Shown here in pieces: positions 1-64,000 of a stretch of 64,000 bases of DNA (the first letter of the stretch is position 1; every line of letters starts with the position of its first letter). The position numbers and the translations under genes were made by a program. The notes below the pieces were generated by a model that saw nothing but the letters and a program-made list of their open reading frames with translations, did no database searches and had not been told where the DNA came from. The stretch lies in contig NZ_VHIQ01000003.1 in the NCBI RefSeq assembly GCF_006494535.1, positions 310,001-374,000 on the forward strand, in the 5' to 3' direction. The stretch is from Paucihalobacter ruber (lineage in GTDB: Bacteria > Bacteroidota > Bacteroidia > Flavobacteriales > Flavobacteriaceae).

Positions 1-198
1 ATCTCCGGCTTTTAAATTCTTGTAAACTTCGGTCATTTGAGCAGCCGACAGCGCATCTGCATCTGTTATTTCACCTCCAAATGATGCATAGGCAATTTCT
101 TGTTTTTCAACATTCTGAACTTCATCTTGGGTAGACGTGTTATTTTTACAAGACGCGAATAATAAAGCTACAACAATTAAAACATAAATTGGTTTCAT
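1..198 (-). CDS. Lipoprotein, DUF4920-like (3' part cut off by window edge)
   Basis: Sixty-six residues are visible from an ATG at 198 running off the left edge. The start is a hydrophobic signal peptide of about 16 residues ending in a lipobox (FASC), so the mature protein should be lipidated on Cys17 and sit in an outer or periplasmic membrane leaflet. An acidic, Thr/Gln-rich linker follows, then AYASFGGEI and a short helix, which resembles how flavobacterial DUF4920 lipoproteins begin. The family has no firm function. It is divergent from ilvE with about 110 bp between them. The family call is by resemblance of a short segment only; the lipoprotein call is firm. Confidence 0.6.
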   Translation of the reverse strand, partial: MKPIYVLIVVALLFASCKNNTSTQDEVQNVEKQEIAYASFGGEITDADALSAAQMTEVYKNLKAGD

Positions 199-262
199 AA
201 ACATCTGATTTCATTAAGTTTCAACAAAAATAGTACTTTTTTAATAGATATTTATGTTTTTA

Positions 263-287
263 TTGCGCCTTAAAATAGCTACTTTTG
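263..287 (+). promoter_or_regulatory. Candidate Bacteroidetes promoter for ilvE
   Basis: TACTTTTG at 280-287 fits the Bacteroidetes -7 consensus TAnnTTTG and lies 23 bp before the ilvE ATG. A TTG at 263-265 could be the -33 element, but the spacing is shorter than the usual 17-19 or more, so only the -7 part is well supported. Confidence 0.4.
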
Positions 288-310
288 CCGCAGTTTTAAA
301 GCATTAACCT

Positions 311-1369
311 ATGGCAACCACAATAAACATTACTAAAAGAACAGATACAAAAATCAACAACGTAGATTTTAACAATTTAATTTTTGGAACTGTTTTTACA
401 GACCATATGTTTTATTGCGATTATAAAGACGGACAATGGCAACAGCCGCAAATTACGCCCTATCAGGCCATGAGCTTTGATCCCGCAGCGCGCGTATTTC
501 ATTACGGACAAGCAGTTTTTGAAGGGATGAAAGCCTACAAAGACGAGGAGGGCAAAATTTTCTTGTTCAGACCCGATCAAAACTTTAAACGCATTAACAA
601 ATCTTCGGCAAGATTGGCCATGCCCGAATTTCCTGAAGATTTTTTTTTCGAGGGATTAACCGAATTATTAAAATTAGACAGTGCTTGGATAAAACCCGGT
701 GTTGGTAATTCTCTATATCTAAGACCATTTGTTATTGCTACCGAACCTGCTATTTCGGCTTCACCGGCAAAGGAATACAGATTTATGATTATTTTGTCGC
801 CTGCAAAAGCTTATTACGCCGGAAAAGTACGTGTTTTATTTGCCGAAAAATTTAGTCGTGCCGCCAATGGTGGTGTTGGTTTTGCAAAGGCGGCCGGCAA
901 CTATGCTGCACAATTTTATCCAACAAGTCTGGCTCAGAAAAAAGGCTATCAGCAAGTGATTTGGACAGATGCCAATAGCCATGAAAATTTGGAGGAAGCC
1001 GGTACCATGAATGTGTTTTTTAGAATTAATGATACTTTAATCACAGCGCCAACGAGCGATAGAATTCTAGATGGTGTTACCAGAAAAAGTCTGATTCAGC
1101 TTTGTGATGATTTGAATATTAACTGCGAAGTTAGAAACATCACCGTATCAGAAATAAAAACGGCCGCCAAGAACGGTAGCTTAAAAGAAATTTTTGGTGC
1201 GGGCACGGCAGCTGTTATTAGTCCGGTAGAAGCTTTTGAACATGCTGAAGAACTATTTGAACTTCCGGAAATTGAGAATTCCTACGGCAGTTTACTAAAA
1301 GACAGCATGCTTAAAATTCAGCACAATTTAGCTGAGGACAAACACGGCTGGCGTTATGAGGTGAGATAG
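311..1369 (+). CDS. ilvE: Branched-chain amino acid aminotransferase
   Basis: A 352-residue fold-type IV PLP aminotransferase of normal BCAT length. It interconverts leucine, isoleucine and valine with their 2-oxo acids, using glutamate/2-oxoglutarate, in the cytoplasm. Visible family features are the early HYGQAVFEGMKAY block, the lysine segment GVGFAKAAGNYA that would carry the PLP Schiff base, the EEAGTMNVFF block with the PLP-binding glutamate, and the late GAGTAAVISPV phosphate-binding loop. The ATG at 311 is preceded by an A-rich leader and a good -7 element. It stands alone, not in an ilv operon. Some family members act on D-amino acids or 4-amino-4-deoxychorismate, but motifs and length favour BCAT. 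Confidence 0.93.
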   Translation: MATTINITKRTDTKINNVDFNNLIFGTVFTDHMFYCDYKDGQWQQPQITPYQAMSFDPAARVFHYGQAVFEGMKAYKDEEGKIFLFRPDQNFKRINKSSARLAMPEFPEDFFFEGLTELLKLDSAWIKPGVGNSLYLRPFVIATEPAISASPAKEYRFMIILSPAKAYYAGKVRVLFAEKFSRAANGGVGFAKAAGNYAAQFYPTSLAQKKGYQQVIWTDANSHENLEEAGTMNVFFRINDTLITAPTSDRILDGVTRKSLIQLCDDLNINCEVRNITVSEIKTAAKNGSLKEIFGAGTAAVISPVEAFEHAEELFELPEIENSYGSLLKDSMLKIQHNLAEDKHGWRYEVR

Positions 1370-1376
1370 TCTTTTT

Positions 1377-1510
1377 GAGTTATGAGTTATAAGTGAGTTA
1401 TGAGTTGTTAGTTGTGAGTTGGTAAGGTCTAAATACCAAATTTCAAAGCACAAATTCCAAATTACAATTTACAAATACCAAACTCCAAACTCTGAACTCC
1501 AAACTTTATC
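1377..1510. repeat. Low-complexity intergenic repeats between convergent genes
   Basis: Two simple-repeat tracts lie between ilvE and the convergent MazG-like gene. One is several near-copies of GAGTTATGA / GTTGTGAG (about 1377-1425), the other a run of CCAAA/CAAATTCC units (about 1432-1505). There is no open frame. Such tracts are common in Bacteroidetes gaps. Confidence 0.6.
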
Positions 1511-1519
1511 AACTTATTT

Positions 1520-1906
1520 CTATTTCTCCAAAATCGACATGATGTTTGGCTGGAAGTAATTTGGGCCTTTTAAAACCTTCCCATCTTCGCGATAAATGGG
1601 TTCGCCGTTTTCACCCAGTTTGCTCATATTGCTACGCTGAATTTCGTTAAAAACTTCCTCTATTTTGTGTTGCAAACCATGTTCAATAATGGTCCCACAT
1701 AAAATATAGAGCAAATCACCCAAAGCATCGGCTACTTCAACCAAATCGTTGTTATTGGCAGCATCGAGGTATTCTTCATTTTCCTCTCGCATCAATTTAT
1801 ACCTGAGTAAATTTTTTGAAATTCCTAAATTGGCCTGAGGTGTTTCTCGGTAGCCTAATTTAAAAGCCGTATGAAAAGCCTTTACGGCATCTATTTTGTC
1901 TTGCAT
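1520..1906 (-). CDS. MazG-like nucleoside triphosphate pyrophosphohydrolase
   Basis: A 128-residue all-alpha NTP pyrophosphohydrolase of the MazG/HisE superfamily. These enzymes cleave (d)NTPs to the monophosphate and pyrophosphate, often cleaning up non-canonical nucleotides. The core helices carry the metal-binding acidic signature: REENEEYLDAA (ExxE) at about residues 40-50 and EVADALGDLLYIL (ExxxD-like) at about 57-69. A C-terminal segment with GPNYFQP resembles the phage/MazG-like pyrophosphohydrolase proteins seen in flavobacteria. It is a single-domain form, far shorter than full MazG. Substrate is not predictable from the sequence. A HisE role is unlikely because there is no his neighbour. 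Confidence 0.8.
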   Translation of the reverse strand: MQDKIDAVKAFHTAFKLGYRETPQANLGISKNLLRYKLMREENEEYLDAANNNDLVEVADALGDLLYILCGTIIEHGLQHKIEEVFNEIQRSNMSKLGENGEPIYREDGKVLKGPNYFQPNIMSILEK

Positions 1907-1997
1907 AAAAAATTAGTTTCTAATATTTATGCGCAAATTACAAAATCTAAAAAGTAATATTTTTAATAATGCCATAAATTAATGGTATTAATATTTG

Positions 1998-2005
1998 TAA
2001 CTTTG
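1998..2005 (+). promoter_or_regulatory. -7 promoter element before the small membrane gene
   Basis: TAACTTTG at 1998-2005 is an exact TAnnTTTG match, 23 bp before the ATG at 2029. No convincing -33 TTG at the right distance was seen. Confidence 0.4.
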
Positions 2006-2028
2006 TAATAGCACCAATTTAAGGATTT

Positions 2029-2214
2029 ATGTTTACTAACGGACAAATTACTTTTGGCATTTTGTTTGCCATCGCTTTTATTATTGTGATGATATACACC
2101 TACCGAAAAGACATGAAACTTCACCGTAAATATTACAAAGGCAGTGTTTGGATTTTAATTGCCTTTATTGCCTTTATTGCCTTTATTGGTTTTGTTAAGT
2201 TTGTGTTTATGTAA
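2029..2214 (+). CDS. Small two-helix membrane protein of unknown function
   Basis: A 61-residue protein with two hydrophobic helices (about residues 9-24 and 41-59) separated by a basic loop containing YRKDMKLHRKYYKG, so the loop should face the cytoplasm. The second helix is encoded by a short tandem repeat: ATTGCCTTT occurs three times in a row near 2158-2187, giving the repeated IAFIAFIAF. It has its own -7 element and lies 49 bp upstream of crcB, so co-transcription is likely. No family is recognised. The repeat makes the helix length prone to slippage-type variation. Confidence 0.6.
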   Translation: MFTNGQITFGILFAIAFIIVMIYTYRKDMKLHRKYYKGSVWILIAFIAFIAFIGFVKFVFM

Positions 2215-2263
2215 TCTACTTCGCAATTATTTGCATATTTTCGTATGACTCAATTGAATTAAT

Positions 2264-2629
2264 TTGAAACACATCCTACTAGTTTTTATTGGCGGTGGCA
2301 TAGGCAGCGCATTGCGTTTTGCCATATCAAAATGGCTAAATAACAACAGTTACCATCTGCCTTTTGGTACCTTTACTGTTAATATTTTAGGCAGTTTCTT
2401 GATAGGTATTCTTATTGGGATGGCAAGTAAAAACAATCTGTTGAACGAACAACAAACCTTATTGTTAATTAGTGGATTTTGTGGCGGATTTACAACCTTT
2501 TCAGCCTTTGCATTTGAGAATTTCAACTTTATAAAAACCGGTGATTATAGCAGTTTAATTGTTTATACCATTGGAAGCATTGTTGTTGGTATATTGGCTG
2601 TATTTTTGGGATTTCTATTGGCCAAATAA
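2264..2629 (+). CDS. crcB: Fluoride ion exporter CrcB/FluC
   Basis: A 121-residue, four-helix membrane protein of the Fluc family. It works as a dual-topology dimeric fluoride channel that keeps cytosolic fluoride low. Signature segments are GGGIGSALRF near the start, GTFTVNILGSFLIG (pore asparagine) and GFCGGFTTFSAF (the phenylalanine/threonine track). Length matches the family. It starts with TTG at 2264, the only start that keeps the full first helix. No fluoride riboswitch is evident in the 49 bp upstream. The stop abuts the convergent DUF1684 gene. Confidence 0.92.
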   Translation: MKHILLVFIGGGIGSALRFAISKWLNNNSYHLPFGTFTVNILGSFLIGILIGMASKNNLLNEQQTLLLISGFCGGFTTFSAFAFENFNFIKTGDYSSLIVYTIGSIVVGILAVFLGFLLAK

Positions 2630-3235
2630 TTATTCCTTTTTATAATCCTTCATTCCTGCCTTTACCTCAATTTCCAGAAAATTGTCTCTCGGCACAATGG
2701 GACAAGAATACTTTTTGTTGTAAACGCATAAAGGGTTATAAGCTTTATTAAAATCAAGCTCCACAATATCACCGTCGGGAATGCGCAAGTCAATATACCT
2801 ACCACCGCCATAAGAGGTCTCACCATTTGTTAAATCTAAAAATGGTAAAAACAAGTAATCTACAAATTCGGGGTCTTCTAAATTATCTTTGCCTTGATAT
2901 ACATTGAGTTTAAAAGTTGTTCCCTGCAATTCAAAAGTTAAAATACCATACACACGCTCTTCAGTTAGTCTGTCGGTAGTTGTTTTCATTTTAAAAAACG
3001 GCGTTTCGGGTGTGCGCTCTAAATGTGCGTTAACCAAATAACTACTATCTGCCTTAAAAAACTCTAGAGATCGAAAGGTCTTTCGGTCTTTATCGGTTAA
3101 AGGTGATTTTGAAGCATCTTTAAAATTGGCATTTTGTTGTCGCTGCCATTCGGTTTCACCTAAAACAGGTTGTTTTTTGGGTTCGCAACCTATCCACAAA
3201 ATAGTGAGTAGGATTAAAATCTTTACATATTTCAT
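2630..3235 (-). CDS. DUF1684 family lipoprotein
   Basis: A 201-residue lipoprotein: signal peptide of about 16 residues with lipobox WIGC. The body matches the DUF1684 pattern: SPLTDKDRKTF near residue 45, a beta-rich middle, then DLTNGETSYGGGRYIDL, DFNKAYNPLCVYN and YSCPIVPRDNFLEIEVKAG at the end. Two cysteines (in CVYN and SCP) are typical for the family. The biochemical role of DUF1684 proteins is not established. The gene is convergent with crcB with no gap. Family assignment is firm, function open. Confidence 0.85.
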   Translation of the reverse strand: MKYVKILILLTILWIGCEPKKQPVLGETEWQRQQNANFKDASKSPLTDKDRKTFRSLEFFKADSSYLVNAHLERTPETPFFKMKTTTDRLTEERVYGILTFELQGTTFKLNVYQGKDNLEDPEFVDYLFLPFLDLTNGETSYGGGRYIDLRIPDGDIVELDFNKAYNPLCVYNKKYSCPIVPRDNFLEIEVKAGMKDYKKE

Positions 3236-3357
3236 TGGTTATTATTTTTCGTTTCAAAAATACAACATACCTATAATTTACATAGATTTGGTTGCAATTT
3301 AAGATGTGTTGCAAACTTTTTTTAAAACTAAAAAGGTAAACAATCTTCGACAAAAAA

Positions 3358-4551
3358 ATGAAAGTCCTTTTTAAAAATTACATTGACACTTTCGGCGGAC
3401 TTTCAAAAGAGGTTTGGTGGCTGGCGCTTATTACGTTGATTAACCGTGCGGGCACGATGGTGATTCCGTTTTTGAGTTTATATCTCACTACCAGTTTAGA
3501 TTTTAGTTTTTCGCAGGTTGGCTGGATCATGTCGGCCTTTGGTCTTGGCTCTGTTGCAGGTTCATTTTTAGGCGGCAAGTTAACCGACGTATTTGGCTAT
3601 TACAAAGTCATGGTATTTAGTTTATTCACTACCGGTTTGCTGTTTATTGCGCTTCAACTAATGAAAACATTCACAGAGTTTTGTGTTGGTATTTTCCTGG
3701 TAATGCTGGTAGCCGATATGTTTAGACCTGCCATGTTTGTGGCCTTAAATACGTACAGTAAAATTGAAAACAAAACGCGCTCTGTAACTTTAATAAGATT
3801 GGCTATTAATTTAGGTTTTTCGGCCGGTCCGGCTGTTGGCGGTATTATTATTACCACCATAAGTTACGCAGGTTTATTCTGGGTAGATGGTATTACCTGT
3901 ATTTTAGCAACCATACTGCTCATTTTTACTTTAAACCCTAAAAAGGCAAGGATTTTAGATAGTGAAGTTTCTGAAAGTCCGGTATCGGCCTACAAAGACA
4001 AACCATTTCTTATTTTCCTTATTGCAATTACCCTATTTGCCATTGTATTTATACAGTATTTTTCTACGATGCCTTTGTTTTACAAAGAAAAGGCCAACTT
4101 AACCGAGTTCGATATTGGCTTGCTTTTAGGACTTAACGGATTTTTAATTTTTCTATTTGAAATGCCATTGATTAAATGGTTAGAAAATTCCAGATACCGC
4201 TTTAGTATTCTAATGATGTTTGGTGCTGCCATAACCGGTTTGAGTTTTGTAATTTTGCTGGTAAGTTACTGGATAGGCATTATCTTAGTTGGAATGTTAT
4301 TGATGACACTTGGAGAAATGATAGCATTTCCGTTCTCAAATGCCTTTGCCATGAAACGCTCAAAACGCGGTAAACAAGGCCAGTATATGGCACTTTATGC
4401 GGTTTCTTTCTCGGTGGCGCATTTGGTTGGTCATAATTTAGGACTACAAATGGTGAACCAATTTGGCTTTAATACCACCTGGTTATTTATGGGATTATTG
4501 GCTGCCTTGAGTGCTGTTTTATTGTTGATGTTGAAAAAAATGACAGATTGA
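3358..4551 (+). CDS. Major facilitator superfamily transporter (DHA1-like)
   Basis: A 397-residue, 12-helix MFS protein. The loop 2-3 region GGKLTDVFGYYKVMV corresponds to the A-motif (GxLaDrfGrr), and RLAINLGFSAGPAVGG is the antiporter C-motif region in helix 5, which points to a drug/metabolite:proton exporter of the DHA1 type. The halves are separated by a loop around residues 195-215. The ypdA-like gene begins one base after the stop, so the two are co-transcribed. Substrate cannot be read from the sequence. Confidence 0.82.
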   Translation: MKVLFKNYIDTFGGLSKEVWWLALITLINRAGTMVIPFLSLYLTTSLDFSFSQVGWIMSAFGLGSVAGSFLGGKLTDVFGYYKVMVFSLFTTGLLFIALQLMKTFTEFCVGIFLVMLVADMFRPAMFVALNTYSKIENKTRSVTLIRLAINLGFSAGPAVGGIIITTISYAGLFWVDGITCILATILLIFTLNPKKARILDSEVSESPVSAYKDKPFLIFLIAITLFAIVFIQYFSTMPLFYKEKANLTEFDIGLLLGLNGFLIFLFEMPLIKWLENSRYRFSILMMFGAAITGLSFVILLVSYWIGIILVGMLLMTLGEMIAFPFSNAFAMKRSKRGKQGQYMALYAVSFSVAHLVGHNLGLQMVNQFGFNTTWLFMGLLAALSAVLLLMLKKMTD

Positions 4552-4552
4552 A

Positions 4553-5527
4553 ATGACAAATTTTCAAGTAATTATAATTGGCGGCGGACCCATTGGCATT
4601 GCCTGTGCTTTAGAATGTGAAAAACGAGGGTGGCATTATACCATTATTGAAAAAGGCGCACTAACCAACTCCATTTATAACTACCCGTTAAACATGAGGT
4701 TTTTTTCTACTTCGGAAAAGTTAGAACTGGACAACATTCCGTTTATTAGTAACCAACCAAAACCAAATCGGGATGAAGCTTTGGAATACTACCGACGCGT
4801 AGTTACATCTAACAATTTAAAAATAAAATTATTTGAAACCGTTGAAGCCGTTGAGAAAAACCAAAATAAATTTGTAATAACCACCGATAAAAATCAATAC
4901 CTGTCAGAAAAAGTAATTATTGCCAGTGGCTTTTACGATCTGCCAAAAATGTTAAACGTACCCGGTGAAAACCTACCGAAGGTGAGTCATTATTTCACCG
5001 AAGCACACCCTTATATTTTACAAAAAGTAGCGGTTATTGGTGCCAGTAATTCGTCAGTAGATGCGGCGCTTGAAATTTGGCGAAAAGGTGGTGATGTCAC
5101 CATGATTGTTAGAGGTGAAGCCATTGGAGAACGCGTAAAATATTGGGTAAGACCCGATATGGTTAACCGAATTGCCGAAGGCAGCATCAAAGCCTATTTT
5201 AATGCCGAAGTGACCACCATTGACGAAAAATCAATTTCATTTAAAACCACTGAAGAAGAAATAACCATTGAAAACGATTTTGTTTTAGCCTTGACAGGTT
5301 ATCGGCCTAATCTGGAATTTTTAAAAAACATTGGTATTGAATTCTCCAACGATAATTTGGAAAAACCGGTCTATAATCAAGACACCATGGAAACCAATAT
5401 TAAAGGATTATATCTGGCCGGCGTTATTTGCGGCGGACAAGAAACGCATAAATGGTTTATTGAAAATTCGAGGGTACATGCTAAACTAATTGCAGAGCAT
5501 TTGGATGGTATATTGATTGAGGGTTGA
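4553..5527 (+). CDS. ypdA: YpdA-like NADPH-dependent flavin oxidoreductase
   Basis: A 324-residue two-dinucleotide-binding flavoprotein. The FAD loop is IIIGGGPIGIACALE at residues 6-20, and the NADPH loop is AVIGASNSSVDAALE near 160. The NYPLNMRFFSTSEKLELD block and the C-terminal ETHKWFIENSR tail are characteristic of the YpdA family, described in Firmicutes as bacillithiol-disulfide reductase. No thioredoxin-reductase CxxC is present, as expected for YpdA. It is coupled to the MFS gene (1-bp gap). Bacillithiol use is known in some Bacteroidetes; linking it to this carrier is inference. Confidence 0.82.
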   Translation: MTNFQVIIIGGGPIGIACALECEKRGWHYTIIEKGALTNSIYNYPLNMRFFSTSEKLELDNIPFISNQPKPNRDEALEYYRRVVTSNNLKIKLFETVEAVEKNQNKFVITTDKNQYLSEKVIIASGFYDLPKMLNVPGENLPKVSHYFTEAHPYILQKVAVIGASNSSVDAALEIWRKGGDVTMIVRGEAIGERVKYWVRPDMVNRIAEGSIKAYFNAEVTTIDEKSISFKTTEEEITIENDFVLALTGYRPNLEFLKNIGIEFSNDNLEKPVYNQDTMETNIKGLYLAGVICGGQETHKWFIENSRVHAKLIAEHLDGILIEG

Positions 5528-5603
5528 ACTTCCCTGATTAGAGTTGACCGTTATTAAACATTAATTTTTGAAATTTTTGTTAATTAGGTTTACACCCCTA
5601 AGG

Positions 5604-5619
5604 TCCCCTCAAGGGGACA
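5604..5619. repeat. Short GC-rich hairpin in intergenic gap
   Basis: GTCCCC/GGGGAC stem with a TCAA loop, in the 171-bp gap between the convergent ypdA-like and lrp genes. There is no T-run, so it is at most a weak terminator; the surrounding CCCCTAAGGTCCCC context looks like an interspersed intergenic repeat. Confidence 0.4.
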
Positions 5620-5698
5620 ATTCGATTTAAGATAATAATTTACCACTAACCTCTCAAAGGCTCACAAACTAATAAACTCACCCACTCACCACTGCCAC

Positions 5699-6139
5699 CT
5701 ACTTCACCGGCTTCACTTCATTATTCTTAACCACTTGAGACAAGACTATTTGAGTTTTAGATTCGCCATAAACAATTAACTGATCAATAAACGACTCTAA
5801 GTGCTTTTGATTTTTGAGAACAACTTCCATTACAATGTTTTCGTTACCTGTAATTCTATAACAATTAATAACCTCATCGTAAGTTTTTACTTTTTCCAAA
5901 AAAGGTTTTAACATTCCCATAAAAGCCCGAAGTGTAATAATGGCCTTTAATTGATAGCCTACTTCGAACGGCGAAATAGTAGTTTGATAGGCCTGAATAA
6001 TACCGGCGTCTTCCATTTTTTTTATGCGTTCTGCTACCGCCGGCGATGATATACCAACCTGTCTGCCGATGGCTGCATTAGATTGCCGTGCATTTTTTTG
6101 AAGACATTTTAAAATATGCTTATTGATACTATCCAACAT
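5699..6139 (-). CDS. Lrp/AsnC family transcriptional regulator
   Basis: A 146-residue Lrp-type regulator. N-terminal winged helix: LDSINKHILKCLQKNARQS followed by the recognition region VGISSPAVAERIKKMEDAGII (about residues 28-48). The C-terminal RAM/AsnC ligand-binding sandwich spans about 65-135, with the GNENIVMEV segment. Members bind DNA as octamers or hexadecamers and sense amino acids. It is divergent from the next gene with about 98 bp between starts, so it may control that gene and itself; this is positional inference. Confidence 0.88.
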   Translation of the reverse strand: MLDSINKHILKCLQKNARQSNAAIGRQVGISSPAVAERIKKMEDAGIIQAYQTTISPFEVGYQLKAIITLRAFMGMLKPFLEKVKTYDEVINCYRITGNENIVMEVVLKNQKHLESFIDQLIVYGESKTQIVLSQVVKNNEVKPVK

Positions 6140-6237
6140 AATTAAAGTTTAAAGTAATAAATATATACAATTTAATGTAAAATATCGCTTTTACTTTAAA
6201 TATTAAGGTCGAGTCTCAGAACTAGTGATTAATTTTG

Positions 6238-6651
6238 ATGAAAATTGCAAATAATATGACTTATCAGTTCCCCAAACACTTATCTGATTTGCCTATTTAC
6301 AATAAGGCCATAGAAATATTTATTTTATCGAGAAGTATTTCATCTTATTTAAATCAGGATTTATGTGGCTTACATCCCGATGGTAGTGAAGACCCAAACA
6401 TTTACTTTTCCGGAGATATCGTACAACAAAGTGAATCTTTGGCTCCCGAAATCTTAAAAGCAGAACAAGCGCGTTTTTCAGACCACAAATACAGACATAT
6501 CCATACACTAAATTCTTTAACCCGAAAACTCTACAACAATTGCAAACGTCTTGAAAATAGCAATAGCGATGGTAGAGATTTTCTTAAGTTATTAAGAAAA
6601 GAAATTGGGCACTTCAAACAATTACAGCGTACTTGGATGTTGAGCTTATAG
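6238..6651 (+). CDS. Helical protein of unknown function next to lrp
   Basis: About 137 residues from the ATG at 6238; an in-frame TTG three bases earlier is the less likely start. The protein is predicted largely helical and soluble, with LPIYNKAIEIFILSRSISSYL near the start and a basic C-terminal half (RKLYNNCKRLEN, LRKEIGHFKQLQRTWMLSL). The opening helix is reminiscent of four-helix-bundle proteins, but I cannot assign a family. It is transcribed away from the lrp gene and abuts the small reverse gene at 6653. Confidence 0.5.
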   Translation: MKIANNMTYQFPKHLSDLPIYNKAIEIFILSRSISSYLNQDLCGLHPDGSEDPNIYFSGDIVQQSESLAPEILKAEQARFSDHKYRHIHTLNSLTRKLYNNCKRLENSNSDGRDFLKLLRKEIGHFKQLQRTWMLSL

Positions 6652-6652
6652 T

Positions 6653-6790
6653 TTAAGCCGCCGGTTTGTCGCAGTTACCCACTGCAAAACCTTCATATAA
6701 ATAATACTTTTCAGACTTGATAACATTAATCATCCAATCCAGGTGATTTTTAGACTTTCTTTCAAACGGATAGTTAAGTGTAGTTTCCAT
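6653..6790 (-). CDS. Small 45-residue protein, unknown function
   Basis: An uninterrupted frame from ATG at 6790 to TAA at 6653, preceded by an A-rich stretch typical of start regions in this genome. The product begins METTLNYPFERKSKNHLDWM and ends in NCDKPAA, with a balanced soluble composition rather than random low-complexity sequence. The stop lies one base from the stop of the convergent gene, the compact spacing expected of real gene ends. No family is recognised. Confidence 0.45.
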   Translation of the reverse strand: METTLNYPFERKSKNHLDWMINVIKSEKYYLYEGFAVGNCDKPAA

Positions 6791-6970
6791 AACTTTTTGT
6801 TTTATAGGTTAAACATGTTGTAAATTGAGACGATGTAAAATTATGCTCAACCACGAATTCCGCATAAATTTTAAGATTAAATTTGTTGAAATAACCTAAA
6901 AAACAGACCAATGTATAAAATTGTCAAAAAAAATAGATAAAACGCAGTTATTTCGGTGAAAAAAGATGTA

Positions 6971-8413
6971 TTAATCTAGATTCCATATAATTGGAAGTAC
7001 GTAATAGATAATAATTGATAAAATAGCTATAGAAATAACGTTCATCCAAATACCTTTTCTTACCATATCTTCAATACTTAAATAACCAGACCCAAAAACA
7101 ATAGCGTTAGGTGGCGTAGCGACCGGCAACATAAATGCACATGAAGCCGCAAGTGTTGCACTTACCAATAAAATATACGGATGAACCTCCATACTAACGG
7201 CCAGTGGAATGAGAACAGGCAATAACATGGCTGTGGTAGCCAAATTAGATGTGATTTCGGTTAAAAAGTTAACAGCTGCAATTAGTATTAGTACCAATAA
7301 AAATATGGATATACCTTCAAGTAAAGTCAGTTGCCCGCCAATCCATGCCGCCAATCCGGTTTTATCAAAACCCAAAGCAAGCGCCATACCTCCACCAAAT
7401 AACAATAAAATACCCCAAGGTAATTTTACGGCATCCTGCCAAACAATTAACTTTTTGCCCTTTTCACTTGCAGGAATGATAAATAAAGAAATGGAAGCGG
7501 CTACTGCTATGATGGTATCATCAATCTTCGGAAGAAATTTAACCAATACAAAAGATCTGGTTATCCAGGCTATAGCAGTAATCGCGAAGACTGTAAGCAC
7601 CAGCTTCTCTTCTTTGGAAAGTTTACCTAATTTATTAAGTTGTTTATTAATTTCGGTTGCTCCACCGGGAAAGGTAGCCTGTTCGAATTTAAAAGCGAAC
7701 TTGGTGAGATAGATCCAACTCACAAATAATAAAACGATACTCACAGGAAACCCGAACATGAACCATTGGGCGAAGGTAATTTCGGTATTGTATGTTTTTT
7801 CAACCACACCTGCCAGCACTAAATTTGGCGGTGTACCAATAAGCGTTGCCATTCCACCGATTGAGGCGCTGTAGGCAATGGCCAGCATTAAAGCTTTACC
7901 AAACTTCAAATTTTCGTTTTCAACCGTATTTGGATTGTCTTTTAATTGATATACTATGGCCAATGCAACCGGAAGAATCATCACAGCTGTGGCGGTATTC
8001 GAAATCCACATCGACAGCAAGGCTGTTGCCATCATGAATCCTAAGATGATTCGGTTCATATTGGTACCAACCAGTTTGATAATATTTAAGGCGATACGTT
8101 TGTGTAGATTCCATTTTTCTATGGCGATGGCTAAGATAAATCCGCCTAAAAATAAAAACACATATTTATGTCCGTAGGATGCCGTGGTGTCATTCAATGA
8201 CAATGCGCCACTTAAAGGAAACAAAATTATGGGCAATAAGGCTGTGGCCGAAATAGAAATCGCCTCGGTAATCCACCAGATGGCAATCCATGCTGTTGAT
8301 GCCAGAACAGCGTTGGCCTCATTGCTTAAACCTTCGGGATGAAAAAGGTATTTTATTAAAATGAAACTAATCGGGCCGAGGAATAAACCGATGTTCTTTT
8401 TTGATAGCGTCAT
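6971..8413 (-). CDS. SLC13/DASS family sodium-dependent anion symporter
   Basis: A 480-residue divalent anion:sodium symporter (dicarboxylate, citrate or sulfate). The two SLC13 hallmark Na/substrate clamps are visible: SNTATAVMILPVAL followed by IGTPPNLVLAG in the first half, and TEITSNLATTAMLLPVLI followed by PVATPPNAIVFG in the second. A frame continues upstream to 8491 but would overlap the esterase gene, and M at 8413 (MTLSKKNIGL) begins just before the first helix, so that start is used. Whether it carries succinate, citrate or sulfate is not decided by the motifs. It lies 19 bp downstream of the esterase-like gene on the same strand. Confidence 0.88.
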   Translation of the reverse strand: MTLSKKNIGLFLGPISFILIKYLFHPEGLSNEANAVLASTAWIAIWWITEAISISATALLPIILFPLSGALSLNDTTASYGHKYVFLFLGGFILAIAIEKWNLHKRIALNIIKLVGTNMNRIILGFMMATALLSMWISNTATAVMILPVALAIVYQLKDNPNTVENENLKFGKALMLAIAYSASIGGMATLIGTPPNLVLAGVVEKTYNTEITFAQWFMFGFPVSIVLLFVSWIYLTKFAFKFEQATFPGGATEINKQLNKLGKLSKEEKLVLTVFAITAIAWITRSFVLVKFLPKIDDTIIAVAASISLFIIPASEKGKKLIVWQDAVKLPWGILLLFGGGMALALGFDKTGLAAWIGGQLTLLEGISIFLLVLILIAAVNFLTEITSNLATTAMLLPVLIPLAVSMEVHPYILLVSATLAASCAFMLPVATPPNAIVFGSGYLSIEDMVRKGIWMNVISIAILSIIIYYVLPIIWNLD

Positions 8414-8432
8414 AGTATGGTTTGAAGCAAAT

Positions 8433-9365
8433 TTAGTTAAAAAGAGTGACTGCTGCATCTTGTGCAGCCGAAGTATAGTCGTGATCGGCATTAGGCCTTA
8501 ACGAAAAACTCCAGTTAAAGTCTACATTAAGGGTTTGTGCACTTTGTACGCAAAAATTATAATAATTCACAGCTCGTTCCAGTCTGTTGATTCCCTGCAT
8601 GTCTACTGTAGTATTATGTCTTAAACCAGCAGCATTTGGGTTGTTGTCATTTTCTCCGATTTGCACTGTAACATTTTTTGAGAAAAGTATTTCTCTTGAA
8701 CTAGTTTGAAGCATACTATTTTTAAATCCATAAGGAAAATTAACGGTTAAATCCGGAAATGTATACCACCCGGCGGCAGATATAACCGTTTGCTGTGATC
8801 TGTTATTGGGCTTAAACATGAGAAATCGATGTGCAAATTGAGCACCTGCCGAATGTCCAAAAATTTTGTAGGTGTTATTGGTATTACCCAGTTGTGTTTT
8901 TACATAATCAAAAAGCGTTTCAATAATAGAGAAGGTCCATTCACTTTCGGGATTTAAAGTATTGGCTGTTGGGTTATCGCCATCAACGTAAACATTACCC
9001 AAGTTGTATTGGTCGCCACCGGGAAAATTAGCCTCAGAAAATTCGGGTACAATCACAATAAAATTGTATTCATTAGATTTTGCAATTAGTGTATTTCTGT
9101 AATCGGATGCATTGCGATTGGCGCCGTGAAACACCATCATTATTTTCGTTGAAGGTGTTTTAGTTACCGGAATATGATAAAAAACCCTCAAAGTTTTTGA
9201 ACTACTTTCTGTTGTGTAATCAAACTCAAATATGCCGGAACCTGTAGTGCTTTCGTTGAAATTTGGGTTAATTTCAGAAGTATCATCTGTACCATTATCG
9301 CATGCCGTTAACATGAACATCAATAGCAAAGCGATGGTGAAATGTCCAATTTTTATGTTATCCAT
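8433..9365 (-). CDS. Lipoprotein with alpha/beta-hydrolase (esterase/PHB-depolymerase-like) fold
   Basis: A 310-residue lipoprotein, lipobox LTAC at about residue 22, then a Thr/Ser/Asn-rich linker. The catalytic domain shows the oxyanion-side motif MMVFHGANRNASDY, the nucleophile elbow FGHSAGAQFAHRF (GxSxG), and a C-terminal HDYTSAA that can supply the catalytic histidine. The layout recalls feruloyl-esterase or PHB-depolymerase-like hydrolases. The substrate is unknown. It is probably displayed on the outer membrane or in the periplasm, and probably co-transcribed with the SLC13 carrier downstream (19-bp gap), suggesting an ester whose acid product is imported; that link is inference. Confidence 0.72.
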   Translation of the reverse strand: MDNIKIGHFTIALLLMFMLTACDNGTDDTSEINPNFNESTTGSGIFEFDYTTESSSKTLRVFYHIPVTKTPSTKIMMVFHGANRNASDYRNTLIAKSNEYNFIVIVPEFSEANFPGGDQYNLGNVYVDGDNPTANTLNPESEWTFSIIETLFDYVKTQLGNTNNTYKIFGHSAGAQFAHRFLMFKPNNRSQQTVISAAGWYTFPDLTVNFPYGFKNSMLQTSSREILFSKNVTVQIGENDNNPNAAGLRHNTTVDMQGINRLERAVNYYNFCVQSAQTLNVDFNWSFSLRPNADHDYTSAAQDAAVTLFN

Positions 9366-9438
9366 TTAATTTTCTGTTATAGAATAAACAAAGTAATACT
9401 TATTTTGATTAGTTTTATCATACCAGTTTTTCCAATAA

Positions 9439-10932
9439 ATGAATACCAATTACAAATTTGCCATCGACAGAATTTCCAAAGAACTGGAAGTTCAGACACA
9501 ACAACAAAATAAATACATTGCACTATACCAGTCTATCAAACAATGTATATTAAAGGTTGAGTTGCCCAATCACTGGAAATTACCTTCAACCCGGATTTTA
9601 GCGGACGAACTCAAGCTCTCAAGAACCACCGTATTAAAAGCCTACGAATTACTGTTACTGGAAAAATTGATTGAGTCGAAACCAGGATCGGGGAATGTAG
9701 TTAGTTATTCTTCGGGAAATTCACAAGCCAAAATTGTAGAAAAACCTAAGTCCACAATTGGATTTAACTATCCTAAAATATCTGAAAAAGGCCAATCATT
9801 TTTAAAAAATATCGAACTCATCAACAGACTTCCAAGTGATAACCTGGCCTTTAGACCGGGTTTACCACCTATTGATGTATTTCCTGTAAATCAATGGAAA
9901 AAACTATTAAACTCCTATTGGCGGCATGTGAAGGCCTCAGGACTTTCGTATTCACAGGCCACAGGATTAAACGAATTAAAAGAAAGCATTTGTAATTACC
10001 TCAACGTGAGCCGTAACATCAAATGTATTCCCGACCAGCTCGTTGTTGTATCCGGGTCGTTACAGTCGCTGTTTCTTATTGCAAGTACAGTTTTAAACAA
10101 GGGTGATGATGTGGTGGTTGAAAATCCAATATTTCCTAACGTTCACTCTGTATTTAAGAGTTCTCAAGCCAATCTAATCCCGATTTCATTAGATAATGAA
10201 GGTATTAACATCAAAAACCTTGCTAGCTCGGGTCGCAAAAAACCCAAAATCATTCATGTAACACCATCTAATCATTATCCTTTAGGCATTAAAATGAGTT
10301 TAACGCGGCGACAAGAGTTACTTAGCTGGGCTTCTAAAAATGGCAGTCTCATCATAGAAAACGACTATGAAAATGAAATTGCCAATTTAAACGAAACCCT
10401 GCCTTCTATTTATAGTTTAGATAAGGAAGACCGGACCATTTATATGGGAACCTTCAATAGGTTACTGCATCCATCGATAAGGTTAGGATATATGATTGTA
10501 CCCAAATATTTACTCCCGGCTGTTGAGGCCTTACAAGAACATTCGCACAGATTCGTATCGCCATCTATTCAGGTGGTAATGAATCAGTTTATAGAAAAAA
10601 ACTATCTCTATCAACACATAAAAAATTGTGTTGTTGCCGCTAAAGACCGGCACGATTTATTTAAATTGGAATTTTCTAAAAAGATCAAAAACATGTATCT
10701 TCAAGAAAAGCCATTTTCCAGCTTCCATGTGGTTGCCTATTTTAATCAAGAAAAAACAGCGAAGGAAGAAAAGGAAATCATTCAAAATTTAAAAGCCGCC
10801 GGAATAACTGCCTTTTCATTGAGTAAGTGCTATATAGGTATACCTGAGAAAACAGGCCTCATTTTTGGTTACTCGGCCGTACGACCGGCGATTCTTAAAC
10901 GGAAAATGGAAAAAATGAGTTCTTTGCTCTAA
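9439..10932 (+). CDS. MocR/GabR-type regulator with a degenerate PLP site
   Basis: A 497-residue fusion of an N-terminal GntR winged helix (residues about 20-90; LPSTRILADELKLSRTTVLKAYELL) and a C-terminal aminotransferase-like domain, the MocR layout. MocR regulators normally bind PLP through a lysine in GTFSK and an aspartate in EDDY. Here the corresponding segments read GTFNRLL (Arg341 in place of Lys) and IENDY (Asn308 in place of Asp, Tyr310 kept). The regulator therefore probably cannot form the PLP aldimine and may sense something else or act constitutively. It is divergent from the esterase/SLC13 pair with a 73-bp gap, so these are the likely targets. Confidence 0.85.
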   Translation: MNTNYKFAIDRISKELEVQTQQQNKYIALYQSIKQCILKVELPNHWKLPSTRILADELKLSRTTVLKAYELLLLEKLIESKPGSGNVVSYSSGNSQAKIVEKPKSTIGFNYPKISEKGQSFLKNIELINRLPSDNLAFRPGLPPIDVFPVNQWKKLLNSYWRHVKASGLSYSQATGLNELKESICNYLNVSRNIKCIPDQLVVVSGSLQSLFLIASTVLNKGDDVVVENPIFPNVHSVFKSSQANLIPISLDNEGINIKNLASSGRKKPKIIHVTPSNHYPLGIKMSLTRRQELLSWASKNGSLIIENDYENEIANLNETLPSIYSLDKEDRTIYMGTFNRLLHPSIRLGYMIVPKYLLPAVEALQEHSHRFVSPSIQVVMNQFIEKNYLYQHIKNCVVAAKDRHDLFKLEFSKKIKNMYLQEKPFSSFHVVAYFNQEKTAKEEKEIIQNLKAAGITAFSLSKCYIGIPEKTGLIFGYSAVRPAILKRKMEKMSSLL

Positions 10933-11037
10933 TTATAATTGGTATTTAGTTTTTTTAAAAACTGGTATCTTAATTAAGAGGTTTTGATTTTTACTTTTAT
11001 ATCCTACAAAGTTAGGTTTAACTCTAAACAATTTATT

Positions 11038-12675
11038 ATGAAACAACTTTACATTTTATTACTATGCTTTTCAAGTTTAAGCTGGGGACAAGTAACTATA
11101 TTTTCTGAAAATATAGGAACGGCTACAGGTACTTTAGCTATCGAGGCTAATACTTTCGAAAACTCAGGAGATCCCAACATCTCCTTCTCAGGTAATGCCG
11201 ATACTCGCTCTACAAGTCCATCGGATGGCACCTATACAGGGGCGTCCGGCGGAAGGAATGTATTCTTTGGGACCGGAAGCGGAATTAACGCCAGAGATTT
11301 TGTTATTTCAGGCATTAGTACTGAAAATTTTTCAGATGTAACATTATCATTTGGAATGAACTCTAACGCCAATGTGAGTCTTCTGGTAGAATACAGTACA
11401 GACGGAACCACCTTCACTCCTATTACTTTTGATGACGTAGCCGATGCCGGATGGAAATTAATATCAATTCCAAGTGGAGTCATCCCATCTGTAGCAAATT
11501 TAACTTTACGATTTAGTAAAGATGATGGCACTACCTATCGGGTGGATGATGTCGTATTAAGTGGTACCGCAACTATGCCTATTCTTTCGGCTTCAACAAG
11601 TGCCGTTTCCGGATTTTCTTATGTAGTTGATGCCGGTCCGTCTTCATCACAATCTTTTAATGTGTCAGGAGCAAATTTAAATGGCTCTGACGTAACTGTT
11701 TCTTTACCGGGTGCTTCATCATTTGAAATTTCCAGTAGCGAAGTGGGGACTTATGGTTCTGCAGTCACCTTAACCGCTTTTAATGGTAGTGAAACCAGCA
11801 TTTTTGTTAGACTTATAGAAGGTCTTACCATAGGTGAGTACAACGATGTTGTTACCATTTCTGGGGGTGGTGCTGAGGATATAACAGTCAATGTTTCTGG
11901 AACTGTTATCCCAAACATATTCCTTATTTATGAATTTACTACAAACGAATTAACAGCCACTCAATTTCCGGAAAATGTCACAACCTCTGAATTTCAAGTA
12001 ACTGGCACAACACCAACTTTTGGTACCGCACAAGCATCTACATGGACAGGATCTGGGGTTCCTTACGCTCAAAGTGGACAAGGCTGGGAAGTAGATAACT
12101 CAGAGAACGCTAAATATTTTTTCTTTACTTTAGAAGCAGATAGTGGCTTTGAAATAGACATCACTAACATTTCATTTGAATGGAGAGCTACCGCAAACGG
12201 ACCTTCTGCCATAACAGTTGAAATCAATGGTACAGAAATTTCCACATTTGATGCACCTGGTGATCAAACATCACTTTTTTCTGCTCCTGTTTCCTTTGAA
12301 AACGAAACTCAAATAGAGGTACGTATAAAAGGATGGCTAAATGGCTCTCGAGATAATACTAATGGCTCAGGAATTTTAAGAATTGACGATGTGCGTTTAG
12401 ATGGATCAGTAGAAGCGAGTTTGAGCATCGACGACTTTAATAGTAATAAAGGAATCTCTTTATACCCTAACCCTGTCAACCAAGGCAACGTTACCATTCA
12501 AACCGATTTAACAGGCAACAAACAAATTGAAGTATACGATGTAAATGGCAGACAAGTGTTAAAAACCACCACAACAGGAAACAGTTTTAATGTGGATAAT
12601 TTTAATGCCGGATTGTATCTGGTTAGAATTTCGGTTGATAACGTTTCTAAAGTCTCTAAACTCATCATCAACTAA
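11038..12675 (+). CDS. Secreted protein with type IX secretion C-terminal sorting domain
   Basis: 545 residues from the ATG at 11038, which gives a clean signal peptide (MKQLYILLLCFSSLSWGQ). A TTG frame 54 bp upstream is rejected. The body has two beta-sandwich regions of the choice-of-anchor type, one near the start (FSENIG..DFVISGIS) and one around 310-450 (WTGSGVPYA..IDDVRLDGS), with an intervening Ig-like segment (SFNVSGANLNGSDVTVS). The last 75 residues, with ISLYPNPVNQGNVTI and VYDVNGRQVL ending GLYLVRISVDNVSKVSKLIIN (quoted in part), are a type A T9SS sorting domain, so the protein is exported by the Por machinery and likely surface attached. No enzyme motif is visible. Confidence 0.85.
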   Translation: MKQLYILLLCFSSLSWGQVTIFSENIGTATGTLAIEANTFENSGDPNISFSGNADTRSTSPSDGTYTGASGGRNVFFGTGSGINARDFVISGISTENFSDVTLSFGMNSNANVSLLVEYSTDGTTFTPITFDDVADAGWKLISIPSGVIPSVANLTLRFSKDDGTTYRVDDVVLSGTATMPILSASTSAVSGFSYVVDAGPSSSQSFNVSGANLNGSDVTVSLPGASSFEISSSEVGTYGSAVTLTAFNGSETSIFVRLIEGLTIGEYNDVVTISGGGAEDITVNVSGTVIPNIFLIYEFTTNELTATQFPENVTTSEFQVTGTTPTFGTAQASTWTGSGVPYAQSGQGWEVDNSENAKYFFFTLEADSGFEIDITNISFEWRATANGPSAITVEINGTEISTFDAPGDQTSLFSAPVSFENETQIEVRIKGWLNGSRDNTNGSGILRIDDVRLDGSVEASLSIDDFNSNKGISLYPNPVNQGNVTIQTDLTGNKQIEVYDVNGRQVLKTTTTGNSFNVDNFNAGLYLVRISVDNVSKVSKLIIN

Positions 12676-12721
12676 TATTCAAAAAGCAGTCAAAGTAATT
12701 GTTCCTATAAATATCATAGAA

Positions 12722-13726
12722 ATGAAAAAAAATCTTCTCTACCTACCGACACTTTTTACCGGTATTTGTTTAATGCTGTTTACATGCACCACCGACGATA
12801 TTTTGCCGGCCTTAAATGTAAGCCTTAGTAACAATTCACTTAGTGAAGAAAGCGGGACGGTTATTTTGACTGCTTCTTTAAATGGAGCGGCTACTCAACA
12901 AATTGTTATTCCACTAACTTTCTCAGGAAATGCAACTCTTGATGCAGACTACTCAATAAGCGCTAATGCCATTACAATTAACAACGGCCAAACTTCGGGA
13001 AGTATTACCATTACAGGTTTGGTTGACGGACTCATTGAAGGGGACGAAACTATAGATATTAGTATTGGAAACGCTTCAGGTGTTCTTCTTTTAAGCGAAA
13101 CCAATTTCACAATTACCATTTTAGATGCTGATATTGATTCTGATGGCGATGGCGTGCCTGACGCTTCAGATGAATGTCCGAATGTACCTGGCGACATCAA
13201 CAATAATGGCTGTCCGTTTGTTGGTTTTATCATTAACGAAGTCCTCTATGATCCGGCCGACGGTATTGCCGGCGACTCAAATTTAGACGGCACCAGAGAT
13301 CCGTTAGCAGACGAATTTATCGAGTTTTATAATTCTACTGCCAACAGTTTAGATTTAAGTGGTTATACCATTTCAGATGCCTCTCAAGTTAGACACATCT
13401 TTCCAGCGGGTACTGTTGTACCTTCTAATGGCGTGATTGTTGTGTTTGGCGGTGGTAATCCAACAGGAAGTTTTGGTGGTGCGATAGTACAAACTGCTTC
13501 TGAAGGTCAATTAAATATGAATAATGCCGGTGATTTTGTTACGGTTAGAGATGCCGCAAACAATGCCATATTAACTTTTGATATCAATCCGTTATCAGGA
13601 AACCCCAACGAGGCTTATACCAGATTCCCTGACATTTACGGTGATTTTGAACGGTACTCTAATATTCCTGAAGCTAATGGCGCTCTTCATACTCCGGGAA
13701 CCAAAGTTGATGGGAGTACGTTCTAA
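12722..13726 (+). CDS. Lipoprotein with Calx-beta, TSP3 and lamin-tail domains
   Basis: 334 residues from ATG at 12722, which yields a signal peptide and lipobox (MLFTC). Domains in order: a Calx-beta-like sandwich (about 30-130; GTVILTASLNGAA, DADYSISA, LIEGDETIDISIG), a thrombospondin type 3 calcium-binding run (DSDGDGVPDASDECPNVPGD, about 138-157) and a lamin-tail domain (about 163-330; FIINEVLYDP, DEFIEFYNSTANSLDLSGYTI). Lamin-tail domains are common in bacterial surface proteins and near secreted nucleases. It lies 46 bp after the T9SS protein, so the two probably form a secreted pair. A frame open further upstream overlaps the previous gene and is rejected. Confidence 0.8.
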   Translation: MKKNLLYLPTLFTGICLMLFTCTTDDILPALNVSLSNNSLSEESGTVILTASLNGAATQQIVIPLTFSGNATLDADYSISANAITINNGQTSGSITITGLVDGLIEGDETIDISIGNASGVLLLSETNFTITILDADIDSDGDGVPDASDECPNVPGDINNNGCPFVGFIINEVLYDPADGIAGDSNLDGTRDPLADEFIEFYNSTANSLDLSGYTISDASQVRHIFPAGTVVPSNGVIVVFGGGNPTGSFGGAIVQTASEGQLNMNNAGDFVTVRDAANNAILTFDINPLSGNPNEAYTRFPDIYGDFERYSNIPEANGALHTPGTKVDGSTF

Positions 13727-13736
13727 ACACTAAATA

Positions 13737-15098
13737 ATGGAAAGCCTAGGACCAATATTATCGCTGCTTTTTATTGCAGTAGTGGCGCGTTTGTTGCTTA
13801 AAAAGTACCATCCGCACGCTGTCTTGCTATTTGCAGGACTCATCATGTTGGCACTTTCTTTATTGCTTAAAAAAGACTTACCACCACTTTCAATACCAAC
13901 AGGCTTTACAGGATTTGATTTATTTAAACTCATAAAAGAATCGTTTAGCGAAACCAACGCCGGTGTAGGCCTCATAATTATGTCTATTGGTGGCTTTGTG
14001 GCCTATATTGATCACATTGGTGCTTCTCGAGCATTGGTTCATATAGCCATGAAACCCTTAGGGCTTTTTAAATCTAAACCTTATTTAGCTGCTTCTTTGG
14101 TAATTCCTATAGGTCAAATGCTATTTGTTGCTATTCCATCTGCTGCAGGTTTATCGCTATTATTAATGGCTTCACTATTTCCAATACTTACCAATTTAGG
14201 AGTGAGTAAATTGTCGGCAGCATCTGTGATTACTGCCACAACGGCCTTTGGTATGGGTCCGGCCTCGGCTATTACCGCCAGTGCAAGCAACATCATCGGA
14301 ATGGAATCTGTTAACTTTTTTGTAAACCATCAAATACCTTTGGTTTGGCCATTAAGTCTTTCAATGATGGTGACCTATTATATCGTAAATCGGTATTTCG
14401 ACAAAAAAAACAACCTAGACAATTCTAAAAATAACCAAAAAGAACAAGTAGTTGATGCACCCATTATTTATGCGGTTATTCCTATTCTACCGATTATTAT
14501 ACTCATTGTTTTTTCTGAAATATTTAATTTTTTCAAAACACCTATAAAACTAGATACAACTACTGCAATGATTATTAGCCTTTTTGTAGCTGTAACTTTT
14601 GAATTAATTAGAAAACGAAGTTTTAAAACTGTTTTTGATTCTTTTAAAGTTTTCTGGAATGGCATGGGTAACATTTTTAAAACGGTGGTGACATTGATCA
14701 TTGCAGCTGAAATTTTTGCTAAAGGTTTAATAAGCCTTGGATTTATAGATGGCCTTTTGGCAGTAACTCAAAGTTTAGGTTTAAATGCGGTTGGTATTAG
14801 TATTGTTATGACCGTTATGATTTTCCTGGCCTCAATGCTAATGGGCAGTGGTAACGCTTCGTTTTTTGCCTTTGGACCGTTGGTTCCAAAAATAGCGGAC
14901 AAAATGGGTGTAGAAAGTGTCTCAATGATTTTGCCTATGGAATTCTCAGCCAATATGGGAAGAACTGTCTCTCCAATTGCCGGAGTAATCATTGCTGTCT
15001 CTGAAATAGCCGGTGTGTCTACCTTACAAATTGTAAAACGCAATCTCATTCCGTTAGGAGTTGCCTTAGTTATTATGCTCATCTATCATTTTATATAG
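13737..15098 (+). CDS. dcuC: DcuC-family C4-dicarboxylate transporter
   Basis: A 453-residue, roughly 12-helix inner-membrane carrier. The segments IMSIGGFVAYIDHIGAS, IPIGQMLFVAIPSAAG, TTAFGMGPASAITASASNIIG and MGSGNASFFAFGPLVPKIA match the DcuC family, which moves aspartate, fumarate, malate and succinate. It starts 10 bp after the lipoprotein stop and is 4 bp from iadA. In context it would import aspartate or a small aspartyl peptide, or export fumarate/succinate. Some family members in Bacteroidetes sit next to dipeptidases, which fits the arrangement here. Confidence 0.85.
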   Translation: MESLGPILSLLFIAVVARLLLKKYHPHAVLLFAGLIMLALSLLLKKDLPPLSIPTGFTGFDLFKLIKESFSETNAGVGLIIMSIGGFVAYIDHIGASRALVHIAMKPLGLFKSKPYLAASLVIPIGQMLFVAIPSAAGLSLLLMASLFPILTNLGVSKLSAASVITATTAFGMGPASAITASASNIIGMESVNFFVNHQIPLVWPLSLSMMVTYYIVNRYFDKKNNLDNSKNNQKEQVVDAPIIYAVIPILPIIILIVFSEIFNFFKTPIKLDTTTAMIISLFVAVTFELIRKRSFKTVFDSFKVFWNGMGNIFKTVVTLIIAAEIFAKGLISLGFIDGLLAVTQSLGLNAVGISIVMTVMIFLASMLMGSGNASFFAFGPLVPKIADKMGVESVSMILPMEFSANMGRTVSPIAGVIIAVSEIAGVSTLQIVKRNLIPLGVALVIMLIYHFI

Positions 15099-15102
15099 CC
15101 AC

Positions 15103-16254
15103 ATGCTGAAACTACTTAAAAATACTAATCTATATGCACCCGAACATCTTGGCAAACAAGATATTTTAATCGCTAACGATACTATTGTTGCTATTGATAA
15201 AAATCTTGATAATTATAAAGCAGTAGCCGATGTCTATGACCTTTCCGATTGCATCGTCACGCCGGGTTTAATTGATCAGCACATTCATATTACGGGTGCC
15301 GGCGGAAAAGATGGTTATGCCTCTATGACTCCAGAAATTAGTTTAAGCGAACTCATTGCCTGTGGCACTACCACGGTTGTAGGATTATTAGGCACCGATG
15401 GCACTTTAAGAAGTATCAGAACCTTATATGCCAAGGCCAAGGCTCTGGACCAAGAAGGCATTACGGCCTATATGTATTGCGGTTATTACGGTGTAGATTC
15501 GGTGACCATTACCGATAACATTCAGAGCGATATGATTTTTATCGATAAGGTATTGGGATGTAAAATTGCCATTAGCGATATTCGTTCGTCTTATCCCACC
15601 GCTTTAGAATTACTCAGAAAATTACGAGATATCCGCGTTGGCGGTAGTTTGGCCAACAAAAAAGGGATTTTACACATTCACCTCGGCAATTTGGAGACCA
15701 AAATGGATATCTTGTTTGAATTGGTCAACAAATATCAGTTTCCTATACAACATATTTCACCAACCCATGTGGGCCGTACCAAAGAGTTGTTTGAACAAGC
15801 CATTGAATTTGCCAAATTAGGCGGCATTATAGATATCACCACAGGTGCCTCAAAATATACAGATCCTTATCAATCGGTTTTATACGCTTTAGAAAAAGGT
15901 GTTTCAATAAACAACATGACCTTTAGTTCAGATGGCCATGCCGGACTCACCAAATTCAACTCTCAAAAAGAAGCTATTGGTGTAAAGAATGCACCATTCG
16001 ACCAAAATTTATTTGAAGTCATTCAGCTTATCAAAAAAGGCGGCGTAGCGATTGAAGATGCCTTTAAATTAATAACCACCAATCCGGCCAAAAATTTAGG
16101 ATTAACAAACAAAGGACGCCTAGCGGTTGGTTGTGATGCAGATATCTGCGCATTTAATCAAGAACTTGAATTAACTCATGTGTTTGCGCGCGGCCGGCAC
16201 ATGATGAAAGACCAACAAATTATAGTTAAAGGAACTTTTGAATCATCCATGTAA
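15103..16254 (+). CDS. iadA: Isoaspartyl (beta-aspartyl) dipeptidase
   Basis: A 383-residue amidohydrolase of the IadA family, which hydrolyses beta-aspartyl dipeptides using a binuclear zinc site. Metal ligands are visible: H60 and H62 (DQHIHITG), the lysine expected to be carbamylated K154 (GCKIAISD), H193 (HIHLG), H222 (SPTHVGR) and D277 (SSDGHAG). The GTTTVVGLLGTDG segment is also characteristic. Length matches E. coli IadA. It is 4 bp after dcuC and 10 bp before the porin, in the middle of a five-gene block. It releases aspartate from isoaspartyl peptides that arise from protein damage or cyanophycin-type polymers. Confidence 0.92.
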   Translation: MLKLLKNTNLYAPEHLGKQDILIANDTIVAIDKNLDNYKAVADVYDLSDCIVTPGLIDQHIHITGAGGKDGYASMTPEISLSELIACGTTTVVGLLGTDGTLRSIRTLYAKAKALDQEGITAYMYCGYYGVDSVTITDNIQSDMIFIDKVLGCKIAISDIRSSYPTALELLRKLRDIRVGGSLANKKGILHIHLGNLETKMDILFELVNKYQFPIQHISPTHVGRTKELFEQAIEFAKLGGIIDITTGASKYTDPYQSVLYALEKGVSINNMTFSSDGHAGLTKFNSQKEAIGVKNAPFDQNLFEVIQLIKKGGVAIEDAFKLITTNPAKNLGLTNKGRLAVGCDADICAFNQELELTHVFARGRHMMKDQQIIVKGTFESSM

Positions 16255-16264
16255 TCATAACCAC

Positions 16265-17563
16265 ATGAAGTCAATAAAAATATTACTCAGCTTTGCATTA
16301 TTTATTTCAGCCTTGTATGGTTTTGGCCAGGACGTCAAACTCAGCTCTTATCAGTTTGGTGAAGGTTTAAGACTAACAACCAACGAAGGTCACGAAGTAA
16401 AAATTACCAGTTATCTGCAACCCTATTTTGAAAGCAAGCAATATACTGAGGCCGATTTAAATGCTGCCAATCGTTTTAGAATGCGTCGTGCCCGTTTTAG
16501 ATTAGACGGAGAAACCGCCAATAAGCGCTTTAGTTACAGATTTCAATTTGATTTAACCGGTAATGGCGAATTTGAAGAACAACAAGGACTTTATTTACTC
16601 GATGCCGTTATTAATTACGAGCTTACCAACCGCATCACGGTTTCGTTTGGTCAGCGTGCCACCTATACAGACAACCGTGAATTGTTTATGTTGTCCAACA
16701 CCTTACAATTAGTTGAAAGAAGCCGACTTACCTCAGCCTTTGCCTCTATTAGAGAATTTGGACTCTTTGTAAACGGTAACTTCAGAACCGGACGCGGCTC
16801 TTATTTAAGACCCTATTTTGTGCTTACCAATGGTGATGGCGGTAATGTGTTTAACGGCGATTTTGGAGGCCTGAAAGTTGGTGGCAGAGTTGATTATTTA
16901 CCCTTTGGTTTGTTCACTAATTTGGGCCAATTTAGACAAGCAGATGTGATGCGCGAGCTCACACCAAAGCTGGTGATAGGTGCAAATTTTAGTCATAATA
17001 ACGGTATTAGCAGCAGACGTGGTCGAGAAAGTGGTGCCATATTATATCTCAACGATAATAATGATTTTTCTCTACCCGATTACACCAAGTTCGGGATTGA
17101 CTTTTTGTTTAAATACAAAGGATTTTCGGCGTTGGGCGAATTTGTCAAAGCCACAGCTACTGTGCCTGATGATATTACCCAACGTATTAGAAATGACGGT
17201 TCTATTGCAACCACTTTTCCGGTCAATGGAATTGACGATGTTGAAAATTACGTAAAAGGAAGAATGATGTTAGGCGAAGGCTTTAACCTGCAAATGGGTT
17301 ATTTGTTTAAAAGCGGTTTTTCGTTAGATGCCAGGTACACACACCTTAATGCCGATGAGCACTCTTTTTTAAACAACCCTACGTTTTACAGCAGACCTAA
17401 TTATTACACCTTTGGTGTGAGTCAGTATTTAGCCAGAAATTACGGTGCCAAAATTCAGGCTGATATCACTTATGTAGATGGCGACAATATTAACGATAAT
17501 AATAGCAATCCTATAGAAGGTAATGAATGGATTGCACGTATCATGCTTACTTTTTCACTATAA
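16265..17563 (+). CDS. OprO/OprP-like outer membrane porin (first copy)
   Basis: 432 residues from ATG at 16265 (the frame open upstream would overlap iadA). Signal peptide with an FGQ cleavage site, then a beta-barrel of alternating strands ending in an aromatic residue pair region (RIMLTFSL), typical of outer membrane insertion. FRMRRARFRLDG, the YLPFG segment and GREFGLFV-like strands match the phosphate-selective porin OprO/P family. It is a distant paralogue of the gene at 19118, sharing the strand blocks DFGGLKVGGR/DFGGVKIGGR. It likely admits anionic peptides for the periplasmic peptidase between the two porin genes; selectivity is inference. Confidence 0.8.
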   Translation: MKSIKILLSFALFISALYGFGQDVKLSSYQFGEGLRLTTNEGHEVKITSYLQPYFESKQYTEADLNAANRFRMRRARFRLDGETANKRFSYRFQFDLTGNGEFEEQQGLYLLDAVINYELTNRITVSFGQRATYTDNRELFMLSNTLQLVERSRLTSAFASIREFGLFVNGNFRTGRGSYLRPYFVLTNGDGGNVFNGDFGGLKVGGRVDYLPFGLFTNLGQFRQADVMRELTPKLVIGANFSHNNGISSRRGRESGAILYLNDNNDFSLPDYTKFGIDFLFKYKGFSALGEFVKATATVPDDITQRIRNDGSIATTFPVNGIDDVENYVKGRMMLGEGFNLQMGYLFKSGFSLDARYTHLNADEHSFLNNPTFYSRPNYYTFGVSQYLARNYGAKIQADITYVDGDNINDNNSNPIEGNEWIARIMLTFSL

Positions 17564-17564
17564 A

Positions 17565-19106
17565 ATGAAGGTATATTTTTACATATTGGTTATTCTGTTC
17601 AGCTTTTTAGAGTTGTCTGCGCAGCTCAATCCTGAGCCCAAGAAAGTAACCCAATTGTTCTTTCCGGATAACGAAAGCATTGAGAATGTTACGCCCGCAC
17701 TCCAAAAGAAAAGAGGCTTTACCGATTATGACGAACTGATGTCATTTTTAAACACCGAAAAAAGCAAGCATGCCGATTTGGTTCGCGTGGAATTTATAGG
17801 AAAAAGTCAGAAAGGTTACGACATTCCCATTATCTATATTCACAACCAGAGCTCACAAAAGGATAAATTAAAAGTCTGGTTGCAAGGCGGTTTACACGGT
17901 AACGAACCTGCCAGTACCGAAGGTGTGCTGTATCTCATATACCAATTACTTAACAATGCTGACTATTCGTATTTGTTAGACCAACTGGAATTTGCCATTG
18001 TACCCATGGCCAATATTGACGGTTATTTAAAGTTAGATCGTTATGCGGCGAACGGCCTGGATTTGAACAGGGACCAGACCAAGCTTATGGCTCCCGAAAG
18101 CGTTATCATCAAACAAGCCTACTCCAATTTTAATCCTGAAGTAGCCTTAGATTTTCACGAATACAATGCCTACCGAAGAGACTTTGCCAAAATGGGCAGT
18201 TTTGGCATTACTTCGGCTTACGATGTGATGTTTTTATACAGCAGCAATCTCAACGTACCTGATAACATCAGAACAGTAATTGACACGTTATTTGTAGAAA
18301 GTGCCCGAAAAACAATGGATAATAACAACTTAAGACATCACGATTACATGTCGACCGGCACCTATTCCGGAGATATTCACTTTAACATGGGCTCTACCAA
18401 TGCCAGATCCAGTGCCACCAATTTTGCGCTCACCAATACCATTTCGGCCTTGATTGAAGTTAGGGGTGTTAATTTGGGAAGAAACTCATTTAAACGTCGT
18501 ATCAACACCACCTTCTTAGTAGGAATGGCTTGTATAGAAACAGCTTACAACCATGCTGAATTGATTAAAAACACCATACAAACCGCCACCCAACCAGCCA
18601 ACAATGTTACCGTAACCAGTAAGCAAAAGGTGTATCAAAAAGACATTTCGGTGATAGATTTAGACAGTTATGAACTCACAGATATGACCGTTACGGTGCG
18701 AGATTCGAAACAGTCAGCAGCGACATTGATAAGAGACACACCCGAAGCTTATATTATTTTACCCGAGCAGAAGGATTTGATTGAGAAATTAAAAGTATTG
18801 GGTGTAGCAGTTGAAACGCTTGAAGCACCCACGGTTTTAACTGTTGAAAGTTATTTGGTTTCGTCGTACAGTCGTGATGAAACCACCTATGAAAAAATGA
18901 ACTTACAAACCGTTGAAGCGACTGTTGTAGAAAAAGAAATGACCTTTCCGGCAGGAAGCTTTAAAATAAGTACCCATCAAAAAAATGTTGGATTGGTCTA
19001 CGAGATATTAGAACCCGAAGCGCCTAACAGCGTGGTAAGCTTTGGTGTTTTAAAAACAGAATTGAATCAAGAATTACCCATATACAGACTCTCTAAAACA
19101 AATTAA
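17565..19106 (+). CDS. Periplasmic M14-family zinc carboxypeptidase
   Basis: 513 residues from ATG at 17565, one base after the porin stop; the signal peptide ends near LSAQ. The M14 zinc site is complete: GGLHGNEPASTEG (HxxE), the third ligand in DFHEYNAYRRD, substrate residues in GLDLNRDQ, and the general-base glutamate in ALIEVRGVNLGRN. A non-catalytic C-terminal half of about 150 residues follows. M14 enzymes trim C-terminal residues from peptides or act on peptidoglycan stems. Between two porins and downstream of iadA/dcuC, a role in trimming incoming peptides is most likely. Confidence 0.87.
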   Translation: MKVYFYILVILFSFLELSAQLNPEPKKVTQLFFPDNESIENVTPALQKKRGFTDYDELMSFLNTEKSKHADLVRVEFIGKSQKGYDIPIIYIHNQSSQKDKLKVWLQGGLHGNEPASTEGVLYLIYQLLNNADYSYLLDQLEFAIVPMANIDGYLKLDRYAANGLDLNRDQTKLMAPESVIIKQAYSNFNPEVALDFHEYNAYRRDFAKMGSFGITSAYDVMFLYSSNLNVPDNIRTVIDTLFVESARKTMDNNNLRHHDYMSTGTYSGDIHFNMGSTNARSSATNFALTNTISALIEVRGVNLGRNSFKRRINTTFLVGMACIETAYNHAELIKNTIQTATQPANNVTVTSKQKVYQKDISVIDLDSYELTDMTVTVRDSKQSAATLIRDTPEAYIILPEQKDLIEKLKVLGVAVETLEAPTVLTVESYLVSSYSRDETTYEKMNLQTVEATVVEKEMTFPAGSFKISTHQKNVGLVYEILEPEAPNSVVSFGVLKTELNQELPIYRLSKTN

Positions 19107-19117
19107 AATAAGCAACC

Positions 19118-20338
19118 ATGAAACATCTAATTTGTATTTCCCTGTTGATTTGCACCTTCGCACTAAAAGCACAGGAAAAAGAACCCAAAAACGCCGCCAA
19201 TTTTGAGCTGGGCAAAGGCATTACCTTTAATTTAAACGATGGCGATTATCAATTTTTCATCAGTGGTTTCATTCAGCCCAGCGTATCTTACGATAAGCAA
19301 GAAGGCAGCGATGCAGACTATCGTTTCAACGCGCGCCGGTCGTTTTTTATGCTAGGTGGCACAGCGGTTAAGGAAAAAGTGAGCTTTTTGGTTCAAACAG
19401 ACTTTAGCAGCAGAGACCCGTTATTAGACGCATGGATTGCCTATCACCCTTTTTCATGGTTAACCGTTACGGCAGGACAAAAACAAAATTTTGTAAACAA
19501 CAGAGAAATGCTGTACAGAGAAGACAGACTGCAGTTTACAGACCGCAGTTTGAGTAGCAGAACCTTCAGCAGAACCGGTAGAGAGTTTGGTTTGTTTGTT
19601 GAAACTAATTTTGAAGTTGGTAACGGTATTATTATTGCGCCAAAGGCCTCTTTAACATCGGGTGATGGCCGAAATTCGTTTGGTGCCGACTCCAGAGACA
19701 CCGATTTTGGAGGTGTGAAAATAGGCGGTAGATTAGATTTGTATCCGTTGGGTGCTTTTAAAGAAGGAAATGACTTGTACACAGCCGATTTGAAACGCGA
19801 AGAACAGCTTAAACTACTGGTAGGTGCAGCCGTGAGTCAGAATAACGGCGCCAGTCATCCGGCCGGCGAAGGTCATGGCGATTTCTTACTGTACGATTTA
19901 AACGGCAACATTGAACTACCCGATTATTCTCAGTTTTATACCGATTTACTTTTGAAATATCGCGGATTCTCTGCGCTGTTTGAATACACCAATGCCGCAG
20001 CCTCAGGGTTAGACCGATTATACACAGACCAAAATGCCACTGCTATTTTAGCACCAACACAAATTAGTGAGTTCTTGGTGTTAGGCGATAGTTTTACGGC
20101 ACAGGCAGGCTATGTTACCACCGGTGGATTAAGTTTTGATTTTAGATATGAAAATTCAACCCCGGAGTTTAATAACAATGCCGCTTCAGTATTATCGGAA
20201 TTTAGCAATTATACCTTTGGTATTACCAAATATTTTGACGGTAATAATCTAAAATTACAAGCCGCCATTAGCACTACAGATTTTGCGCAGGGTAACAATA
20301 TTACTACGGGCGAATTGTTGTTTCAGATAGTTTTTTAA
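19118..20338 (+). CDS. OprO/OprP-like outer membrane porin (second copy)
   Basis: A 406-residue beta-barrel with signal peptide (cleavage near LKAQ). The segments FNARRSFFMLGG, AWIAYHPFSWLTVTAGQKQ and DFGGVKIGGRLDLYPLG match the phosphate-selective porin family and the paralogue at 16265. The gene ends with aromatic-rich barrel strands (FGITKYFDGN, LLFQIVF). It is 11 bp after the M14 gene and is the last gene of the block; a rho-independent terminator follows 30 bp downstream. Two different porins in one operon suggests two substrate sizes or a hetero-oligomer. Confidence 0.82.
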   Translation: MKHLICISLLICTFALKAQEKEPKNAANFELGKGITFNLNDGDYQFFISGFIQPSVSYDKQEGSDADYRFNARRSFFMLGGTAVKEKVSFLVQTDFSSRDPLLDAWIAYHPFSWLTVTAGQKQNFVNNREMLYREDRLQFTDRSLSSRTFSRTGREFGLFVETNFEVGNGIIIAPKASLTSGDGRNSFGADSRDTDFGGVKIGGRLDLYPLGAFKEGNDLYTADLKREEQLKLLVGAAVSQNNGASHPAGEGHGDFLLYDLNGNIELPDYSQFYTDLLLKYRGFSALFEYTNAAASGLDRLYTDQNATAILAPTQISEFLVLGDSFTAQAGYVTTGGLSFDFRYENSTPEFNNNAASVLSEFSNYTFGITKYFDGNNLKLQAAISTTDFAQGNNITTGELLFQIVF

Positions 20339-20367
20339 ATTGCTAAATATTAAACCTAATTTAAAAG

Positions 20368-20396
20368 AATCTGTCTTAAAAAAGGCAGATTTTTTT
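20368..20396 (+). terminator. Rho-independent terminator after the dcuC-iadA-porin block
   Basis: Stem AATCTGTCTT / AAGGCAGATT (one G-T pair) with an A-rich loop, followed directly by a run of T. It lies 30 bp after the second porin and marks the operon end. Confidence 0.75.
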
Positions 20397-20709
20397 ATGC
20401 CGTTAATTTTCAGAAGTGCCCAAAGTAGTATTACAGCGTAAAGAAATACCATAGCCTTACAGATTTTTAATATGAGTTATTTGATAGTACCCAGAACGGA
20501 ACTACTGTTTCGAATGGAATTCTATTTTAATTATAATAACATCATAATTTTTTAAACCAATCAATAGTTCCAGTGGTTTATAATCTAAAAAACAAGTAAT
20601 TGAAATAATATTTAGGTAATTGGTCTAAATTATTTATCAGCTATTCGAATTATTGAGTAAATTTGACATTGGACTAATTCCGAGCTAATTCACTTAACTA
20701 CAAATTATA
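20397..20709. other. Gap of about 310 bp without a gene
   Basis: AT-rich DNA between the terminator and the FemAB-like gene. I see no credible open frame, RNA or repeat. It marks the change to the strongly AT-rich surface-decoration region. Confidence 0.5.
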
Positions 20710-21750
20710 ATGATCCAGGTAATTACCGATAAATCTCAGTGGGATGAAGCCTTAAAACTTGCCGACCATTCAGATTTTTATCACACCTATCATTACCATC
20801 ACCTTTCAAAACAACATAACGAAAATCCTGTTTTAATTAAATATCATTATCAAGATAATATCATTTTGTTGCCGTTATTGTTGAGGCCTATAGAAGACAC
20901 AGACTATAGCGATGCTACTTCAGTATATGGTTACGCAGGTGTTTTGACTGCAAATAATAATAAAAACTTCAATCATCTAAATTTTAAGAAAGAGCTTAAT
21001 AACTTGTTTCATACTTCCAAGATTGTTTCTGTTTTTTCCAGATTACATCCGTTTTTAAGTTATCAAGAAACCATTCTTTATGGGCTCGGACAAATTACCA
21101 GTCCGGGCAATGTTGTTTATATAGACCTTACAAAATCGTTAGAAGCACAAAAATTAGACTATAGTCGCAGACTAAAAACCTATTTGAATAAAGCAGAAAA
21201 GCACTGTTACATTGAAGAAGGCACTACTCCTAAGGATTTAGACAAATTCATTGAATTGTATTATAACAATATGAAAAGAGTTAAGGCTAACAAGTACTAC
21301 TTTTTTTCCACTAATTATTTTGAACAGCTTTTAAAGAGTGAAGATTTTAAAACAGAACTCTTGTTATGTAAGCTTAAAGAAACTGATGAAATTATTTCTG
21401 CAGGCTTATTTATAAAAACTGATGAGATCGTTCAATACCACCTTTCCGGAACTAATGAATTATTTGAAGACTTAAACCCCGTAAAATTTTTAATCGACTA
21501 TTCAAGAATTAAAGCCACAAATGAAGGTTTTCAATTTTTTAACCTTGGTGGCGGAAGGGCTAGTAAAGATGATTCTTTATTCAGATTTAAATCGAAATTC
21601 TCGAAAGATATAAAACCCTTTAAGCTTTGGAAATACATTGTCAACCCCGAAGTATACCAAGACTTAGAAACTAAGTTGAACGTCGAACAATTACCGCTAC
21701 AGCCGGATCCTGATTACTTTCCAAGTTACAGACGTGTTTTAACAAGTTAA
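20710..21750 (+). CDS. FemAB/GNAT-like acyl (aminoacyl) transferase
   Basis: A 346-residue protein with two GNAT-like halves in the FemAB style. Family features are the DYSRRLKTYLNKAEKHC helix region (Lys/Arg-rich, about 165-180), the strand-loop AGLFIKTDEIVQYHLSGTNE and the late FNLGGGRASKDDSLFRFKSKFS block, which is the usual C-terminal GNAT signature of FemAB-like proteins. Such proteins transfer aminoacyl or acyl groups to peptidoglycan or surface glycans. It is 10 bp upstream of the paralogue array and probably heads its transcript. It is only distantly related to that array, which resembles CelD-like proteins. Confidence 0.75.
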   Translation: MIQVITDKSQWDEALKLADHSDFYHTYHYHHLSKQHNENPVLIKYHYQDNIILLPLLLRPIEDTDYSDATSVYGYAGVLTANNNKNFNHLNFKKELNNLFHTSKIVSVFSRLHPFLSYQETILYGLGQITSPGNVVYIDLTKSLEAQKLDYSRRLKTYLNKAEKHCYIEEGTTPKDLDKFIELYYNNMKRVKANKYYFFSTNYFEQLLKSEDFKTELLLCKLKETDEIISAGLFIKTDEIVQYHLSGTNELFEDLNPVKFLIDYSRIKATNEGFQFFNLGGGRASKDDSLFRFKSKFSKDIKPFKLWKYIVNPEVYQDLETKLNVEQLPLQPDPDYFPSYRRVLTS

Positions 21751-21760
21751 AAAAAACATT

Positions 21761-23005
21761 GTGATTCAACATAATCCTTTTACCTCAAGTCTTTTTATAT
21801 CGGTTTGGTGTAAAAATTTTAATATCAACACAACGACCTATAACTTCAAGCCCATAAACGGACTTCATTTTTTTAAATCTAAAGGTGAATTATTTATCAA
21901 TACAGGAAAAAATTTAACGAAAGGTATCACCTACGAAATAACAGAAACAATTGGCAACAATTTCAAAAATCAGGTGTGCTTGATCTACGACGTGCCAACG
22001 TATGCACAAGCCAAAACCACTAAGATTCCAAAAAATCTTGTAATCAAAAAAATTAAACAATACCCGGGATTTTTAATTCATTTAAACCAATATACTGGTA
22101 TTGAAAACTATTTAAAAAAAACTTTTAGTAAAAATAGTATTCAAAAACTCATACGTTATAACAAGCGTTTGCAAACCTGTTTTGACATCGATGAGAAAAT
22201 GTTGATCGGTAATTCTGTAGAAAAAACGGAATACGACACCGTTTTTAATCATTTTCATAAGTTACTCAACAAACGTTTTGAAGATAAACAAATAACAAAC
22301 AATAACTTAAACCCTGAAGAATGGCGTTTCTATCAAGCTGTGGTTTATCCTCTTATTTTAGAAAATAAGGCTGCCTTGCATGTTATTTATAATAATGACG
22401 TACCTATAAGTGTAAGGCTATTATATTTTTCTGAACATATTATTTTTGACGCTATTACAGTATTTGATATTGATTACACCAAATTTCATATAGGAAAAAT
22501 TTCCATTTTGAAAATGCTGGAATGGAGTTTTAATAGCAAATATGAAATATTTGACTTTTCGAAAGGTTATTTTGATTATAAAGAAAGTTGGAGCGATTTA
22601 AAATATGATTTTGAATACCATATTTTTTACAATACAAAATCTCTAAAAGCTTCGCTACTCGCCAATACTATTGCACTGACTTTTAAAACAAAACAGTATT
22701 TAAGAGATAAAAAATTCAATGAGAAACTCCATAAAATTACTTTTGCTTTAAAACGGGGCTCAAAGAACAATCCTATTAAGGTAGAAATTCTACCACACAA
22801 CAAAGAAGAAATCAATAAATATGATTTACAAGAAATTGAATTAACCGACGATATATTATATTTAAAAAAATATATTGTTGATTTTCAGTTTTTAAATAGC
22901 GAGCATCAAAAAAATATAAAACTATATCAAATAGCTAATCAAAACAATACATTGTATTTAATTAAAGGAAAACATAACTATCAATTACTATCTGTTAGTC
23001 ATTAA
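21761..23005 (+). CDS. CelD/BcsL-like GNAT protein, paralogue 1 of 4
   Basis: A 414-residue protein starting at GTG 21761, ten bases after the FemAB-like gene. The GNAT-like core contains KLLNKRFEDKQ, LHVIYNNDVPISVRLLYF, FHIGKISILKMLEWSF and IFDFSKGYFDYKESW, lined up with equivalent blocks in the next three genes. It is the most diverged of the four. Its C-terminus carries the shared tail LYLIKGKHNYQ. No signal peptide or membrane segment is seen, so it should be cytoplasmic. The stop TAA overlaps the next ATG by one base, so translation is coupled. Acceptor and acyl donor are unknown. Confidence 0.7.
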   Translation: MIQHNPFTSSLFISVWCKNFNINTTTYNFKPINGLHFFKSKGELFINTGKNLTKGITYEITETIGNNFKNQVCLIYDVPTYAQAKTTKIPKNLVIKKIKQYPGFLIHLNQYTGIENYLKKTFSKNSIQKLIRYNKRLQTCFDIDEKMLIGNSVEKTEYDTVFNHFHKLLNKRFEDKQITNNNLNPEEWRFYQAVVYPLILENKAALHVIYNNDVPISVRLLYFSEHIIFDAITVFDIDYTKFHIGKISILKMLEWSFNSKYEIFDFSKGYFDYKESWSDLKYDFEYHIFYNTKSLKASLLANTIALTFKTKQYLRDKKFNEKLHKITFALKRGSKNNPIKVEILPHNKEEINKYDLQEIELTDDILYLKKYIVDFQFLNSEHQKNIKLYQIANQNNTLYLIKGKHNYQLLSVSH

Positions 23006-24162
23006 TGAGTTTTATAAAACTACATAAAGAAAATTTCTATGAAAACTTATTTGAACGTAAGAAAATTTCTTCTTTGTTACAAATTGTGTCCAATAAATAT
23101 TCTAATGAAAAAAGCACCCCTTATAATTTATTCGGAAAAAATATAATATCAGATCTTGATTGCATCTATTCTTTTGAACTAGTTCCAGATTATTTAAATA
23201 TAAAAACTAATGAAGGATTCATTGAAAAAAAGGTATTTCAAAAACATGGTTTTGCTATAAATTTAAGCCAACATACCAGTTTAGAAAATTTTATTGCCGC
23301 TCAATTAAAATCTAACTACAAAAAAAATTTATCAAGATCTATTAAAAAATTAGAAACATGTTTTAATATTACTTATAAGTTTTATTATGGAAACATTACA
23401 AAAGATGATTATAACAATTACATGAATTCCCTTCACCAAATGCTGATTGCTCGTTTTGATGAAAGAAACGATAGAAATAAAGTTTTAGAGAATTGGGAAT
23501 ACTATTTAAATAACACTTACGAACTTATAATTCAGAAAAAAGCATCTCTTTTTGTTGTTTTAAGTGATAAAGACTCTATTGGTTTTTCTTTGAATTATCA
23601 TTACAACTCAATACTATACAGCGCTATAGCATCTTATAATTTAAGCTACTCAAAATTTAGTGTTGGGAATATCATCATTTATAAATTGATTGATTGGTGC
23701 TATTTAAATCAAGTTGTTTTTTTAGATATGGGTTATGGCGACTTAAGTCATAAACGCTTATGGTGCAATATAACCTATAACTTTAATAATTATATTATTT
23801 ATAAAAGCGAAAATATCTTAACATTTATCTATAGAACGTTTACTAAAATTAAATTTAAGACGATTAATTATTTGATAAAAAAAAATATCAACAGAACATA
23901 TAGAAACTTAAAGAATTATACACTTAGGAAAAAAAAGCTTAAAGTATTAGCTTATCATATATTAAACAATGACAGTGTAGAAACAGACTTATGTCCAATT
24001 AACATGAATGATGATAAGTATAAATTTATCAAAAAACCCGTTTACGAATTTTTATACTCAAATAATGTACATATTAACAATGTACAAGTGTTTGCACTAG
24101 ACAAAGAGAATATCTATATCATCAAAGGAGCTAAGAATCAAATAAAAATTAAAATTGATTAA
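23005..24162 (+). CDS. CelD/BcsL-like GNAT protein, paralogue 2 of 4
   Basis: 385 residues, ATG overlapping the previous stop by one base. Shared core blocks: LHQMLIARFDERNDRNKVL, KASLFVVLSD, FSLNYHYNSILYSAIASYN, FSVGNIIIYKLIDWCYL and FLDMGYGDLSHKRLWC. The DMGYGDL..KR.W motif sits where GNAT proteins of the CelD (Acetyltransf_6) type have their late conserved strand. The C-terminal tail is NNVHINNVQVFALDKENIYI then IKG. The composition is strongly AT-driven (many Lys/Asn/Ile/Tyr). The gap to the next gene is 116 bp with no clear promoter. Confidence 0.7.
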   Translation: MSFIKLHKENFYENLFERKKISSLLQIVSNKYSNEKSTPYNLFGKNIISDLDCIYSFELVPDYLNIKTNEGFIEKKVFQKHGFAINLSQHTSLENFIAAQLKSNYKKNLSRSIKKLETCFNITYKFYYGNITKDDYNNYMNSLHQMLIARFDERNDRNKVLENWEYYLNNTYELIIQKKASLFVVLSDKDSIGFSLNYHYNSILYSAIASYNLSYSKFSVGNIIIYKLIDWCYLNQVVFLDMGYGDLSHKRLWCNITYNFNNYIIYKSENILTFIYRTFTKIKFKTINYLIKKNINRTYRNLKNYTLRKKKLKVLAYHILNNDSVETDLCPINMNDDKYKFIKKPVYEFLYSNNVHINNVQVFALDKENIYIIKGAKNQIKIKID

Positions 24163-24278
24163 TTACTAAAATATGTCATAAACCAAGGGAGAGCAATTCA
24201 TGTGGAATTCTAAAACTCACAAAACGCCTGTATATGGTGTTCGAAAAAATAACTATTTTAAAATTATATATTCTTTAA

Positions 24279-25448
24279 ATGACCTTTATTAAAAGAGAGA
24301 TGTTTATCTGGGATTTTTTAAAAAAAGAAATGATCCCTAAAAATGTTGAAAGTGTTACTTTTAATAATATCACATTTGATAATAGTAATATTTGTGAAAA
24401 ATCGAAAAACCAAGTAACTACAATTAGCTTAGTGCCTAGCTATGTAAACTTAAACTTTAAGAATAAAGAATTATTTAAAGAAATTAAAATTACTAATACC
24501 AATTTAGATGGTTCTGGTATCACTATTAATGAAAATGACACCTTAGAATCGTACCTTCAAAATACATTAAGTAGACATACAAGAAAAAATTTACAACGTT
24601 TTTGGAACCGATTAAACCAATCATTCAATATAAAAGTTAACTACTATCACGGGCAGATCTCGAGAGAAACATTTACATTTTTAATGTCAAGCCTTTATCA
24701 CTTTTTAATTAAAAGATTTAATGATAAACAAAAAATTAATAGCTATTTAATTAATTGGGATCAAAAAACTGAACCTGCTTTTAATTTAATAAACAATAAA
24801 AAAGCTTCGTTATTTGTAATATATAACGAAGACACGCCTATAAATATCACTTTAAATTATCATACGTTTAACACCATTCTATTCTCAGAGATAAATGGCT
24901 TCGACACCAACTACTATAAATTTGGCTTAGGCCACATTGACCTTTATTTACACTTAAAATGGTGTTTCGATAACAATTACAAATTTTTAGATTTAGGTAA
25001 CGGCACCTTAGATTACAAAAAGAAATGGTGTAATACCTTCTATAACATACAATATGTGTTGCTTTACAAAAAAGGGAGTATCCTATCCAAAACCTTATTT
25101 ATTGCGGAAAAAAATAAACTTAGTGTAAAAAATTTCTTAAAAAAAATAAAGTTGGATGAATTGATTTTAAAGACAAAGTACTTGTTAAAATATTCGAAAA
25201 ACACAATCAAAAAAACTAGCAATCATAAATTATTTACTTTAGAAAACCTAAGCAACGATGCAGATTATAATTTAAATAATGCAGCTGTTATTGATTTAAA
25301 AACAAATACTTTTTTAAAAAACCCAGTATATGACAGTTTGTTTAATAGTAACGAGCACATAAACGATATTACCATTTACATGATTGCTGAAAACACCTAT
25401 GTTATAAAAGGTAAAAAATCCTTATTAAAAATTAAGACTACAACATGA
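24279..25448 (+). CDS. CelD/BcsL-like GNAT protein, paralogue 3 of 4
   Basis: 389 residues from ATG 24279 (a second ATG seven codons later is possible). Core blocks match paralogues 2 and 4: LYHFLIKRFNDKQKINSYL, KASLFVIYNEDTPINITLNYH, FGLGHIDLYLHLKWC and FLDLGNGTLDYKKKWC. The C-terminal module is NSNEHINDITIYMIAENTYV then IKGKKSLLKIK. Compared with paralogue 4 the catalytic-region GYGDL reads GNGTL, so it has diverged at the most conserved point. Function is unknown beyond the GNAT-like fold. Confidence 0.7.
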   Translation: MTFIKREMFIWDFLKKEMIPKNVESVTFNNITFDNSNICEKSKNQVTTISLVPSYVNLNFKNKELFKEIKITNTNLDGSGITINENDTLESYLQNTLSRHTRKNLQRFWNRLNQSFNIKVNYYHGQISRETFTFLMSSLYHFLIKRFNDKQKINSYLINWDQKTEPAFNLINNKKASLFVIYNEDTPINITLNYHTFNTILFSEINGFDTNYYKFGLGHIDLYLHLKWCFDNNYKFLDLGNGTLDYKKKWCNTFYNIQYVLLYKKGSILSKTLFIAEKNKLSVKNFLKKIKLDELILKTKYLLKYSKNTIKKTSNHKLFTLENLSNDADYNLNNAAVIDLKTNTFLKNPVYDSLFNSNEHINDITIYMIAENTYVIKGKKSLLKIKTTT

Positions 25449-25468
25449 TAAGCTCTGAATATTGAAAA

Positions 25469-25651
25469 ATGATAAAGCAATATATTTATCCAAAGATAAA
25501 TTATAATAATTTTTATGAAATCACATTCATTTTAAGAATAATCATATCATTATTTGCAAATTATAAAGAGGCCGATATTTTTGTTTTAAAGGGTAAAAGC
25601 CTTATTATATTAAAATCAAAACAATTAATTTATACGCATGATAAATTATGA
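25469..25651 (+). CDS. Stand-alone 60-residue copy of the array's C-terminal tail
   Basis: A short frame lying between paralogues 3 and 4. Its last third (ADIFVLKGKSLIILKSK) lines up with the tail shared by all four paralogues (Y-I/V-I-K-G-K then an alternating Leu/Ile-Lys strand). It overlaps the next ATG by 4 bp (ATGA), the usual sign of translational coupling. It is either a free-standing tail protein or the remnant of a fifth, deleted paralogue; the intact frame and coupling argue mildly for expression. Confidence 0.45.
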   Translation: MIKQYIYPKINYNNFYEITFILRIIISLFANYKEADIFVLKGKSLIILKSKQLIYTHDKL

Positions 25652-26811
25652 GTATTTTAAATTCTGTAAAAAAAGAAGATTTTTACCTTCAGATAACCGA
25701 AAAAAATAATGTTTTAAGTGGATACGAAAGTTTAAAATTTCGCCACGATAACTCTCACTTATACAATAACAACGATCTCTTTTACCCGGAGCACGTGGTA
25801 TCTGTGCAACTCTTTCCTTTATATTTAAAACCAACATTCTGCCTAAAGCCTAATAATTATGTATCTAAAGTATCTCAAGATAAAATTAATGGTTATGCCA
25901 TTGTTTTAAAAGAAAACATCCATTTTGAAACTTTCTTTACAAAGGAGTACAGTAAAAGTTTTAGAGCCAATATTAAAAGGTTTGTATCGAGATTTGAGAC
26001 CTGTTTCAATGCCGGTTATAAAATGTTTTACGGGTCTATTTCTGAAAATGACTATCAGATATTAATGCATGCGCTGCATAGTATGCTCACCACACGATTT
26101 AATCAAAGAAACGATGACAATAAATTTTTAAAAAACTGGAAGCATTATGAATCCACAACCTATGAGTTAATAAATAACAGAAAAGCATCACTATTCGTTA
26201 TCTACAATAATACGGTACCTGTTCATGTTTGTATCAATTATCATTTTGACGATATTCTTTTTGTATCAATTCCTTCATATGATATTGATTACGCCAAGTT
26301 TGCCTTAGGAAACATTTCTATTTACAAATTGCTTGAATGGTCTATTAATAACAATTACAAAATGCTGGATATGGCTTATGGCGATTTAGAATATAAACGC
26401 AGGTGGAGCACCCTCATATATGCCTTTGAACACCATATTTTTTATACTAATAATGCAAGACAGAAGCTCTTAGCCAGGGCTGAAATTGGAAAAATCAAAT
26501 TTAAAAATTATTTGAAATCTAAAAATTTAGACGACAAGTTAAAGTATTTAAAAAACAAGTACTTGAAACCTAAAAATAATTTTATTGAAGCCTCTTACAC
26601 AATAGAATCCATTGAGTTTATCAATAATAATTTTCATGAGATAGATTTTCAAACAGAAAATTTTGAATTGAGTTTTTTAAGAAAACCTATCAATGATTTC
26701 TTATATTCTAACAAAGAACATGTAAACGATTTAAAAATTTTAGAAATAAATTATAAAAAAGTATATATATTTGAAGGTAAGGAAGTAGTGAAAAAATTAA
26801 CGCTTCATTAA
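25648..26811 (+). CDS. CelD/BcsL-like GNAT protein, paralogue 4 of 4
   Basis: 387 residues, starting inside the stop of the 60-residue gene (ATGA). Core blocks: LHSMLTTRFNQRNDDNKFL, KASLFVIYNNTVPVHVCINYH, FALGNISIYKLLEWSI and MLDMAYGDLEYKRRW. It is closest to paralogue 2 by eye. The C-terminal module is SNKEHVNDLKILEINYKKVY then IFEGKE. The basic linker between core and tail (about residues 270-310; KLLARAEIGKIKFKNYLKSK) is also shared and may bind membrane or a partner. Predicted cytoplasmic. Confidence 0.7.
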   Translation: MSILNSVKKEDFYLQITEKNNVLSGYESLKFRHDNSHLYNNNDLFYPEHVVSVQLFPLYLKPTFCLKPNNYVSKVSQDKINGYAIVLKENIHFETFFTKEYSKSFRANIKRFVSRFETCFNAGYKMFYGSISENDYQILMHALHSMLTTRFNQRNDDNKFLKNWKHYESTTYELINNRKASLFVIYNNTVPVHVCINYHFDDILFVSIPSYDIDYAKFALGNISIYKLLEWSINNNYKMLDMAYGDLEYKRRWSTLIYAFEHHIFYTNNARQKLLARAEIGKIKFKNYLKSKNLDDKLKYLKNKYLKPKNNFIEASYTIESIEFINNNFHEIDFQTENFELSFLRKPINDFLYSNKEHVNDLKILEINYKKVYIFEGKEVVKKLTLH

Positions 26812-26887
26812 CACCGTGAAGTTTGGGAATAGAATTTCAATAAAACCAATGAATATTTCAATTAACAATACTTAATTAAAATGAACC

Positions 26888-27523
26888 ATGTCTAAAAAAT
26901 ATAAGTTTATCGCCACTTTAATTTATACGCTTGGAATTTTTTGTTTATTAGTGGTTTTTGTTCTAGGAAAAACCTACAATATACCATATGAAAAATTTAC
27001 AGGAGACCCGGCATATATTTATAAATCAAATCCTTTTAATGGAGTAATTTCAAACATCGGTGCTCTTTTTTGGTGTACAACTGCTAGCATCTGTTTATTT
27101 TCAGGAAGACTTCTTTGGTCGTTTGGCAGCAAAAAGCAAGCAGTTTTTTTATTCTATTCAGGTGTTTTTACCACGATACTTCTAATAGACGACTTCTTTA
27201 TGTTTCATGACTTTGCTGTCTATTACATAGTAAAACATGATTTTGCCCAATACTTTGTGCTACTTTCTTATGCTATATTTTCAATTTGGTACCTATTAAA
27301 TTTTTACACTACAATTATGAAAGAAAACTATATCTTCATAAGCTTAGCGTTCTTCTTTTTAGGTACATCTGTTATAATTGATATCATATTTGAAAGCGAA
27401 GGATTGCAATATTTAATTGAAGACGGTTTTAAATTTTTAGGCATCATCAGCTGGATGTTGTTTTATACAATAGCATCGCATAGATTAGTGTTAGAGAATT
27501 ATAAAACTATTAATCAGGCTTAA
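26888..27523 (+). CDS. Polytopic membrane protein of unknown function
   Basis: A 211-residue protein with about six hydrophobic helices (about 8-27, 53-70, 82-100, 118-137, 145-163, 180-197). Charged or polar residues occur inside helices: DDFFMFHDF in the third, DIIFESEG and EDGFKFLGIISW near the fifth and sixth. This pattern of buried Asp/His/Glu suggests a catalytic or metal site in the membrane. No family is recognised. It lies 76 bp after the array and is convergent with the ATP-grasp gene. A role in the same surface pathway is only positional. Confidence 0.55.
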   Translation: MSKKYKFIATLIYTLGIFCLLVVFVLGKTYNIPYEKFTGDPAYIYKSNPFNGVISNIGALFWCTTASICLFSGRLLWSFGSKKQAVFLFYSGVFTTILLIDDFFMFHDFAVYYIVKHDFAQYFVLLSYAIFSIWYLLNFYTTIMKENYIFISLAFFFLGTSVIIDIIFESEGLQYLIEDGFKFLGIISWMLFYTIASHRLVLENYKTINQA

Positions 27524-27586
27524 AATATTTACAAAAAAATAGCTTCTTCAAATTTCACGAACTCGTTTCAATTTTATTTTTTAAAA

Positions 27587-28726
27587 TTAATGATTGTTTT
27601 GTAAATCCTTTTTTAGTTTAGAATAGAGAATATAAAAAAAAGGTTTTGGGTCTTTTATAAAAAATTTTAAGGGCGTATTGTTAAGTAAAAATTTTAGGTT
27701 AAAAAGAAACCACTTGTTCTGTTTAATTGTTCTTTTTAAACCTAATAAGTTCAAATATTTTACGTGATTATATTTAGGTATCTCAAATACAATCCCTTTA
27801 CTTGCGATACAATAAAAATATGTAAAGTCAACACCGGCAATTAGCGATGCGTCTATTGACCCCCAAAATCTAGGGTTGATTTCAATAACTTTGAATTTTT
27901 TATCTGTTATATCAAAACGCATGTCTACATGGGCAACACCTGACCAATTAAGCGATTTCATTAATTTTTTTACAACCTCATATACATCTTTCTCAAATAA
28001 AAACTCAACACCCACTTGAGGCACAAAATCACTTACTCCTTTCATTGTACCCTTTTGTATTGTGAAAGCTAATATGTCACCATCTTTGCATAATACACTA
28101 CAATCAATATCGTAGCCTTTTATATATTTCTGAATTAAATAAGGGCCTACTACAGTATTATTTTTAAAAAATAGATTTAAAGATTCACTATTATTAAAGA
28201 CCTGTATTCCACTACCACCACCAATATGACCTTCAAATAACTTCATAATTACCGGAAAACCAAATGAAGGAGTTTGTTCACAAATTTCGTTTTTATCAAA
28301 TAATAATGTTTCGGGAGCCGGTAAATCAATATCTAAAAGTAACTTAGATAACTCTCCCTTGTGATCTGCCTTATCAAAACTCTTTAATGGGGGCAATAAG
28401 CCTAATTTATCGGGATCTTTAATGTATGTTCTATTTTTTAACAAACATCTAATAGCAAATACATCAATTGGCATAATAATATCAATATGATGCTTTTCAG
28501 CAATCGTATTTAAATTTTTAATCCACTCAATTTCATTAGACTCATTAAGGGGTTCAGTTACAAATATTTCATTTATATACTTAGAATGCGTTATTTCTTT
28601 ATTTTTATGCTTTTCACTTAAAACAACAAACAATTTATAACCTTTGTTTTGAGACAAACAATGTATCACAACAATAAGGAGATCACTGTCTCCATCTGGT
28701 ATTAAAACGGAATACTTCTCTTTCAT
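27587..28726 (-). CDS. ATP-grasp ligase (carbamoyl-phosphate-synthase-like)
   Basis: A 379-residue single ATP-grasp protein. An N-terminal Rossmann-like domain (residues 1-110; MPIDVFAIRCLL) precedes the ATP-grasp core: FPVIMKLFEGHIGGGSGIQV (lysine plus glycine loop, about 160-180), the QKYIKGYDIDCSVL strand, HVDMRFD and the Mg-binding VIEINPRFWGSIDASLIAGVDF. These enzymes join a carboxylate to an amine through an acylphosphate. In context it could attach an amino acid to a nucleotide sugar or glycan. The gene is transcribed against the upstream array. Substrates are unknown. Confidence 0.8.
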   Translation of the reverse strand: MKEKYSVLIPDGDSDLLIVVIHCLSQNKGYKLFVVLSEKHKNKEITHSKYINEIFVTEPLNESNEIEWIKNLNTIAEKHHIDIIMPIDVFAIRCLLKNRTYIKDPDKLGLLPPLKSFDKADHKGELSKLLLDIDLPAPETLLFDKNEICEQTPSFGFPVIMKLFEGHIGGGSGIQVFNNSESLNLFFKNNTVVGPYLIQKYIKGYDIDCSVLCKDGDILAFTIQKGTMKGVSDFVPQVGVEFLFEKDVYEVVKKLMKSLNWSGVAHVDMRFDITDKKFKVIEINPRFWGSIDASLIAGVDFTYFYCIASKGIVFEIPKYNHVKYLNLLGLKRTIKQNKWFLFNLKFLLNNTPLKFFIKDPKPFFYILYSKLKKDLQNNH

Positions 28727-29123
28727 AAAATAAGAATTGAAAAAGATTAAAAAATATTTAAATAAAAATTAATTATCTAATTGACATTAAAACATCTAAA
28801 AGTACTAATATGGCTATTAAGTTTAACAAAAAATAAAAAAACCTTTAAATCACATAAATTTTCTTTAAAAAACAATAATTACCATATTAACAGTAAGTTT
28901 CGTGAGAAACTTGCGAACATAAGTTAACCTATTAGTTAATGACAATATTCTAGACCTTAACTTTTGATTTGTTTTTATTGTACAAATTTCGAATATTTCT
29001 TATCTGTGTTAGCTGAGATATTAAATATGTAAAAAGGATTTTTATGTATACATCTTATTATGAATACGAGTTAAATACTTTTTTATTTAACTTTATAGTC
29101 GATTAGTACAACATATTTTTATC
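28727..29123. other. 397-bp divergent gap with a hairpin
   Basis: No gene seen between the divergent ATP-grasp and SGNH genes. A short perfect hairpin lies at 28893-28914 (AAGTTTC / GAAACTT with a GTGA loop plus two flanking pairs). TAACTTTA just before the SGNH gene is one base from the Bacteroidetes -7 consensus. The rest is AT-rich DNA. Confidence 0.4.
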
Positions 29124-30083
29124 ATGAAATCACTAATTCTTAAATTTATTCTTTACGCGGTCTTAATTGGTATCTGTTTAGAAATAATAGTCCGCGTATT
29201 TCACTTACATCAAGAATACCCCCAATTTATTATAAATGATTTAAATGTTAAAACTTATGCGCCCAACCAGAATGGGTACTATACTATAGGAAATAGAAGA
29301 ATGAATTTTGCTGAATTTCAAATCAATAAATCCGGCTTTAACTCTTATCGTGAATTTACTCCATCAGAGAATAAGACAAATATTGCGCTTATTGGAGATT
29401 CTTTTATCGAAGGCCTTCATCAAAACTACTATAGATCTATTGGCAAAAAAATTGAAAGAAAATTAAATGACAGTGTTAACGTTTTTGAATATGGTCATTC
29501 CGGGTATGATTTAGCAGATCAACTACATCTTATAAAAGCCTATAAAGACAAATTTGATGAAATAGATAAAATCATTATTTATTTAAAATTTGAAAATGAC
29601 TTACAACGCGATTTTTACGAACCGGATCAGTATTGGATAGATTCTCAATATTTTATGTTTTCTAAAATTAAGAAGAATGTCAAACTATTGTCATATATGG
29701 ATGGTATTGGCGCTTTAGAACCTTTAAGGGAACTTAAAACACGGTTGATCTTTATTAAAAATCCAAAACAAGTTAGTTCTAAAAAAGAAAATGAGGATAT
29801 AATTATTGAACGTAATGAAAGATATTTAAATAATTTTAAAACATTAATTGATTTATACGACTTCGACAAAACTAAAACTTCGTTTTTGTTGGATGTAAGA
29901 ACCACAAGCGAACAATTTTTAAAGTACTGTGATTCTTTAAATTACAACTATATCGACTTTGGAAAAGCATTTGAAAAATCAAAAACTCCAACAACCCTAA
30001 TTTATGATATGCACTGGAATAACCATGGCAGGGATATTATGGCATCGGTTATAGCCGATTACATACGAAAAAACAGCCCATAA
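29124..30083 (+). CDS. Membrane-anchored SGNH/GDSL-type hydrolase (O-acetylation partner)
   Basis: A 319-residue protein with an N-terminal membrane anchor (residues 5-25) and an extracytoplasmic SGNH domain. Block I is ALIGDSFIEG with the nucleophile serine (about residue 93); the catalytic Asp-His pair is in DMHWNNHG near the C-terminus (about 305). GHSGYDLADQ supplies the glycine block, and an Asn is in FEND. Proteins of this type act with MBOAT acyltransferases to put acetyl groups on alginate, cellulose or other surface glycans, and the MBOAT gene is the next gene, convergent and 22 bp away. Direction of reaction (esterase or transferase) cannot be told from the sequence. Confidence 0.78.
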   Translation: MKSLILKFILYAVLIGICLEIIVRVFHLHQEYPQFIINDLNVKTYAPNQNGYYTIGNRRMNFAEFQINKSGFNSYREFTPSENKTNIALIGDSFIEGLHQNYYRSIGKKIERKLNDSVNVFEYGHSGYDLADQLHLIKAYKDKFDEIDKIIIYLKFENDLQRDFYEPDQYWIDSQYFMFSKIKKNVKLLSYMDGIGALEPLRELKTRLIFIKNPKQVSSKKENEDIIIERNERYLNNFKTLIDLYDFDKTKTSFLLDVRTTSEQFLKYCDSLNYNYIDFGKAFEKSKTPTTLIYDMHWNNHGRDIMASVIADYIRKNSP

Positions 30084-30105
30084 CAAAACAAAATTTAATA
30101 CTTCA

Positions 30106-31557
30106 TTAAAACTGAAAGTAAATAAACGATCGATCAACACCATCGTCATAAAAGAGTAACATCGTTAAAATTACAAGGGTATATATAACAAACCTAACTA
30201 CTCTGGATTTAAATTCAAAAGGTGAACGTTCGTCTTTTCTAATGAGGTATTCATAAAAAACAAATAGTGCAATTAAAATATAGTAATCCAGCATTCTATA
30301 ACCCATAGGATGCTGATAGGTTTCATAGGTAAAATTTGAACTTATTTGTTTTATAAATCCAAAAGCATCAGAGATTGATTCTGATCTAAAAAATATTCTT
30401 GAAAACGTAACAATCCCAAAGGTTAACAATACTTGACCGATTTCAATGAAACTTGGAAAAATAGAGTTTTCTCCTACCACAGAATCTTTGTAAATAGTAT
30501 TTCTACTCATTAAAAAAACGGGTATAAAAGCCAAGGCATGAAAACCACCCCAAAAAATAAAAGTCCAATTAGCACCGTGCCAAAAACCACTTACTAAAAA
30601 TATAATACAAATATTTCTTACCGATTTCAATTTACTAACTCTTGAGCCACCTAACGGAATATATACATAGTGCCTGAACCATGTAGATAAAGACACATGC
30701 CATCGTTGCCAATACTCTGCTACATTTCTAGAAAAATTAGGGAATTTAAAATTCGACATAAGTTCTACTCCAAAAAGCTTGGATGTGCCTATAGCTATAT
30801 CTGAATATCCACTAAAATCTCCATATACTTGGAAACTAAATAAGGTAACCCCTAATACTAGTGTAGAAGCCGGGTACGTAGAATAATTTGAAAATATATC
30901 GTCTACTATTGGTGCAATGGCGTCTGCTACTGCTATTTTCTTAAATAGCCCCCATAGTATAAGCTTAAGCCCTGAGACTATTTGGGTTTTGCTAAAAGTT
31001 CGCTTATTTGTTATTTGCGCTAATAAATTAGATGCTCGTTCTATGGGTCCTGCAACTAATTGAGGAAAAAAAGCAACGAAGGTGGCAAAGGATAAAAAGT
31101 CTTTTGTAGGTGATAATTTTTTATAATAGATGTCAAAGGAATAAGACATGGTTTGAAAAGTATAGAAAGAAATACCAACCGGTAAAATAACATTTAATGT
31201 CCACGAACTTTTAATTTCGTAGCCAAAAGATGATATCATATCTATCCATGAATCAACAAAAAAATTGTAATACTTAAAAAACCCTAAAAGTCCAACGTTA
31301 AAAATAACACTCACCCACAACCATAATTTTCGTTTGGATTTTTGTTCAAAAGAATGAATTTTTAGGCCTACAAGGTAATCGACTATCGAACTGAGCAATA
31401 TTAGAGATAAAAATCTCCAATCCCATAACCCATAAAATACATAACTGGCAATAAGAATTAAAAAGTTTTGTGCTTTTAAACTCCTTTTTAATACAAACCA
31501 ATAAAGTGTAAATACAATGGGTAAGAATATAAAAAAATCTAACGAATTAAAAACCAT
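30106..31557 (-). CDS. MBOAT-family O-acyltransferase (AlgI-like)
   Basis: A 483-residue polytopic MBOAT protein. Hallmarks: FFPQLVAGPIERA, the NVAEYWQRWHVSLSTWFRHY block and the histidine motif SGFWHGANWTFIFWGGFHAL with the catalytic His. It carries acyl groups across the inner membrane for O-acylation of an exported polysaccharide. It is transcribed toward the SGNH gene; the pair is normally in one direction, so the convergent layout is a little unusual. Which glycan is modified is unknown; the nearby NeuD, CapK and ATP-grasp genes suggest a capsule or O-antigen-like polymer. Confidence 0.9.
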   Translation of the reverse strand: MVFNSLDFFIFLPIVFTLYWFVLKRSLKAQNFLILIASYVFYGLWDWRFLSLILLSSIVDYLVGLKIHSFEQKSKRKLWLWVSVIFNVGLLGFFKYYNFFVDSWIDMISSFGYEIKSSWTLNVILPVGISFYTFQTMSYSFDIYYKKLSPTKDFLSFATFVAFFPQLVAGPIERASNLLAQITNKRTFSKTQIVSGLKLILWGLFKKIAVADAIAPIVDDIFSNYSTYPASTLVLGVTLFSFQVYGDFSGYSDIAIGTSKLFGVELMSNFKFPNFSRNVAEYWQRWHVSLSTWFRHYVYIPLGGSRVSKLKSVRNICIIFLVSGFWHGANWTFIFWGGFHALAFIPVFLMSRNTIYKDSVVGENSIFPSFIEIGQVLLTFGIVTFSRIFFRSESISDAFGFIKQISSNFTYETYQHPMGYRMLDYYILIALFVFYEYLIRKDERSPFEFKSRVVRFVIYTLVILTMLLFYDDGVDRSFIYFQF

Positions 31558-31991
31558 GTAACCCTATGAAAAATTAATTTTTAAAATTAAAATTTTATAT
31601 GAATAAAACTCTACTTTTTTTATCCAGACATCAAAAAAAATCTTTGATGGGCTAAATATTACTATTATTTTTAAAATAGCAGATTAAAAACTAAAAAGGC
31701 TCTTAACTAGAGGCCTTTAAATACGTTATTTAATAAGTACAAAGCTAAATTAAAAGTAACAATAATTGATTTTATTATTAATAATTTCACTAGACGAGGT
31801 CATGTTTCAAAATCGTATAACTCACTAAATAAATTAGGGCAAACATCGCCTCAACTTTATTTTGAGAAAGGTTATAAATTATCTTGTTTAAGTTTTTAAC
31901 ACTATTTTATCCTATATTTCTCTTCTATCTAGTTCGGGTTTTTTAAAAAATACATCTCCAATAAAGCTATATTCATAATTGACCTTATCTT
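31558..31991. other. 434-bp gap, one terminator-like hairpin
   Basis: AT-rich DNA between neuD and the MBOAT gene on the same strand. Apart from the hairpin at 31695-31718 there is no credible gene or repeat. Confidence 0.45.
31695..31718 (-). terminator. Possible terminator after neuD
   Basis: AAAGGC-TCT pairs with AGA-G-GCCTTT (one bulged G) around a TAACT loop; on the minus strand it is followed by a T-rich stretch. It lies about 270 bp past the neuD stop, farther than usual, so confidence is limited. Confidence 0.35.
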
Positions 31992-32693
31992 TCACCTTTT
32001 CACATAATCACTCGCGGGATAGAGGTACTTTTCGCCTTTACTGATTTTTCTTATAAACTTTGCCGGAACCCCGTACACCAGGTTATAATCTTCAATATTT
32101 TTGTTCACCAAAGCTCCGGCACCTACTATGGAGTGCTTACCTATTGAAATATCTTGTATAATATTAGCTCCCATACAAATAGCGGTGTAAGATCCAATAG
32201 AAACATTTCCGCCAACTGTAACGTTGGGAGCTAAACTGGAATAATCTTTCATCTCACTATCATGCCCTAACGATACCTTGGTGTTAATAATACAACATTT
32301 GCCAACTTTTGCAGCACTATTTATGATAGCACCCGGCATAACCACGGTACCATTACCAATTTTAACCTGTTTACCGATCACAGCACTCGGATGAATCGCG
32401 GTTATCAACTCAAATTCAGGAACTAAATTCTCTATTTTTTGGTGTATAACTTTACGTATCCAATTATCGCCTATGGTTATAATACCGGCATTAAAATGAT
32501 ACTTTTTAGTGAGTTCGGGTAAATCATCTTCGGTACCAATTACTTTATATTCAAAAATTTGAGTACCAATTGGTTTAAAAGAATCAATTAAACCAACAAT
32601 GGTAAATCGGTTTAACTTTTCAATAATATCTATTACAACCTTGGCATGACCTGAAGCTCCTATTAGAACTATATTTGAATTATTTTTTAACAT
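31992..32693 (-). CDS. NeuD/PglD-like sugar O- or N-acyltransferase
   Basis: A 233-residue hexapeptide-repeat transferase. The N-terminal Rossmann-like part (IVLIGASGHAKVVIDII) binds the nucleotide-sugar, and a left-handed beta-helix follows from about residue 95 (AVIGKQVKIGNGTVVMPGA, INTKVSLGHDSEMKDYSSL). The histidine in LGHDSEM is the likely catalytic base seen in PglD/NeuD. These enzymes acetylate sialic acid or UDP-amino sugars using acetyl-CoA. The C-terminal NLVYGVPAKFIRKI closes the helix. The gene stands apart from capK by 325 bp, on the same strand. Confidence 0.87.
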   Translation of the reverse strand: MLKNNSNIVLIGASGHAKVVIDIIEKLNRFTIVGLIDSFKPIGTQIFEYKVIGTEDDLPELTKKYHFNAGIITIGDNWIRKVIHQKIENLVPEFELITAIHPSAVIGKQVKIGNGTVVMPGAIINSAAKVGKCCIINTKVSLGHDSEMKDYSSLAPNVTVGGNVSIGSYTAICMGANIIQDISIGKHSIVGAGALVNKNIEDYNLVYGVPAKFIRKISKGEKYLYPASDYVKR

Positions 32694-33018
32694 AAGTAGT
32701 TTATGTTAGCTATCAATCAATCAATTAGTAAATACCTCAGTTCTCTGCACTATACCACATTTTTTGTACCCTTTTCAGTTTGTGAACTTCAATTACTACT
32801 ATCACATCACATATCATACGTAAGTTACGGTGTTTTATACATAGAGATGTTTGCACAACATACCTCAACTTAGGCGACCCTTTTGCCAAAAGGTTATAGA
32901 TGTTATAGTAAATTTAAGGCAAAATTTTGTGTTATTCAGTATATGCGGATGTTTAACACATAAAAACGTTAAAATTCCTTTCAATTTTATGCGGCACTAC
33001 AAATGCATGGGTGATTAG
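32694..33018. other. 325-bp gap without a gene
   Basis: Between capK-like and neuD-like genes (same strand). No open frame or recognisable RNA was seen. It should hold the neuD promoter, but no clear TAnnTTTG match on the minus strand stood out. Confidence 0.4.
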
Positions 33019-34302
33019 TTAGCTTTGATTAATTTCATTCACCATCACGCGTCGTTTACCTGATGCTAATAAGGGTATTTCATTGACGTAGGCTATATCT
33101 ATCACGGCATCAGACCCCAAGTAAGTCTTAAACTCAGCAATAAATTTAGCTTCGTTATTAAATGGTCCGTCAATATTTATTTTGAAAAGATATTGCTTAT
33201 CGGCTTTTTGAATTAATTGGCATTGGTTTAATTCGTGGTACTTGTTTAACAATAACAAAATATTATTGGCGATGATCTCGCCTTTGGTGTTGGTGATGGC
33301 ATCAATTTTTCGGCCTTCAACACTTGTTAATACTAATTGATTGTTTATTAATTTCATAGCGCCAACATCGCCGGTATCATATCTAATTAAAGGCATGGCG
33401 TAATTAAATAAATCGGTCACTACAATACGACCTGTTTGGCCATGTTGGAGAGGTTTGTTAGTGTTAATATCTAATATCTCTACCACATAACTTGCGGTAT
33501 TGATTAAAAAATAAGAGGTGTTGGGCAGTTGTTGTGCGATGATACCGTTCTCTACATTTGAGTATCTTGAGACCGTATTCACATTAAAATATTTTTTTAA
33601 GGTTTCTTTTGTGTAAGGCGCTAAACTCTCGGAAATTGCAATGACCGATTTTAAATTACAATTTATAGGAGTCGCATTTGTTTTGTCTAAATATTTGCAT
33701 AAGGTTTCGAAGGTTGAGGCATAACCCAACCAGCTTTTTTCAGTCTTATTTAGCCGTAACTTTTCAAAGAAGGTTTTTAAATAATCGTCTTTTAAATCAA
33801 AAACATCTACTGGCACCATGTTTAATGCCCATCTGGATAGTAAACCTTTTTTTTCAAAGGCATTCCACATTCTAAAATAATACAATTTATTACCTAAGGT
33901 ATAGCCTGCAAGCTGAGAGAAATAAAGATTATCGGCCGCGTTTCTGGATACTTTATTCTTATTTTGAACTACTTTAAAAGGAGTTCCGGTAGAACCACTG
34001 GTAGCTACTATTCGGTTGTTTTTATGTTTGAAAGTAGTGGATTGAAAATTGGTGTAATTAGCTTTGATACTATTTTTATTAATTACGGGAAACCCTTCTA
34101 AGCCTTTGCTTAAGTCTACACTTTGATAAAATGGAGTGGTGTTGTGGGCGTACTCTAATATTTTTTCAAGTTGGTAGGTATTTATTTGTCCACTCCCGAT
34201 AATTTGTTGAATTTCTTTAAGGTGTTTTCTCTGTTTAGAACCTTTCAGCGTATCGAGGGCGTGAAATAATATTTTTCTCAAATTCATTTGAAACGCCATC
34301 AC
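33019..34302 (-). CDS. CapK-like adenylate-forming enzyme (phenylacetate-CoA ligase superfamily)
   Basis: A 427-residue AMP-binding enzyme of the PaaK/CapK/F390-synthetase group. The P-loop is VATSGSTGTPFKVVQNK (about residues 94-110), the adenine motif lies in SRYSNVENGIIAQQ, and the ribose-binding aspartate is in IRYDTGDVGAM. CapK proteins sit in capsule clusters and are thought to activate a carboxylic acid for transfer to a glycan. The gene is 7 bp downstream of the ATP-grasp gene, so both are probably made together. Substrate is unknown; phenylacetate is unlikely because no paa genes are near. Confidence 0.82.
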   Translation of the reverse strand: MMAFQMNLRKILFHALDTLKGSKQRKHLKEIQQIIGSGQINTYQLEKILEYAHNTTPFYQSVDLSKGLEGFPVINKNSIKANYTNFQSTTFKHKNNRIVATSGSTGTPFKVVQNKNKVSRNAADNLYFSQLAGYTLGNKLYYFRMWNAFEKKGLLSRWALNMVPVDVFDLKDDYLKTFFEKLRLNKTEKSWLGYASTFETLCKYLDKTNATPINCNLKSVIAISESLAPYTKETLKKYFNVNTVSRYSNVENGIIAQQLPNTSYFLINTASYVVEILDINTNKPLQHGQTGRIVVTDLFNYAMPLIRYDTGDVGAMKLINNQLVLTSVEGRKIDAITNTKGEIIANNILLLLNKYHELNQCQLIQKADKQYLFKINIDGPFNNEAKFIAEFKTYLGSDAVIDIAYVNEIPLLASGKRRVMVNEINQS

Positions 34303-34309
34303 TCTAAAA

Positions 34310-35353
34310 TTAATCTTTTATTTCTTTTAAAATCTCTTGAACTATAGGTAGCTTACATAAACCTCCAAAAGCAACATCGGCCATATGAAGCGATGTATTT
34401 GAATTGCCTTCAATGATGATGGGGCCTTTAGGGGTAATGGCAACGTCCCAACCAATAATACGTGTTGGAATCATCAAAGCGGCTTGTTTAACTAATTGTA
34501 GCGATTCTTTAATAAAAGGCACCTTAAAACCGTCCAGAACTATTTTAGAATCCGGATGTTGGTCATGAACCATTCCTCCCTTCTCCATGCTTTGCATTCC
34601 CTTACCTTTTAACGTTTCGCTTTCTAGGTCGATTCCAATATAAAACCCTCCCGAACTTTCGTTATCTGTTACCATGTTACCTGATCCAAATCGCATTAGG
34701 GCCGAAATAATATGACATTTCCCATGTTTGTCTAAATAGGTATTGATGCGAACGGTATTTATAGAGTTAGAATAAATATTGGAAATGCCGTCGTGCTGTT
34801 TTATTTTTTCCTGATGTATAAAATTGTTTAATAAGAGCTCATCGCCGTGTTTTAGAATTTGCTGTTCTAATTCCTCTTTATTTAACAGGATACAACCTTT
34901 ACCACCAATGCCACTTATGGGTTTTATAAAGAGAGATATTTCATGGGTTTCGTTAAAAACCTTAGAGAAAAAACTTATTAATTCAGTGTTGGTGTTGATA
35001 TGATGAACCTGAGAGTTATAATAAACGTTCTTATTAATATTATAACTAATCGTTTTTGGAACAGGCAAATGGTGGTAATTGGCAAATAACGAAAAACTCA
35101 ACTTGTTTTCGAGAATTGAAGCCATATCCCGAACCAATATTTTTTTGGATTTAATAATGCTGAAATACTCATTTAAACTTAGGTAAGAGGTGATATCTGT
35201 TATTTCGTTTCGGTATAAAAACTTTCTAAAATAATCAGTAGGCCATTCTTTTTTCACCCAACCATACATAAATATTTCTTTTAGCATGGTAATCCCATTT
35301 TTCTTATTGGGATCTTTAAAGAAATTTTTTAATGGTAAGATTCTCGAAATCAT
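34310..35353 (-). CDS. Sugar-transfer-associated ATP-grasp protein
   Basis: A 347-residue protein resembling the ATPgrasp_ST group found in exopolysaccharide clusters. Visible features: SLFIKPISGIGGKGCILL (ATP-binding lysine and glycine loop), NTVRINTYLDKHGK, SGGFYIGIDLES and the acidic C-terminal GWDVAITPKGPIIIEGNSNTS (quoted in parts) with metal-binding Asp/Glu/Asn. Such proteins probably attach an amino acid or acid to a sugar. It is operonic with the CapK-like gene. The upstream side is the edge of the 126-bp repeat array. Confidence 0.8.
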   Translation of the reverse strand: MISRILPLKNFFKDPNKKNGITMLKEIFMYGWVKKEWPTDYFRKFLYRNEITDITSYLSLNEYFSIIKSKKILVRDMASILENKLSFSLFANYHHLPVPKTISYNINKNVYYNSQVHHINTNTELISFFSKVFNETHEISLFIKPISGIGGKGCILLNKEELEQQILKHGDELLLNNFIHQEKIKQHDGISNIYSNSINTVRINTYLDKHGKCHIISALMRFGSGNMVTDNESSGGFYIGIDLESETLKGKGMQSMEKGGMVHDQHPDSKIVLDGFKVPFIKESLQLVKQAALMIPTRIIGWDVAITPKGPIIIEGNSNTSLHMADVAFGGLCKLPIVQEILKEIKD

Positions 35354-35450
35354 AGTTGCTGTAGATTAAATTAGATACCAATACAACTACACAAATGTAT
35401 GGAAGTTGATTGATAATAAATATTAATCTTCGTTTAGAGATTTGTTTTGA

Positions 35451-36185
35451 CACGGATTGCACAGATTTGCACAGATTAACTTTGGATTGATTGTTCACCA
35501 CGGAGGCACAGAGGGCACAGAGTAAATTTGGGAGACCTTTGAATGAGCTTCACCATTTTTTTTGATGTTGGGTTCTCACAGATTGCACAGATTTGCACAG
35601 ATTAACTTTGAATTGATTGTTCACCACAGAGGCACAGAGGGCACAGAGTAAATTTGGGAGACCTTTGAATGAGCTTCACCATTTTTTTTGATGTTGGGTT
35701 CTCATAGATTGAACAGATTTGCGCAGATTAACTTTGGATTGATTGTTCACCACAGAGGCACAGAGGGCACAGAGTAAATTTGGGAGACCTTTGAATGAGC
35801 TTCACCATTTTTTTTGATGTTGGGTTCTCACGGATTGCACAGATTTGCACAGATTAACTTTGGATTGATTGTTCACCACGGAGGCACAGAGGGCACAGAG
35901 TAAATTTGGGAGACCTTTGAATGAGCTTCACCATTTTTTTTGATGTTGGGTTCTCACAGATTGCACAGATTTGCACAGATTAACTTTGAATTGATTGTTC
36001 ACCACAGAGGCACAGAGGGCACAGAGTAAATTATGGAGACCTTTGAATGAGCTTCACCATTTTTTTTGATGTTGGGTTCTCACGGATTGCACAGATTTGC
36101 GCAGATTAACTTTGGATTGATTGTTCACCACAGAGGCACAGAGGGCACAGAGTAAATTACGGAGACCTTTGAATGAACTTCACCA
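35451..36185. repeat. 126-bp tandem repeat array, about 5.8 copies
   Basis: Copies begin at 35451, 35577, 35703, 35829, 35955 and 36081, a constant 126-bp period, with the last copy losing similarity near 36185. Each unit contains CACAGATT-type triplets, an ACCACAGAGGCACAGAGGGC block and a T-tract before GATGTTGGG. Copies differ by only a few bases (CACGG/CACAG, GGGAG/TGGAG), so amplification is recent. No spacer-like variable segment exists, so it is not a CRISPR. It sits at the junction between the glycan region and the accessory island. Confidence 0.95.
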
Positions 36186-36449
36186 CTTCGATAGACATTG
36201 GGATAACGCATATATTATTATATGAAGATCTTGTGTATGGTATGGCTTTATTTATACAATACACTGTTGGTTTAAATTGCGCAGCTGTTTATCATGCGGG
36301 GTGATTGTGACAACACTATATCGGGCTGGACACAGGGCTGTGTGCGAGTATCTATTAATATTATACGCTTTATATACGCTATACTTACGCTATATACACA
36401 CTATAATTATAGGAAATCTACCAGAAAAGTATTACCTTAGCTCCTGATT
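36186..36449. promoter_or_regulatory. Leader region with repeated TACGCT motifs before the orphan gene
   Basis: Between the array and the gene at 36450. Three TACGCT hexamers embedded in TA-rich DNA occur at about 36363-36400. TACCTTAG at about 36432 is one base off the Bacteroidetes -7 consensus and lies close to the ATG. Whether the hexamers bind a regulator is unknown. Confidence 0.3.
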
Positions 36450-37214
36450 ATGGCAAAACAGAAAGGACTTATTACTTTAACCGGAACCCTTGGCGGTGTA
36501 AATTTTTATATTGCTAACAATAAAGCTTTGGCACGTGAAGCCGGTGGCGGATTTACCAGTGAGGCTATTAAAACCAAGCCTACTATGCAGCGCGTGCGTG
36601 AAAACGCCAGTGAATTTGGGCATTGCAGTAAGGTGAAAAAGCAGTACCTGAGAGCCTTTTTACCCTTTTTTACGAGTCATAAAGACAGTACACTACACAG
36701 CCGAATGATGACACTGTTTACGAAATTGAAAGATCTGGACGGTACATCGGTGCGTGGTGAGCGACGTGTGGTTAAGGGATTGGAAACTATTAAGGGACAG
36801 CGCTTACTCAGGCAATTTGAGTTGACTCCGAAACATCCTTTTATAAATTATCTGCACAGCAAGTGCCGGTATGATGCCGGGACACAAACCATAACGGTGA
36901 GTGATTTTTTGGCAAGTGACAAGAATGCACCCAAAACGGCCACACATATGGGTGTTATGATGGGCGTGCTTGATTTTGACTTTAAGGCTTTAAAGGCCGA
37001 TTTGCGGTTGTCGACCACTCATTTTATACCCTTGGATACCACAGCTAGTTTTAGCTTGCAGCCCGACTTGGTGGCGCCTATTAGTCATTATGGTGTGGTG
37101 GTATTAGGAGTGCGTTATTATGAAATTATTGAACGGCCGGATGGTACGGATGAGATTTACCCGATGGGTGGTGTTGGGGTGCGTTGTGATTTTGTTATCA
37201 CGGATTCTCACTGA
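36450..37214 (+). CDS. Flavobacterial family protein of unknown function (DUF6266-like start)
   Basis: A 254-residue protein opening MAKQKGLITLTGTLGGVNFY, followed by AREAGGGFTSEAIKTKP and RVRENASEFGHCSKVKK. This opening resembles a family of conserved Bacteroidetes proteins that I know only as DUF6266-like. The rest is beta-rich with no catalytic motif, no signal peptide and no membrane segment. It is flanked on both sides by CACAGATT-type repeats, and its stop falls in TCACTGATTGCACTGATT repeat DNA, so the repeats may contribute the last codons. Its codon use looks less AT-rich than the genes before it, which is consistent with transfer. Confidence 0.6.
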   Translation: MAKQKGLITLTGTLGGVNFYIANNKALAREAGGGFTSEAIKTKPTMQRVRENASEFGHCSKVKKQYLRAFLPFFTSHKDSTLHSRMMTLFTKLKDLDGTSVRGERRVVKGLETIKGQRLLRQFELTPKHPFINYLHSKCRYDAGTQTITVSDFLASDKNAPKTATHMGVMMGVLDFDFKALKADLRLSTTHFIPLDTTASFSLQPDLVAPISHYGVVVLGVRYYEIIERPDGTDEIYPMGGVGVRCDFVITDSH

Positions 37215-37290
37215 TTGCACTGATTGGCACTGATTATTGTTGCACCACAGATTCTCACAGATTCTCACGGGTTTTATTTATCACGGATTC

Positions 37291-37465
37291 TCACAGATTC
37301 TCACAGATTTCACAGAAATAAGAACGACTTTGGTTGGTAGGGTTTTTATCATAGTCTAGCGCCTTGTTTTTGACCTATAAGTGCGCCTTCGGGAGATGGC
37401 AGAAGATTTTAGAGTATTTTATTAACTATGTTTGCTCCGAAGTCACAGACTTCGGAAAGCAGTGT
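37291..37465. repeat. 175-bp dispersed direct repeat, copy 1
   Basis: Nearly identical to 37864-38038 (offset 573 bp), with scattered differences. It begins with CACAGATTCTCACAGATT-type units and ends with a perfect hairpin CCGAAGTC/GACTTCGG (loop ACA) at 37437-37455. There is no open frame. Confidence 0.9.
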
Positions 37466-37863
37466 CACGGACTTGGCAGAGCGGGAGTTGTGTAATAGGA
37501 TGTAACAAGGCTATCAGAGCTATCGATTGAAATGCTATAACGAATTGGTAATTTTATTTCTATTTACTTTTTTGAGGGCCAAAAAAGTAACAAAAAAGCC
37601 TTTCGCCGTCGAAGGTATTTTCTTTAGTGCTCGGGCACTAAAGAAACCGCAAACAAAAGGCTAAAGTTTCTCCAAGGCTTCAAAACTTTTTAACGCCTTT
37701 TGTTTGCTATACTGCCGACAGCGCCTTCCGCTTAGGCGGAATTAGATTTGACAATCTTTGCGTAGAGACTTTCGCTTGGTTAGCTTCTTGCTCTGAAGGG
37801 GGCCAAGGTTTTTGAGTTATGTGTTTTGAGTTTTAAATTGTCGAACTTAGAGTGTATTATTAA
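37466..37863. repeat. Non-coding spacer with strong hairpins
   Basis: Between the two 175-bp copies. A perfect 12-bp inverted repeat lies at 37619-37646 (TTTCTTTAGTGC / GCACTAAAGAAA, loop TCGG) and a 6-bp stem TTCCGC/GCGGAA near 37727-37742. The stretch around 37570-37600 (GGGCCAAAAAAGTAAC) looks like a dispersed Bacteroidetes intergenic repeat. No protein gene is supported. Confidence 0.6.
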
Positions 37864-38038
37864 TCACAGATTCTCACAGATTTCACAGAAATACGAACGA
37901 CTTTGGTTGGTAGGGTTTTTGTCATAGCCTAGCGCCTTGTTTTTGACCTATAGGTGTGCCTTCGGGAGATGGCAGAAGGTTTTAGAGTATTTTATTAACT
38001 ATGTTTACTCCGAAGTCACAGACTTCGGAAAGCGGTGT
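37864..38038. repeat. 175-bp dispersed direct repeat, copy 2
   Basis: Second copy of the repeat at 37291, including the CCGAAGTC/GACTTCGG hairpin at 38010-38028. It ends about 60 bp before the hipT stop, so it may lie in the 3' untranslated part of the hip operon. Confidence 0.9.
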
Positions 38039-38096
38039 TGTTCCAAAACGACTTGCGAAACTTGTTCTGTGTGCTCATATGCTGAGTATTCGTAGC

Positions 38097-39083
38097 TTAT
38101 AATCTGGTTAGTTTATTTAATCGCGTTAAATAGGCTTGTTCATAATTTCGTTTAAACCTTTCAGATAAATAAGAATTTTGAATGCGTTGTTTCACTTCTT
38201 CTTCCTTACTGGTTAACAGTGCTATCGTTTTATCAATTTGGTTTTTTGGAATACCTGCTTTTTTTCCAAGTATAATGAATTGTTCGTGTACTTTGCCTTT
38301 TGCGTCCGTTGAGGGAAGTAAGCCTTCGCTTAGAGCAAAATCTCTATCGTCAATATGCATACGACTGTTTAGCAAATCATAGGCAGGACTTAACTTAAAG
38401 TCACCAAAAGAGGTTTCTATTAATGAGAAATTCTTGTAATGTGCATCTCCATTCGACATCAAATAATTAAATAATATAAGACGAAATAGCTTTGGAGCCT
38501 CTACTTGATAGGCTGGTACATACTTCTGCAGCAAATGAAACAAATACAAGTAATTTCCCTCGTATTTATAATTGTCCCCATGAGTTTGTGGTGTCAGGCC
38601 CGCTAATGTGGCAAAATCTTCTTGTGCCCATTTGGTTTTATCGTCACGAACATCAAATCGTTTAGTGATATAAGCTGGTGCGCCATTTTCAAAAAAGATC
38701 ATAGCGTTTTCTGCGGTTTCAATTCCAAATACCTGCCTGGCAATTTGCATCGTTACATGTTCGTTAGCTGGCATTTGATCTGGATTTTTTCTTGCTCCGG
38801 GAATAGGTTTTAATATATAGGTTCCCTGCTCTCCTTCTTTTATAAGACGGAGTTTGTTTTTATCGAGTAAAACAGAAAACTTTTCCTGAACACCCGATAT
38901 GGAAAGCCGTTTGCGGTTATCGACAAATAGCTTATCTGTTTCTTCATCTGAATTAGGTGCCGCATAAGGAAGCACATGGCTTACTTTTTTACCTTCGAAA
39001 ACGCGCTTCAATGCAGTCCGACTGTAAGTACTGTACCCTTCAGCAAGAGTTCCCGGACAGTTTTTAATTGTTGGCATTTTCAT
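38097..39083 (-). CDS. hipT: HipT-type Ser/Thr kinase toxin (HipA core without N-subdomain)
   Basis: A 328-residue HipA-family kinase that lacks the usual N-terminal subdomain, which is encoded separately by the next gene. The glycine-rich/phospho-acceptor loop is RLSISGVQEKFSVLL with the SIS motif (S61, S63); catalytic residues are in SNGDAHYKN (D213, N218) and LSPAYDLL (D236). HipA-type toxins phosphorylate aminoacyl-tRNA synthetases (GltX for HipA, TrpS for the E. coli O127 HipT) and stop growth. Size and SIS motif match the HipBST kind. The start overlaps hipS by 4 bp (ATGA). The target synthetase here is not known. Confidence 0.87.
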   Translation of the reverse strand: MKMPTIKNCPGTLAEGYSTYSRTALKRVFEGKKVSHVLPYAAPNSDEETDKLFVDNRKRLSISGVQEKFSVLLDKNKLRLIKEGEQGTYILKPIPGARKNPDQMPANEHVTMQIARQVFGIETAENAMIFFENGAPAYITKRFDVRDDKTKWAQEDFATLAGLTPQTHGDNYKYEGNYLYLFHLLQKYVPAYQVEAPKLFRLILFNYLMSNGDAHYKNFSLIETSFGDFKLSPAYDLLNSRMHIDDRDFALSEGLLPSTDAKGKVHEQFIILGKKAGIPKNQIDKTIALLTSKEEEVKQRIQNSYLSERFKRNYEQAYLTRLNKLTRL

Positions 39084-39409
39084 GATTCTTCCATATTTAC
39101 AATCCTAACTGCCCCTATCGCATCTGATTTTGCCGTAGCCATTAATATACCAAAGTAATCGTCTTCGTCTATTCGTAAATTAAAACATACCGTTTGCTTA
39201 TTGGTACCCTCGGGCAACATGTTATAGAAGAAAGGAAACAAGTACTCAGAACAAAATGGCTCCTTTTGTTTGGGAAGTGTTAAACTCACTGGAGGTTTTG
39301 AAGTATCGTTAACCCATGATTGATTATAAGAAAATTCGAAACTTCCTTTGCTGTTTTGAATAAGCGTTCCCGCCCATTCATTTTTATAGATGACCTTCGC
39401 CTTTCTCAT
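39080..39409 (-). CDS. hipS: HipS-like antitoxin (free-standing HipA N-subdomain 1)
   Basis: A 109-residue protein equivalent to the first subdomain of HipA: KAKVIYKNEWAGTLIQNSKG, SFEFSYNQSWV, PPVSLTLPKQKEPFCSEYLFPFFYNMLPEG and the last RIDEDDYFGILMATAKSDAIGAVRIV (quoted in parts). In the three-gene HipBST system this small protein, not HipB alone, neutralises the kinase. It overlaps hipB by one base (TAATG) and hipT by four, so all three are translated together. It is intact, so a frameshifted hipA is not needed to explain the arrangement. Confidence 0.85.
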   Translation of the reverse strand: MRKAKVIYKNEWAGTLIQNSKGSFEFSYNQSWVNDTSKPPVSLTLPKQKEPFCSEYLFPFFYNMLPEGTNKQTVCFNLRIDEDDYFGILMATAKSDAIGAVRIVNMEES

Positions 39410-39624
39410 TATTTAACTTGAGGTATTTTCACTTGCAAACGCACTTCCATCCCCATTGCCCCTGCTAATTTTGACAAGGTTTCCAGTGTTGGGTTTCCTT
39501 TGCCGCTTTCAAACTGCTTCAAAGCGCGCAACGATACACCAGACAAATCTGCGAGCATGACTTGCGTTACTTGAAGGTCTTCTCTCCTTGCTTTTATTTG
39601 CTTTATGATACTTTCGAAGTGCAT
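39409..39624 (-). CDS. hipB: HipB-like helix-turn-helix regulator
   Basis: A 71-residue XRE/Cro-type DNA-binding protein: LQVTQVMLADLSGVSLRALKQFESGKGNPTL with the recognition helix SLRALKQFE, then a dimerisation helix and strand (LAGAMGMEVRLQVKIP). It is first in the hip operon and presumably autorepresses it. Direct repeats in the leader (CTCTTTTTAATGC at 39632 and CTCTTTTTAGTGT at 39693) are candidate operators. Confidence 0.88.
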   Translation of the reverse strand: MHFESIIKQIKARREDLQVTQVMLADLSGVSLRALKQFESGKGNPTLETLSKLAGAMGMEVRLQVKIPQVK

Positions 39625-39937
39625 TGTATTGCTCTTTTTAATGCAAATATATTAAAATTTAGTGAATAAACAACAAAAAGTGCTTTATAATACTCTTTTT
39701 AGTGTTTTTGATGTTAGGATGATAGGCTTGGTAAGTACATAGTGCTCTAAAATACACTTTTACTGGTGAATAGTCGTTAACTATTGTTTGAGATATATGG
39801 CGTTAAGATTAAGGTTTCATCTTGTTGCGAAGACAGCAGACTTTGCAAGCTCTGGGTTTGCTCATTGCAATTTAATGGTATGATTGCATTTTGGATAATT
39901 GGTACAGCCTAAAAAGTTGCCATGGGTGCCGCGACGC
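39625..39937. promoter_or_regulatory. hip leader with repeated CTCTTTTTARTG motifs; rest of gap empty
   Basis: The 313-bp gap contains two direct copies of CTCTTTTTA(A/G)TG (39632-39644 and 39693-39705), spaced 61 bp apart, upstream of hipB on the minus strand, plus an inverted AAAAAGTGC at 39675. HipB-type regulators bind repeated sites in their leaders, so these are plausible operators. The part nearest 39937 holds nothing recognisable. Confidence 0.4.
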
Positions 39938-40333
39938 TTAAAGCGCTATTACTTCTATTTGTTTGGGAGTATAAACCGTTATTTGGGGTTTGCCCTTATA
40001 AAGCACTACCTCGCCGGTAATGGCCACCAGTTGGTGCGAGTAGTCTTGCAGGTTGGCGCCTTCAAAGCTTAAGATGTTTTTTTTCCAGATCACTGCGGTA
40101 AAACTATGGTTTGGATATTTACCGCCCATGTTTATATAGGTGGGCACGCCGTTAATGCTTTCTATGGTGCTTACCTGCGCCACATAACCGCACACGGTAA
40201 TGCGTTGCCCCACATAGTCTTGGGCGTTATACCCATTGGCCGTGCATTTAGAAGTATTGCCGGTTGTTGGGGCCGGTTGTGCCGCTACACTCAAGCAACA
40301 CAACCATACCGCCCAACTTATTAAGCGTATCAT
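39938..40333 (-). CDS. Secreted OB-fold-like small protein
   Basis: A 131-residue exported protein: signal peptide to about residue 18 (SVAAQ), then a single beta-barrel with YVGQRITVCGYVAQV, GVPTYINMGGKYPNHSFTAVIW and VAITGEVVLYKGKPQITV, the pattern of periplasmic OB-fold (nucleic-acid-binding or YdeI-like) proteins. Two cysteines (C30, C48) could pair. It is more GC-rich than its neighbours, suggesting separate origin. No partner is evident; it stands between the hip module and the restriction operon on the same strand. Confidence 0.6.
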   Translation of the reverse strand: MIRLISWAVWLCCLSVAAQPAPTTGNTSKCTANGYNAQDYVGQRITVCGYVAQVSTIESINGVPTYINMGGKYPNHSFTAVIWKKNILSFEGANLQDYSHQLVAITGEVVLYKGKPQITVYTPKQIEVIAL

Positions 40334-40443
40334 TAGTGGTTAGGGTTTAGCGGCAAGTTACGGAATTTTTGAATACGTGGCTATGGAGATTAGGCCGGTA
40401 AATGTTATTCTTGTAAAACTTGGTTGGTAAGCGACGTGTTTGT

Positions 40444-41271
40444 TTAAAATAATTTTAATTGTATCTCCTTTTTAGGATAAAATATTCCTATAATTACAAA
40501 AGGGTTCTTTGACCGTCGCATATGCCATTGTCGGGTCGTACCTAAAAAGAAATATATCTCTTTTTTATTGATAAATTCATATTCAAAGCGCTGACGTACT
40601 TTTTCTAATGCCTGTTTTTCATCTCCTTCCGATGCCTTCAAGCATTTCCAATATAGTGCACCGATTTCCCAATCTTCAATCATTAATCGACTTGATTTTC
40701 CAGAGTCATCTTTAAAGCGATAGTAAAATTTATAAGGAAGTTTCGGAATTAATATTTCTGGATCCTTATCTTGTGAAAACAAATCACCCTGTTTACGAAG
40801 TTCCTTCCATTCATTTTTCCACTCTGGGTCATCTTCTACTATTTCTAAACGTTCAATTGTCGTTGGTTTAAATGTAGCCAGAGACTTATTTGTAGGAGCC
40901 TTCGATAATTCAATTAGTGCATCTAGATTTGTGAATACATTTTTTAAGCATATTTCTTTTCTTAACGACCAATTATTTTTAGTGTCAATTTGGTCAAATA
41001 GGCTTAAGTCTCGAAAATCATAATTTTTTGGCGAAAAACTTTCCGGTCTAAAATCATCTGACCTAGGGTTTAAATCCAATTCCATCCAAGTGTATTTAAA
41101 GGATTGCATCTTACCCGATTGTCTTTGTCCGAGCAAGAAGCTTAATGGTACCGGATAAATCCTAATCCAATCGCCATTTTCCAAAATACCTGCTGTACAA
41201 ACCAGCTCATCATAACTACGGGAAGGTAGTGGATAAGTAGTAACTGTAAGCAAAACCTTATGACGTGGCAT
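40444..41271 (-). CDS. Unrecognised 275-residue protein, last gene of the restriction operon
   Basis: A soluble protein opening with VLLTVTTYPLPSRSYDELVCTAGIL and GDWIRIYPVPLSFL, a beta-rich region, then a long charged middle and a C-terminal helix-strand block (EYEFINKKEIYFFLGTTRQW, IIGIFYPKK). I do not recognise a family, though I have seen this type next to DUF488 proteins, as here. It begins one base after the DUF488 stop, so it is translated from the same transcript. A helper of the DUF488 protein, or a nucleic-acid-binding subunit, is possible. No nuclease motif is clear. Confidence 0.65.
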   Translation of the reverse strand: MPRHKVLLTVTTYPLPSRSYDELVCTAGILENGDWIRIYPVPLSFLLGQRQSGKMQSFKYTWMELDLNPRSDDFRPESFSPKNYDFRDLSLFDQIDTKNNWSLRKEICLKNVFTNLDALIELSKAPTNKSLATFKPTTIERLEIVEDDPEWKNEWKELRKQGDLFSQDKDPEILIPKLPYKFYYRFKDDSGKSSRLMIEDWEIGALYWKCLKASEGDEKQALEKVRQRFEYEFINKKEIYFFLGTTRQWHMRRSKNPFVIIGIFYPKKEIQLKLF

Positions 41272-41272
41272 A

Positions 41273-42157
41273 CTATAAGTGAATTAAAGCATACTTAAAA
41301 TTAGGTAATTTACTAATAGATAATGCCAAATGCGACCGATGACACTGACAAGGTTCTGCTTCAAAGCACGTAAGCGCTATACGTTTATGCTGTTGTAATA
41401 ATTTTACAATTTCAACCTGCAAATTTGTTGTTTCTAACAAGGTTGTTTTGCAATAATCGGCAAATAACCTGTCATAATCAGATTGAGACTCTAATTGTTG
41501 TCGTTTATCTGAGTTGATACCTACTTCAGGTATATGTAAATATTCAATATCTAAGCTGTTGCAATAACGTTTTAATAAGGTTTTACTAAAACCAAATTTC
41601 ATGCTCAACGGATTTTTACGAACATCCACAAGCAGCTTTACATTGTTTTTTACAAGCTTTTGCAAATACATTTCTAAGGAAACGCCTTCATAGCCTATTG
41701 TAAATAATGTAATTTCTTGGTCTTTGGGCGTTGCCTTTTCCACACGTTCGTAAAGCTTTCCCGTTAATACTTCTTTAGCAATGGTACTCTTAATGGCATA
41801 AAAAGGAAAATTTAAATACGTGTGTTTAATAAGGGCATTGCTATTCATTTGCCCATAATCTGCAATTACTTGTTGTAAAAACTTTGCATCTGCAGGCTTG
41901 AGTTTTTGTAAGTAATTTGATGTATCTGTTTTGTTGTATTTATTTTCGGTTTCTAATAAATAACCTCTTTTTACCATGGTATTCATATCTGCCTTGGCTG
42001 AATAAGAATAACAACCAAACTTATACGGCACAAAATCGTACTCTGGGTTTGGCTTTTTCATGGCATACAAAAACAGTAGTTTTTGAAAGCGTAGTTTTTC
42101 TACCTCGCCACCAAGTAATTCAAGTAAGGCTAATATGATTTTTCTTCTGTAAAACAC
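41273..42157 (-). CDS. DUF488 protein with N-terminal helical (Panacea/DUF4065-like) domain
   Basis: A 294-residue two-domain protein. Residues 1-110 (LRFQKLLFLYAMKK, VPYKFGCYSYSAKADM, VKRGYL) resemble the Panacea/DUF4065 antitoxin-type domain with its KLQKLLY and PYGPYS blocks. From about residue 148 a DUF488 domain follows: TIGYEGVSLEMYLQKL, LVDVRKNPLS, and the CFEAEPCQCHRS cysteine/histidine motif. DUF488 folds are seen in defence neighbourhoods and are thought to bind or modify nucleic acid, but the activity is unproven. It starts 9 bp after the GIY-YIG gene and is followed after 1 bp by the unknown gene. Confidence 0.75.
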   Translation of the reverse strand: MFYRRKIILALLELLGGEVEKLRFQKLLFLYAMKKPNPEYDFVPYKFGCYSYSAKADMNTMVKRGYLLETENKYNKTDTSNYLQKLKPADAKFLQQVIADYGQMNSNALIKHTYLNFPFYAIKSTIAKEVLTGKLYERVEKATPKDQEITLFTIGYEGVSLEMYLQKLVKNNVKLLVDVRKNPLSMKFGFSKTLLKRYCNSLDIEYLHIPEVGINSDKRQQLESQSDYDRLFADYCKTTLLETTNLQVEIVKLLQQHKRIALTCFEAEPCQCHRSHLALSISKLPNFKYALIHL

Positions 42158-42166
42158 GTTGCAAAG

Positions 42167-42550
42167 TTACTTTTTATTTTTCTGTATCCCAATACCTATA
42201 TGCACTGGACAGAGCTTACCGGCCGTCAATGCTTCAAGTAATGCTCTTTGCCTAGAGTCTGAAATCTCAATATACTGAAAAAAGTATGCTCCGCGCATTT
42301 CAATGTTATGTCGTTTCAAGTATTCTCTGTAAAAAACACCGGCCTTAGTAATGTGATTGCTAAGACGACCATTTAACCCATTTTTTCCGTATGTGGTGCG
42401 GCCAACATGCAGAACTTCATTTAATGGGCTATAGATAACATATACACCATGTTTGGTAGTACGATTAACTTTTCCTTTTACAGGAAATAAATGTTTTTCT
42501 GAAGCAATTAATTTTTCAAATAGTAGTTTTATTTTATCATTTTCTTTCAT
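42167..42550 (-). CDS. GIY-YIG-like nuclease coupled to hsdS
   Basis: A 127-residue protein with HGVYVIYSPLNEVLHVGRT, which fits the GIY..YIG strand pair (GVY ... LHVGRT), followed by GLNGRLSNHI with the catalytic-type arginine and a downstream glutamate in SDSRQRALLEAL. It is distinct from the tRNA-linked GIY-YIG genes at 55.4-56.0 kb. Its ATG overlaps the hsdS stop by four bases (ATGA), so it is an integral gene of the restriction operon. A small GIY-YIG nuclease working with a type I specificity subunit is unusual. Confidence 0.72.
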   Translation of the reverse strand: MKENDKIKLLFEKLIASEKHLFPVKGKVNRTTKHGVYVIYSPLNEVLHVGRTTYGKNGLNGRLSNHITKAGVFYREYLKRHNIEMRGAYFFQYIEISDSRQRALLEALTAGKLCPVHIGIGIQKNKK

Positions 42551-43893
42551 CTCACAACCTCCTTTTCCTTCGGCTTGCCCTCCGGAGCTTCAGCGTAGGA
42601 GGGCTCCAACGCCTCCCGTAACACCTGCTGCAAAAGCAACTCATTTTGCTGCTGACTTTCTTTAATGCTTGCCTCCAATTCATCACAATACTGCATCAAC
42701 TCATCCAGCTTGGCGACTATGCGTTGTTGTTCATTAACTGGCGGTAGACCAATTAGGGTAAACGAAATAATATCCGTGTTTAAGTTAGGTTGACCTTGAC
42801 CCCTAGATGCTTCTGACAAGAAGAAATCACTTTTTTCTCTTAAAAAATAGAATAAGAACTCTTTATTAAGTTTATCTATACCAAGAAAAGCAGCTATCCC
42901 ATCATTAAAAGTTGTTGGGAACGTGCATATTCTTGGAACACCAAGGGTTGCGCCACTATTAGTTAACATCAAGGTATTTGCCTCAACAAAGCGAGTTTTG
43001 TACAATCCTTCTTCTTTTATTGTGTAAGTGTGAGTATCACAAAACTTACCTTCATATCCTGTTAAATCACCAACTTTTAAAAAAGGAATATTTCCACCAT
43101 AATATCTTGGGTCGCCAGCTGGTCTTGGCGAACCGCCTCTTACAATACTTGCCAATTCCCCCAACCTACACCAAACCCAATTCTCAGGTATTTCAAAAGG
43201 AATTTCCTCTGCGGTGATGGGTGGCAGTGGTTTTTGCTTCTTGATTTTTTTCTCTTGAATCAAGCGTTCTTTTTCGGCTTTAATTTTTTCTAAAAGCTCT
43301 GAAGCAGGTTCATCTTTTTCATCCTGTGGCACCAACTTCCCTTGCATGGCTTCCCGCAAAAAGGCCTGGCGGAGTTGCTTTACTAAATCGAGTTGGTGGG
43401 TGAGTTCGGTCGAGATTTCATCCTTCTCAATTATTACTAATTCTTCTATAATTTTTCTTTGGAATTCAATTGAAGGCAAAGGAATTTCTAAATTCTGCAA
43501 TTGCTTAGGATGTATTCGTTGAGAACCAACTCCTCTGGCATACTCCGTTAATTCTAAATATCTATTTCCAGCCTTGAAGAAATAGTAAATCCATTCAGGT
43601 AAACAATCTTCACGTACATCAAAACTAGGAATATCTGCGCTCGTTTCAAAGCCATCTAATTCTTCTGGAATTACTCCAAATGCCCCCTTGTGAAAATTTT
43701 GTTTTCCGTAGATAAATTGTCCAGCCTTCCTAATAAACTGTTTTGTAGCTCCTTCCTTCTCTGCTCCAACAGGTCGCTTTTCTACACCTTGAACATTCAG
43801 TTTAACTCGAATCCTCTTTTCAATGTCCGGATTCTCACAAGGGATGCGGCTTTCGGTTAGCAAGGAACCAAATGTTTCAGTCTTCCAAATCAT
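42547..43893 (-). CDS. hsdS: Type I restriction-modification specificity subunit
   Basis: A 448-residue HsdS with two target recognition domains. TRD1 occupies about residues 1-165 and ends in QNLEIPLPSIEFQRKIIEEL; a coiled-coil spacer with LTHQLDLVKQLRQAFLREAMQGKL follows (about 170-230). TRD2 begins IPENWVWCRLGELASIVRGG and ends FTLIGLPPVNEQQRIVAKLDE before the second coil. It sets the bipartite DNA target of the complex. TRD1 is atypical at its start, with little of the usual WxxxxLG opening. The start overlaps the hsdM stop by 4 bp. Confidence 0.92.
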   Translation of the reverse strand: MIWKTETFGSLLTESRIPCENPDIEKRIRVKLNVQGVEKRPVGAEKEGATKQFIRKAGQFIYGKQNFHKGAFGVIPEELDGFETSADIPSFDVREDCLPEWIYYFFKAGNRYLELTEYARGVGSQRIHPKQLQNLEIPLPSIEFQRKIIEELVIIEKDEISTELTHQLDLVKQLRQAFLREAMQGKLVPQDEKDEPASELLEKIKAEKERLIQEKKIKKQKPLPPITAEEIPFEIPENWVWCRLGELASIVRGGSPRPAGDPRYYGGNIPFLKVGDLTGYEGKFCDTHTYTIKEEGLYKTRFVEANTLMLTNSGATLGVPRICTFPTTFNDGIAAFLGIDKLNKEFLFYFLREKSDFFLSEASRGQGQPNLNTDIISFTLIGLPPVNEQQRIVAKLDELMQYCDELEASIKESQQQNELLLQQVLREALEPSYAEAPEGKPKEKEVVR

Positions 43894-45326
43894 TGAACTG
43901 CTTCCTTTAGTTTCATCAACAAATCATGGCTTTTGTTAAAGCTTTGGTCCAGCATCTCCATCAATTCCGCACTGGATTGGATGATTTCTTCTTCCTGCTT
44001 GGTGGGGTTTTTAATATCCAAATCGTAGTTGCGGTCAATGATGGTTTGGATGTCCACTTTCCAGCTTAGCTCGCTTTCCTTGCGGTCTTTCCACCAGGCT
44101 TTAATCGGGTCAAACTCTTGAATACCCAATGGTCTTGTTTTGCTATAAGCTTTTTGACCTTCGGGCAGGCGGTGTTCGTAATACCACACTTCTTTGGAAG
44201 GTCTGCCTTTGGTAAAAAACAGGAGGTTTGTGGCTACCGTGGCATAGGGCTGAAACACGGAGTTGGGCAAACGGATAATGGTGTGCAGGTTGCATTCTTC
44301 CAACAGCCGTTGACGCACCCGTTGCTTTACGCCATCACCGGTCAGGGAGCCATCCGGCAAGACAATGCCTGCTCGTCCGCCATTTTTCAGCAAGTGAATC
44401 ATCAAGACCAAAAAGAGGTCGGCACTTTCCTTGGTGCGGTAGTTCTGCGGAAAGTTGTTTTCGTTGTTGTTGGCCACAATTCCCCCAAAAGGTGGGTTCG
44501 CTAAAATGGCGTTTACTCGGTTTTTCTCGGTGTAGTTGCTTAGCGGCTGGTCCAAACTATCACGGAAGCTGATGTTGGGCACTTCCATGTCGTGCAAAAT
44601 CAAGTTGGTAGTCGCCAGCAAATACGGAAGCGGTTTGTATTCCCAGCCAATGATGTTTTTGGCAATGCTTTCCCGTTCTTCTACGCTGTTGGCCTGGGTT
44701 TTTAAATGCTCAATGGCAGCCGTTAAATAACCACCTGTTCCGCAGCTCGGGTCCAAAATCTTTTCACCCAATTGCGGATTGATCATTTCACAGATAAACT
44801 CGGTAATGGCTCTGGGTGTGTAGAACTCGCCACTTTTACCCGCACTTTGCAGCTCCTTTAAAATGGTTTCGTAGAGTTCACCAAAAGCATGGCGGTCTTT
44901 GGCAATGTTAAAGTCAATTTCGTTGAGCTTGTTCAACACCTTGCGGATGTTGATGCCGCTTTTCATGTAGTTGTTGTTGCCTTCAAACACCTCACGCACA
45001 ATCAAAGCCCGTTTGTTCGCCAAATCATCACTCATGCCCACTTTCAGGTTTTTGAGTGTGGGGAATAACTTCTGGTCGACGAACTGTTGCAGCTCGTCAC
45101 CCGTCATGCCTTCGTCATCACCTGCCCAGGCTTCCCAATGCAGTTCATCAGGAATGGGACTTACGTATTCGTCATTGAGTACTTCCAGTTCTTTGTCTTT
45201 GTCGGAGAATATTTTGAGAAACAGCATCCATCCTAACTGTTCTATGCGCTGCGCATCACCGTTTAGCCCGGTGTCTTGCCACATGATTTTGCGGATGCTG
45301 TCTATGATTCCTTTTAGGTTTGCCAT
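43890..45326 (-). CDS. hsdM: Type I restriction-modification DNA adenine methyltransferase
   Basis: A 478-residue HsdM. SAM motif I is LDPSCGTGGYLTAA (about 191-204), the catalytic N6-adenine motif IV is NPPFGG (277-282), and FYTPRAITEFI precedes motif I as usual. The helical N-terminus (IRKIMWQDTGLNG) interacts with HsdS. It methylates the two half-sites chosen by HsdS. A DUF262 fusion gene sits directly upstream (11-bp gap) between hsdR and hsdM, an unusual place. Confidence 0.95.
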   Translation of the reverse strand: MANLKGIIDSIRKIMWQDTGLNGDAQRIEQLGWMLFLKIFSDKDKELEVLNDEYVSPIPDELHWEAWAGDDEGMTGDELQQFVDQKLFPTLKNLKVGMSDDLANKRALIVREVFEGNNNYMKSGINIRKVLNKLNEIDFNIAKDRHAFGELYETILKELQSAGKSGEFYTPRAITEFICEMINPQLGEKILDPSCGTGGYLTAAIEHLKTQANSVEERESIAKNIIGWEYKPLPYLLATTNLILHDMEVPNISFRDSLDQPLSNYTEKNRVNAILANPPFGGIVANNNENNFPQNYRTKESADLFLVLMIHLLKNGGRAGIVLPDGSLTGDGVKQRVRQRLLEECNLHTIIRLPNSVFQPYATVATNLLFFTKGRPSKEVWYYEHRLPEGQKAYSKTRPLGIQEFDPIKAWWKDRKESELSWKVDIQTIIDRNYDLDIKNPTKQEEEIIQSSAELMEMLDQSFNKSHDLLMKLKEAVQ

Positions 45327-45337
45327 TAAAAGTATTT

Positions 45338-47479
45338 TTAAAAACGTTTTGAAATAAATGATGCGGTTTCTTCTATATCCAGTTCCTGAGAGCTGTTACC
45401 ACTGCGGATATAGAACTTTTTGGATTTATTGCCAGATTTATCAGCTACCTCAACGTAAAGCGGTTTGTTGCCAGCTTTGATATCAATTTCACAGATTTCG
45501 GTGTCAGCGACTATTGGGAAACGAATATCAAGACTTGAGGCTCCAAACTCTTTTCCAAATGCACTATTTACAAGGTTCTTTAAGTGCAATTCAAAATGAT
45601 CCTTGTTAGGCTCTTTGAGGGTTCCATAGTCAGGTTCTAAACCAATAACCTCTCCTTCATCTGTTACCCCAATTATTAGCTTACCCCCATCCTTGTTGCT
45701 AAAAGCAGCTACCGTTTTAAGGATAATTTCCTCCATTTTTTTGTCTTGATGATTTTCCCTCCAATTCCATCGCATGGAAGATTTAAATTCTAAATAGCCA
45801 TGCTCCCCAGAGGCAATCATATCCAAAAGGTCAACGGTAGTTGAAACTTTACTAAAGCCGATTGAAATGTTATTTAAATACTCGTTAAGCTCCCCTGCGA
45901 GAATTTTTCTTCTGGCTTCTAGAAAGGAATGAAAATTTTCGACTTTCCATAATTCAGGATCTTCTGGGATACACTGAAGTTTAAGGGCTGTTGGGAATTG
46001 TTTTTGGACCTTCGATAAATAGGCGTCTGCAAATTCTGCTGACTTCTCCCTGTTTTCGACTTGGGTAAGTATCGCCCTATTCGTAATTTCTTGTGCTAAT
46101 TGATAGTCAAATTGATTATTCATATCAAAGTGACCACAGTCTCGAAGAACGGAGTATGCAAAAATATGGTCACGCTCAAGGCCATACTTTTTGCCCATAT
46201 TCTTTCGTAGGGAAAATCCAGTCCCAAAACAAATTGCTCCCTTACTTTTGAAATACCAACGCATCAGCGAGAAAAGCGGGTGACGGATATCTCTACCAAC
46301 AAATTCAGAAGGTTTAATTTCCAGGGGCCTCTCTTCGGCTATCAAGGCTAAGAGTGTTTCAAATGGAGTTGGGTTTTCTTTGATTATTTTTAGGTCTTTA
46401 TCCAATTTTTGTGGAAGCTGCCCCACATAGCGATATCTGATTTGAGTGTAATAGAACCACTGGACAATCTTTTTTATTTCTTCTTCTGAAAGTTTGGGTG
46501 AGGGTTTTTGGTAAACGTAAAGAATAATGGGAATCAACGCATAAATAGAGTTGATTTCATCAGAATGGTCAACATAAGCTTGACTTTTCAAGAGATTGCA
46601 TACATAATCAAGAACTTCACCATCAAGTCGTCTCCAAGCTTCCTGTACGTTAGCTTTATTTTCTGCTCCGTGTAATTTCTCCATTTTAGAGCCCATTTGG
46701 TGAACAGCCGCAAGAATTGCATAGACTAAAAAGTCTAACTTAAATACCCAACCTTGTTTCTCTAATTCTTGTAGCTTTTTCTTGAATAACTCTCTAGCCT
46801 GTGGCCAGTAGCCTGAAATCTGAGCTAAAGCAAGTTCAGCATCCGTTAGATTTACTCCACTGGAGTTCACGATATAAAAAATATCAATAGCTTCCTTAAT
46901 GGACGCACGAACTGGGATTATTTGCTCTAAAAAGTCTTTGTCCTCTATTCTTTCAATTGCCCGAAAATTATCTGAAATAATCTTTTCTTGCTCCTTTGGT
47001 AATCTATCTACTCCCAATTTGTGCTCTAAAGCATCCGTAATATCACGTGTGCTTATTCCGCCCAAAAAGATATCCGTTATGTTAACCCATAAAGGATTGT
47101 TCTCCATGGTTTTGATTTTGTAATACTCGAGCTCCAATGTTTCGAGATTCACATGAAGATTTCGGATATCGTTCTCAATTTCTTCCGGAGTATAGTAAGG
47201 GGGGATTTCTCCACGCATGAGCATATAAAGCGTTGTAATTCGCTGCTGCCCATCTAGAATAATTTTTACGGTTCCTTTTGTTTCTTCGTACACATAATCC
47301 CCCTTTAATTCAGGTGGATTATTTGTTTCCCAAGTTAGCATTGTGCCAGTAGGATATTCTTTGATCAAGGAGCTAATAAGGTTTTTTGCGTCATACCTTT
47401 TCCAAACATATTCTCGTTGAAAGGCCGGTACGAATATTTGCCGATCATCTATCTTATCTAGTATCTGTCCAATTTTCAT
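45338..47479 (-). CDS. GmrSD-like DUF262-HNH protein fused to an AlbA_2 (Schlafen-type) domain
   Basis: A 713-residue three-part protein. Part 1 is a DUF262 domain: VPAFQREYVWKRYD at residues 17-30 and IILDGQQRITTLYML at 73-87, with FYIVNSSGVNLTDAELALAQ at 201-220. Part 2 is a DUF1524-like HNH nuclease region with ERDHIFAYS (His438) and TNRAILTQVENREKS (Asn467, Asn476). Part 3 (about 560-713) is an AlbA_2/divergent AAA-4 domain: YLEFKSSMR, AAFSNKDGGKLIIGV and FYIRSGNSS. DUF262-DUF1524 proteins (GmrSD, BrxU, SspE) restrict modified or special DNA with nucleotide control. It overlaps hsdR by one base (TAATG), so it is made together with the type I enzyme. Confidence 0.85.
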   Translation of the reverse strand: MKIGQILDKIDDRQIFVPAFQREYVWKRYDAKNLISSLIKEYPTGTMLTWETNNPPELKGDYVYEETKGTVKIILDGQQRITTLYMLMRGEIPPYYTPEEIENDIRNLHVNLETLELEYYKIKTMENNPLWVNITDIFLGGISTRDITDALEHKLGVDRLPKEQEKIISDNFRAIERIEDKDFLEQIIPVRASIKEAIDIFYIVNSSGVNLTDAELALAQISGYWPQARELFKKKLQELEKQGWVFKLDFLVYAILAAVHQMGSKMEKLHGAENKANVQEAWRRLDGEVLDYVCNLLKSQAYVDHSDEINSIYALIPIILYVYQKPSPKLSEEEIKKIVQWFYYTQIRYRYVGQLPQKLDKDLKIIKENPTPFETLLALIAEERPLEIKPSEFVGRDIRHPLFSLMRWYFKSKGAICFGTGFSLRKNMGKKYGLERDHIFAYSVLRDCGHFDMNNQFDYQLAQEITNRAILTQVENREKSAEFADAYLSKVQKQFPTALKLQCIPEDPELWKVENFHSFLEARRKILAGELNEYLNNISIGFSKVSTTVDLLDMIASGEHGYLEFKSSMRWNWRENHQDKKMEEIILKTVAAFSNKDGGKLIIGVTDEGEVIGLEPDYGTLKEPNKDHFELHLKNLVNSAFGKEFGASSLDIRFPIVADTEICEIDIKAGNKPLYVEVADKSGNKSKKFYIRSGNSSQELDIEETASFISKRF

Positions 47480-49872
47480 TAAGCTCCTGTTTTATATAAC
47501 TCTTGTTCTAATTCTTTTACTGCTTCCAAGTATTTAGCCTTGCTGCCAAACTGCTTGATGATTTCTAAAGGCGAACCATAGTCGGTAAGTGGTTTCACCT
47601 TCAAAATGTCCATGCTTTCAATGTTAGTAACACCTTCATCTGCATATTTATCCAGTAGCGTTTCCAACACCTTTCGGGCTTGTTCGCCATATTTGGTGAA
47701 GTAATCACGTTTCTTTACGTTGTTGGCTCTTTCTTTTCGGGTTAGCGGTGGTTGTTCAAATGCCACATGGCAAATCAGGTCGAACAAATCCACTTCACGG
47801 TTTACCGCATCTCTCAAGGCTTCCACCAACACACCTTGGTCTTCCAATTCTTTGATGATGACCTCTTTTTTGTCTGTACTGTTCCAACGGTTCAGAAATT
47901 CATCTAATGAAGCATATTGACCTTTTATTAATTCTTTGGTGTGGTCTTTTAAACTGGCTGTAATAGGTTTGCCGTTGTTGTCGAAATACATTTCACGGCT
48001 TATTAAAACTGAAACATCTACACCGTTGACATAAACTTTTTCTCTGGGTTCTTTAACTTTGTCTGTTGGAGTTTGCGGTTCAGGGTAGCGGATTTCAGGT
48101 TCAATTATAATTTCCTGTCCGGTTATTTCATCAATAAGTGGAGTAGCTTGGTTTTCTTCTTCATCCACAATGTTGCTCAAGTCGGTTTCTTCTGTAACCG
48201 GCTTAATACGAATTGGGTCGCCATCAAAGTCTTTATCCGCAAAAAGATCTGTTACGTTTCTAAAGTCGAGAATGGTAAAATACATCTTTCCGAACTCTTC
48301 ATTGATTCGGGTGCCTCTACCTACAATCTGTTTAAACTTGGTCATGGACTTTATTTCGGCATCCAGCACTATGACTTTACAAGTCTGAGCATCAACACCA
48401 GTGGTCATCAGTTCAGAAGTGGTGGCAATCACAGGATAGGTTTCTTCGGGATTGATGAAATTATCCAGTTCTCTTTTTCCTTCATCATTATCACCTGTAA
48501 TTTGCATGACGTATTTGTGATTTTGTGCTACCAAATCTGCATTGAGATTTGATAAGGCTGTGCGCATGCGTTCGGCATGGTCAATATCGGTACAGAATAT
48601 AATGGTCTTTGCAAAGCGGTCGTAGCCTTTTAAAAACTCGGTTAGTTTTCTTGCCACTGCTTGCGTGCGTTCTTCAATTACCAAATGTCTGTCAAAGTCT
48701 TTGCGGTTATAAACGCGGTCTTCAACCTCTTGGCCATCTTTGTCTTTTTTGCCTTGTTCGGGTCGCCATCCTTCGGCGTCTATATTTAAGTTAACTCTTA
48801 CAACCCTGTACGGCGCCAGAAAGCCATCATCAATACCTTGTTTTAATGAATAGGTGTATATTGGGTCTCCAAAATATTCACTGTTCGAAACTTCATTAGT
48901 TTCTTTAGGTGTGGCGGTTAGGCCTATATGTGTTGCTTTTTTAAAGTAGTTGAGAATTTCTCTCCAGGCACTGTCTTCTTTGGCGCTGCCTCTGTGGCAC
49001 TCGTCAATTACTATTAAATCAAAAAACTCAGGTGAAAATTGTTTATAAGCATTCGCTTCTTCATCAGCACCCGACAAACCTTGATACAAAGCCAAATACA
49101 CTTCATAGCTTTTGTCGATCATACGGTGCTTTACTACCGTCATTTTATCTTTAAAATGTTTAAAGTCGCCTCGTCGTGTTTGGTCGATTAAGGCATTGCG
49201 GTCAGCCAAAAACAGGATTCTTTTTTTCTTACCACTTTTCCATAAGCGGTGAATTATTTGAAAAGCCGTGTAAGTTTTGCCGGTACCTGTTGCCATTACC
49301 AAAAGAATTCTGTTTTGTCCTTTGGCTATAGCCTCAACCGCCCGATTAATGGCAATTTGTTGATAATATCTCGGACTTCGACCGCTACCGTCAAAGTAAT
49401 AATCCTGAGATACTACTTTTTCGGCTTCTTTGGTAACAATGCCCCTAAACTGGTTAAACTTTAGCCACAATGTTTCCGGAGAAGGAAAATTCTCTAAATC
49501 TAACTCTGTTTCTATTGGGTCATTATCTGCTGTTTTATCGTGGAATAAAAACCCATCTCCGTTACTGCTAAAAACAAATGGAATATCTAGTATATTGGCG
49601 TAATCTAATGCTTGTTGAATACCAGCTCTTACAGAATGGTTGTTATCTTTTGCTTCAATAAGCGCAATGGGAATATTGGGTTTGTAATAAAGAATATAGT
49701 CGGCACGCTTTCTGGCACCTCTGGCGGTTAATTTACCACGCACATATATTTTTCCATTTGTAAAAGAAACTTCCTCAAGGAGCTGCGTTAGCCTGTCCCA
49801 GCCTGCTTTTTCAATAGCCGGTGTGATGTACTTGGTACAAATATCTCTTTCAGAAAGACTCTTTTTATTCAT
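47479..49872 (-). CDS. hsdR: Type I restriction enzyme motor/endonuclease subunit
   Basis: A 797-residue HsdR, somewhat shorter than the usual 900-1050. The PD-(D/E)xK nuclease is at the N-terminus: D58 in ADYILYY and E73-A-K75 in LIEAKD. Helicase motifs: Walker A VMATGTGKT (192-200), DECH at 290-293, GLTATPK, and QIVGRGTRIN late in the second RecA domain. The C-terminal helical part contacts HsdM. It is first in the seven-gene operon, followed by the DUF262 fusion, hsdM, hsdS and three accessory genes. Confidence 0.93.
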   Translation of the reverse strand: MNKKSLSERDICTKYITPAIEKAGWDRLTQLLEEVSFTNGKIYVRGKLTARGARKRADYILYYKPNIPIALIEAKDNNHSVRAGIQQALDYANILDIPFVFSSNGDGFLFHDKTADNDPIETELDLENFPSPETLWLKFNQFRGIVTKEAEKVVSQDYYFDGSGRSPRYYQQIAINRAVEAIAKGQNRILLVMATGTGKTYTAFQIIHRLWKSGKKKRILFLADRNALIDQTRRGDFKHFKDKMTVVKHRMIDKSYEVYLALYQGLSGADEEANAYKQFSPEFFDLIVIDECHRGSAKEDSAWREILNYFKKATHIGLTATPKETNEVSNSEYFGDPIYTYSLKQGIDDGFLAPYRVVRVNLNIDAEGWRPEQGKKDKDGQEVEDRVYNRKDFDRHLVIEERTQAVARKLTEFLKGYDRFAKTIIFCTDIDHAERMRTALSNLNADLVAQNHKYVMQITGDNDEGKRELDNFINPEETYPVIATTSELMTTGVDAQTCKVIVLDAEIKSMTKFKQIVGRGTRINEEFGKMYFTILDFRNVTDLFADKDFDGDPIRIKPVTEETDLSNIVDEEENQATPLIDEITGQEIIIEPEIRYPEPQTPTDKVKEPREKVYVNGVDVSVLISREMYFDNNGKPITASLKDHTKELIKGQYASLDEFLNRWNSTDKKEVIIKELEDQGVLVEALRDAVNREVDLFDLICHVAFEQPPLTRKERANNVKKRDYFTKYGEQARKVLETLLDKYADEGVTNIESMDILKVKPLTDYGSPLEIIKQFGSKAKYLEAVKELEQELYKTGA

Positions 49873-50011
49873 TGATACACAGATTCAATATCTTGTTTTC
49901 AAATATACCACCCAAAGCTTAAATATAAAACAACTACTTTGCTTTTTAGTGGGTTAGGCTAACAGTTTGTTGGTTGTTGTGGCTAAAGATAAGTAAATGG
50001 GCTGTGGTGGT

Positions 50012-50029
50012 TTTACGGGATTCCGTAAA
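50012..50029. promoter_or_regulatory. Palindrome TTTACGG-GATT-CCGTAAA, copy 1
   Basis: Perfect 7-bp arms around GATT in the 305-bp gap between hsdR and the helicase-nuclease gene. The same core, with a 6-bp arm, recurs at 52941-52956 on the far side of that gene, in the same orientation. Nearby, GTTAGGCTAAC at 49953-49963 is another short palindrome. No gene is present in the gap. Confidence 0.55.
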
Positions 50030-50050
50030 GTGAGTTTTTTTTAATGTTTT

Positions 50051-50173
50051 GCAGCTACCCGAAGGTGGCGATTTCGAAGCACTTCACTGTCAACCAAGCA
50101 CAAACTTTGATAGAAGCTCAAAGCTTGATTTAACCACTGAACCGCCACTTTTGGGTAGGTGCTGTTAGGCACA
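50051..50173 (-). repeat. Imperfect 120-bp palindrome ending in GCCTAAC (attC-like), 3' of the helicase-nuclease
   Basis: Outer arms AGCTACCCGAAGGTGGCG and CGCCACTTTTGGGTAGGTGCT pair imperfectly, and inside CTTTGA/TCAAAG and CAAG/CTTG form a nested stem (about 50096-50127). The inner edge, read in the gene direction, begins TGTGCCTAAC (50173-50164) only 4 bp after the gene stop. Integron attC sites have this plan: RYYYAAC core, imperfect palindrome, GTTRRRY core. The far core here is degenerate. It could also be an intergenic structured repeat or RNA. Confidence 0.55.
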
Positions 50174-50177
50174 GTTT

Positions 50178-52703
50178 TTATTTCTGTTTCTTGTAATATT
50201 TCTCTGAATACAATGTCTTTAAAGACTCAATATCAAGTTTATGAGTATTCAGGAATTCTTGTATTGTATCATCTGTCATTGATTGTATTTCGTATTTGCT
50301 AAATTCTTTAAAAAACGACTTAACATTCTGACGTAAATTCTTGAGCGTATTCCTTCTCATAATTTCAACTTCGTGTGTAAAATCCCCGTGATAAGAAAGG
50401 TTTTTGGTAGGAATAATCAAGATTCTTTTTACTGTCGATTGTCCATATTGACCTTCAAACCAAGCACAATGTGTATTCATTTGCCCTGCTTCGTGTTTAT
50501 TAATTTCTTGTCTGTCAATATTTACCTCGCTTTTACATTCAAAAATAAAATATTGATTACTCACACCACACCATAAATTATCTGGTCCTTTTTTAAATTC
50601 TTTGTCAGGGCGTTCACTTAAAAAACCTAGCATTAATCCTAATTCTTTAAATGCAGACTCAAACTTTTCAGCTGATGTTCCAAATTCCAAATCTCCCAGA
50701 ACACCTTCGATATTTAACATCAAATCTTGATAATTAGGATAATTTCTTAGATACTGTAATATTCTTTGTATCCTGTTTTCATTTATATACTCAAGTTTTT
50801 TGTAGTTAATTCCCTCTTTGGGTTTGAGAAGTTCGTTATTCTTTAAAAAAGCTGATTTTTGCAACGCGTTTGAATCTACCTTTGAATCTAAATACTTGTA
50901 TCTAGCCAGTATTTGTAAATACCACCCTCGTTCACTGTCATCATTGCAATAATTGTCAATGATTTTTTGAATTGATTCACAAGCCTTTTCATAATCCCCT
51001 GCATAGTTTGAAACGGCAGCTTTCCTCTCTAAAACGAATGTTTCATATATTGTACTATTGTTATGGTTTGGCGTTATTTTATTCATTTCTTCTTTGTAAA
51101 ACTCTTTCCAACCCTCATCTCTTTGTAGGAGTTGCTTCATCAAAGATTTCATAGCATCCATTGGCTCATTTTTATCAGAAAGCTCTTCAACTGCCATTTC
51201 CGCTATCTCAAGTCCAATCTCGAGTTGTTTCTTGGTCTGAGAAGAAAAATACTTATTTGTCCTACTACTTTTAATAAACTTTACAAGGTCACTTCCTATC
51301 AAAAATATTATGCAATAATCTTTTTCTCCTCTTACACTTCTGCCTAAACCTTGTTCAATTTTTTGAGCAACTTTGATATTAATTGAATCACTATTAATTC
51401 TATTAGCTTCCTCGTATCTATCAGAAAGTGAATGAAAAAATGGCTTGCCATCGACAATCAATATTCTACAACTTTCATCAGGCAAATCAATGCCATCGTA
51501 TCTATTAGCAAAGACTACAGTTTGTTCATAATTTCCTTTTTTAAGATGGTCAACAACAGCTCCAATCTGTTCTGATTTTGGAACCAATGAACCAAGGTTG
51601 TAATAAAGTTCTGTTTTTGCGAAAGAGGAAACTAAAGCAACAACTCCATACGTCTTTTTTTTTGGCTTCGCTAGAGCATTGACTATAGTATTCTGGTCTA
51701 GTGTTTCATCAATGAGTGAAGGCATTAATAACATTTTTTCACCCGACCAAATTTGCTCAGGATTTGTTAGTGGATTCTTAACTGATTCAATATTGAAACC
51801 TAAACCTTTTATAAAAAATGAATCATCCTGTGTTGTAGCTGACATAAGGATTCTTTGTTTAGCTTTATCGAAGAAAGTAAATTTTTCAATTGGGATGTGG
51901 ATAGGTGCTATCTCAATGTTTTTACCAGATATAAAAGCTTGGCAATTTTTTATATTGTCCTTTATAAAAGGCCAGGCAAATGCTAATTCTGTTTCTTCTC
52001 TTGATTCAGATAAAATATTTAATATCTCATCTGACTTTTCTATCCAACTCCAATACGGAATTGGCAAAAAAGAATTGTAATCACCATTCTCAATTTCCAA
52101 GAAAGTTCCTTGACCTTGCTCAATTAAACTGTCTTTAAATAGTTCAATTATTTGCTTGTAAATTGAGTGATTCTTGTCAAGATTAATTGTAAAGGAATCT
52201 TTAATTGAATCAATACAAGCGTGTGAATCATCTAAAATTATAGAACTAACGGGAATATAATCATTACCAATTCCAAATACCGTTTTGCCATTAAAAACTT
52301 TTTGGACGTGGGCTATTAGTATTTTCTTTCCATCTATAAAGTCGTTCGGTATTGAACCATCTTGTTCAAATGTGCAATAACTTATCCCAAATTTTTTAGC
52401 GTCTTTTTGTGCTTGTTGTACTAAGTATTTATTTGGGCAAACATATAGACAAGACCCTTGTCCTGAATTTATATGAGACTGAAGGATTAATAGTCCTATT
52501 AATGTTTTGCCCTCACCTGTATGAAGTTTAACAATTAAGTCCTTTTGATTTACGTGGGATTCAAACCATTCTTCCAAGATTTTATTTTGAGCAGGTCTTA
52601 ATGGACCCGCAATACTTCTTCTGTCCAAAGAGTCGTAAATCTCAGTAGGATTAGTTTTCTTGTCGATGGCTAATTTATTAAGCCTTTTTTTAAAGTCAAC
52701 CAT
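50178..52703 (-). CDS. Superfamily 2 helicase fused to a PD-(D/E)xK-like nuclease
   Basis: An 841-residue protein. Helicase motifs: Walker A LHTGEGKTLIG (60-70), a DEAH-box variant LDDSH (158-161), motif III-like LMSATTQDD and motif VI EQGLGRSVRGEKDY, giving an XPD/DinG-like QGxGRxxR. A long helical middle follows. The C-terminus has a nuclease-like core: D708 in GPDNLW and E722-C-K724 in FIFECKSEV, fitting PD-(D/E)xK. It should translocate on and cut DNA (or RNA) and is a good candidate for a single-gene defence system. It is monocistronic and bracketed by the 10-bp inverted repeat TGTGCCTAAC. Confidence 0.8.
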   Translation of the reverse strand: MVDFKKRLNKLAIDKKTNPTEIYDSLDRRSIAGPLRPAQNKILEEWFESHVNQKDLIVKLHTGEGKTLIGLLILQSHINSGQGSCLYVCPNKYLVQQAQKDAKKFGISYCTFEQDGSIPNDFIDGKKILIAHVQKVFNGKTVFGIGNDYIPVSSIILDDSHACIDSIKDSFTINLDKNHSIYKQIIELFKDSLIEQGQGTFLEIENGDYNSFLPIPYWSWIEKSDEILNILSESREETELAFAWPFIKDNIKNCQAFISGKNIEIAPIHIPIEKFTFFDKAKQRILMSATTQDDSFFIKGLGFNIESVKNPLTNPEQIWSGEKMLLMPSLIDETLDQNTIVNALAKPKKKTYGVVALVSSFAKTELYYNLGSLVPKSEQIGAVVDHLKKGNYEQTVVFANRYDGIDLPDESCRILIVDGKPFFHSLSDRYEEANRINSDSINIKVAQKIEQGLGRSVRGEKDYCIIFLIGSDLVKFIKSSRTNKYFSSQTKKQLEIGLEIAEMAVEELSDKNEPMDAMKSLMKQLLQRDEGWKEFYKEEMNKITPNHNNSTIYETFVLERKAAVSNYAGDYEKACESIQKIIDNYCNDDSERGWYLQILARYKYLDSKVDSNALQKSAFLKNNELLKPKEGINYKKLEYINENRIQRILQYLRNYPNYQDLMLNIEGVLGDLEFGTSAEKFESAFKELGLMLGFLSERPDKEFKKGPDNLWCGVSNQYFIFECKSEVNIDRQEINKHEAGQMNTHCAWFEGQYGQSTVKRILIIPTKNLSYHGDFTHEVEIMRRNTLKNLRQNVKSFFKEFSKYEIQSMTDDTIQEFLNTHKLDIESLKTLYSEKYYKKQK

Positions 52704-52740
52704 TATATATTTTTGTTGTTCGTTGTTGTTTTTTTAAAAT

Positions 52741-52815
52741 TGTGCCTAACTTGTTTATATCCTGAACAAGTTTCATGGTTTTGTGCCAACTTTACAGGAT
52801 ATGCCCAAGCTAGTT
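52741..52815 (-). repeat. Imperfect palindrome ending in GTTAGGC (attC-like), 5' of the helicase-nuclease
   Basis: TGTGCCTAAC at 52741-52750 is the exact reverse complement of the repeat at 50164-50173, so the gene is framed by GTTAGGCACA...TGTGCCTAAC in its own reading direction. Next to it ATATCCTG (52757-52764) pairs with CAGGATAT (52795-52802), and CTTG/CAAG extends the stem. The outer core is not a clear RYYYAAC. Sequence differs from the 3' site, as attC sites of neighbouring cassettes do. Confidence 0.5.
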
Positions 52816-52940
52816 TTTTTTAACTGTTTTCAAATATAACAAATCCCCTCATAAAACCTAACAATCAACCGCTTAAAAAATAAATTTGTTAATTGCGGCC
52901 GGTGTTGGTTACAAACATAGGGTGGTTGGGTGAGGGTTTT

Positions 52941-52956
52941 TTACGGGATTCCGTAA
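52941..52956. promoter_or_regulatory. Palindrome TTACGG-GATT-CCGTAA, copy 2
   Basis: Six-bp arms around GATT, same orientation as at 50012, both outside the attC-like palindromes that frame the helicase-nuclease gene. Could be a regulator site or an end sequence of a larger mobile segment. Confidence 0.5.
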
Positions 52957-53134
52957 TTTAGAAAAAATAGTATTAAGATTGGAGTATTAAGTATTAAGAT
53001 TGTTTGTTGTACGCAGATCATACCAACTAAGCATTTAAGGCATATTAGCTACCAAGTTAAGAGTTGAGACTTTACGGCACTTATAACTTGAAAGCAAAAA
53101 AATATGCTGCGTATTTTGAGGAAAATTTAATGTT

Positions 53135-53202
53135 GACAGGATTAACCGTGTTGATCCTGAAAAAACTCACTCGTGAAGATAGAAAGTCCGCCGGCTTTGG
53201 CC
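53135..53202 (+). repeat. 68-bp direct repeat A (left of abiE)
   Basis: Matches 55186-55253 at about 66 of 68 positions, same orientation. It runs from GACAGGATTAACC to CCGGCTTTGGCC. In copy B the sequence continues into a functional-looking terminator; here it continues into unrelated DNA. The two copies frame the abiE genes and the 114-bp repeats. Confidence 0.9.
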
Positions 53203-53224
53203 ATTATTGACCTTTTTACTAAAA

Positions 53225-54082
53225 TCAATTATTCTCAAATTTAATGTGCTTTATTAAATCTTTGAAATATTCAGGGCTCCAAATATTTAAACCATCGTCA
53301 TTTTGAATAAATCGAACAACATCCTCTTTAATACTACTAAAAGAAACTGAGTTGATTTTGGCCTCTAATAGCCCAATAATCTGTTCATTAGAAATACTAT
53401 CATCTTGCCAGTCGTTTGTGTCTTTTGCTCTAGACAGGAAATGATTTACATCTAAAGGAATTCCTTTTTTGATATACCATTCTAAATCGTACCAATCTCT
53501 TCCTTTAACTCTTTCTTTCCACTTCCTAAATAGCAGGGCATGCATTTTACCTGCAAATAAGCTTGGTTGCGTAAAACATTTCACGTAAAAAGAAAATGGA
53601 CGGAGTAATAACTTTTCTTCGGTTCTGAAATTCAATGGAGGCTGTCGATCAACTTTTATTTTTATTTTCAAAGTCTTGTTAGAACGCACTCCAGTTTCCT
53701 TGATGATATCTACCAGTACAATTTCTTGCCATATTGTTTCAGCTTTTAAAAAGGCAGAATCAATAGTTTTTTGGTTGGTTTTTTTCTTTTCGGTAATACT
53801 CACCGTTAGTCCTAATGACTTAAATTCATCCTGAATAGCTTTGAAATAGGGCTTAATTGAAAAATTTAAATCAGGTTTAAGTAAAGAAAAATCCAAATCT
53901 TCTGAATATCTATCCAATCCATAAAAAATGTGGAGAGCGGTTCCACCATAAAAAGCTGCTTTCTCAAAAAAATCGGTTCTTGATAAACCGGCTAAAGTAA
54001 TTTCTTGCATGATTTCTCGTAGTGCAGCTACTATTTCTTCCTCATTTTTAGGATTATATTCGGCTATCCAGTCTTTTATCAT
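53225..54082 (-). CDS. abiEii: AbiEii-type nucleotidyltransferase toxin
   Basis: A 285-residue DUF1814-type nucleotidyltransferase. Motif I is GGTALHIFYGLDRYSEDLDF in part: GGTAL at 46-50, R58, S60, D62 and D64 as metal ligands. Later conserved residues include KIKIKVDR, LFAGKMHALLFRKWKERVKGRDWYDLEW (quoted in parts; K for tRNA/NTP contact, RDWYDL). AbiEii toxins stop growth by nucleotidylating tRNA or another target; the type IV pairing means the antitoxin does not bind the toxin directly. The start overlaps abiEi by 4 bp. Confidence 0.9.
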   Translation of the reverse strand: MIKDWIAEYNPKNEEEIVAALREIMQEITLAGLSRTDFFEKAAFYGGTALHIFYGLDRYSEDLDFSLLKPDLNFSIKPYFKAIQDEFKSLGLTVSITEKKKTNQKTIDSAFLKAETIWQEIVLVDIIKETGVRSNKTLKIKIKVDRQPPLNFRTEEKLLLRPFSFYVKCFTQPSLFAGKMHALLFRKWKERVKGRDWYDLEWYIKKGIPLDVNHFLSRAKDTNDWQDDSISNEQIIGLLEAKINSVSFSSIKEDVVRFIQNDDGLNIWSPEYFKDLIKHIKFENN

Positions 54083-54717
54083 AATGCTTTCAAGGTTTTA
54101 ATAATCAATTCTAGACTACTTTTTTTTGGGGCATTTTCAAGCCATAATTCCATCACTTTGGTGTCTAATGTTTTTAATACCTCACTATCCATCCGAAGAT
54201 CTTGCATTAAAAATTCTCGCGTTTCCTTAATACTTCTAAGATAAATTTTGGGTGTTAGTACAACTTTATCACATAAAGCTTTTTCAGGAGAGGCAACTAA
54301 CATGGTTTGCTTAGGTGAATAGGCAATGTTCTTAATTCCATAAGAATAATAAGGCGTCTTTAATTGTTGGTAACTAAATCGGCCAATAGGCGTTTTATAT
54401 AACTTTGAAGTTTTTATAGTTACCGAACTTATTTCATAAGCTCTTTCAGGTATCATGTTCCAATAAGATAATGCGGACTCTAATGACACATAACTCGGCC
54501 CCCTAAGATGATTGGCTATTAGAAAAGGTTCCGGTGTTGGTAGGTCCATTTTAGGTCCTGTTATATAGAGTCCTCTTCTAATTGAAATAAGCTCTTTGCT
54601 CTTAAGTAGCTCACTAATTTTATCGTTTGGACTCTGATAATCACTTAGCAATTCTAAAATCAAATGCCTAGATATAGGCGCTTCAGCATATTCCTTTACG
54701 ATTGTTCTAAAATCCAT
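54079..54717 (-). CDS. abiEi: AbiEi-type antitoxin/transcriptional regulator
   Basis: A 212-residue protein with an N-terminal winged helix (YQSPNDKISELLKSKELISIRRGLYI) and a C-terminal antitoxin domain (SYVSLESALSYWNMIPE, MLVASPEKALCDKVV). AbiEi both neutralises AbiEii and represses the operon by binding two inverted repeats upstream. Exactly two such repeats are present here at 54738 and 54798. First gene of the pair; ATGA overlap with abiEii. Confidence 0.88.
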   Translation of the reverse strand: MDFRTIVKEYAEAPISRHLILELLSDYQSPNDKISELLKSKELISIRRGLYITGPKMDLPTPEPFLIANHLRGPSYVSLESALSYWNMIPERAYEISSVTIKTSKLYKTPIGRFSYQQLKTPYYSYGIKNIAYSPKQTMLVASPEKALCDKVVLTPKIYLRSIKETREFLMQDLRMDSEVLKTLDTKVMELWLENAPKKSSLELIIKTLKAL

Positions 54718-54737
54718 ATTGTCATTATTATATCTAA

Positions 54738-54758
54738 TAATCGGAAAATATCCGATTA
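54738..54758. promoter_or_regulatory. AbiEi operator, inverted repeat 1
   Basis: TAATCGGA-N5-TCCGATTA, perfect 8-bp arms, 21 bp upstream of the abiEi start. Shares its core and spacing with operator 2. Binding by AbiEi is inferred from the known autoregulation of abiE loci. Confidence 0.75.
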
Positions 54759-54797
54759 ACTAATGTAAAAATAGCAATTAAATGTGAAAATACAAAC

Positions 54798-54824
54798 AGA
54801 TAATCGGAATTAATCCGATTATCT
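54798..54824. promoter_or_regulatory. AbiEi operator, inverted repeat 2
   Basis: AGATAATCGGA-N5-TCCGATTATCT, perfect 11-bp arms with the same core as operator 1; centres are about 63 bp apart, close to six helical turns. This suggests cooperative binding on one face of the DNA. Confidence 0.75.
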
Positions 54825-54836
54825 GCTCAAAATTAG

Positions 54837-55152
54837 AATCACGAATCAGGATTCGCTCCGCGCATCCTGACAAAGCTCCGCTTTGAAAATAGTTCAAATA
54901 AAAAAACGCTCAAGCAAGCTTGGCCCCTATTATTAAGTTATCATGATTACAATCACGAATCAGGAGTCGCTCCGCGCATCCTGACAAAGCTCCGCTTTGA
55001 AAATAGTTCAAATAAAAAAACGCTCAAGCAAGCTTGGCCCCTATTATTAAGTTATCGTGTTTACAATCACGAATCAGGATTCGCTCCGCGCATCCTGACA
55101 AAGCTCCGCTTTGAAAATAGTTCAAATAAAAAAACGCTCAAGCAAGCTTGGC
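54837..55152. repeat. 114-bp tandem repeat array, about 2.8 copies
   Basis: Copies start at 54837, 54951 and 55065. Each contains the left arm of a long terminator hairpin (AAATAGTTCAAAT...ACGC) and the segment GCTCCGCGCATCCTGACAAAG. Only the last copy still has the right arm (see the terminator at 55115), so the first two are truncated duplicates of a terminator region. Confidence 0.92.
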
Positions 55153-55173
55153 GTTTTTTTATTTGAACTATTT
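55115..55173. terminator. Very long bidirectional hairpin terminator
   Basis: A 23-bp perfect stem (AAATAGTTCAAAT + A-run + CGC against GCG + T-run + ATTTGAACTATTT) with a 13-nt loop. The A-run and T-run inside the stem give a T-tract in both directions. It is probably the parent of the truncated copies at 54837. Confidence 0.8.
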
Positions 55174-55177
55174 ATTC

Positions 55178-55191
55178 GTGACCTCGACAGG
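55178..55191. repeat. Copy of the tRNA-Arg 3' end (possible att site)
   Basis: GTGACCTCGACAGG occurs here and again at 55353-55366, where it is the 3' end of the tRNA-Arg plus flanking base. The copy lies 175 bp beyond the tRNA 3' end, on the island side. Integrative elements using tRNA 3' ends leave such repeats; 14 bp is short, so this is tentative. Confidence 0.45.
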
Positions 55192-55253
55192 GTTAACCTT
55201 GTTGATCCTGAAAAAACTCACTCGTGAAGATAGAAAGTCCGCCGGCTTTGGCC
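55186..55253 (+). repeat. 68-bp direct repeat B (right of abiE)
   Basis: Second copy of the repeat at 53135; two mismatches. It begins within the tRNA 3'-end copy and runs into the terminator at 55232. Together with repeat A it brackets abiE, as expected for an insertion or duplication event. Confidence 0.9.
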
Positions 55254-55266
55254 GTCGGTTTTTTAT
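55232..55266 (+). terminator. Plus-strand hairpin and T-tract
   Basis: CCGCCGGC / GCCGTCGG (one mismatch) with a TTTG loop, then TTTTTTATTTT. Reads on the plus strand; no plus-strand gene ends here now, so it may belong to an older arrangement. Confidence 0.55.
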
Positions 55267-55274
55267 TTTCATAC

Positions 55275-55303
55275 GGGATTGAAAAGCTGAGGCTTTTCAT
55301 CCC
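55275..55303. repeat. Hairpin GGGAT-GAAAAGC / GCTTTTC-ATCCC
   Basis: A 12-bp stem with one bulged T and a TGAG loop between two terminators. No T-run. Role unknown. Confidence 0.4.
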
Positions 55304-55307
55304 TTCT

Positions 55308-55340
55308 TAAAATAAAAAATCCGCTCTTTTCAGAGCGGAC
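55308..55340 (-). terminator. Terminator of the tRNA-Arg transcript
   Basis: On the minus strand TCCGCTCT-GAAA-AGAGCGGA is followed by a T-rich tract (TTTTTTATTTT). It begins 14 bp after the tRNA 3' end. Confidence 0.85.
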
Positions 55341-55353
55341 TTTCTGCATTAAG

Positions 55354-55427
55354 TGACCTCGACAGGATTCAAACCTGTAACCTTCTGAGCCGTAATCAGA
55401 TGCGCTATTCAATTGCGCCACGAGGCC
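55354..55427 (-). tRNA. tRNA-Arg (anticodon ACG)
   Basis: A complete 74-nt cloverleaf on the minus strand. Acceptor GGCCTCG pairs with CGAGGTC (one G-T), D-arm GCGC/GCGC, anticodon stem TCTGA/TCAGA with loop TTACGGC giving anticodon ACG, and T-arm ACAGG..CCTGT with TTCGAAT-type loop TTTGAATC. CCA is not encoded. The stop codon and last codons of the adjacent GIY-YIG gene lie inside its 5' half. Its 3' end faces the defence island. Confidence 0.95.
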
Positions 55428-55665
55428 TTATTTTATTTTTCAAATACTCTCTTCCAGAGCCAGTCTTGAAATATTTTTCCCTTTCAATCGCTTCTCTTTC
55501 TGAATCATATTCTTCGTGATATACCAAAACCCAAGGTCTATAACCTTTTGTGGAACTTGTTTTACCACTGTTATGCTCTTTTAACCGTTCTTCAAGCCTA
55601 TTGGTATGACCTTTATAAAGCCTTCCATCTTTTGTACTTTCTAGAACGTAAACATAATATTTCAT
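55405..55665 (-). CDS. tRNA-associated GIY-YIG protein, copy 1
   Basis: An 86-residue GIY-YIG domain protein of the UPF0213/SLX1-like small type: YYVYVLESTKDGRLYKGHTNRLEERL (quoted in part; YVY..YKG pair, catalytic Arg in LEERL) and EREAIEREKYFKTG with the metal glutamate. It is 99% identical to copy 2. Its last codons (RPRGAIE) are read from the 5' end of the tRNA-Arg gene and the stop TAG lies in the D-arm. A leader GCGCATCGGAGTT precedes the ATG and continues the tRNA sequence. It is probably part of an element that inserts in the tRNA and rebuilds it. Confidence 0.75.
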   Translation of the reverse strand: MKYYVYVLESTKDGRLYKGHTNRLEERLKEHNSGKTSSTKGYRPWVLVYHEEYDSEREAIEREKYFKTGSGREYLKNKIRPRGAIE

Positions 55666-55979
55666 AACTCCGATGCGCCCTGCCTGCCTGCCTGCCGGTC
55701 AGGCGGGCCGGCAGGCAGGTATTCAATTGCGCCACGAGGCCTTATTTTATTTTTCAAATACTCCCTTCCAGAGCCAGTCTTGAAATATTTTTCCCTTTCA
55801 ATCGCTTCTCTTTCTGAATCGTATTCTTCGTGATATACCAAAACCCAAGGTCTATAACCTTTTGTGGAACTTGTTTTACCACTGTTATGCTCTTTTAACC
55901 GTTCTTCAAGCCTATTGGTATGACCTTTATAAAGCCTTCCATCTTTTGTACTTTCTAGAACGTAAACATAATATTTCAT
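55662..55979 (-). CDS. tRNA-associated GIY-YIG protein, copy 2
   Basis: 105 residues: the first 86 equal copy 1, but the frame continues past the tRNA fragment because the intact D-arm stop is replaced by the palindrome, adding YLPAGPPDRQAGRQGASEL. The extension is read from palindrome DNA and is probably not functional. It overlaps copy 1 by 4 bp. Catalytic-type residues are all present. Same interpretation as copy 1. Confidence 0.7.
   Translation of the reverse strand: MKYYVYVLESTKDGRLYKGHTNRLEERLKEHNSGKTSSTKGYRPWVLVYHEEYDSEREAIEREKYFKTGSGREYLKNKIRPRGAIEYLPAGPPDRQAGRQGASEL
55687..55719. repeat. CCTGCCTGCCGG / CCGGCAGGCAGG palindrome, copy 1
   Basis: Perfect 12-bp arms with a 9-nt loop, part of a GC-rich REP-like element; the identical copy is at 56001-56033. 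It splits the duplicated tRNA fragment (ending AATA) from GCGCATC, which are adjacent in the intact tRNA. Confidence 0.85.
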
Positions 55980-56000
55980 AACTCCGATGCGCCCTGCCTG

Positions 56001-56033
56001 CCTGCCTGCCGGTCAGGCGGGCCGGCAGGCAGG
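56001..56033. repeat. CCTGCCTGCCGG / CCGGCAGGCAGG palindrome, copy 2
   Basis: Same sequence and context as the copy at 55687, offset exactly 314 bp. Confidence 0.85.
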
Positions 56034-56055
56034 TATTCAATTGCGCCACGAGGCC
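56034..56055 (-). other. tRNA-Arg 5' fragment (22 nt), outermost copy
   Basis: Identical to the first 22 nt of the tRNA-Arg at 55406-55427; a further copy lies at 55720-55741. The outermost copy probably marks the original 5' end of the tRNA locus before insertion, so the tRNA promoter may lie to its right. Confidence 0.8.
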
Positions 56056-56128
56056 TTATTTTTGTGGGTGCAAATATACTATTTTTATAGAACTACCGCC
56101 AAAGAATTTATTCAAAATTCAAAATGTT

Positions 56129-56136
56129 TACTTTTG
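56129..56136 (+). promoter_or_regulatory. -7 element before the sulfur-transport genes
   Basis: TACTTTTG fits TAnnTTTG, 26 bp before the ATG at 56163. No clear -33 TTG at standard spacing. Confidence 0.4.
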
Positions 56137-56162
56137 CAACGCAAAACACTTATCTCTTTATA

Positions 56163-56723
56163 ATGATTGAACTCATTTTAAATCCGTGGCCCTGGTATGT
56201 TAGCGGTCCGCTTATTGCCATTGTGATGTTTTTACTGCTTTATTTTGGACAAACTTTTGGCATGTCTTCGAACCTTAGAACTTTTTGTACCATGGGCGGT
56301 GCTCATAAATTTTCAGACTATTTCAAATTTGATTGGCGCACTCAAAAATGGAACTTAATGGTAGTTTTAGGTGCCGTAATTGGTGGTTTTATCGCAGTTT
56401 TTTTTCTCTCTAACCCTATCAATATCAACCTCAACCCCACAACTGTAAGCCAACTGGAAAATTTGGGTTTCAGCAATGCCGGCAATAGCATTTTACCTCC
56501 TGAATTGTTTGATTGGAATCAGGTGCTAAGCATTAAAGGATTGGCCATATTAATTATTGGCGGCTTTTTAGTAGGCTTCGGCACACGTTATGCCGGCGGT
56601 TGCACTTCGGGTCATGCCATTACCGGTTTGAGTAGTTTGCAATGGATTTCGCTTGTGGCCGTTATTGGATTTTTTATTGGCGGATTGGTAATGATTCACT
56701 TTATTTTTCCCTTAATTTTCTAA
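56163..56723 (+). CDS. YeeE/YedE-family sulfur transporter, first half
   Basis: 186 residues from ATG 56163 (an upstream frame from 56124 overlaps the promoter and is rejected). Multi-pass membrane protein of the sulf_transp (DUF395) family with the signature RYAGGCTSGHAITGLSS, whose cysteine relays thiosulfate or sulfane sulfur through the pore. In Bacteroidetes the family is split into two adjacent genes, as here. Four bases separate it from the second half. Confidence 0.88.
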   Translation: MIELILNPWPWYVSGPLIAIVMFLLLYFGQTFGMSSNLRTFCTMGGAHKFSDYFKFDWRTQKWNLMVVLGAVIGGFIAVFFLSNPININLNPTTVSQLENLGFSNAGNSILPPELFDWNQVLSIKGLAILIIGGFLVGFGTRYAGGCTSGHAITGLSSLQWISLVAVIGFFIGGLVMIHFIFPLIF

Positions 56724-56727
56724 ACTC

Positions 56728-57141
56728 ATGAAATATCTAAAATATTTATTGGTTGGTATTTTCTTCGGAATTGTTTTAACAAAATCTGAGGCTGTATCAT
56801 GGTACAGAATTTACGAAATGTTTAAGTTTCAATCCTTCCACATGTATGGCATCATAGGTTCTGCTGTAATTACAGGCGCTATATTGTTATTGATTACTAA
56901 AAAGTCGAAAATTAAAAACAGTAATGGTTCGGTTATCAAAGCGCCTGAAAAAGAAAAAAATATTAAGAGCGTCCTCATTGGCGGCACTATTTTTGGCCTG
57001 GGTTGGGCCTTGTGCGGTGCTTGTCCGGGACCCATGTATATTTTGGTTGGCACGGGCACCTTCACGATGCTGATTGTAATAGCGGCTGCATTATTAGGTA
57101 CGTTTTGCTACGGATTACTAAAACATAAATTACCACATTAA
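56728..57141 (+). CDS. YeeE/YedE-family sulfur transporter, second half
   Basis: 137 residues, four helices, with the pore signature GLGWALCGACPGPMYILVGTG carrying two cysteines. It complements the first half, which has GGCTSGH. Together they resemble one full YeeE. The stop TAA shares a base with the next ATG (57141), so the tauE-like gene is translationally coupled. Confidence 0.88.
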   Translation: MKYLKYLLVGIFFGIVLTKSEAVSWYRIYEMFKFQSFHMYGIIGSAVITGAILLLITKKSKIKNSNGSVIKAPEKEKNIKSVLIGGTIFGLGWALCGACPGPMYILVGTGTFTMLIVIAAALLGTFCYGLLKHKLPH

Positions 57142-57935
57142 TGGATGTCATCGAAATTTTAGGCTATGCCGGCGCCTTAATAGTAGGGCTCATACTTGGA
57201 CTGATTGGCGGCGGCGGCTCAATTTTAACCGTGCCTTTGCTGGTGTATATTTTAGGATATAACCCCGTAACTGCAACAGCTTATTCTCTCTTTGTGGTAG
57301 GTTCGTCTTCATTGTTTGGATCTATTCAGAAATTGCGAAAAGGATTGGCGGATTTAAAAATAGGACTCGCCTTTTCGTTTCCATCTTTTATTGCGGTTTA
57401 CCTTTCAAGACGTTTTCTGGTACCTAATTTACCGGAAGTTTTCTTCAATATTCAAGATTTTCAACTTACCAGAGATGCCGCTATCATGACCTTTTTTGCC
57501 ATCGTCATGCTCATGGCATCTTACTCGATGATTAAAAATAAAAAAGACAACGCAGTAATTAGCAACACCGTTCAACCTTATTATAAAACTTTTATTCAAG
57601 GACTCATTATTGGAACTGTTACAGGAATTATTGGCGCAGGTGGCGGATTTTTATACGTTCCGGCATTGGTGCTTTGGGCCAAATTACCCATGAAAAAAGC
57701 GGTTGGCACATCGCTGATCATCATTACCATCAATTCGTTAATTGGTTTTACCGGCGATGTAAAAACATTAGAGATCGATTGGACCTTTTTACTCATTTTT
57801 TCGGGCATTACCATTTTAGGTATTTTAATTGGAGGTATACTTTCTAAATACATTCAAAGTAAACACCTTAAAAAAGGTTTTGGCTGGTTTACACTTATCA
57901 TGGCTATCTACATTATTTACAAAGAACTACAATAA
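57141..57935 (+). CDS. TauE/SafE-family sulfite/organosulfur exporter
   Basis: A 264-residue, eight-helix protein. Both TauE repeats start with a glycine-rich turn: GLIGGGGSILTVPLLVY and GIIGAGGGFLYVPALVLW. Family members export sulfite, sulfoacetate or related anions. In this operon it would remove sulfite produced by the persulfide dioxygenase-like enzyme encoded next. It is coupled to the second YeeE half; a clear operator-like palindrome follows 2 bp after its stop. Confidence 0.88.
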   Translation: MDVIEILGYAGALIVGLILGLIGGGGSILTVPLLVYILGYNPVTATAYSLFVVGSSSLFGSIQKLRKGLADLKIGLAFSFPSFIAVYLSRRFLVPNLPEVFFNIQDFQLTRDAAIMTFFAIVMLMASYSMIKNKKDNAVISNTVQPYYKTFIQGLIIGTVTGIIGAGGGFLYVPALVLWAKLPMKKAVGTSLIIITINSLIGFTGDVKTLEIDWTFLLIFSGITILGILIGGILSKYIQSKHLKKGFGWFTLIMAIYIIYKELQ

Positions 57936-57937
57936 GC

Positions 57938-57955
57938 TTGTAACATAAGTTACAA
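57938..57955. promoter_or_regulatory. TTGTAAC-ATAA-GTTACAA operator
   Basis: A perfect 7-bp inverted repeat with a 4-bp centre, 20 bp upstream of the -7 element for the MBL-rhodanese gene. The half-site form fits a Crp/Fnr-type regulator, a class that often controls sulfur and redox genes. No such regulator is in the window, so the pairing is inference. Confidence 0.6.
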
Positions 57956-57974
57956 AAATGCGCACTAAATTTTG

Positions 57975-57982
57975 TAACTTTG
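57975..57982 (+). promoter_or_regulatory. -7 promoter element for the MBL-rhodanese gene
   Basis: TAACTTTG matches TAnnTTTG exactly and lies 43 bp before the ATG at 58026. The TTGTAAC palindrome lies upstream, in a position suitable for activation. Confidence 0.55.
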
Positions 57983-58025
57983 TTAGGACTGCATTGTTTG
58001 TTAGTTAACCTTTAAAAAAGAATTT

Positions 58026-59432
58026 ATGAAAATTGAGCAATTATACACAGGATGTTTAGCGCAAGGCGCTTATTATATTGAATCGGAAGGTGAAGTTGCC
58101 ATTATTGACCCTTTAAGAGAAACGCAACAATACATCGATAAAACGAAAGCAGAAAATGCCAAAATTAAATATGTGTTTGAAACCCATTTTCATGCCGACT
58201 TTGTATCGGGGCACATTGATTTAGCCAAAAAAACAGGTGCTACCATTGTTTTTGGTCCGGGTGCTAAAACCGACTACAATATTCATGAAGCCAAAGACGG
58301 TGAAATTTTTGAACTAGGCAATATCAAAATTAAAGTATTGCACACGCCCGGTCATACATTAGAATCGACAACCTATTTGTTAATTGATGAAAATGGAAAA
58401 GACCACGCCATATTTTCGGGCGACACCTTATTTTTAGGGGATGTTGGTCGTCCAGATTTGGCTATTAAATCTGATTTAACCAAAGAAGATCTGGCCGGTA
58501 TGTTATTTGAATCGCTTCGCCATAAAATCATGCCTCTGGCAGACGATGTGATTGTTTATCCGGCGCATGGTGCCGGTTCGGCCTGTGGTAAAAACCTTAG
58601 CAAAGAAACGGTTGGTGTCCTTGGCGAACAGAAAAAAACCAACTACGCCTTACGCGCCGATATGACCAAAGAAGAATTCGTCAAAGAAGTATTGGATGGC
58701 ATTGCGCCACCACCGCAATATTTTGCCAAAAATGCCATGATGAATAAAATGGGATACAGCAGTTTTGAAACTGTTCTCGAAAAAGGCAATGTACCACTAA
58801 CGCCCGAAGACTTTGAAGCCCTGGCCAATCATGAGTCGGCTTTGGTATTAGATGTACGCCATCAAAACGATTTTGTAAAAGCACACATACCCAATTCGAT
58901 ATTTATTGGATTAGACGGACAATTTGCGCCATGGGTTGGTGCCTTAATCACCGACATTAAACAACCTATTTTACTGGTGGCACCTGAAGGAAGAGCCCAG
59001 GAGGCGGTTACCAGATTATCGAGGGTTGGTTACGACAATACACTGGGATATCTTGAAGGCGGTATTGAAGCCTGGAAACAGGCGGGAAAAGACATTGAAA
59101 CATTAGCATCTATTTCGGCTCAAGAATTTGAGACTAAGGTGAAATCAGGTGATACCAATATATTAGACGTTCGTAAGGATGGTGAATATATATCGTCTCA
59201 TATTGAAGGTGCACAACATTTTGCTTTAGATTTTATCAATGAGCAAATGACTGAAATAGACAAAGACAACACCTATCACATCCACTGCGCCGGAGGATAT
59301 CGTTCGGTAATTGCGGCGTCCATATTAAAAGCCAGAGGTTATAATAACCTGGTTGATGTGGCAGGCGGATTTGCAGCCATTAAAGAAACCAAAATTCCTG
59401 TAACGGCTTATGTTTGTCCGTCGACGCTTTAA
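58026..59432 (+). CDS. MBL-fold persulfide dioxygenase-like enzyme with two rhodanese domains
   Basis: A 468-residue three-domain protein. The N-terminal metallo-beta-lactamase domain has THFHADFVSGH (metal ligands), HTPGHTLEST, FSGDTLFLGDVGRPDL and PAHGAGSACGK, the persulfide dioxygenase/Blh pattern with one iron. Rhodanese 1 (about 265-355) has LVAPEGRAQ, with no cysteine at the active site. Rhodanese 2 (about 365-460) has the active IHCAGGYRSV. It likely oxidises glutathione- or protein-bound persulfide to sulfite, which TauE would export. Confidence 0.9.
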   Translation: MKIEQLYTGCLAQGAYYIESEGEVAIIDPLRETQQYIDKTKAENAKIKYVFETHFHADFVSGHIDLAKKTGATIVFGPGAKTDYNIHEAKDGEIFELGNIKIKVLHTPGHTLESTTYLLIDENGKDHAIFSGDTLFLGDVGRPDLAIKSDLTKEDLAGMLFESLRHKIMPLADDVIVYPAHGAGSACGKNLSKETVGVLGEQKKTNYALRADMTKEEFVKEVLDGIAPPPQYFAKNAMMNKMGYSSFETVLEKGNVPLTPEDFEALANHESALVLDVRHQNDFVKAHIPNSIFIGLDGQFAPWVGALITDIKQPILLVAPEGRAQEAVTRLSRVGYDNTLGYLEGGIEAWKQAGKDIETLASISAQEFETKVKSGDTNILDVRKDGEYISSHIEGAQHFALDFINEQMTEIDKDNTYHIHCAGGYRSVIAASILKARGYNNLVDVAGGFAAIKETKIPVTAYVCPSTL

Positions 59433-59464
59433 ACTAATTATTACTAACTTTAAATCAACATCAA

Positions 59465-59668
59465 ATGAAAAAAAACATGGGAACTGCCGATAAATCTGTA
59501 AGAGTTTTATTGGCCATTGCAGTAGCAGCATTGTATTATTTTGACGTGATTGGCGGTACACTTGCCATTGTACTGATGGCTTTTGCCATTATATTTTTAC
59601 TGACCAGCCTTGTGAGTTTTTGTCCGTTATACACCTTATTGGGTGTTAATACTTGTAAAACAAAATAG
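59465..59668 (+). CDS. DUF2892 (YgaP-TM-like) membrane protein
   Basis: A 67-residue protein with two helices: MGTADKSVRVLLAIAVAALYYF and IVLMAFAIIFLLTSLVSFCPLYTLLG (quoted in parts) ending GVNTCK. The FCPLYTLLGVNTC ending is typical of the transmembrane part of YgaP-type rhodaneses. It is 32 bp after the MBL-rhodanese gene and probably anchors or shields sulfane sulfur. Confidence 0.85.
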   Translation: MKKNMGTADKSVRVLLAIAVAALYYFDVIGGTLAIVLMAFAIIFLLTSLVSFCPLYTLLGVNTCKTK

Positions 59669-59669
59669 A

Positions 59670-59948
59670 ATGGAAATTAAAAACACCGAATTAAAAATAC
59701 AAAATTTGAAATGCCACGGCTGCGCCAATACCATTACAACGCAGTTATCAAAATTAGATGGTATTGGTGAAGTGGTGGTGGTGAATGAAACTGATAGTGT
59801 TAAATTCAACTATTCTAACGACTCCAATTTAGAGGCTGTCATTAAAAAGCTATCGGCTTTGGGTTACCCAATTGAAGGTGAAAACAACGCGCTACACCAA
59901 AAGGCAAAATCTTTTGTAAGTTGCGCCGTTGGCCGAATGAACAGTTAA
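59670..59948 (+). CDS. Heavy-metal-associated (HMA) domain protein
   Basis: 92 residues from ATG 59670, one base after the previous stop; an upstream GTG frame overlaps that gene and is rejected. The ferredoxin-like HMA fold is clear: NLKCHGCANTITTQL (CxxC at 15 and 18), GIGEVVVVNETDSVKF and LGYPIEGE. A short tail adds SCAVGRMNS. It is a soluble copper or other soft-metal chaperone, or in this sulfur context may bind a persulfide. No ATPase follows, which makes its partner unclear. Confidence 0.82.
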   Translation: MEIKNTELKIQNLKCHGCANTITTQLSKLDGIGEVVVVNETDSVKFNYSNDSNLEAVIKKLSALGYPIEGENNALHQKAKSFVSCAVGRMNS

Positions 59949-60220
59949 ACGATTTCGGCACTTAAACCCGCCTGCAGCAATTTAGAACAGCGCGGTTTTA
60001 AATCTTCGTAAGGACCCGTTTTAACGGTACATTTACCTTTGTAGTGAACAATAATGGAGCATTGCTCTGCCTGTTCGGGTGTATGGTCGCAGGCGTGAAT
60101 TAGGGTATTGATCACATGATCGAAGGTATTGACATCATCGTTAAACAAGATGATTTCATTTTGTTTAACAGTGTCTTCTTCGAGCAACAGGTCTTCCAGT
60201 AATTTTTCTTTGGTACTCAT
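59945..60220 (-). CDS. clpS: ClpS adaptor of the ClpAP/ClpCP protease
   Basis: 91 residues from ATG 60220 (a longer frame to 60277 overlaps prmA). The fold-defining blocks are IILFNDDVNTFDHVINTLI (with the N-end-binding acidic/Asn residues), HTPEQAEQCSIIVHYKGKC and VKTGPYEDLKPRCSKLLQAG. ClpS delivers N-degron substrates to the Clp unfoldase. It follows prmA by 29 bp on the same strand, an order common in Bacteroidetes. Its stop overlaps the HMA stop from the other strand. Confidence 0.93.
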   Translation of the reverse strand: MSTKEKLLEDLLLEEDTVKQNEIILFNDDVNTFDHVINTLIHACDHTPEQAEQCSIIVHYKGKCTVKTGPYEDLKPRCSKLLQAGLSAEIV

Positions 60221-60249
60221 AAGGCTATCTTTTTCAAGCCATGAAAATA

Positions 60250-61080
60250 CTAATTTTTCAATTTTAATGCAACCCATTTATTTTTTTCGAGTGTATCGAC
60301 CAACGAAAGTCCCAATTCTTCGGTCTTTTCAGTGATTGCCGGTATGTCTTCCCGATAAAATCCGCTTAAAAATACCATTCCGTTGGGATTCAAGCACGAT
60401 ACATAAGTGGCCATATCATCCAATAAAATGTTTCGGTTGATATTAGCAATAATAACATCGTAAAATTGCTCACCCAACAAAGAAGCATCACCTTCAAACA
60501 CAGAGATTTTGGTGCAGTTATTTCGTTCGGTATTCTCAAGACTGTTCAAATAACACCAGTTGTCTATATCGATGGCATCTACTTTTTTGGCTCCTAGTTT
60601 TTCGGCTAAAATGGCCAAAACGGCGGTGCCACAACCCATATCTAAAACAACTTTACCTTTCAAATCATTTTTCAACAGATGCTGAATCATCATATGTGTG
60701 GTTTCGTGATGACCGGTGCCAAAACTCATTTTTGGTTCAATAATTAAATCAAACTGCGTATCAGGTTTTTCGTGAAATGGCGCTCTCACCGTGCATTTAT
60801 CGTCTACAACAATCGGGTGAAAATTGGTCTCCCACTCCCGGTTCCAGTTTTGTTGTTCAATTTCTTCAATTGTATAGTTAATACTATAATTTTCTGAAGT
60901 TAAAATCTCAACATCCTCTAAAATGTGTTCGTGCCAGTCTTGTTTTTGGATGTACGCCGACACGCCGTCTTCGTTTTCTACAAAACTTTCAAAACCGGCG
61001 TATCCCAATTCTGCGGTTAATATATCAGTGGCCGGTTGAAGCGGATTAACAACAAAATGGTAAGCGATATAGATGTTCAT
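60250..61080 (-). CDS. prmA: Ribosomal protein L11 methyltransferase
   Basis: A 276-residue SAM methyltransferase. Motif I is VVLDMGCGTAVLAILAEKLGA, acidic motif DAIDIDNWC, and the catalytic-side motif FDVIIANINRNIL-like (YDVIIANINRN). PSFGTGHHETT-like sequence MSFGTGHHETTHMM precedes it, specific for PrmA. It methylates several lysines and the N-terminus of L11. First gene of the prmA-clpS pair. A little short at the N-terminus compared with E. coli, as usual in Bacteroidetes. Confidence 0.93.
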   Translation of the reverse strand: MNIYIAYHFVVNPLQPATDILTAELGYAGFESFVENEDGVSAYIQKQDWHEHILEDVEILTSENYSINYTIEEIEQQNWNREWETNFHPIVVDDKCTVRAPFHEKPDTQFDLIIEPKMSFGTGHHETTHMMIQHLLKNDLKGKVVLDMGCGTAVLAILAEKLGAKKVDAIDIDNWCYLNSLENTERNNCTKISVFEGDASLLGEQFYDVIIANINRNILLDDMATYVSCLNPNGMVFLSGFYREDIPAITEKTEELGLSLVDTLEKNKWVALKLKN

Positions 61081-61566
61081 TATTATTTTTTTGCAAAGGT
61101 AAACATCAGTTGAGTGGTAAATAGTGTTTTTATTACATTAAGCAAACATTAAAATAAACATTTATTGTATTAATGATGATAATTCCAATTGGTTAGTTTG
61201 TTAAAAAAGATAATTTGCTGGCTTATACAACTAAAAATAACAATCCTGCTTTGAGGTATTTAAATGCGAATGTACTCTATTTAAAGAATATATATAACGA
61301 CAACCCAAACCAAAAACTAAGATTTTAGAGGACAAACCACATCAACAATGTTCCAAATACACACAAGGAAAAAATTTGTGTTTGAGATTTCAGATTGAGA
61401 TTGGTATTTGAAATAGTATAAAGTTATTGTTTTAATAGAATGGTAAGAAGTAATTTTAACAAATTGAGGAATTCCTCATTTTACTTATCTGATATAATGG
61501 TATTTTAACATCTGTTTTAAAACAATTATTTTTTGTTTATTTATTTTTGAAATTAAATCTATCTAC
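61081..61566. other. 486-bp gap with a short coding-like fragment
   Basis: Mostly AT-rich DNA between divergent prmA and the glycosidase gene. A frame of about 43 codons from near 61199 to the stop at 61325-61327 reads ..AYTTKNNNPALRYLNANV.., which looks protein-like but has no convincing start. It may be a gene remnant. Nothing else is supported. Confidence 0.4.
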
Positions 61567-62913
61567 TTGAGATTGTTAAGAAAAGTCTTTTTTTGGAGTG
61601 TTCTAGTTTGTCTTTTTGCAGCAATGGGCTGGCTATTTCACCAATATTCAAAAAGACCAGATTATAAGCCTAGCAACAAAATTGTTCATATTGTAAAAAA
61701 CAATAACCAATTTACGCTGATAAGAAACGGACAGCCATTTGAGATAAAAGGTGCCGCCGGAAGTTCCAACTTTCAAATACTTTCCGAAATCGGAGGCAAT
61801 ACCATCAGAGTTTACGATACTGTTAACCTAAAAGCTGTTTTAGATGAGGCCGAGAAGTTCAATTTAGCGGTAATTGTAGATATTCCCATCCCTAATTACC
61901 ATAAAGATTATTTTAATTATCAGAATAAAAACCTACAAAACAATTTAAAAGAAAGTGTAAAAAGCCTGGTTAACCAATACAAAAACCATCCGGCATTATT
62001 GATGTGGAATTTAGGTAATGAACTCCATTTTCCTATCACACCATTTGCTAATGAATTTAACACTACTTACAAAGAACTTATCAATATTATTAAAACAGAA
62101 GACCCCAATCACCCTCTTAGTGTAACAACCGAAGGCAGCAGATCTAAGACGCTTTTTTTATTTTTTAATTTTCCTGAAATAGACATTTATGGTTTTAATA
62201 CATTTGGTGCACTTCACGAGACAGAAGAAAAACTGAAAACGTTAAAACCTGTATATGGCAAATTTCCCTTCTTTATAAGCGAATGGGGCTGTAACGGACC
62301 CTGGGAAGTGAGTAGCAATAGTTGGGGAGCCACTACAGAGCCTTTTAGCAGTGAAAAGGTAAATCAGTTAATTCGCAATTACAATTTCATCAAAATATTA
62401 AATACCGGTAGCAGTATAGGATCCTTATTATTTTATTGGGGCCATAAACATGAGTCTACGCATACTTGGTTTAGTATGTTTGATCGAGAAAACAAACCCT
62501 CGCACCAAATTAAAACCTTGGAACAACTATGGAAAGATCGAGCCACATCAAATCTATTATTTAACATTCAAGACATCACAATAAATAATCACAATTCTGC
62601 TGAGAACTTAGTTTTTAAACCTACAGATACTTTAAATGCTCAAATAAATTTCACATATTTAGCTGATAGTTTAAATAACAACCAACTAACTTTTAAATGG
62701 GAATTATATCCCGAAATCTGGCATTACAGATTTAGAGATTATGAGAAAACGGCCATCAAGACGCAATTAATAAGTACAAAAAAAGTTACAAGCAGCATTG
62801 AGTTTAGAACCCTGTTAAGAGAAGGTCCCTACCGATTGTTTGTTAACATATACGATTCAAATAATTATTTTGCAACTGCCAATTTATCTTTTTACGTATT
62901 AGAAAAACCATGA
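61567..62913 (+). CDS. Membrane-anchored clan-A glycoside hydrolase
   Basis: A 448-residue protein starting at TTG 61567, which keeps the basic start and anchor helix (residues 7-25); the next ATG would cut the anchor. A TIM-barrel of the GH2/GH5 type follows: GGNTIRVYDTVN, LLMWNLGNELHF with the acid/base Glu, and FFISEWGCNGPWE with the nucleophile Glu, then a C-terminal beta domain (about 330-448). It overlaps the glycosyltransferase start by 4 bp (ATGA). It probably trims or transfers the glucan made by that enzyme in the periplasm. Confidence 0.75.
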   Translation: MRLLRKVFFWSVLVCLFAAMGWLFHQYSKRPDYKPSNKIVHIVKNNNQFTLIRNGQPFEIKGAAGSSNFQILSEIGGNTIRVYDTVNLKAVLDEAEKFNLAVIVDIPIPNYHKDYFNYQNKNLQNNLKESVKSLVNQYKNHPALLMWNLGNELHFPITPFANEFNTTYKELINIIKTEDPNHPLSVTTEGSRSKTLFLFFNFPEIDIYGFNTFGALHETEEKLKTLKPVYGKFPFFISEWGCNGPWEVSSNSWGATTEPFSSEKVNQLIRNYNFIKILNTGSSIGSLLFYWGHKHESTHTWFSMFDRENKPSHQIKTLEQLWKDRATSNLLFNIQDITINNHNSAENLVFKPTDTLNAQINFTYLADSLNNNQLTFKWELYPEIWHYRFRDYEKTAIKTQLISTKKVTSSIEFRTLLREGPYRLFVNIYDSNNYFATANLSFYVLEKP

Positions 62914-64000
62914 GCTACTCAGCACCTGTAAAAGCACCTACGCAAAAAGAAATCTTAACCATAAGAATTCTTATCATTCTGGGTATTTTAAGTTTTATCA
63001 ACTTTTTTTACTGGTTTTTTGATAACGATTTAATTGACAATAAATGGTTGTACGGTTTACTTTTACTGTCTATTACATTTGATAGCCTGCGAGTACTTTA
63101 CATTTGGTATCACTATTGGGCTATTAGCATACCAAAACCACCTGAATTTAAAAGTAAGCCAACAGTAGATGTGCTTACCACCTATTTTCCAGGGGAGCCA
63201 TATCAAATGGTAACCAAAACATTGTTGGCTATTAAAAAACTTAATTACCCAAATACTGCTTATTTATGCGATGAAGCCAACGATCCATACCTAAAAGAAT
63301 TTTGCATAAATCATGGCATAAAGCATGTTACCCGCAATAACCGTATAGATGCTAAGGCCGGCAACATTAACAATGCACTAAAAATAGCCAACGGCGATAT
63401 TTGTTTGGTACTAGATCCTGATCATATTCCTTCAGAAGATTTTTTAGATGTAGTATTACCCTATTTTGAAGATGAGCAGGTGGGCTTCGTACAAACAGTT
63501 CAATCTTACTATAATTGCAATTCATCACTGGTGGCAAGAGGCGCCGCAGAACAAACCTACCATTTTTACGGCCCGGTAATGATGACTATGAATACCTACG
63601 GCACCGTGAATGCCATTGGTGCTAATTGTGTGTTTAGGCGAAAAGCTTTAGATAGTATTGGTGGACATGCGGCCGGACTTTCTGAAGACCTTCATACAGC
63701 CATGCGACTACATGCGAAAAAATGGACATCGGTTTATGTGCCGCAGGTACTTACCAGCGGATTGGCTCCAGACACCTTAGGCGCCTATTACAAACAACAA
63801 CTTAAATGGTCTAGAGGCACTTTTGAATTATTATTTACCGTTTATCCAAAACTTTTTAAACAATTTACCAACAGGCAAAAACTACATTATGGTATTTTAC
63901 CACTACATTACTTATCGGGATTTATCATTTTAATTAATTTACTAATACCAATAATTTCGCTTTTACTATCTACTACGCCTTGGAAAGGAAATATTGTAAA
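62910..64000 (+). CDS. Cellulose-synthase-like GT2 glycosyltransferase (runs off window)
   Basis: At least 363 codons from ATG 62910 to the right edge. Two N-terminal helices (about 22-42, 48-68) precede the GT-A domain: YLCDEANDPY, LDPDHIPS (DxD), GANCVFRRKALDSIGG, SEDLHTAMRL (catalytic Asp) and QQLKWSRGTFELL (QxxRW equivalent), then the first exporting helices (LSGFIILINLLIPIISLLLS, about 330-350). This is the processive BcsA-like plan, making and exporting a beta-glucan or similar. Translationally coupled to the glycosidase. The rest, including any PilZ domain, is not visible. Confidence 0.85.
   Translation, partial: MSYSAPVKAPTQKEILTIRILIILGILSFINFFYWFFDNDLIDNKWLYGLLLLSITFDSLRVLYIWYHYWAISIPKPPEFKSKPTVDVLTTYFPGEPYQMVTKTLLAIKKLNYPNTAYLCDEANDPYLKEFCINHGIKHVTRNNRIDAKAGNINNALKIANGDICLVLDPDHIPSEDFLDVVLPYFEDEQVGFVQTVQSYYNCNSSLVARGAAEQTYHFYGPVMMTMNTYGTVNAIGANCVFRRKALDSIGGHAAGLSEDLHTAMRLHAKKWTSVYVPQVLTSGLAPDTLGAYYKQQLKWSRGTFELLFTVYPKLFKQFTNRQKLHYGILPLHYLSGFIILINLLIPIISLLLSTTPWKGNIV

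Follow-up and report, generated by a model that had tools for sequence, protein, structure and literature searches.

Two near-identical copies of a 314-bp unit carrying a GIY-YIG nuclease gene were found inside a tRNA-Arg(ACG) gene of Paucihalobacter ruber, each carrying a spare 5' piece of that gene so that an intact tRNA is left behind. The same arrangement recurred in many tRNA genes across several bacterial phyla, which looks like a widespread family of very small selfish DNA elements, and we could not find it described in the open-access literature searched. The units are best read as homing-like elements whose nuclease would cut tRNA genes at the position where a palindrome now sits, although both the cutting and the movement are inferred.

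Results

Structure of the units in P. ruber

The window analyzed was a stretch of 64,000 nucleotides (NCBI RefSeq assembly GCF_006494535.1, contig NZ_VHIQ01000003.1, positions 310,001 to 374,000 of the forward strand). A minus-strand reading and a repeat search revealed two direct units of 314 bp that differed at 2 of 314 positions, both silent, followed by an intact tRNA-Arg(ACG) identified by ARAGORN and Rfam (60.7 bits) (Table 1). Each unit consists of tRNA nt 1–22, a 41-nt GC-rich palindrome, the sequence GCGCATC (tRNA nt 23–29), GGAGTT and then the ATG of a GIY-YIG gene (Pfam PF01541; E = 5.7e-17 and 1e-16; 62.2 bits against a cut-off of 22.6), which is the only gene in the unit, with no integrase and no Y1 (TnpA-like) transposase. 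The gene next to the tRNA ends K-I-R-P-R-G-A-I-E-stop, read from the tRNA's own 5' end, with the TAG stop in the D-loop, whereas the distal copy reads on through the next pseudo-tRNA and palindrome. The arrangement is far beyond chance, as the 29-nt block around the tRNA 5' end occurs three times at exactly 314-bp spacing. No intron family was detected by Rfam at gathering score between 54500 and 56500, where only the tRNA was found. As this tRNA was the only full match found in the genome, the restored copy is probably needed by the cell.

Table 1. Features of the tRNA-Arg(ACG) locus and its surroundings, in window coordinates.
Feature	Coordinates	Strand	Remarks
Probable tRNA promoter, Bacteroidota type (-33/-7 consensus)	56071..56103	-	TTTG at 56103-56100, 21-nt spacer, TATATTTG at 56078-56071; upstream of the first pseudo-tRNA; conserved in the empty site of G001 (sequence, and alignment with the empty site)
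Unit 1	56055-55742	-	314 bp
Unit 1, pseudo-tRNA-Arg nt 1-22	56034..56055	-	Original 5' end of the tRNA gene
Unit 1, palindrome	55993..56033	-	41 nt, GC-rich, between tRNA nt 22 and 23
Unit 1, GCGCATC	55986..55992	-	tRNA nt 23-29
Unit 1, GIY-YIG gene	55662..55979	-	105-aa frame, reads into the next pseudo-tRNA and palindrome
Unit 2	55741-55428	-	314 bp
Unit 2, pseudo-tRNA-Arg nt 1-22	55720..55741	-	
Unit 2, palindrome	55679..55719	-	41 nt
Unit 2, GCGCATC	55672..55678	-	tRNA nt 23-29
Unit 2, GIY-YIG gene	55405..55665	-	86 aa, last codons and stop inside the tRNA gene
Intact, restored tRNA-Arg(ACG)	55353..55427	-	Only full match to this tRNA found in the genome
Remnant of the tRNA-Arg 3' end	55178..55196	-	17 of 19 nt (next best in 64 kb, 13 of 19), about 160 nt behind the intact tRNA; followed by CACGAATAAATA, a flank also seen behind tRNA-Arg(TCG) in relatives; probable scar of a GIY-less 3'-side unit
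Three tandem direct repeats	54818-55159		114 nt each, 89-93% alike, with terminator-like hairpins, just beyond the tRNA array on its 3' side
Two adjacent genes	53225-54717	-	Resemble, by eye, an AbiEii/AbiEi-type toxin-antitoxin pair
Divergent genes	56124-59432	+	Resemble sulfur transport and handling genes (YeeE-like membrane proteins, TauE-like protein, metallo-beta-lactamase/rhodanese)

The preliminary description of the locus, made from sequence alone, was correct base for base in what it observed. Its interpretation, an insertion after about nt 29 of the tRNA by a homing element that restores the tRNA 5' part and had recently been amplified in tandem, was partly supported. The insertion with restoration of the 5' part and the recent tandem amplification (2 of 314 differences) held, and neither of the two conditions set beforehand as refuting it (no empty site in related strains, or no tRNA overlap of similar GIY-YIG genes) was fulfilled. 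The constant breakpoint is, however, nt 22|23, where the palindrome sits, and nt 29 is only where this copy was truncated. In addition, mirror-image and GIY-less units are not covered by a 5' picture, and homing by nuclease cutting is plausible but remains inferred, as the restored tRNA would still be a target.

Empty and filled sites

The other genome examined from the same genus (G001; genomes and loci are hereafter denoted by G and L numbers) displayed the same divergent transporter gene, the same promoter and the same tRNA-Arg(ACG) with no unit between them, when aligned base by base. Comparison was restricted to the 5' side, as its contig ends just behind the tRNA. In Flavobacteriaceae, tRNA-Arg(TCG) lies directly behind yqeY. 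Of 97 such loci read, 95 had the tRNA, of which 87 were empty and eight held one to three GIY units, although seven of the 97 were added because they were known carriers and 8 of 97 is thus not a frequency. Among the 116 genomes with a yqeY hit at least seven were filled, six upstream of the tRNA (G019, G020, G062, G097, G108, G135) and one downstream of it (G063, by coordinates), so both forms occur at this one site. Alleles with and without the gene at the same site, a criterion for a homing endonuclease gene, were thus present both here and at tRNA-Arg(ACG). The P. ruber genome is empty at this second site (L278), but carries another GIY-YIG unit (L004; contig C1:337928-341128) behind the initiator-type tRNA-Met, with a decayed pseudo-tRNA holding two TCCGCC..GGCGGA hairpins.

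Distribution across tRNA genes and hosts

A scan of one genome per species with the window protein returned 80 loci. Of 93 GIY domains in these, 88 lie within 250 nt of a tRNA gene or tRNA fragment on the same strand and one on the opposite strand. Of the 88, 79 were supported by ARAGORN alone, which is the independent figure because the fragment library was built from the same loci. A rough estimate from about 40 tRNA genes in 3.5 Mb is that well under 1% of positions would satisfy this by chance. Isotypes with a gene called were Arg (ACG, TCG, TCT, CCT, CCG, GCG), Met, Ala, Asn, Ser, Leu, Pro, Val and single cases of others. Named hosts were mainly Bacteroidota, with single or few cases from Ignavibacteriota, Chlorobiota, Neomarinimicrobiota (Fidelibacterota), WOR-3 (Caldifarciminota), Omnitrophota, Cloacimonadota, Elusimicrobiota and Parcubacteria. 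Many of these are metagenome bins, which can be contaminated, and not every one has the tRNA, with none in reach at L172 (Cloacimonadota). Eight tandem GIY-YIG units of about 364 bp lie behind a tRNA-Met-like sequence that ARAGORN did not call (L064; G197 C34:5500-11300). At L014, L118 and L185 contigs end inside or right next to such tRNA units or tRNA sites, so draft assemblies probably undercount these arrays. No specific vehicle was found, as searches with one query, at the sensitivity used, gave no relative in phages or viral contigs, and plasmids held only generic ones.

Lower-scoring GIY-YIG genes of the UPF0213 type mostly had no tRNA neighbor, indicating that tRNA association is a property of certain clades (7 changes on the nuclease tree against 32 in shuffles). 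tRNA isotype also followed the nuclease tree (22 changes against 45 in shuffles, minimum 41), as did the Arg anticodon (21 against 46) and the position of the insert (39 against 51.6, minimum 47; within Arg type A, 10 against 17.8). Host phylum showed no detectable signal (9 against 9.9), although most non-Bacteroidota labels are singletons and this test has little power. Branch support on the tree was uneven.

Anatomy of the family

Two forms were distinguished. In type A, as in the window, the order is pseudo-tRNA, GIY gene, intact tRNA, with the 5' part restored. In type B the order is intact tRNA, often a terminator-like hairpin, GIY gene and a pseudo-tRNA that keeps the 3' end, with the 3' part restored. 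In 108 of 123 loci the pseudo-tRNA has a clean insert of 10–90 nt, and in type A 58 inserts are exactly between nt 22 and 23, or 21 and 22 in tRNAs one nucleotide shorter. Other positions are 8|9, 9|10, 14–17, 32|33, 50|51 and 55|56, or replacement of the anticodon arm. The pseudo-tRNA may run to full length (L110, L114, L144) or stop at about nt 29. Inserts are often strong palindromes, with a stem of 8 bp or more in 44 of 109 pseudo-tRNA zones, compared to 2% of shuffles and 4 of 109 intact copies, a measure that misses imperfect hairpins. One pseudo-tRNA can hold two or three palindromes (L115, L137, L144).

In 48 single-unit type A loci the identity of the two tRNA copies begins exactly at tRNA nt 1, with a median of one shared upstream base. 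This is expected if the element carries a tRNA piece, and a target-site duplication of random extent was rejected on this basis. Acceptor-stem mismatches gave little sign of a foreign, element-borne 5' part, as 50 of 80 pseudo 5' parts are identical to the intact copy over nt 1–17 and most others differ only because a palindrome sits earlier, with only L077 hinting at it. Unrelated units were stacked in one tRNA gene at L116 (45% identity) and L119 (38% identity). Decay within arrays, where repeated insertion predicts intact units next to the tRNA and decayed distal ones, was in the predicted direction but not significant (about 8 to 4 after removing double counts).

Units without a GIY gene were found in tRNA-Thr, -Gly and -Arg genes. 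At the yqeY site G137 (L245) has three tandem 57–58-bp units of tRNA nt 1–17 plus a hairpin. G213 has two tandem units behind tRNA-Thr(GGT) and two behind tRNA-Gly(GCC), with the same palindrome as its GIY-bearing tRNA-Arg units, and G019 and G097 have single ones at the same two tRNAs. G143 has a palindrome behind tRNA-Phe with a diverged, less certain remnant.

The commonest palindrome occurs at a few to a dozen places in several carrier genomes (11–12 exact copies in G097 and G213). It was not detected in six same-genus or same-family genomes in which few or no relatives of the protein were found (G001, G021, G024, G026, G031, G035) or in one of another family (G045). These genomes were chosen by hand as a contrast and some of the seven do have distant GIY-YIG genes, so this is suggestive only. 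G183 has 28 copies of the second type, mostly in non-tRNA repeats, where they lie in pairs 215–330 bp apart inside intergenic tandem repeats (L304, L305, L307, L309) with no GIY-YIG gene and no tRNA gene called near them. In G019, G063 and G208 nearly all copies found by the two patterns lie in a tRNA unit.

The nuclease

The catalytic residues Y6 (0.99), Y17 (1.00), G19, R27 (0.98), H31 and E63 (0.99) are 98–100% conserved in 131 tRNA-associated proteins, and dN/dS (omega) was about 0.2 over 59 pairs, indicating purifying selection. The proteins, of about 79–105 aa, are almost entirely the GIY-YIG domain, with no C-terminal DNA-binding region. The best sequence matches in the PDB were UPF0213 proteins (1zg2, 1ywl) and no NCBIfam family was matched. 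An AlphaFold model (pLDDT 94) resembled the GIY-YIG domains of SLX1, I-TevI, UPF0213 and UvrC at Z 5.3–7.6, a middling range that shows a shared fold only.

Discussion

The analysis established that a unit is a segment inserted in a tRNA gene. In the 5'-side form, palindrome, short tRNA piece, GIY-YIG gene and tRNA nt 1–22 are placed exactly between tRNA nt 22 and 23, so the promoter-side copy becomes an interrupted pseudo-tRNA and the far copy is an intact tRNA, while in the 3'-side form the order is mirrored. What drives this is inferred. We suggest, as the simplest driver, that the GIY-YIG protein cuts the uninterrupted tRNA gene at or near the place where its own pseudo-tRNA carries the palindrome, which would split that site so that the element copy is not cut. 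The break would be repaired by recombination with an element copy through the tRNA pieces on either side of the palindrome, and selection would keep only products in which one whole tRNA remains. Both forms are what a single exchange between a tRNA gene and a circle or array bearing a palindrome-interrupted tRNA would give, with exchange left of the palindrome giving type A and right of it type B. In this view the restored tRNA is still a target, so units can stack in tandem and unrelated units can enter the same gene, as the stacking at L116 and L119 shows. The tRNA promoter is kept upstream and probably transcribes the array, and GIY-less units would be non-autonomous passengers served in trans. 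A precedent is phage SegB, a GIY-YIG homing endonuclease that cuts within tRNA genes and whose activity is needed for tandem amplification of a tRNA-containing segment through recombination (PMC13096335).

We hold this reading with moderate confidence, as cleavage, excision and transfer are all inferred from sequence. A single bare GIY-YIG domain leaves sequence specificity unexplained, and its nearest solved relatives by sequence (UPF0213, SLX1) are not homing enzymes. An uninterrupted tRNA remains in carriers and should stay cleavable, with no account of how carriers tolerate this. The absence of a detected vehicle, the non-significant decay polarity, the partial reliance of the cross-phylum spread on metagenome bins and the palindromes found away from tRNAs in some genomes also weigh against it.

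The main alternative, which we consider unlikely, is that the palindrome is the real mobile element (REP-like) and the GIY-YIG protein its mobilizing nuclease (RAYT-like), putting palindromes into tRNA genes and some other sites, with the tRNA duplication kept only because cells that lose the tRNA die. The dispersed palindromes, their absence from the contrast genomes, the pseudo-tRNAs with two or three palindromes and the hairpins of the GIY-less units are consistent with this, and SLX1-like enzymes act on branched DNA. The palindromes could therefore be partners with a life of their own. However, nearly all copies found in G019, G063 and G208 lie in a tRNA unit, most dispersed copies elsewhere have no GIY gene or tRNA next to them, and palindrome sequences differ between units while the GIY gene and tRNA architecture stay. 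It is somewhat more doubtful still that a small housekeeping-type GIY-YIG gene rode into a tRNA duplication, is kept for another function (repair) and amplifies only by unequal crossing-over, the tRNA link being a favored transcription site. Near-identical tandem units could arise in this way, the protein resembles UPF0213/SLX1 nucleases and the decay polarity was not significant. On the other hand, independent insertion in many isotypes with the same 22|23 breakpoint, the mirror-image forms, the stacking of unrelated units, the patchy presence at a syntenic site and a nuclease tree followed by tRNA identity rather than host phylum all speak against a passive resident.

Two further possibilities appear very unlikely. 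The protein could act on tRNA itself, as a toxin or regulator, with the pseudo-tRNA hairpin transcript as its decoy or control element, which would fit the shared strand in essentially every case and probable co-transcription from the tRNA promoter. GIY-YIG enzymes are, however, DNA nucleases as far as is known, pseudo-tRNAs are usually truncated on one side and cannot fold as tRNA, and GIY-less tandem units and empty sites fit DNA mobility better. Alternatively, the unit could protect the tRNA gene from integrative elements and phages, for which tRNA genes are standard attachment sites, and the nuclease is under purifying selection, but the intact tRNA, and hence the attachment site, is left in place and many units are decayed.

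The nearest arrangement found in the literature searched is segB of phage T4, which lies between tRNA genes (PMC2988022). SegB and other free-standing GIY-YIG homing endonucleases of T-even phages (PMC13096335, PMC2988022) share the GIY-YIG gene next to tRNA genes, and the essential tyrosine and glycine of SegB (Y17/G19) are at the same numbered positions here. SegB is, however, a phage protein acting in tRNA arrays with no particular isotype, whereas these units are chromosomal, have only the catalytic domain, sit in one tRNA gene at a fixed position, carry a palindrome-interrupted pseudo-tRNA, restore the tRNA and come with GIY-less relatives. Integrative elements attached at tRNA genes (tyrosine-recombinase islands, prophages) also carry a piece of the tRNA gene and restore a working tRNA, but here there is no recombinase, a unit is about 0.3 kb, the joint is in the D-, anticodon or T-loop region and often the 5' part is restored. 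REP palindromes with RAYT transposases and Rickettsia palindromic elements are likewise short GC-rich palindromes dispersed in the genome and also lodged in genes, but the protein associated here is a GIY-YIG nuclease rather than a Y1 transposase, and the palindrome lies inside a duplicated tRNA. UPF0213 (YazA/YhbQ) proteins share a single GIY-YIG domain of about 80–100 aa, but the lower-scoring, generic relatives found here mostly lack tRNA neighbors. Group I introns with GIY-YIG homing endonucleases (I-TevI) share the logic of a nuclease gene inside its target without loss of target function, but here there is no intron and no splicing, and function is restored at DNA level by a duplicated tRNA part.

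We regard these units as homing-like GIY-YIG elements, with a fair chance that they deserve a class of their own. A bolder reading, possible but tentative and somewhat less likely than not, is a previously unrecognized class of minimal mobile elements of about 0.1–0.4 kb, autonomous (GIY-YIG) and non-autonomous, that insert at fixed positions in tRNA genes using a palindrome as one end and a tRNA part as the other, spread between bacterial phyla, and are moved by an 80-residue single-domain nuclease, possibly through cruciform cleavage rather than classic homing.

tRNA genes are essential, and a selfish element that can enter them must solve the problem of not killing its host. This family appears to solve it at DNA level with about 300 bp and one small protein, in many tRNA isotypes and several phyla. 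It offers a natural series of nucleases each tied to a tRNA type, makes the origin of tandem tRNA pseudogenes and of some palindromic repeats testable, accounts for GIY-YIG proteins whose C-terminus is translated tRNA sequence, and gives a chromosomal counterpart to the phage SegB system.
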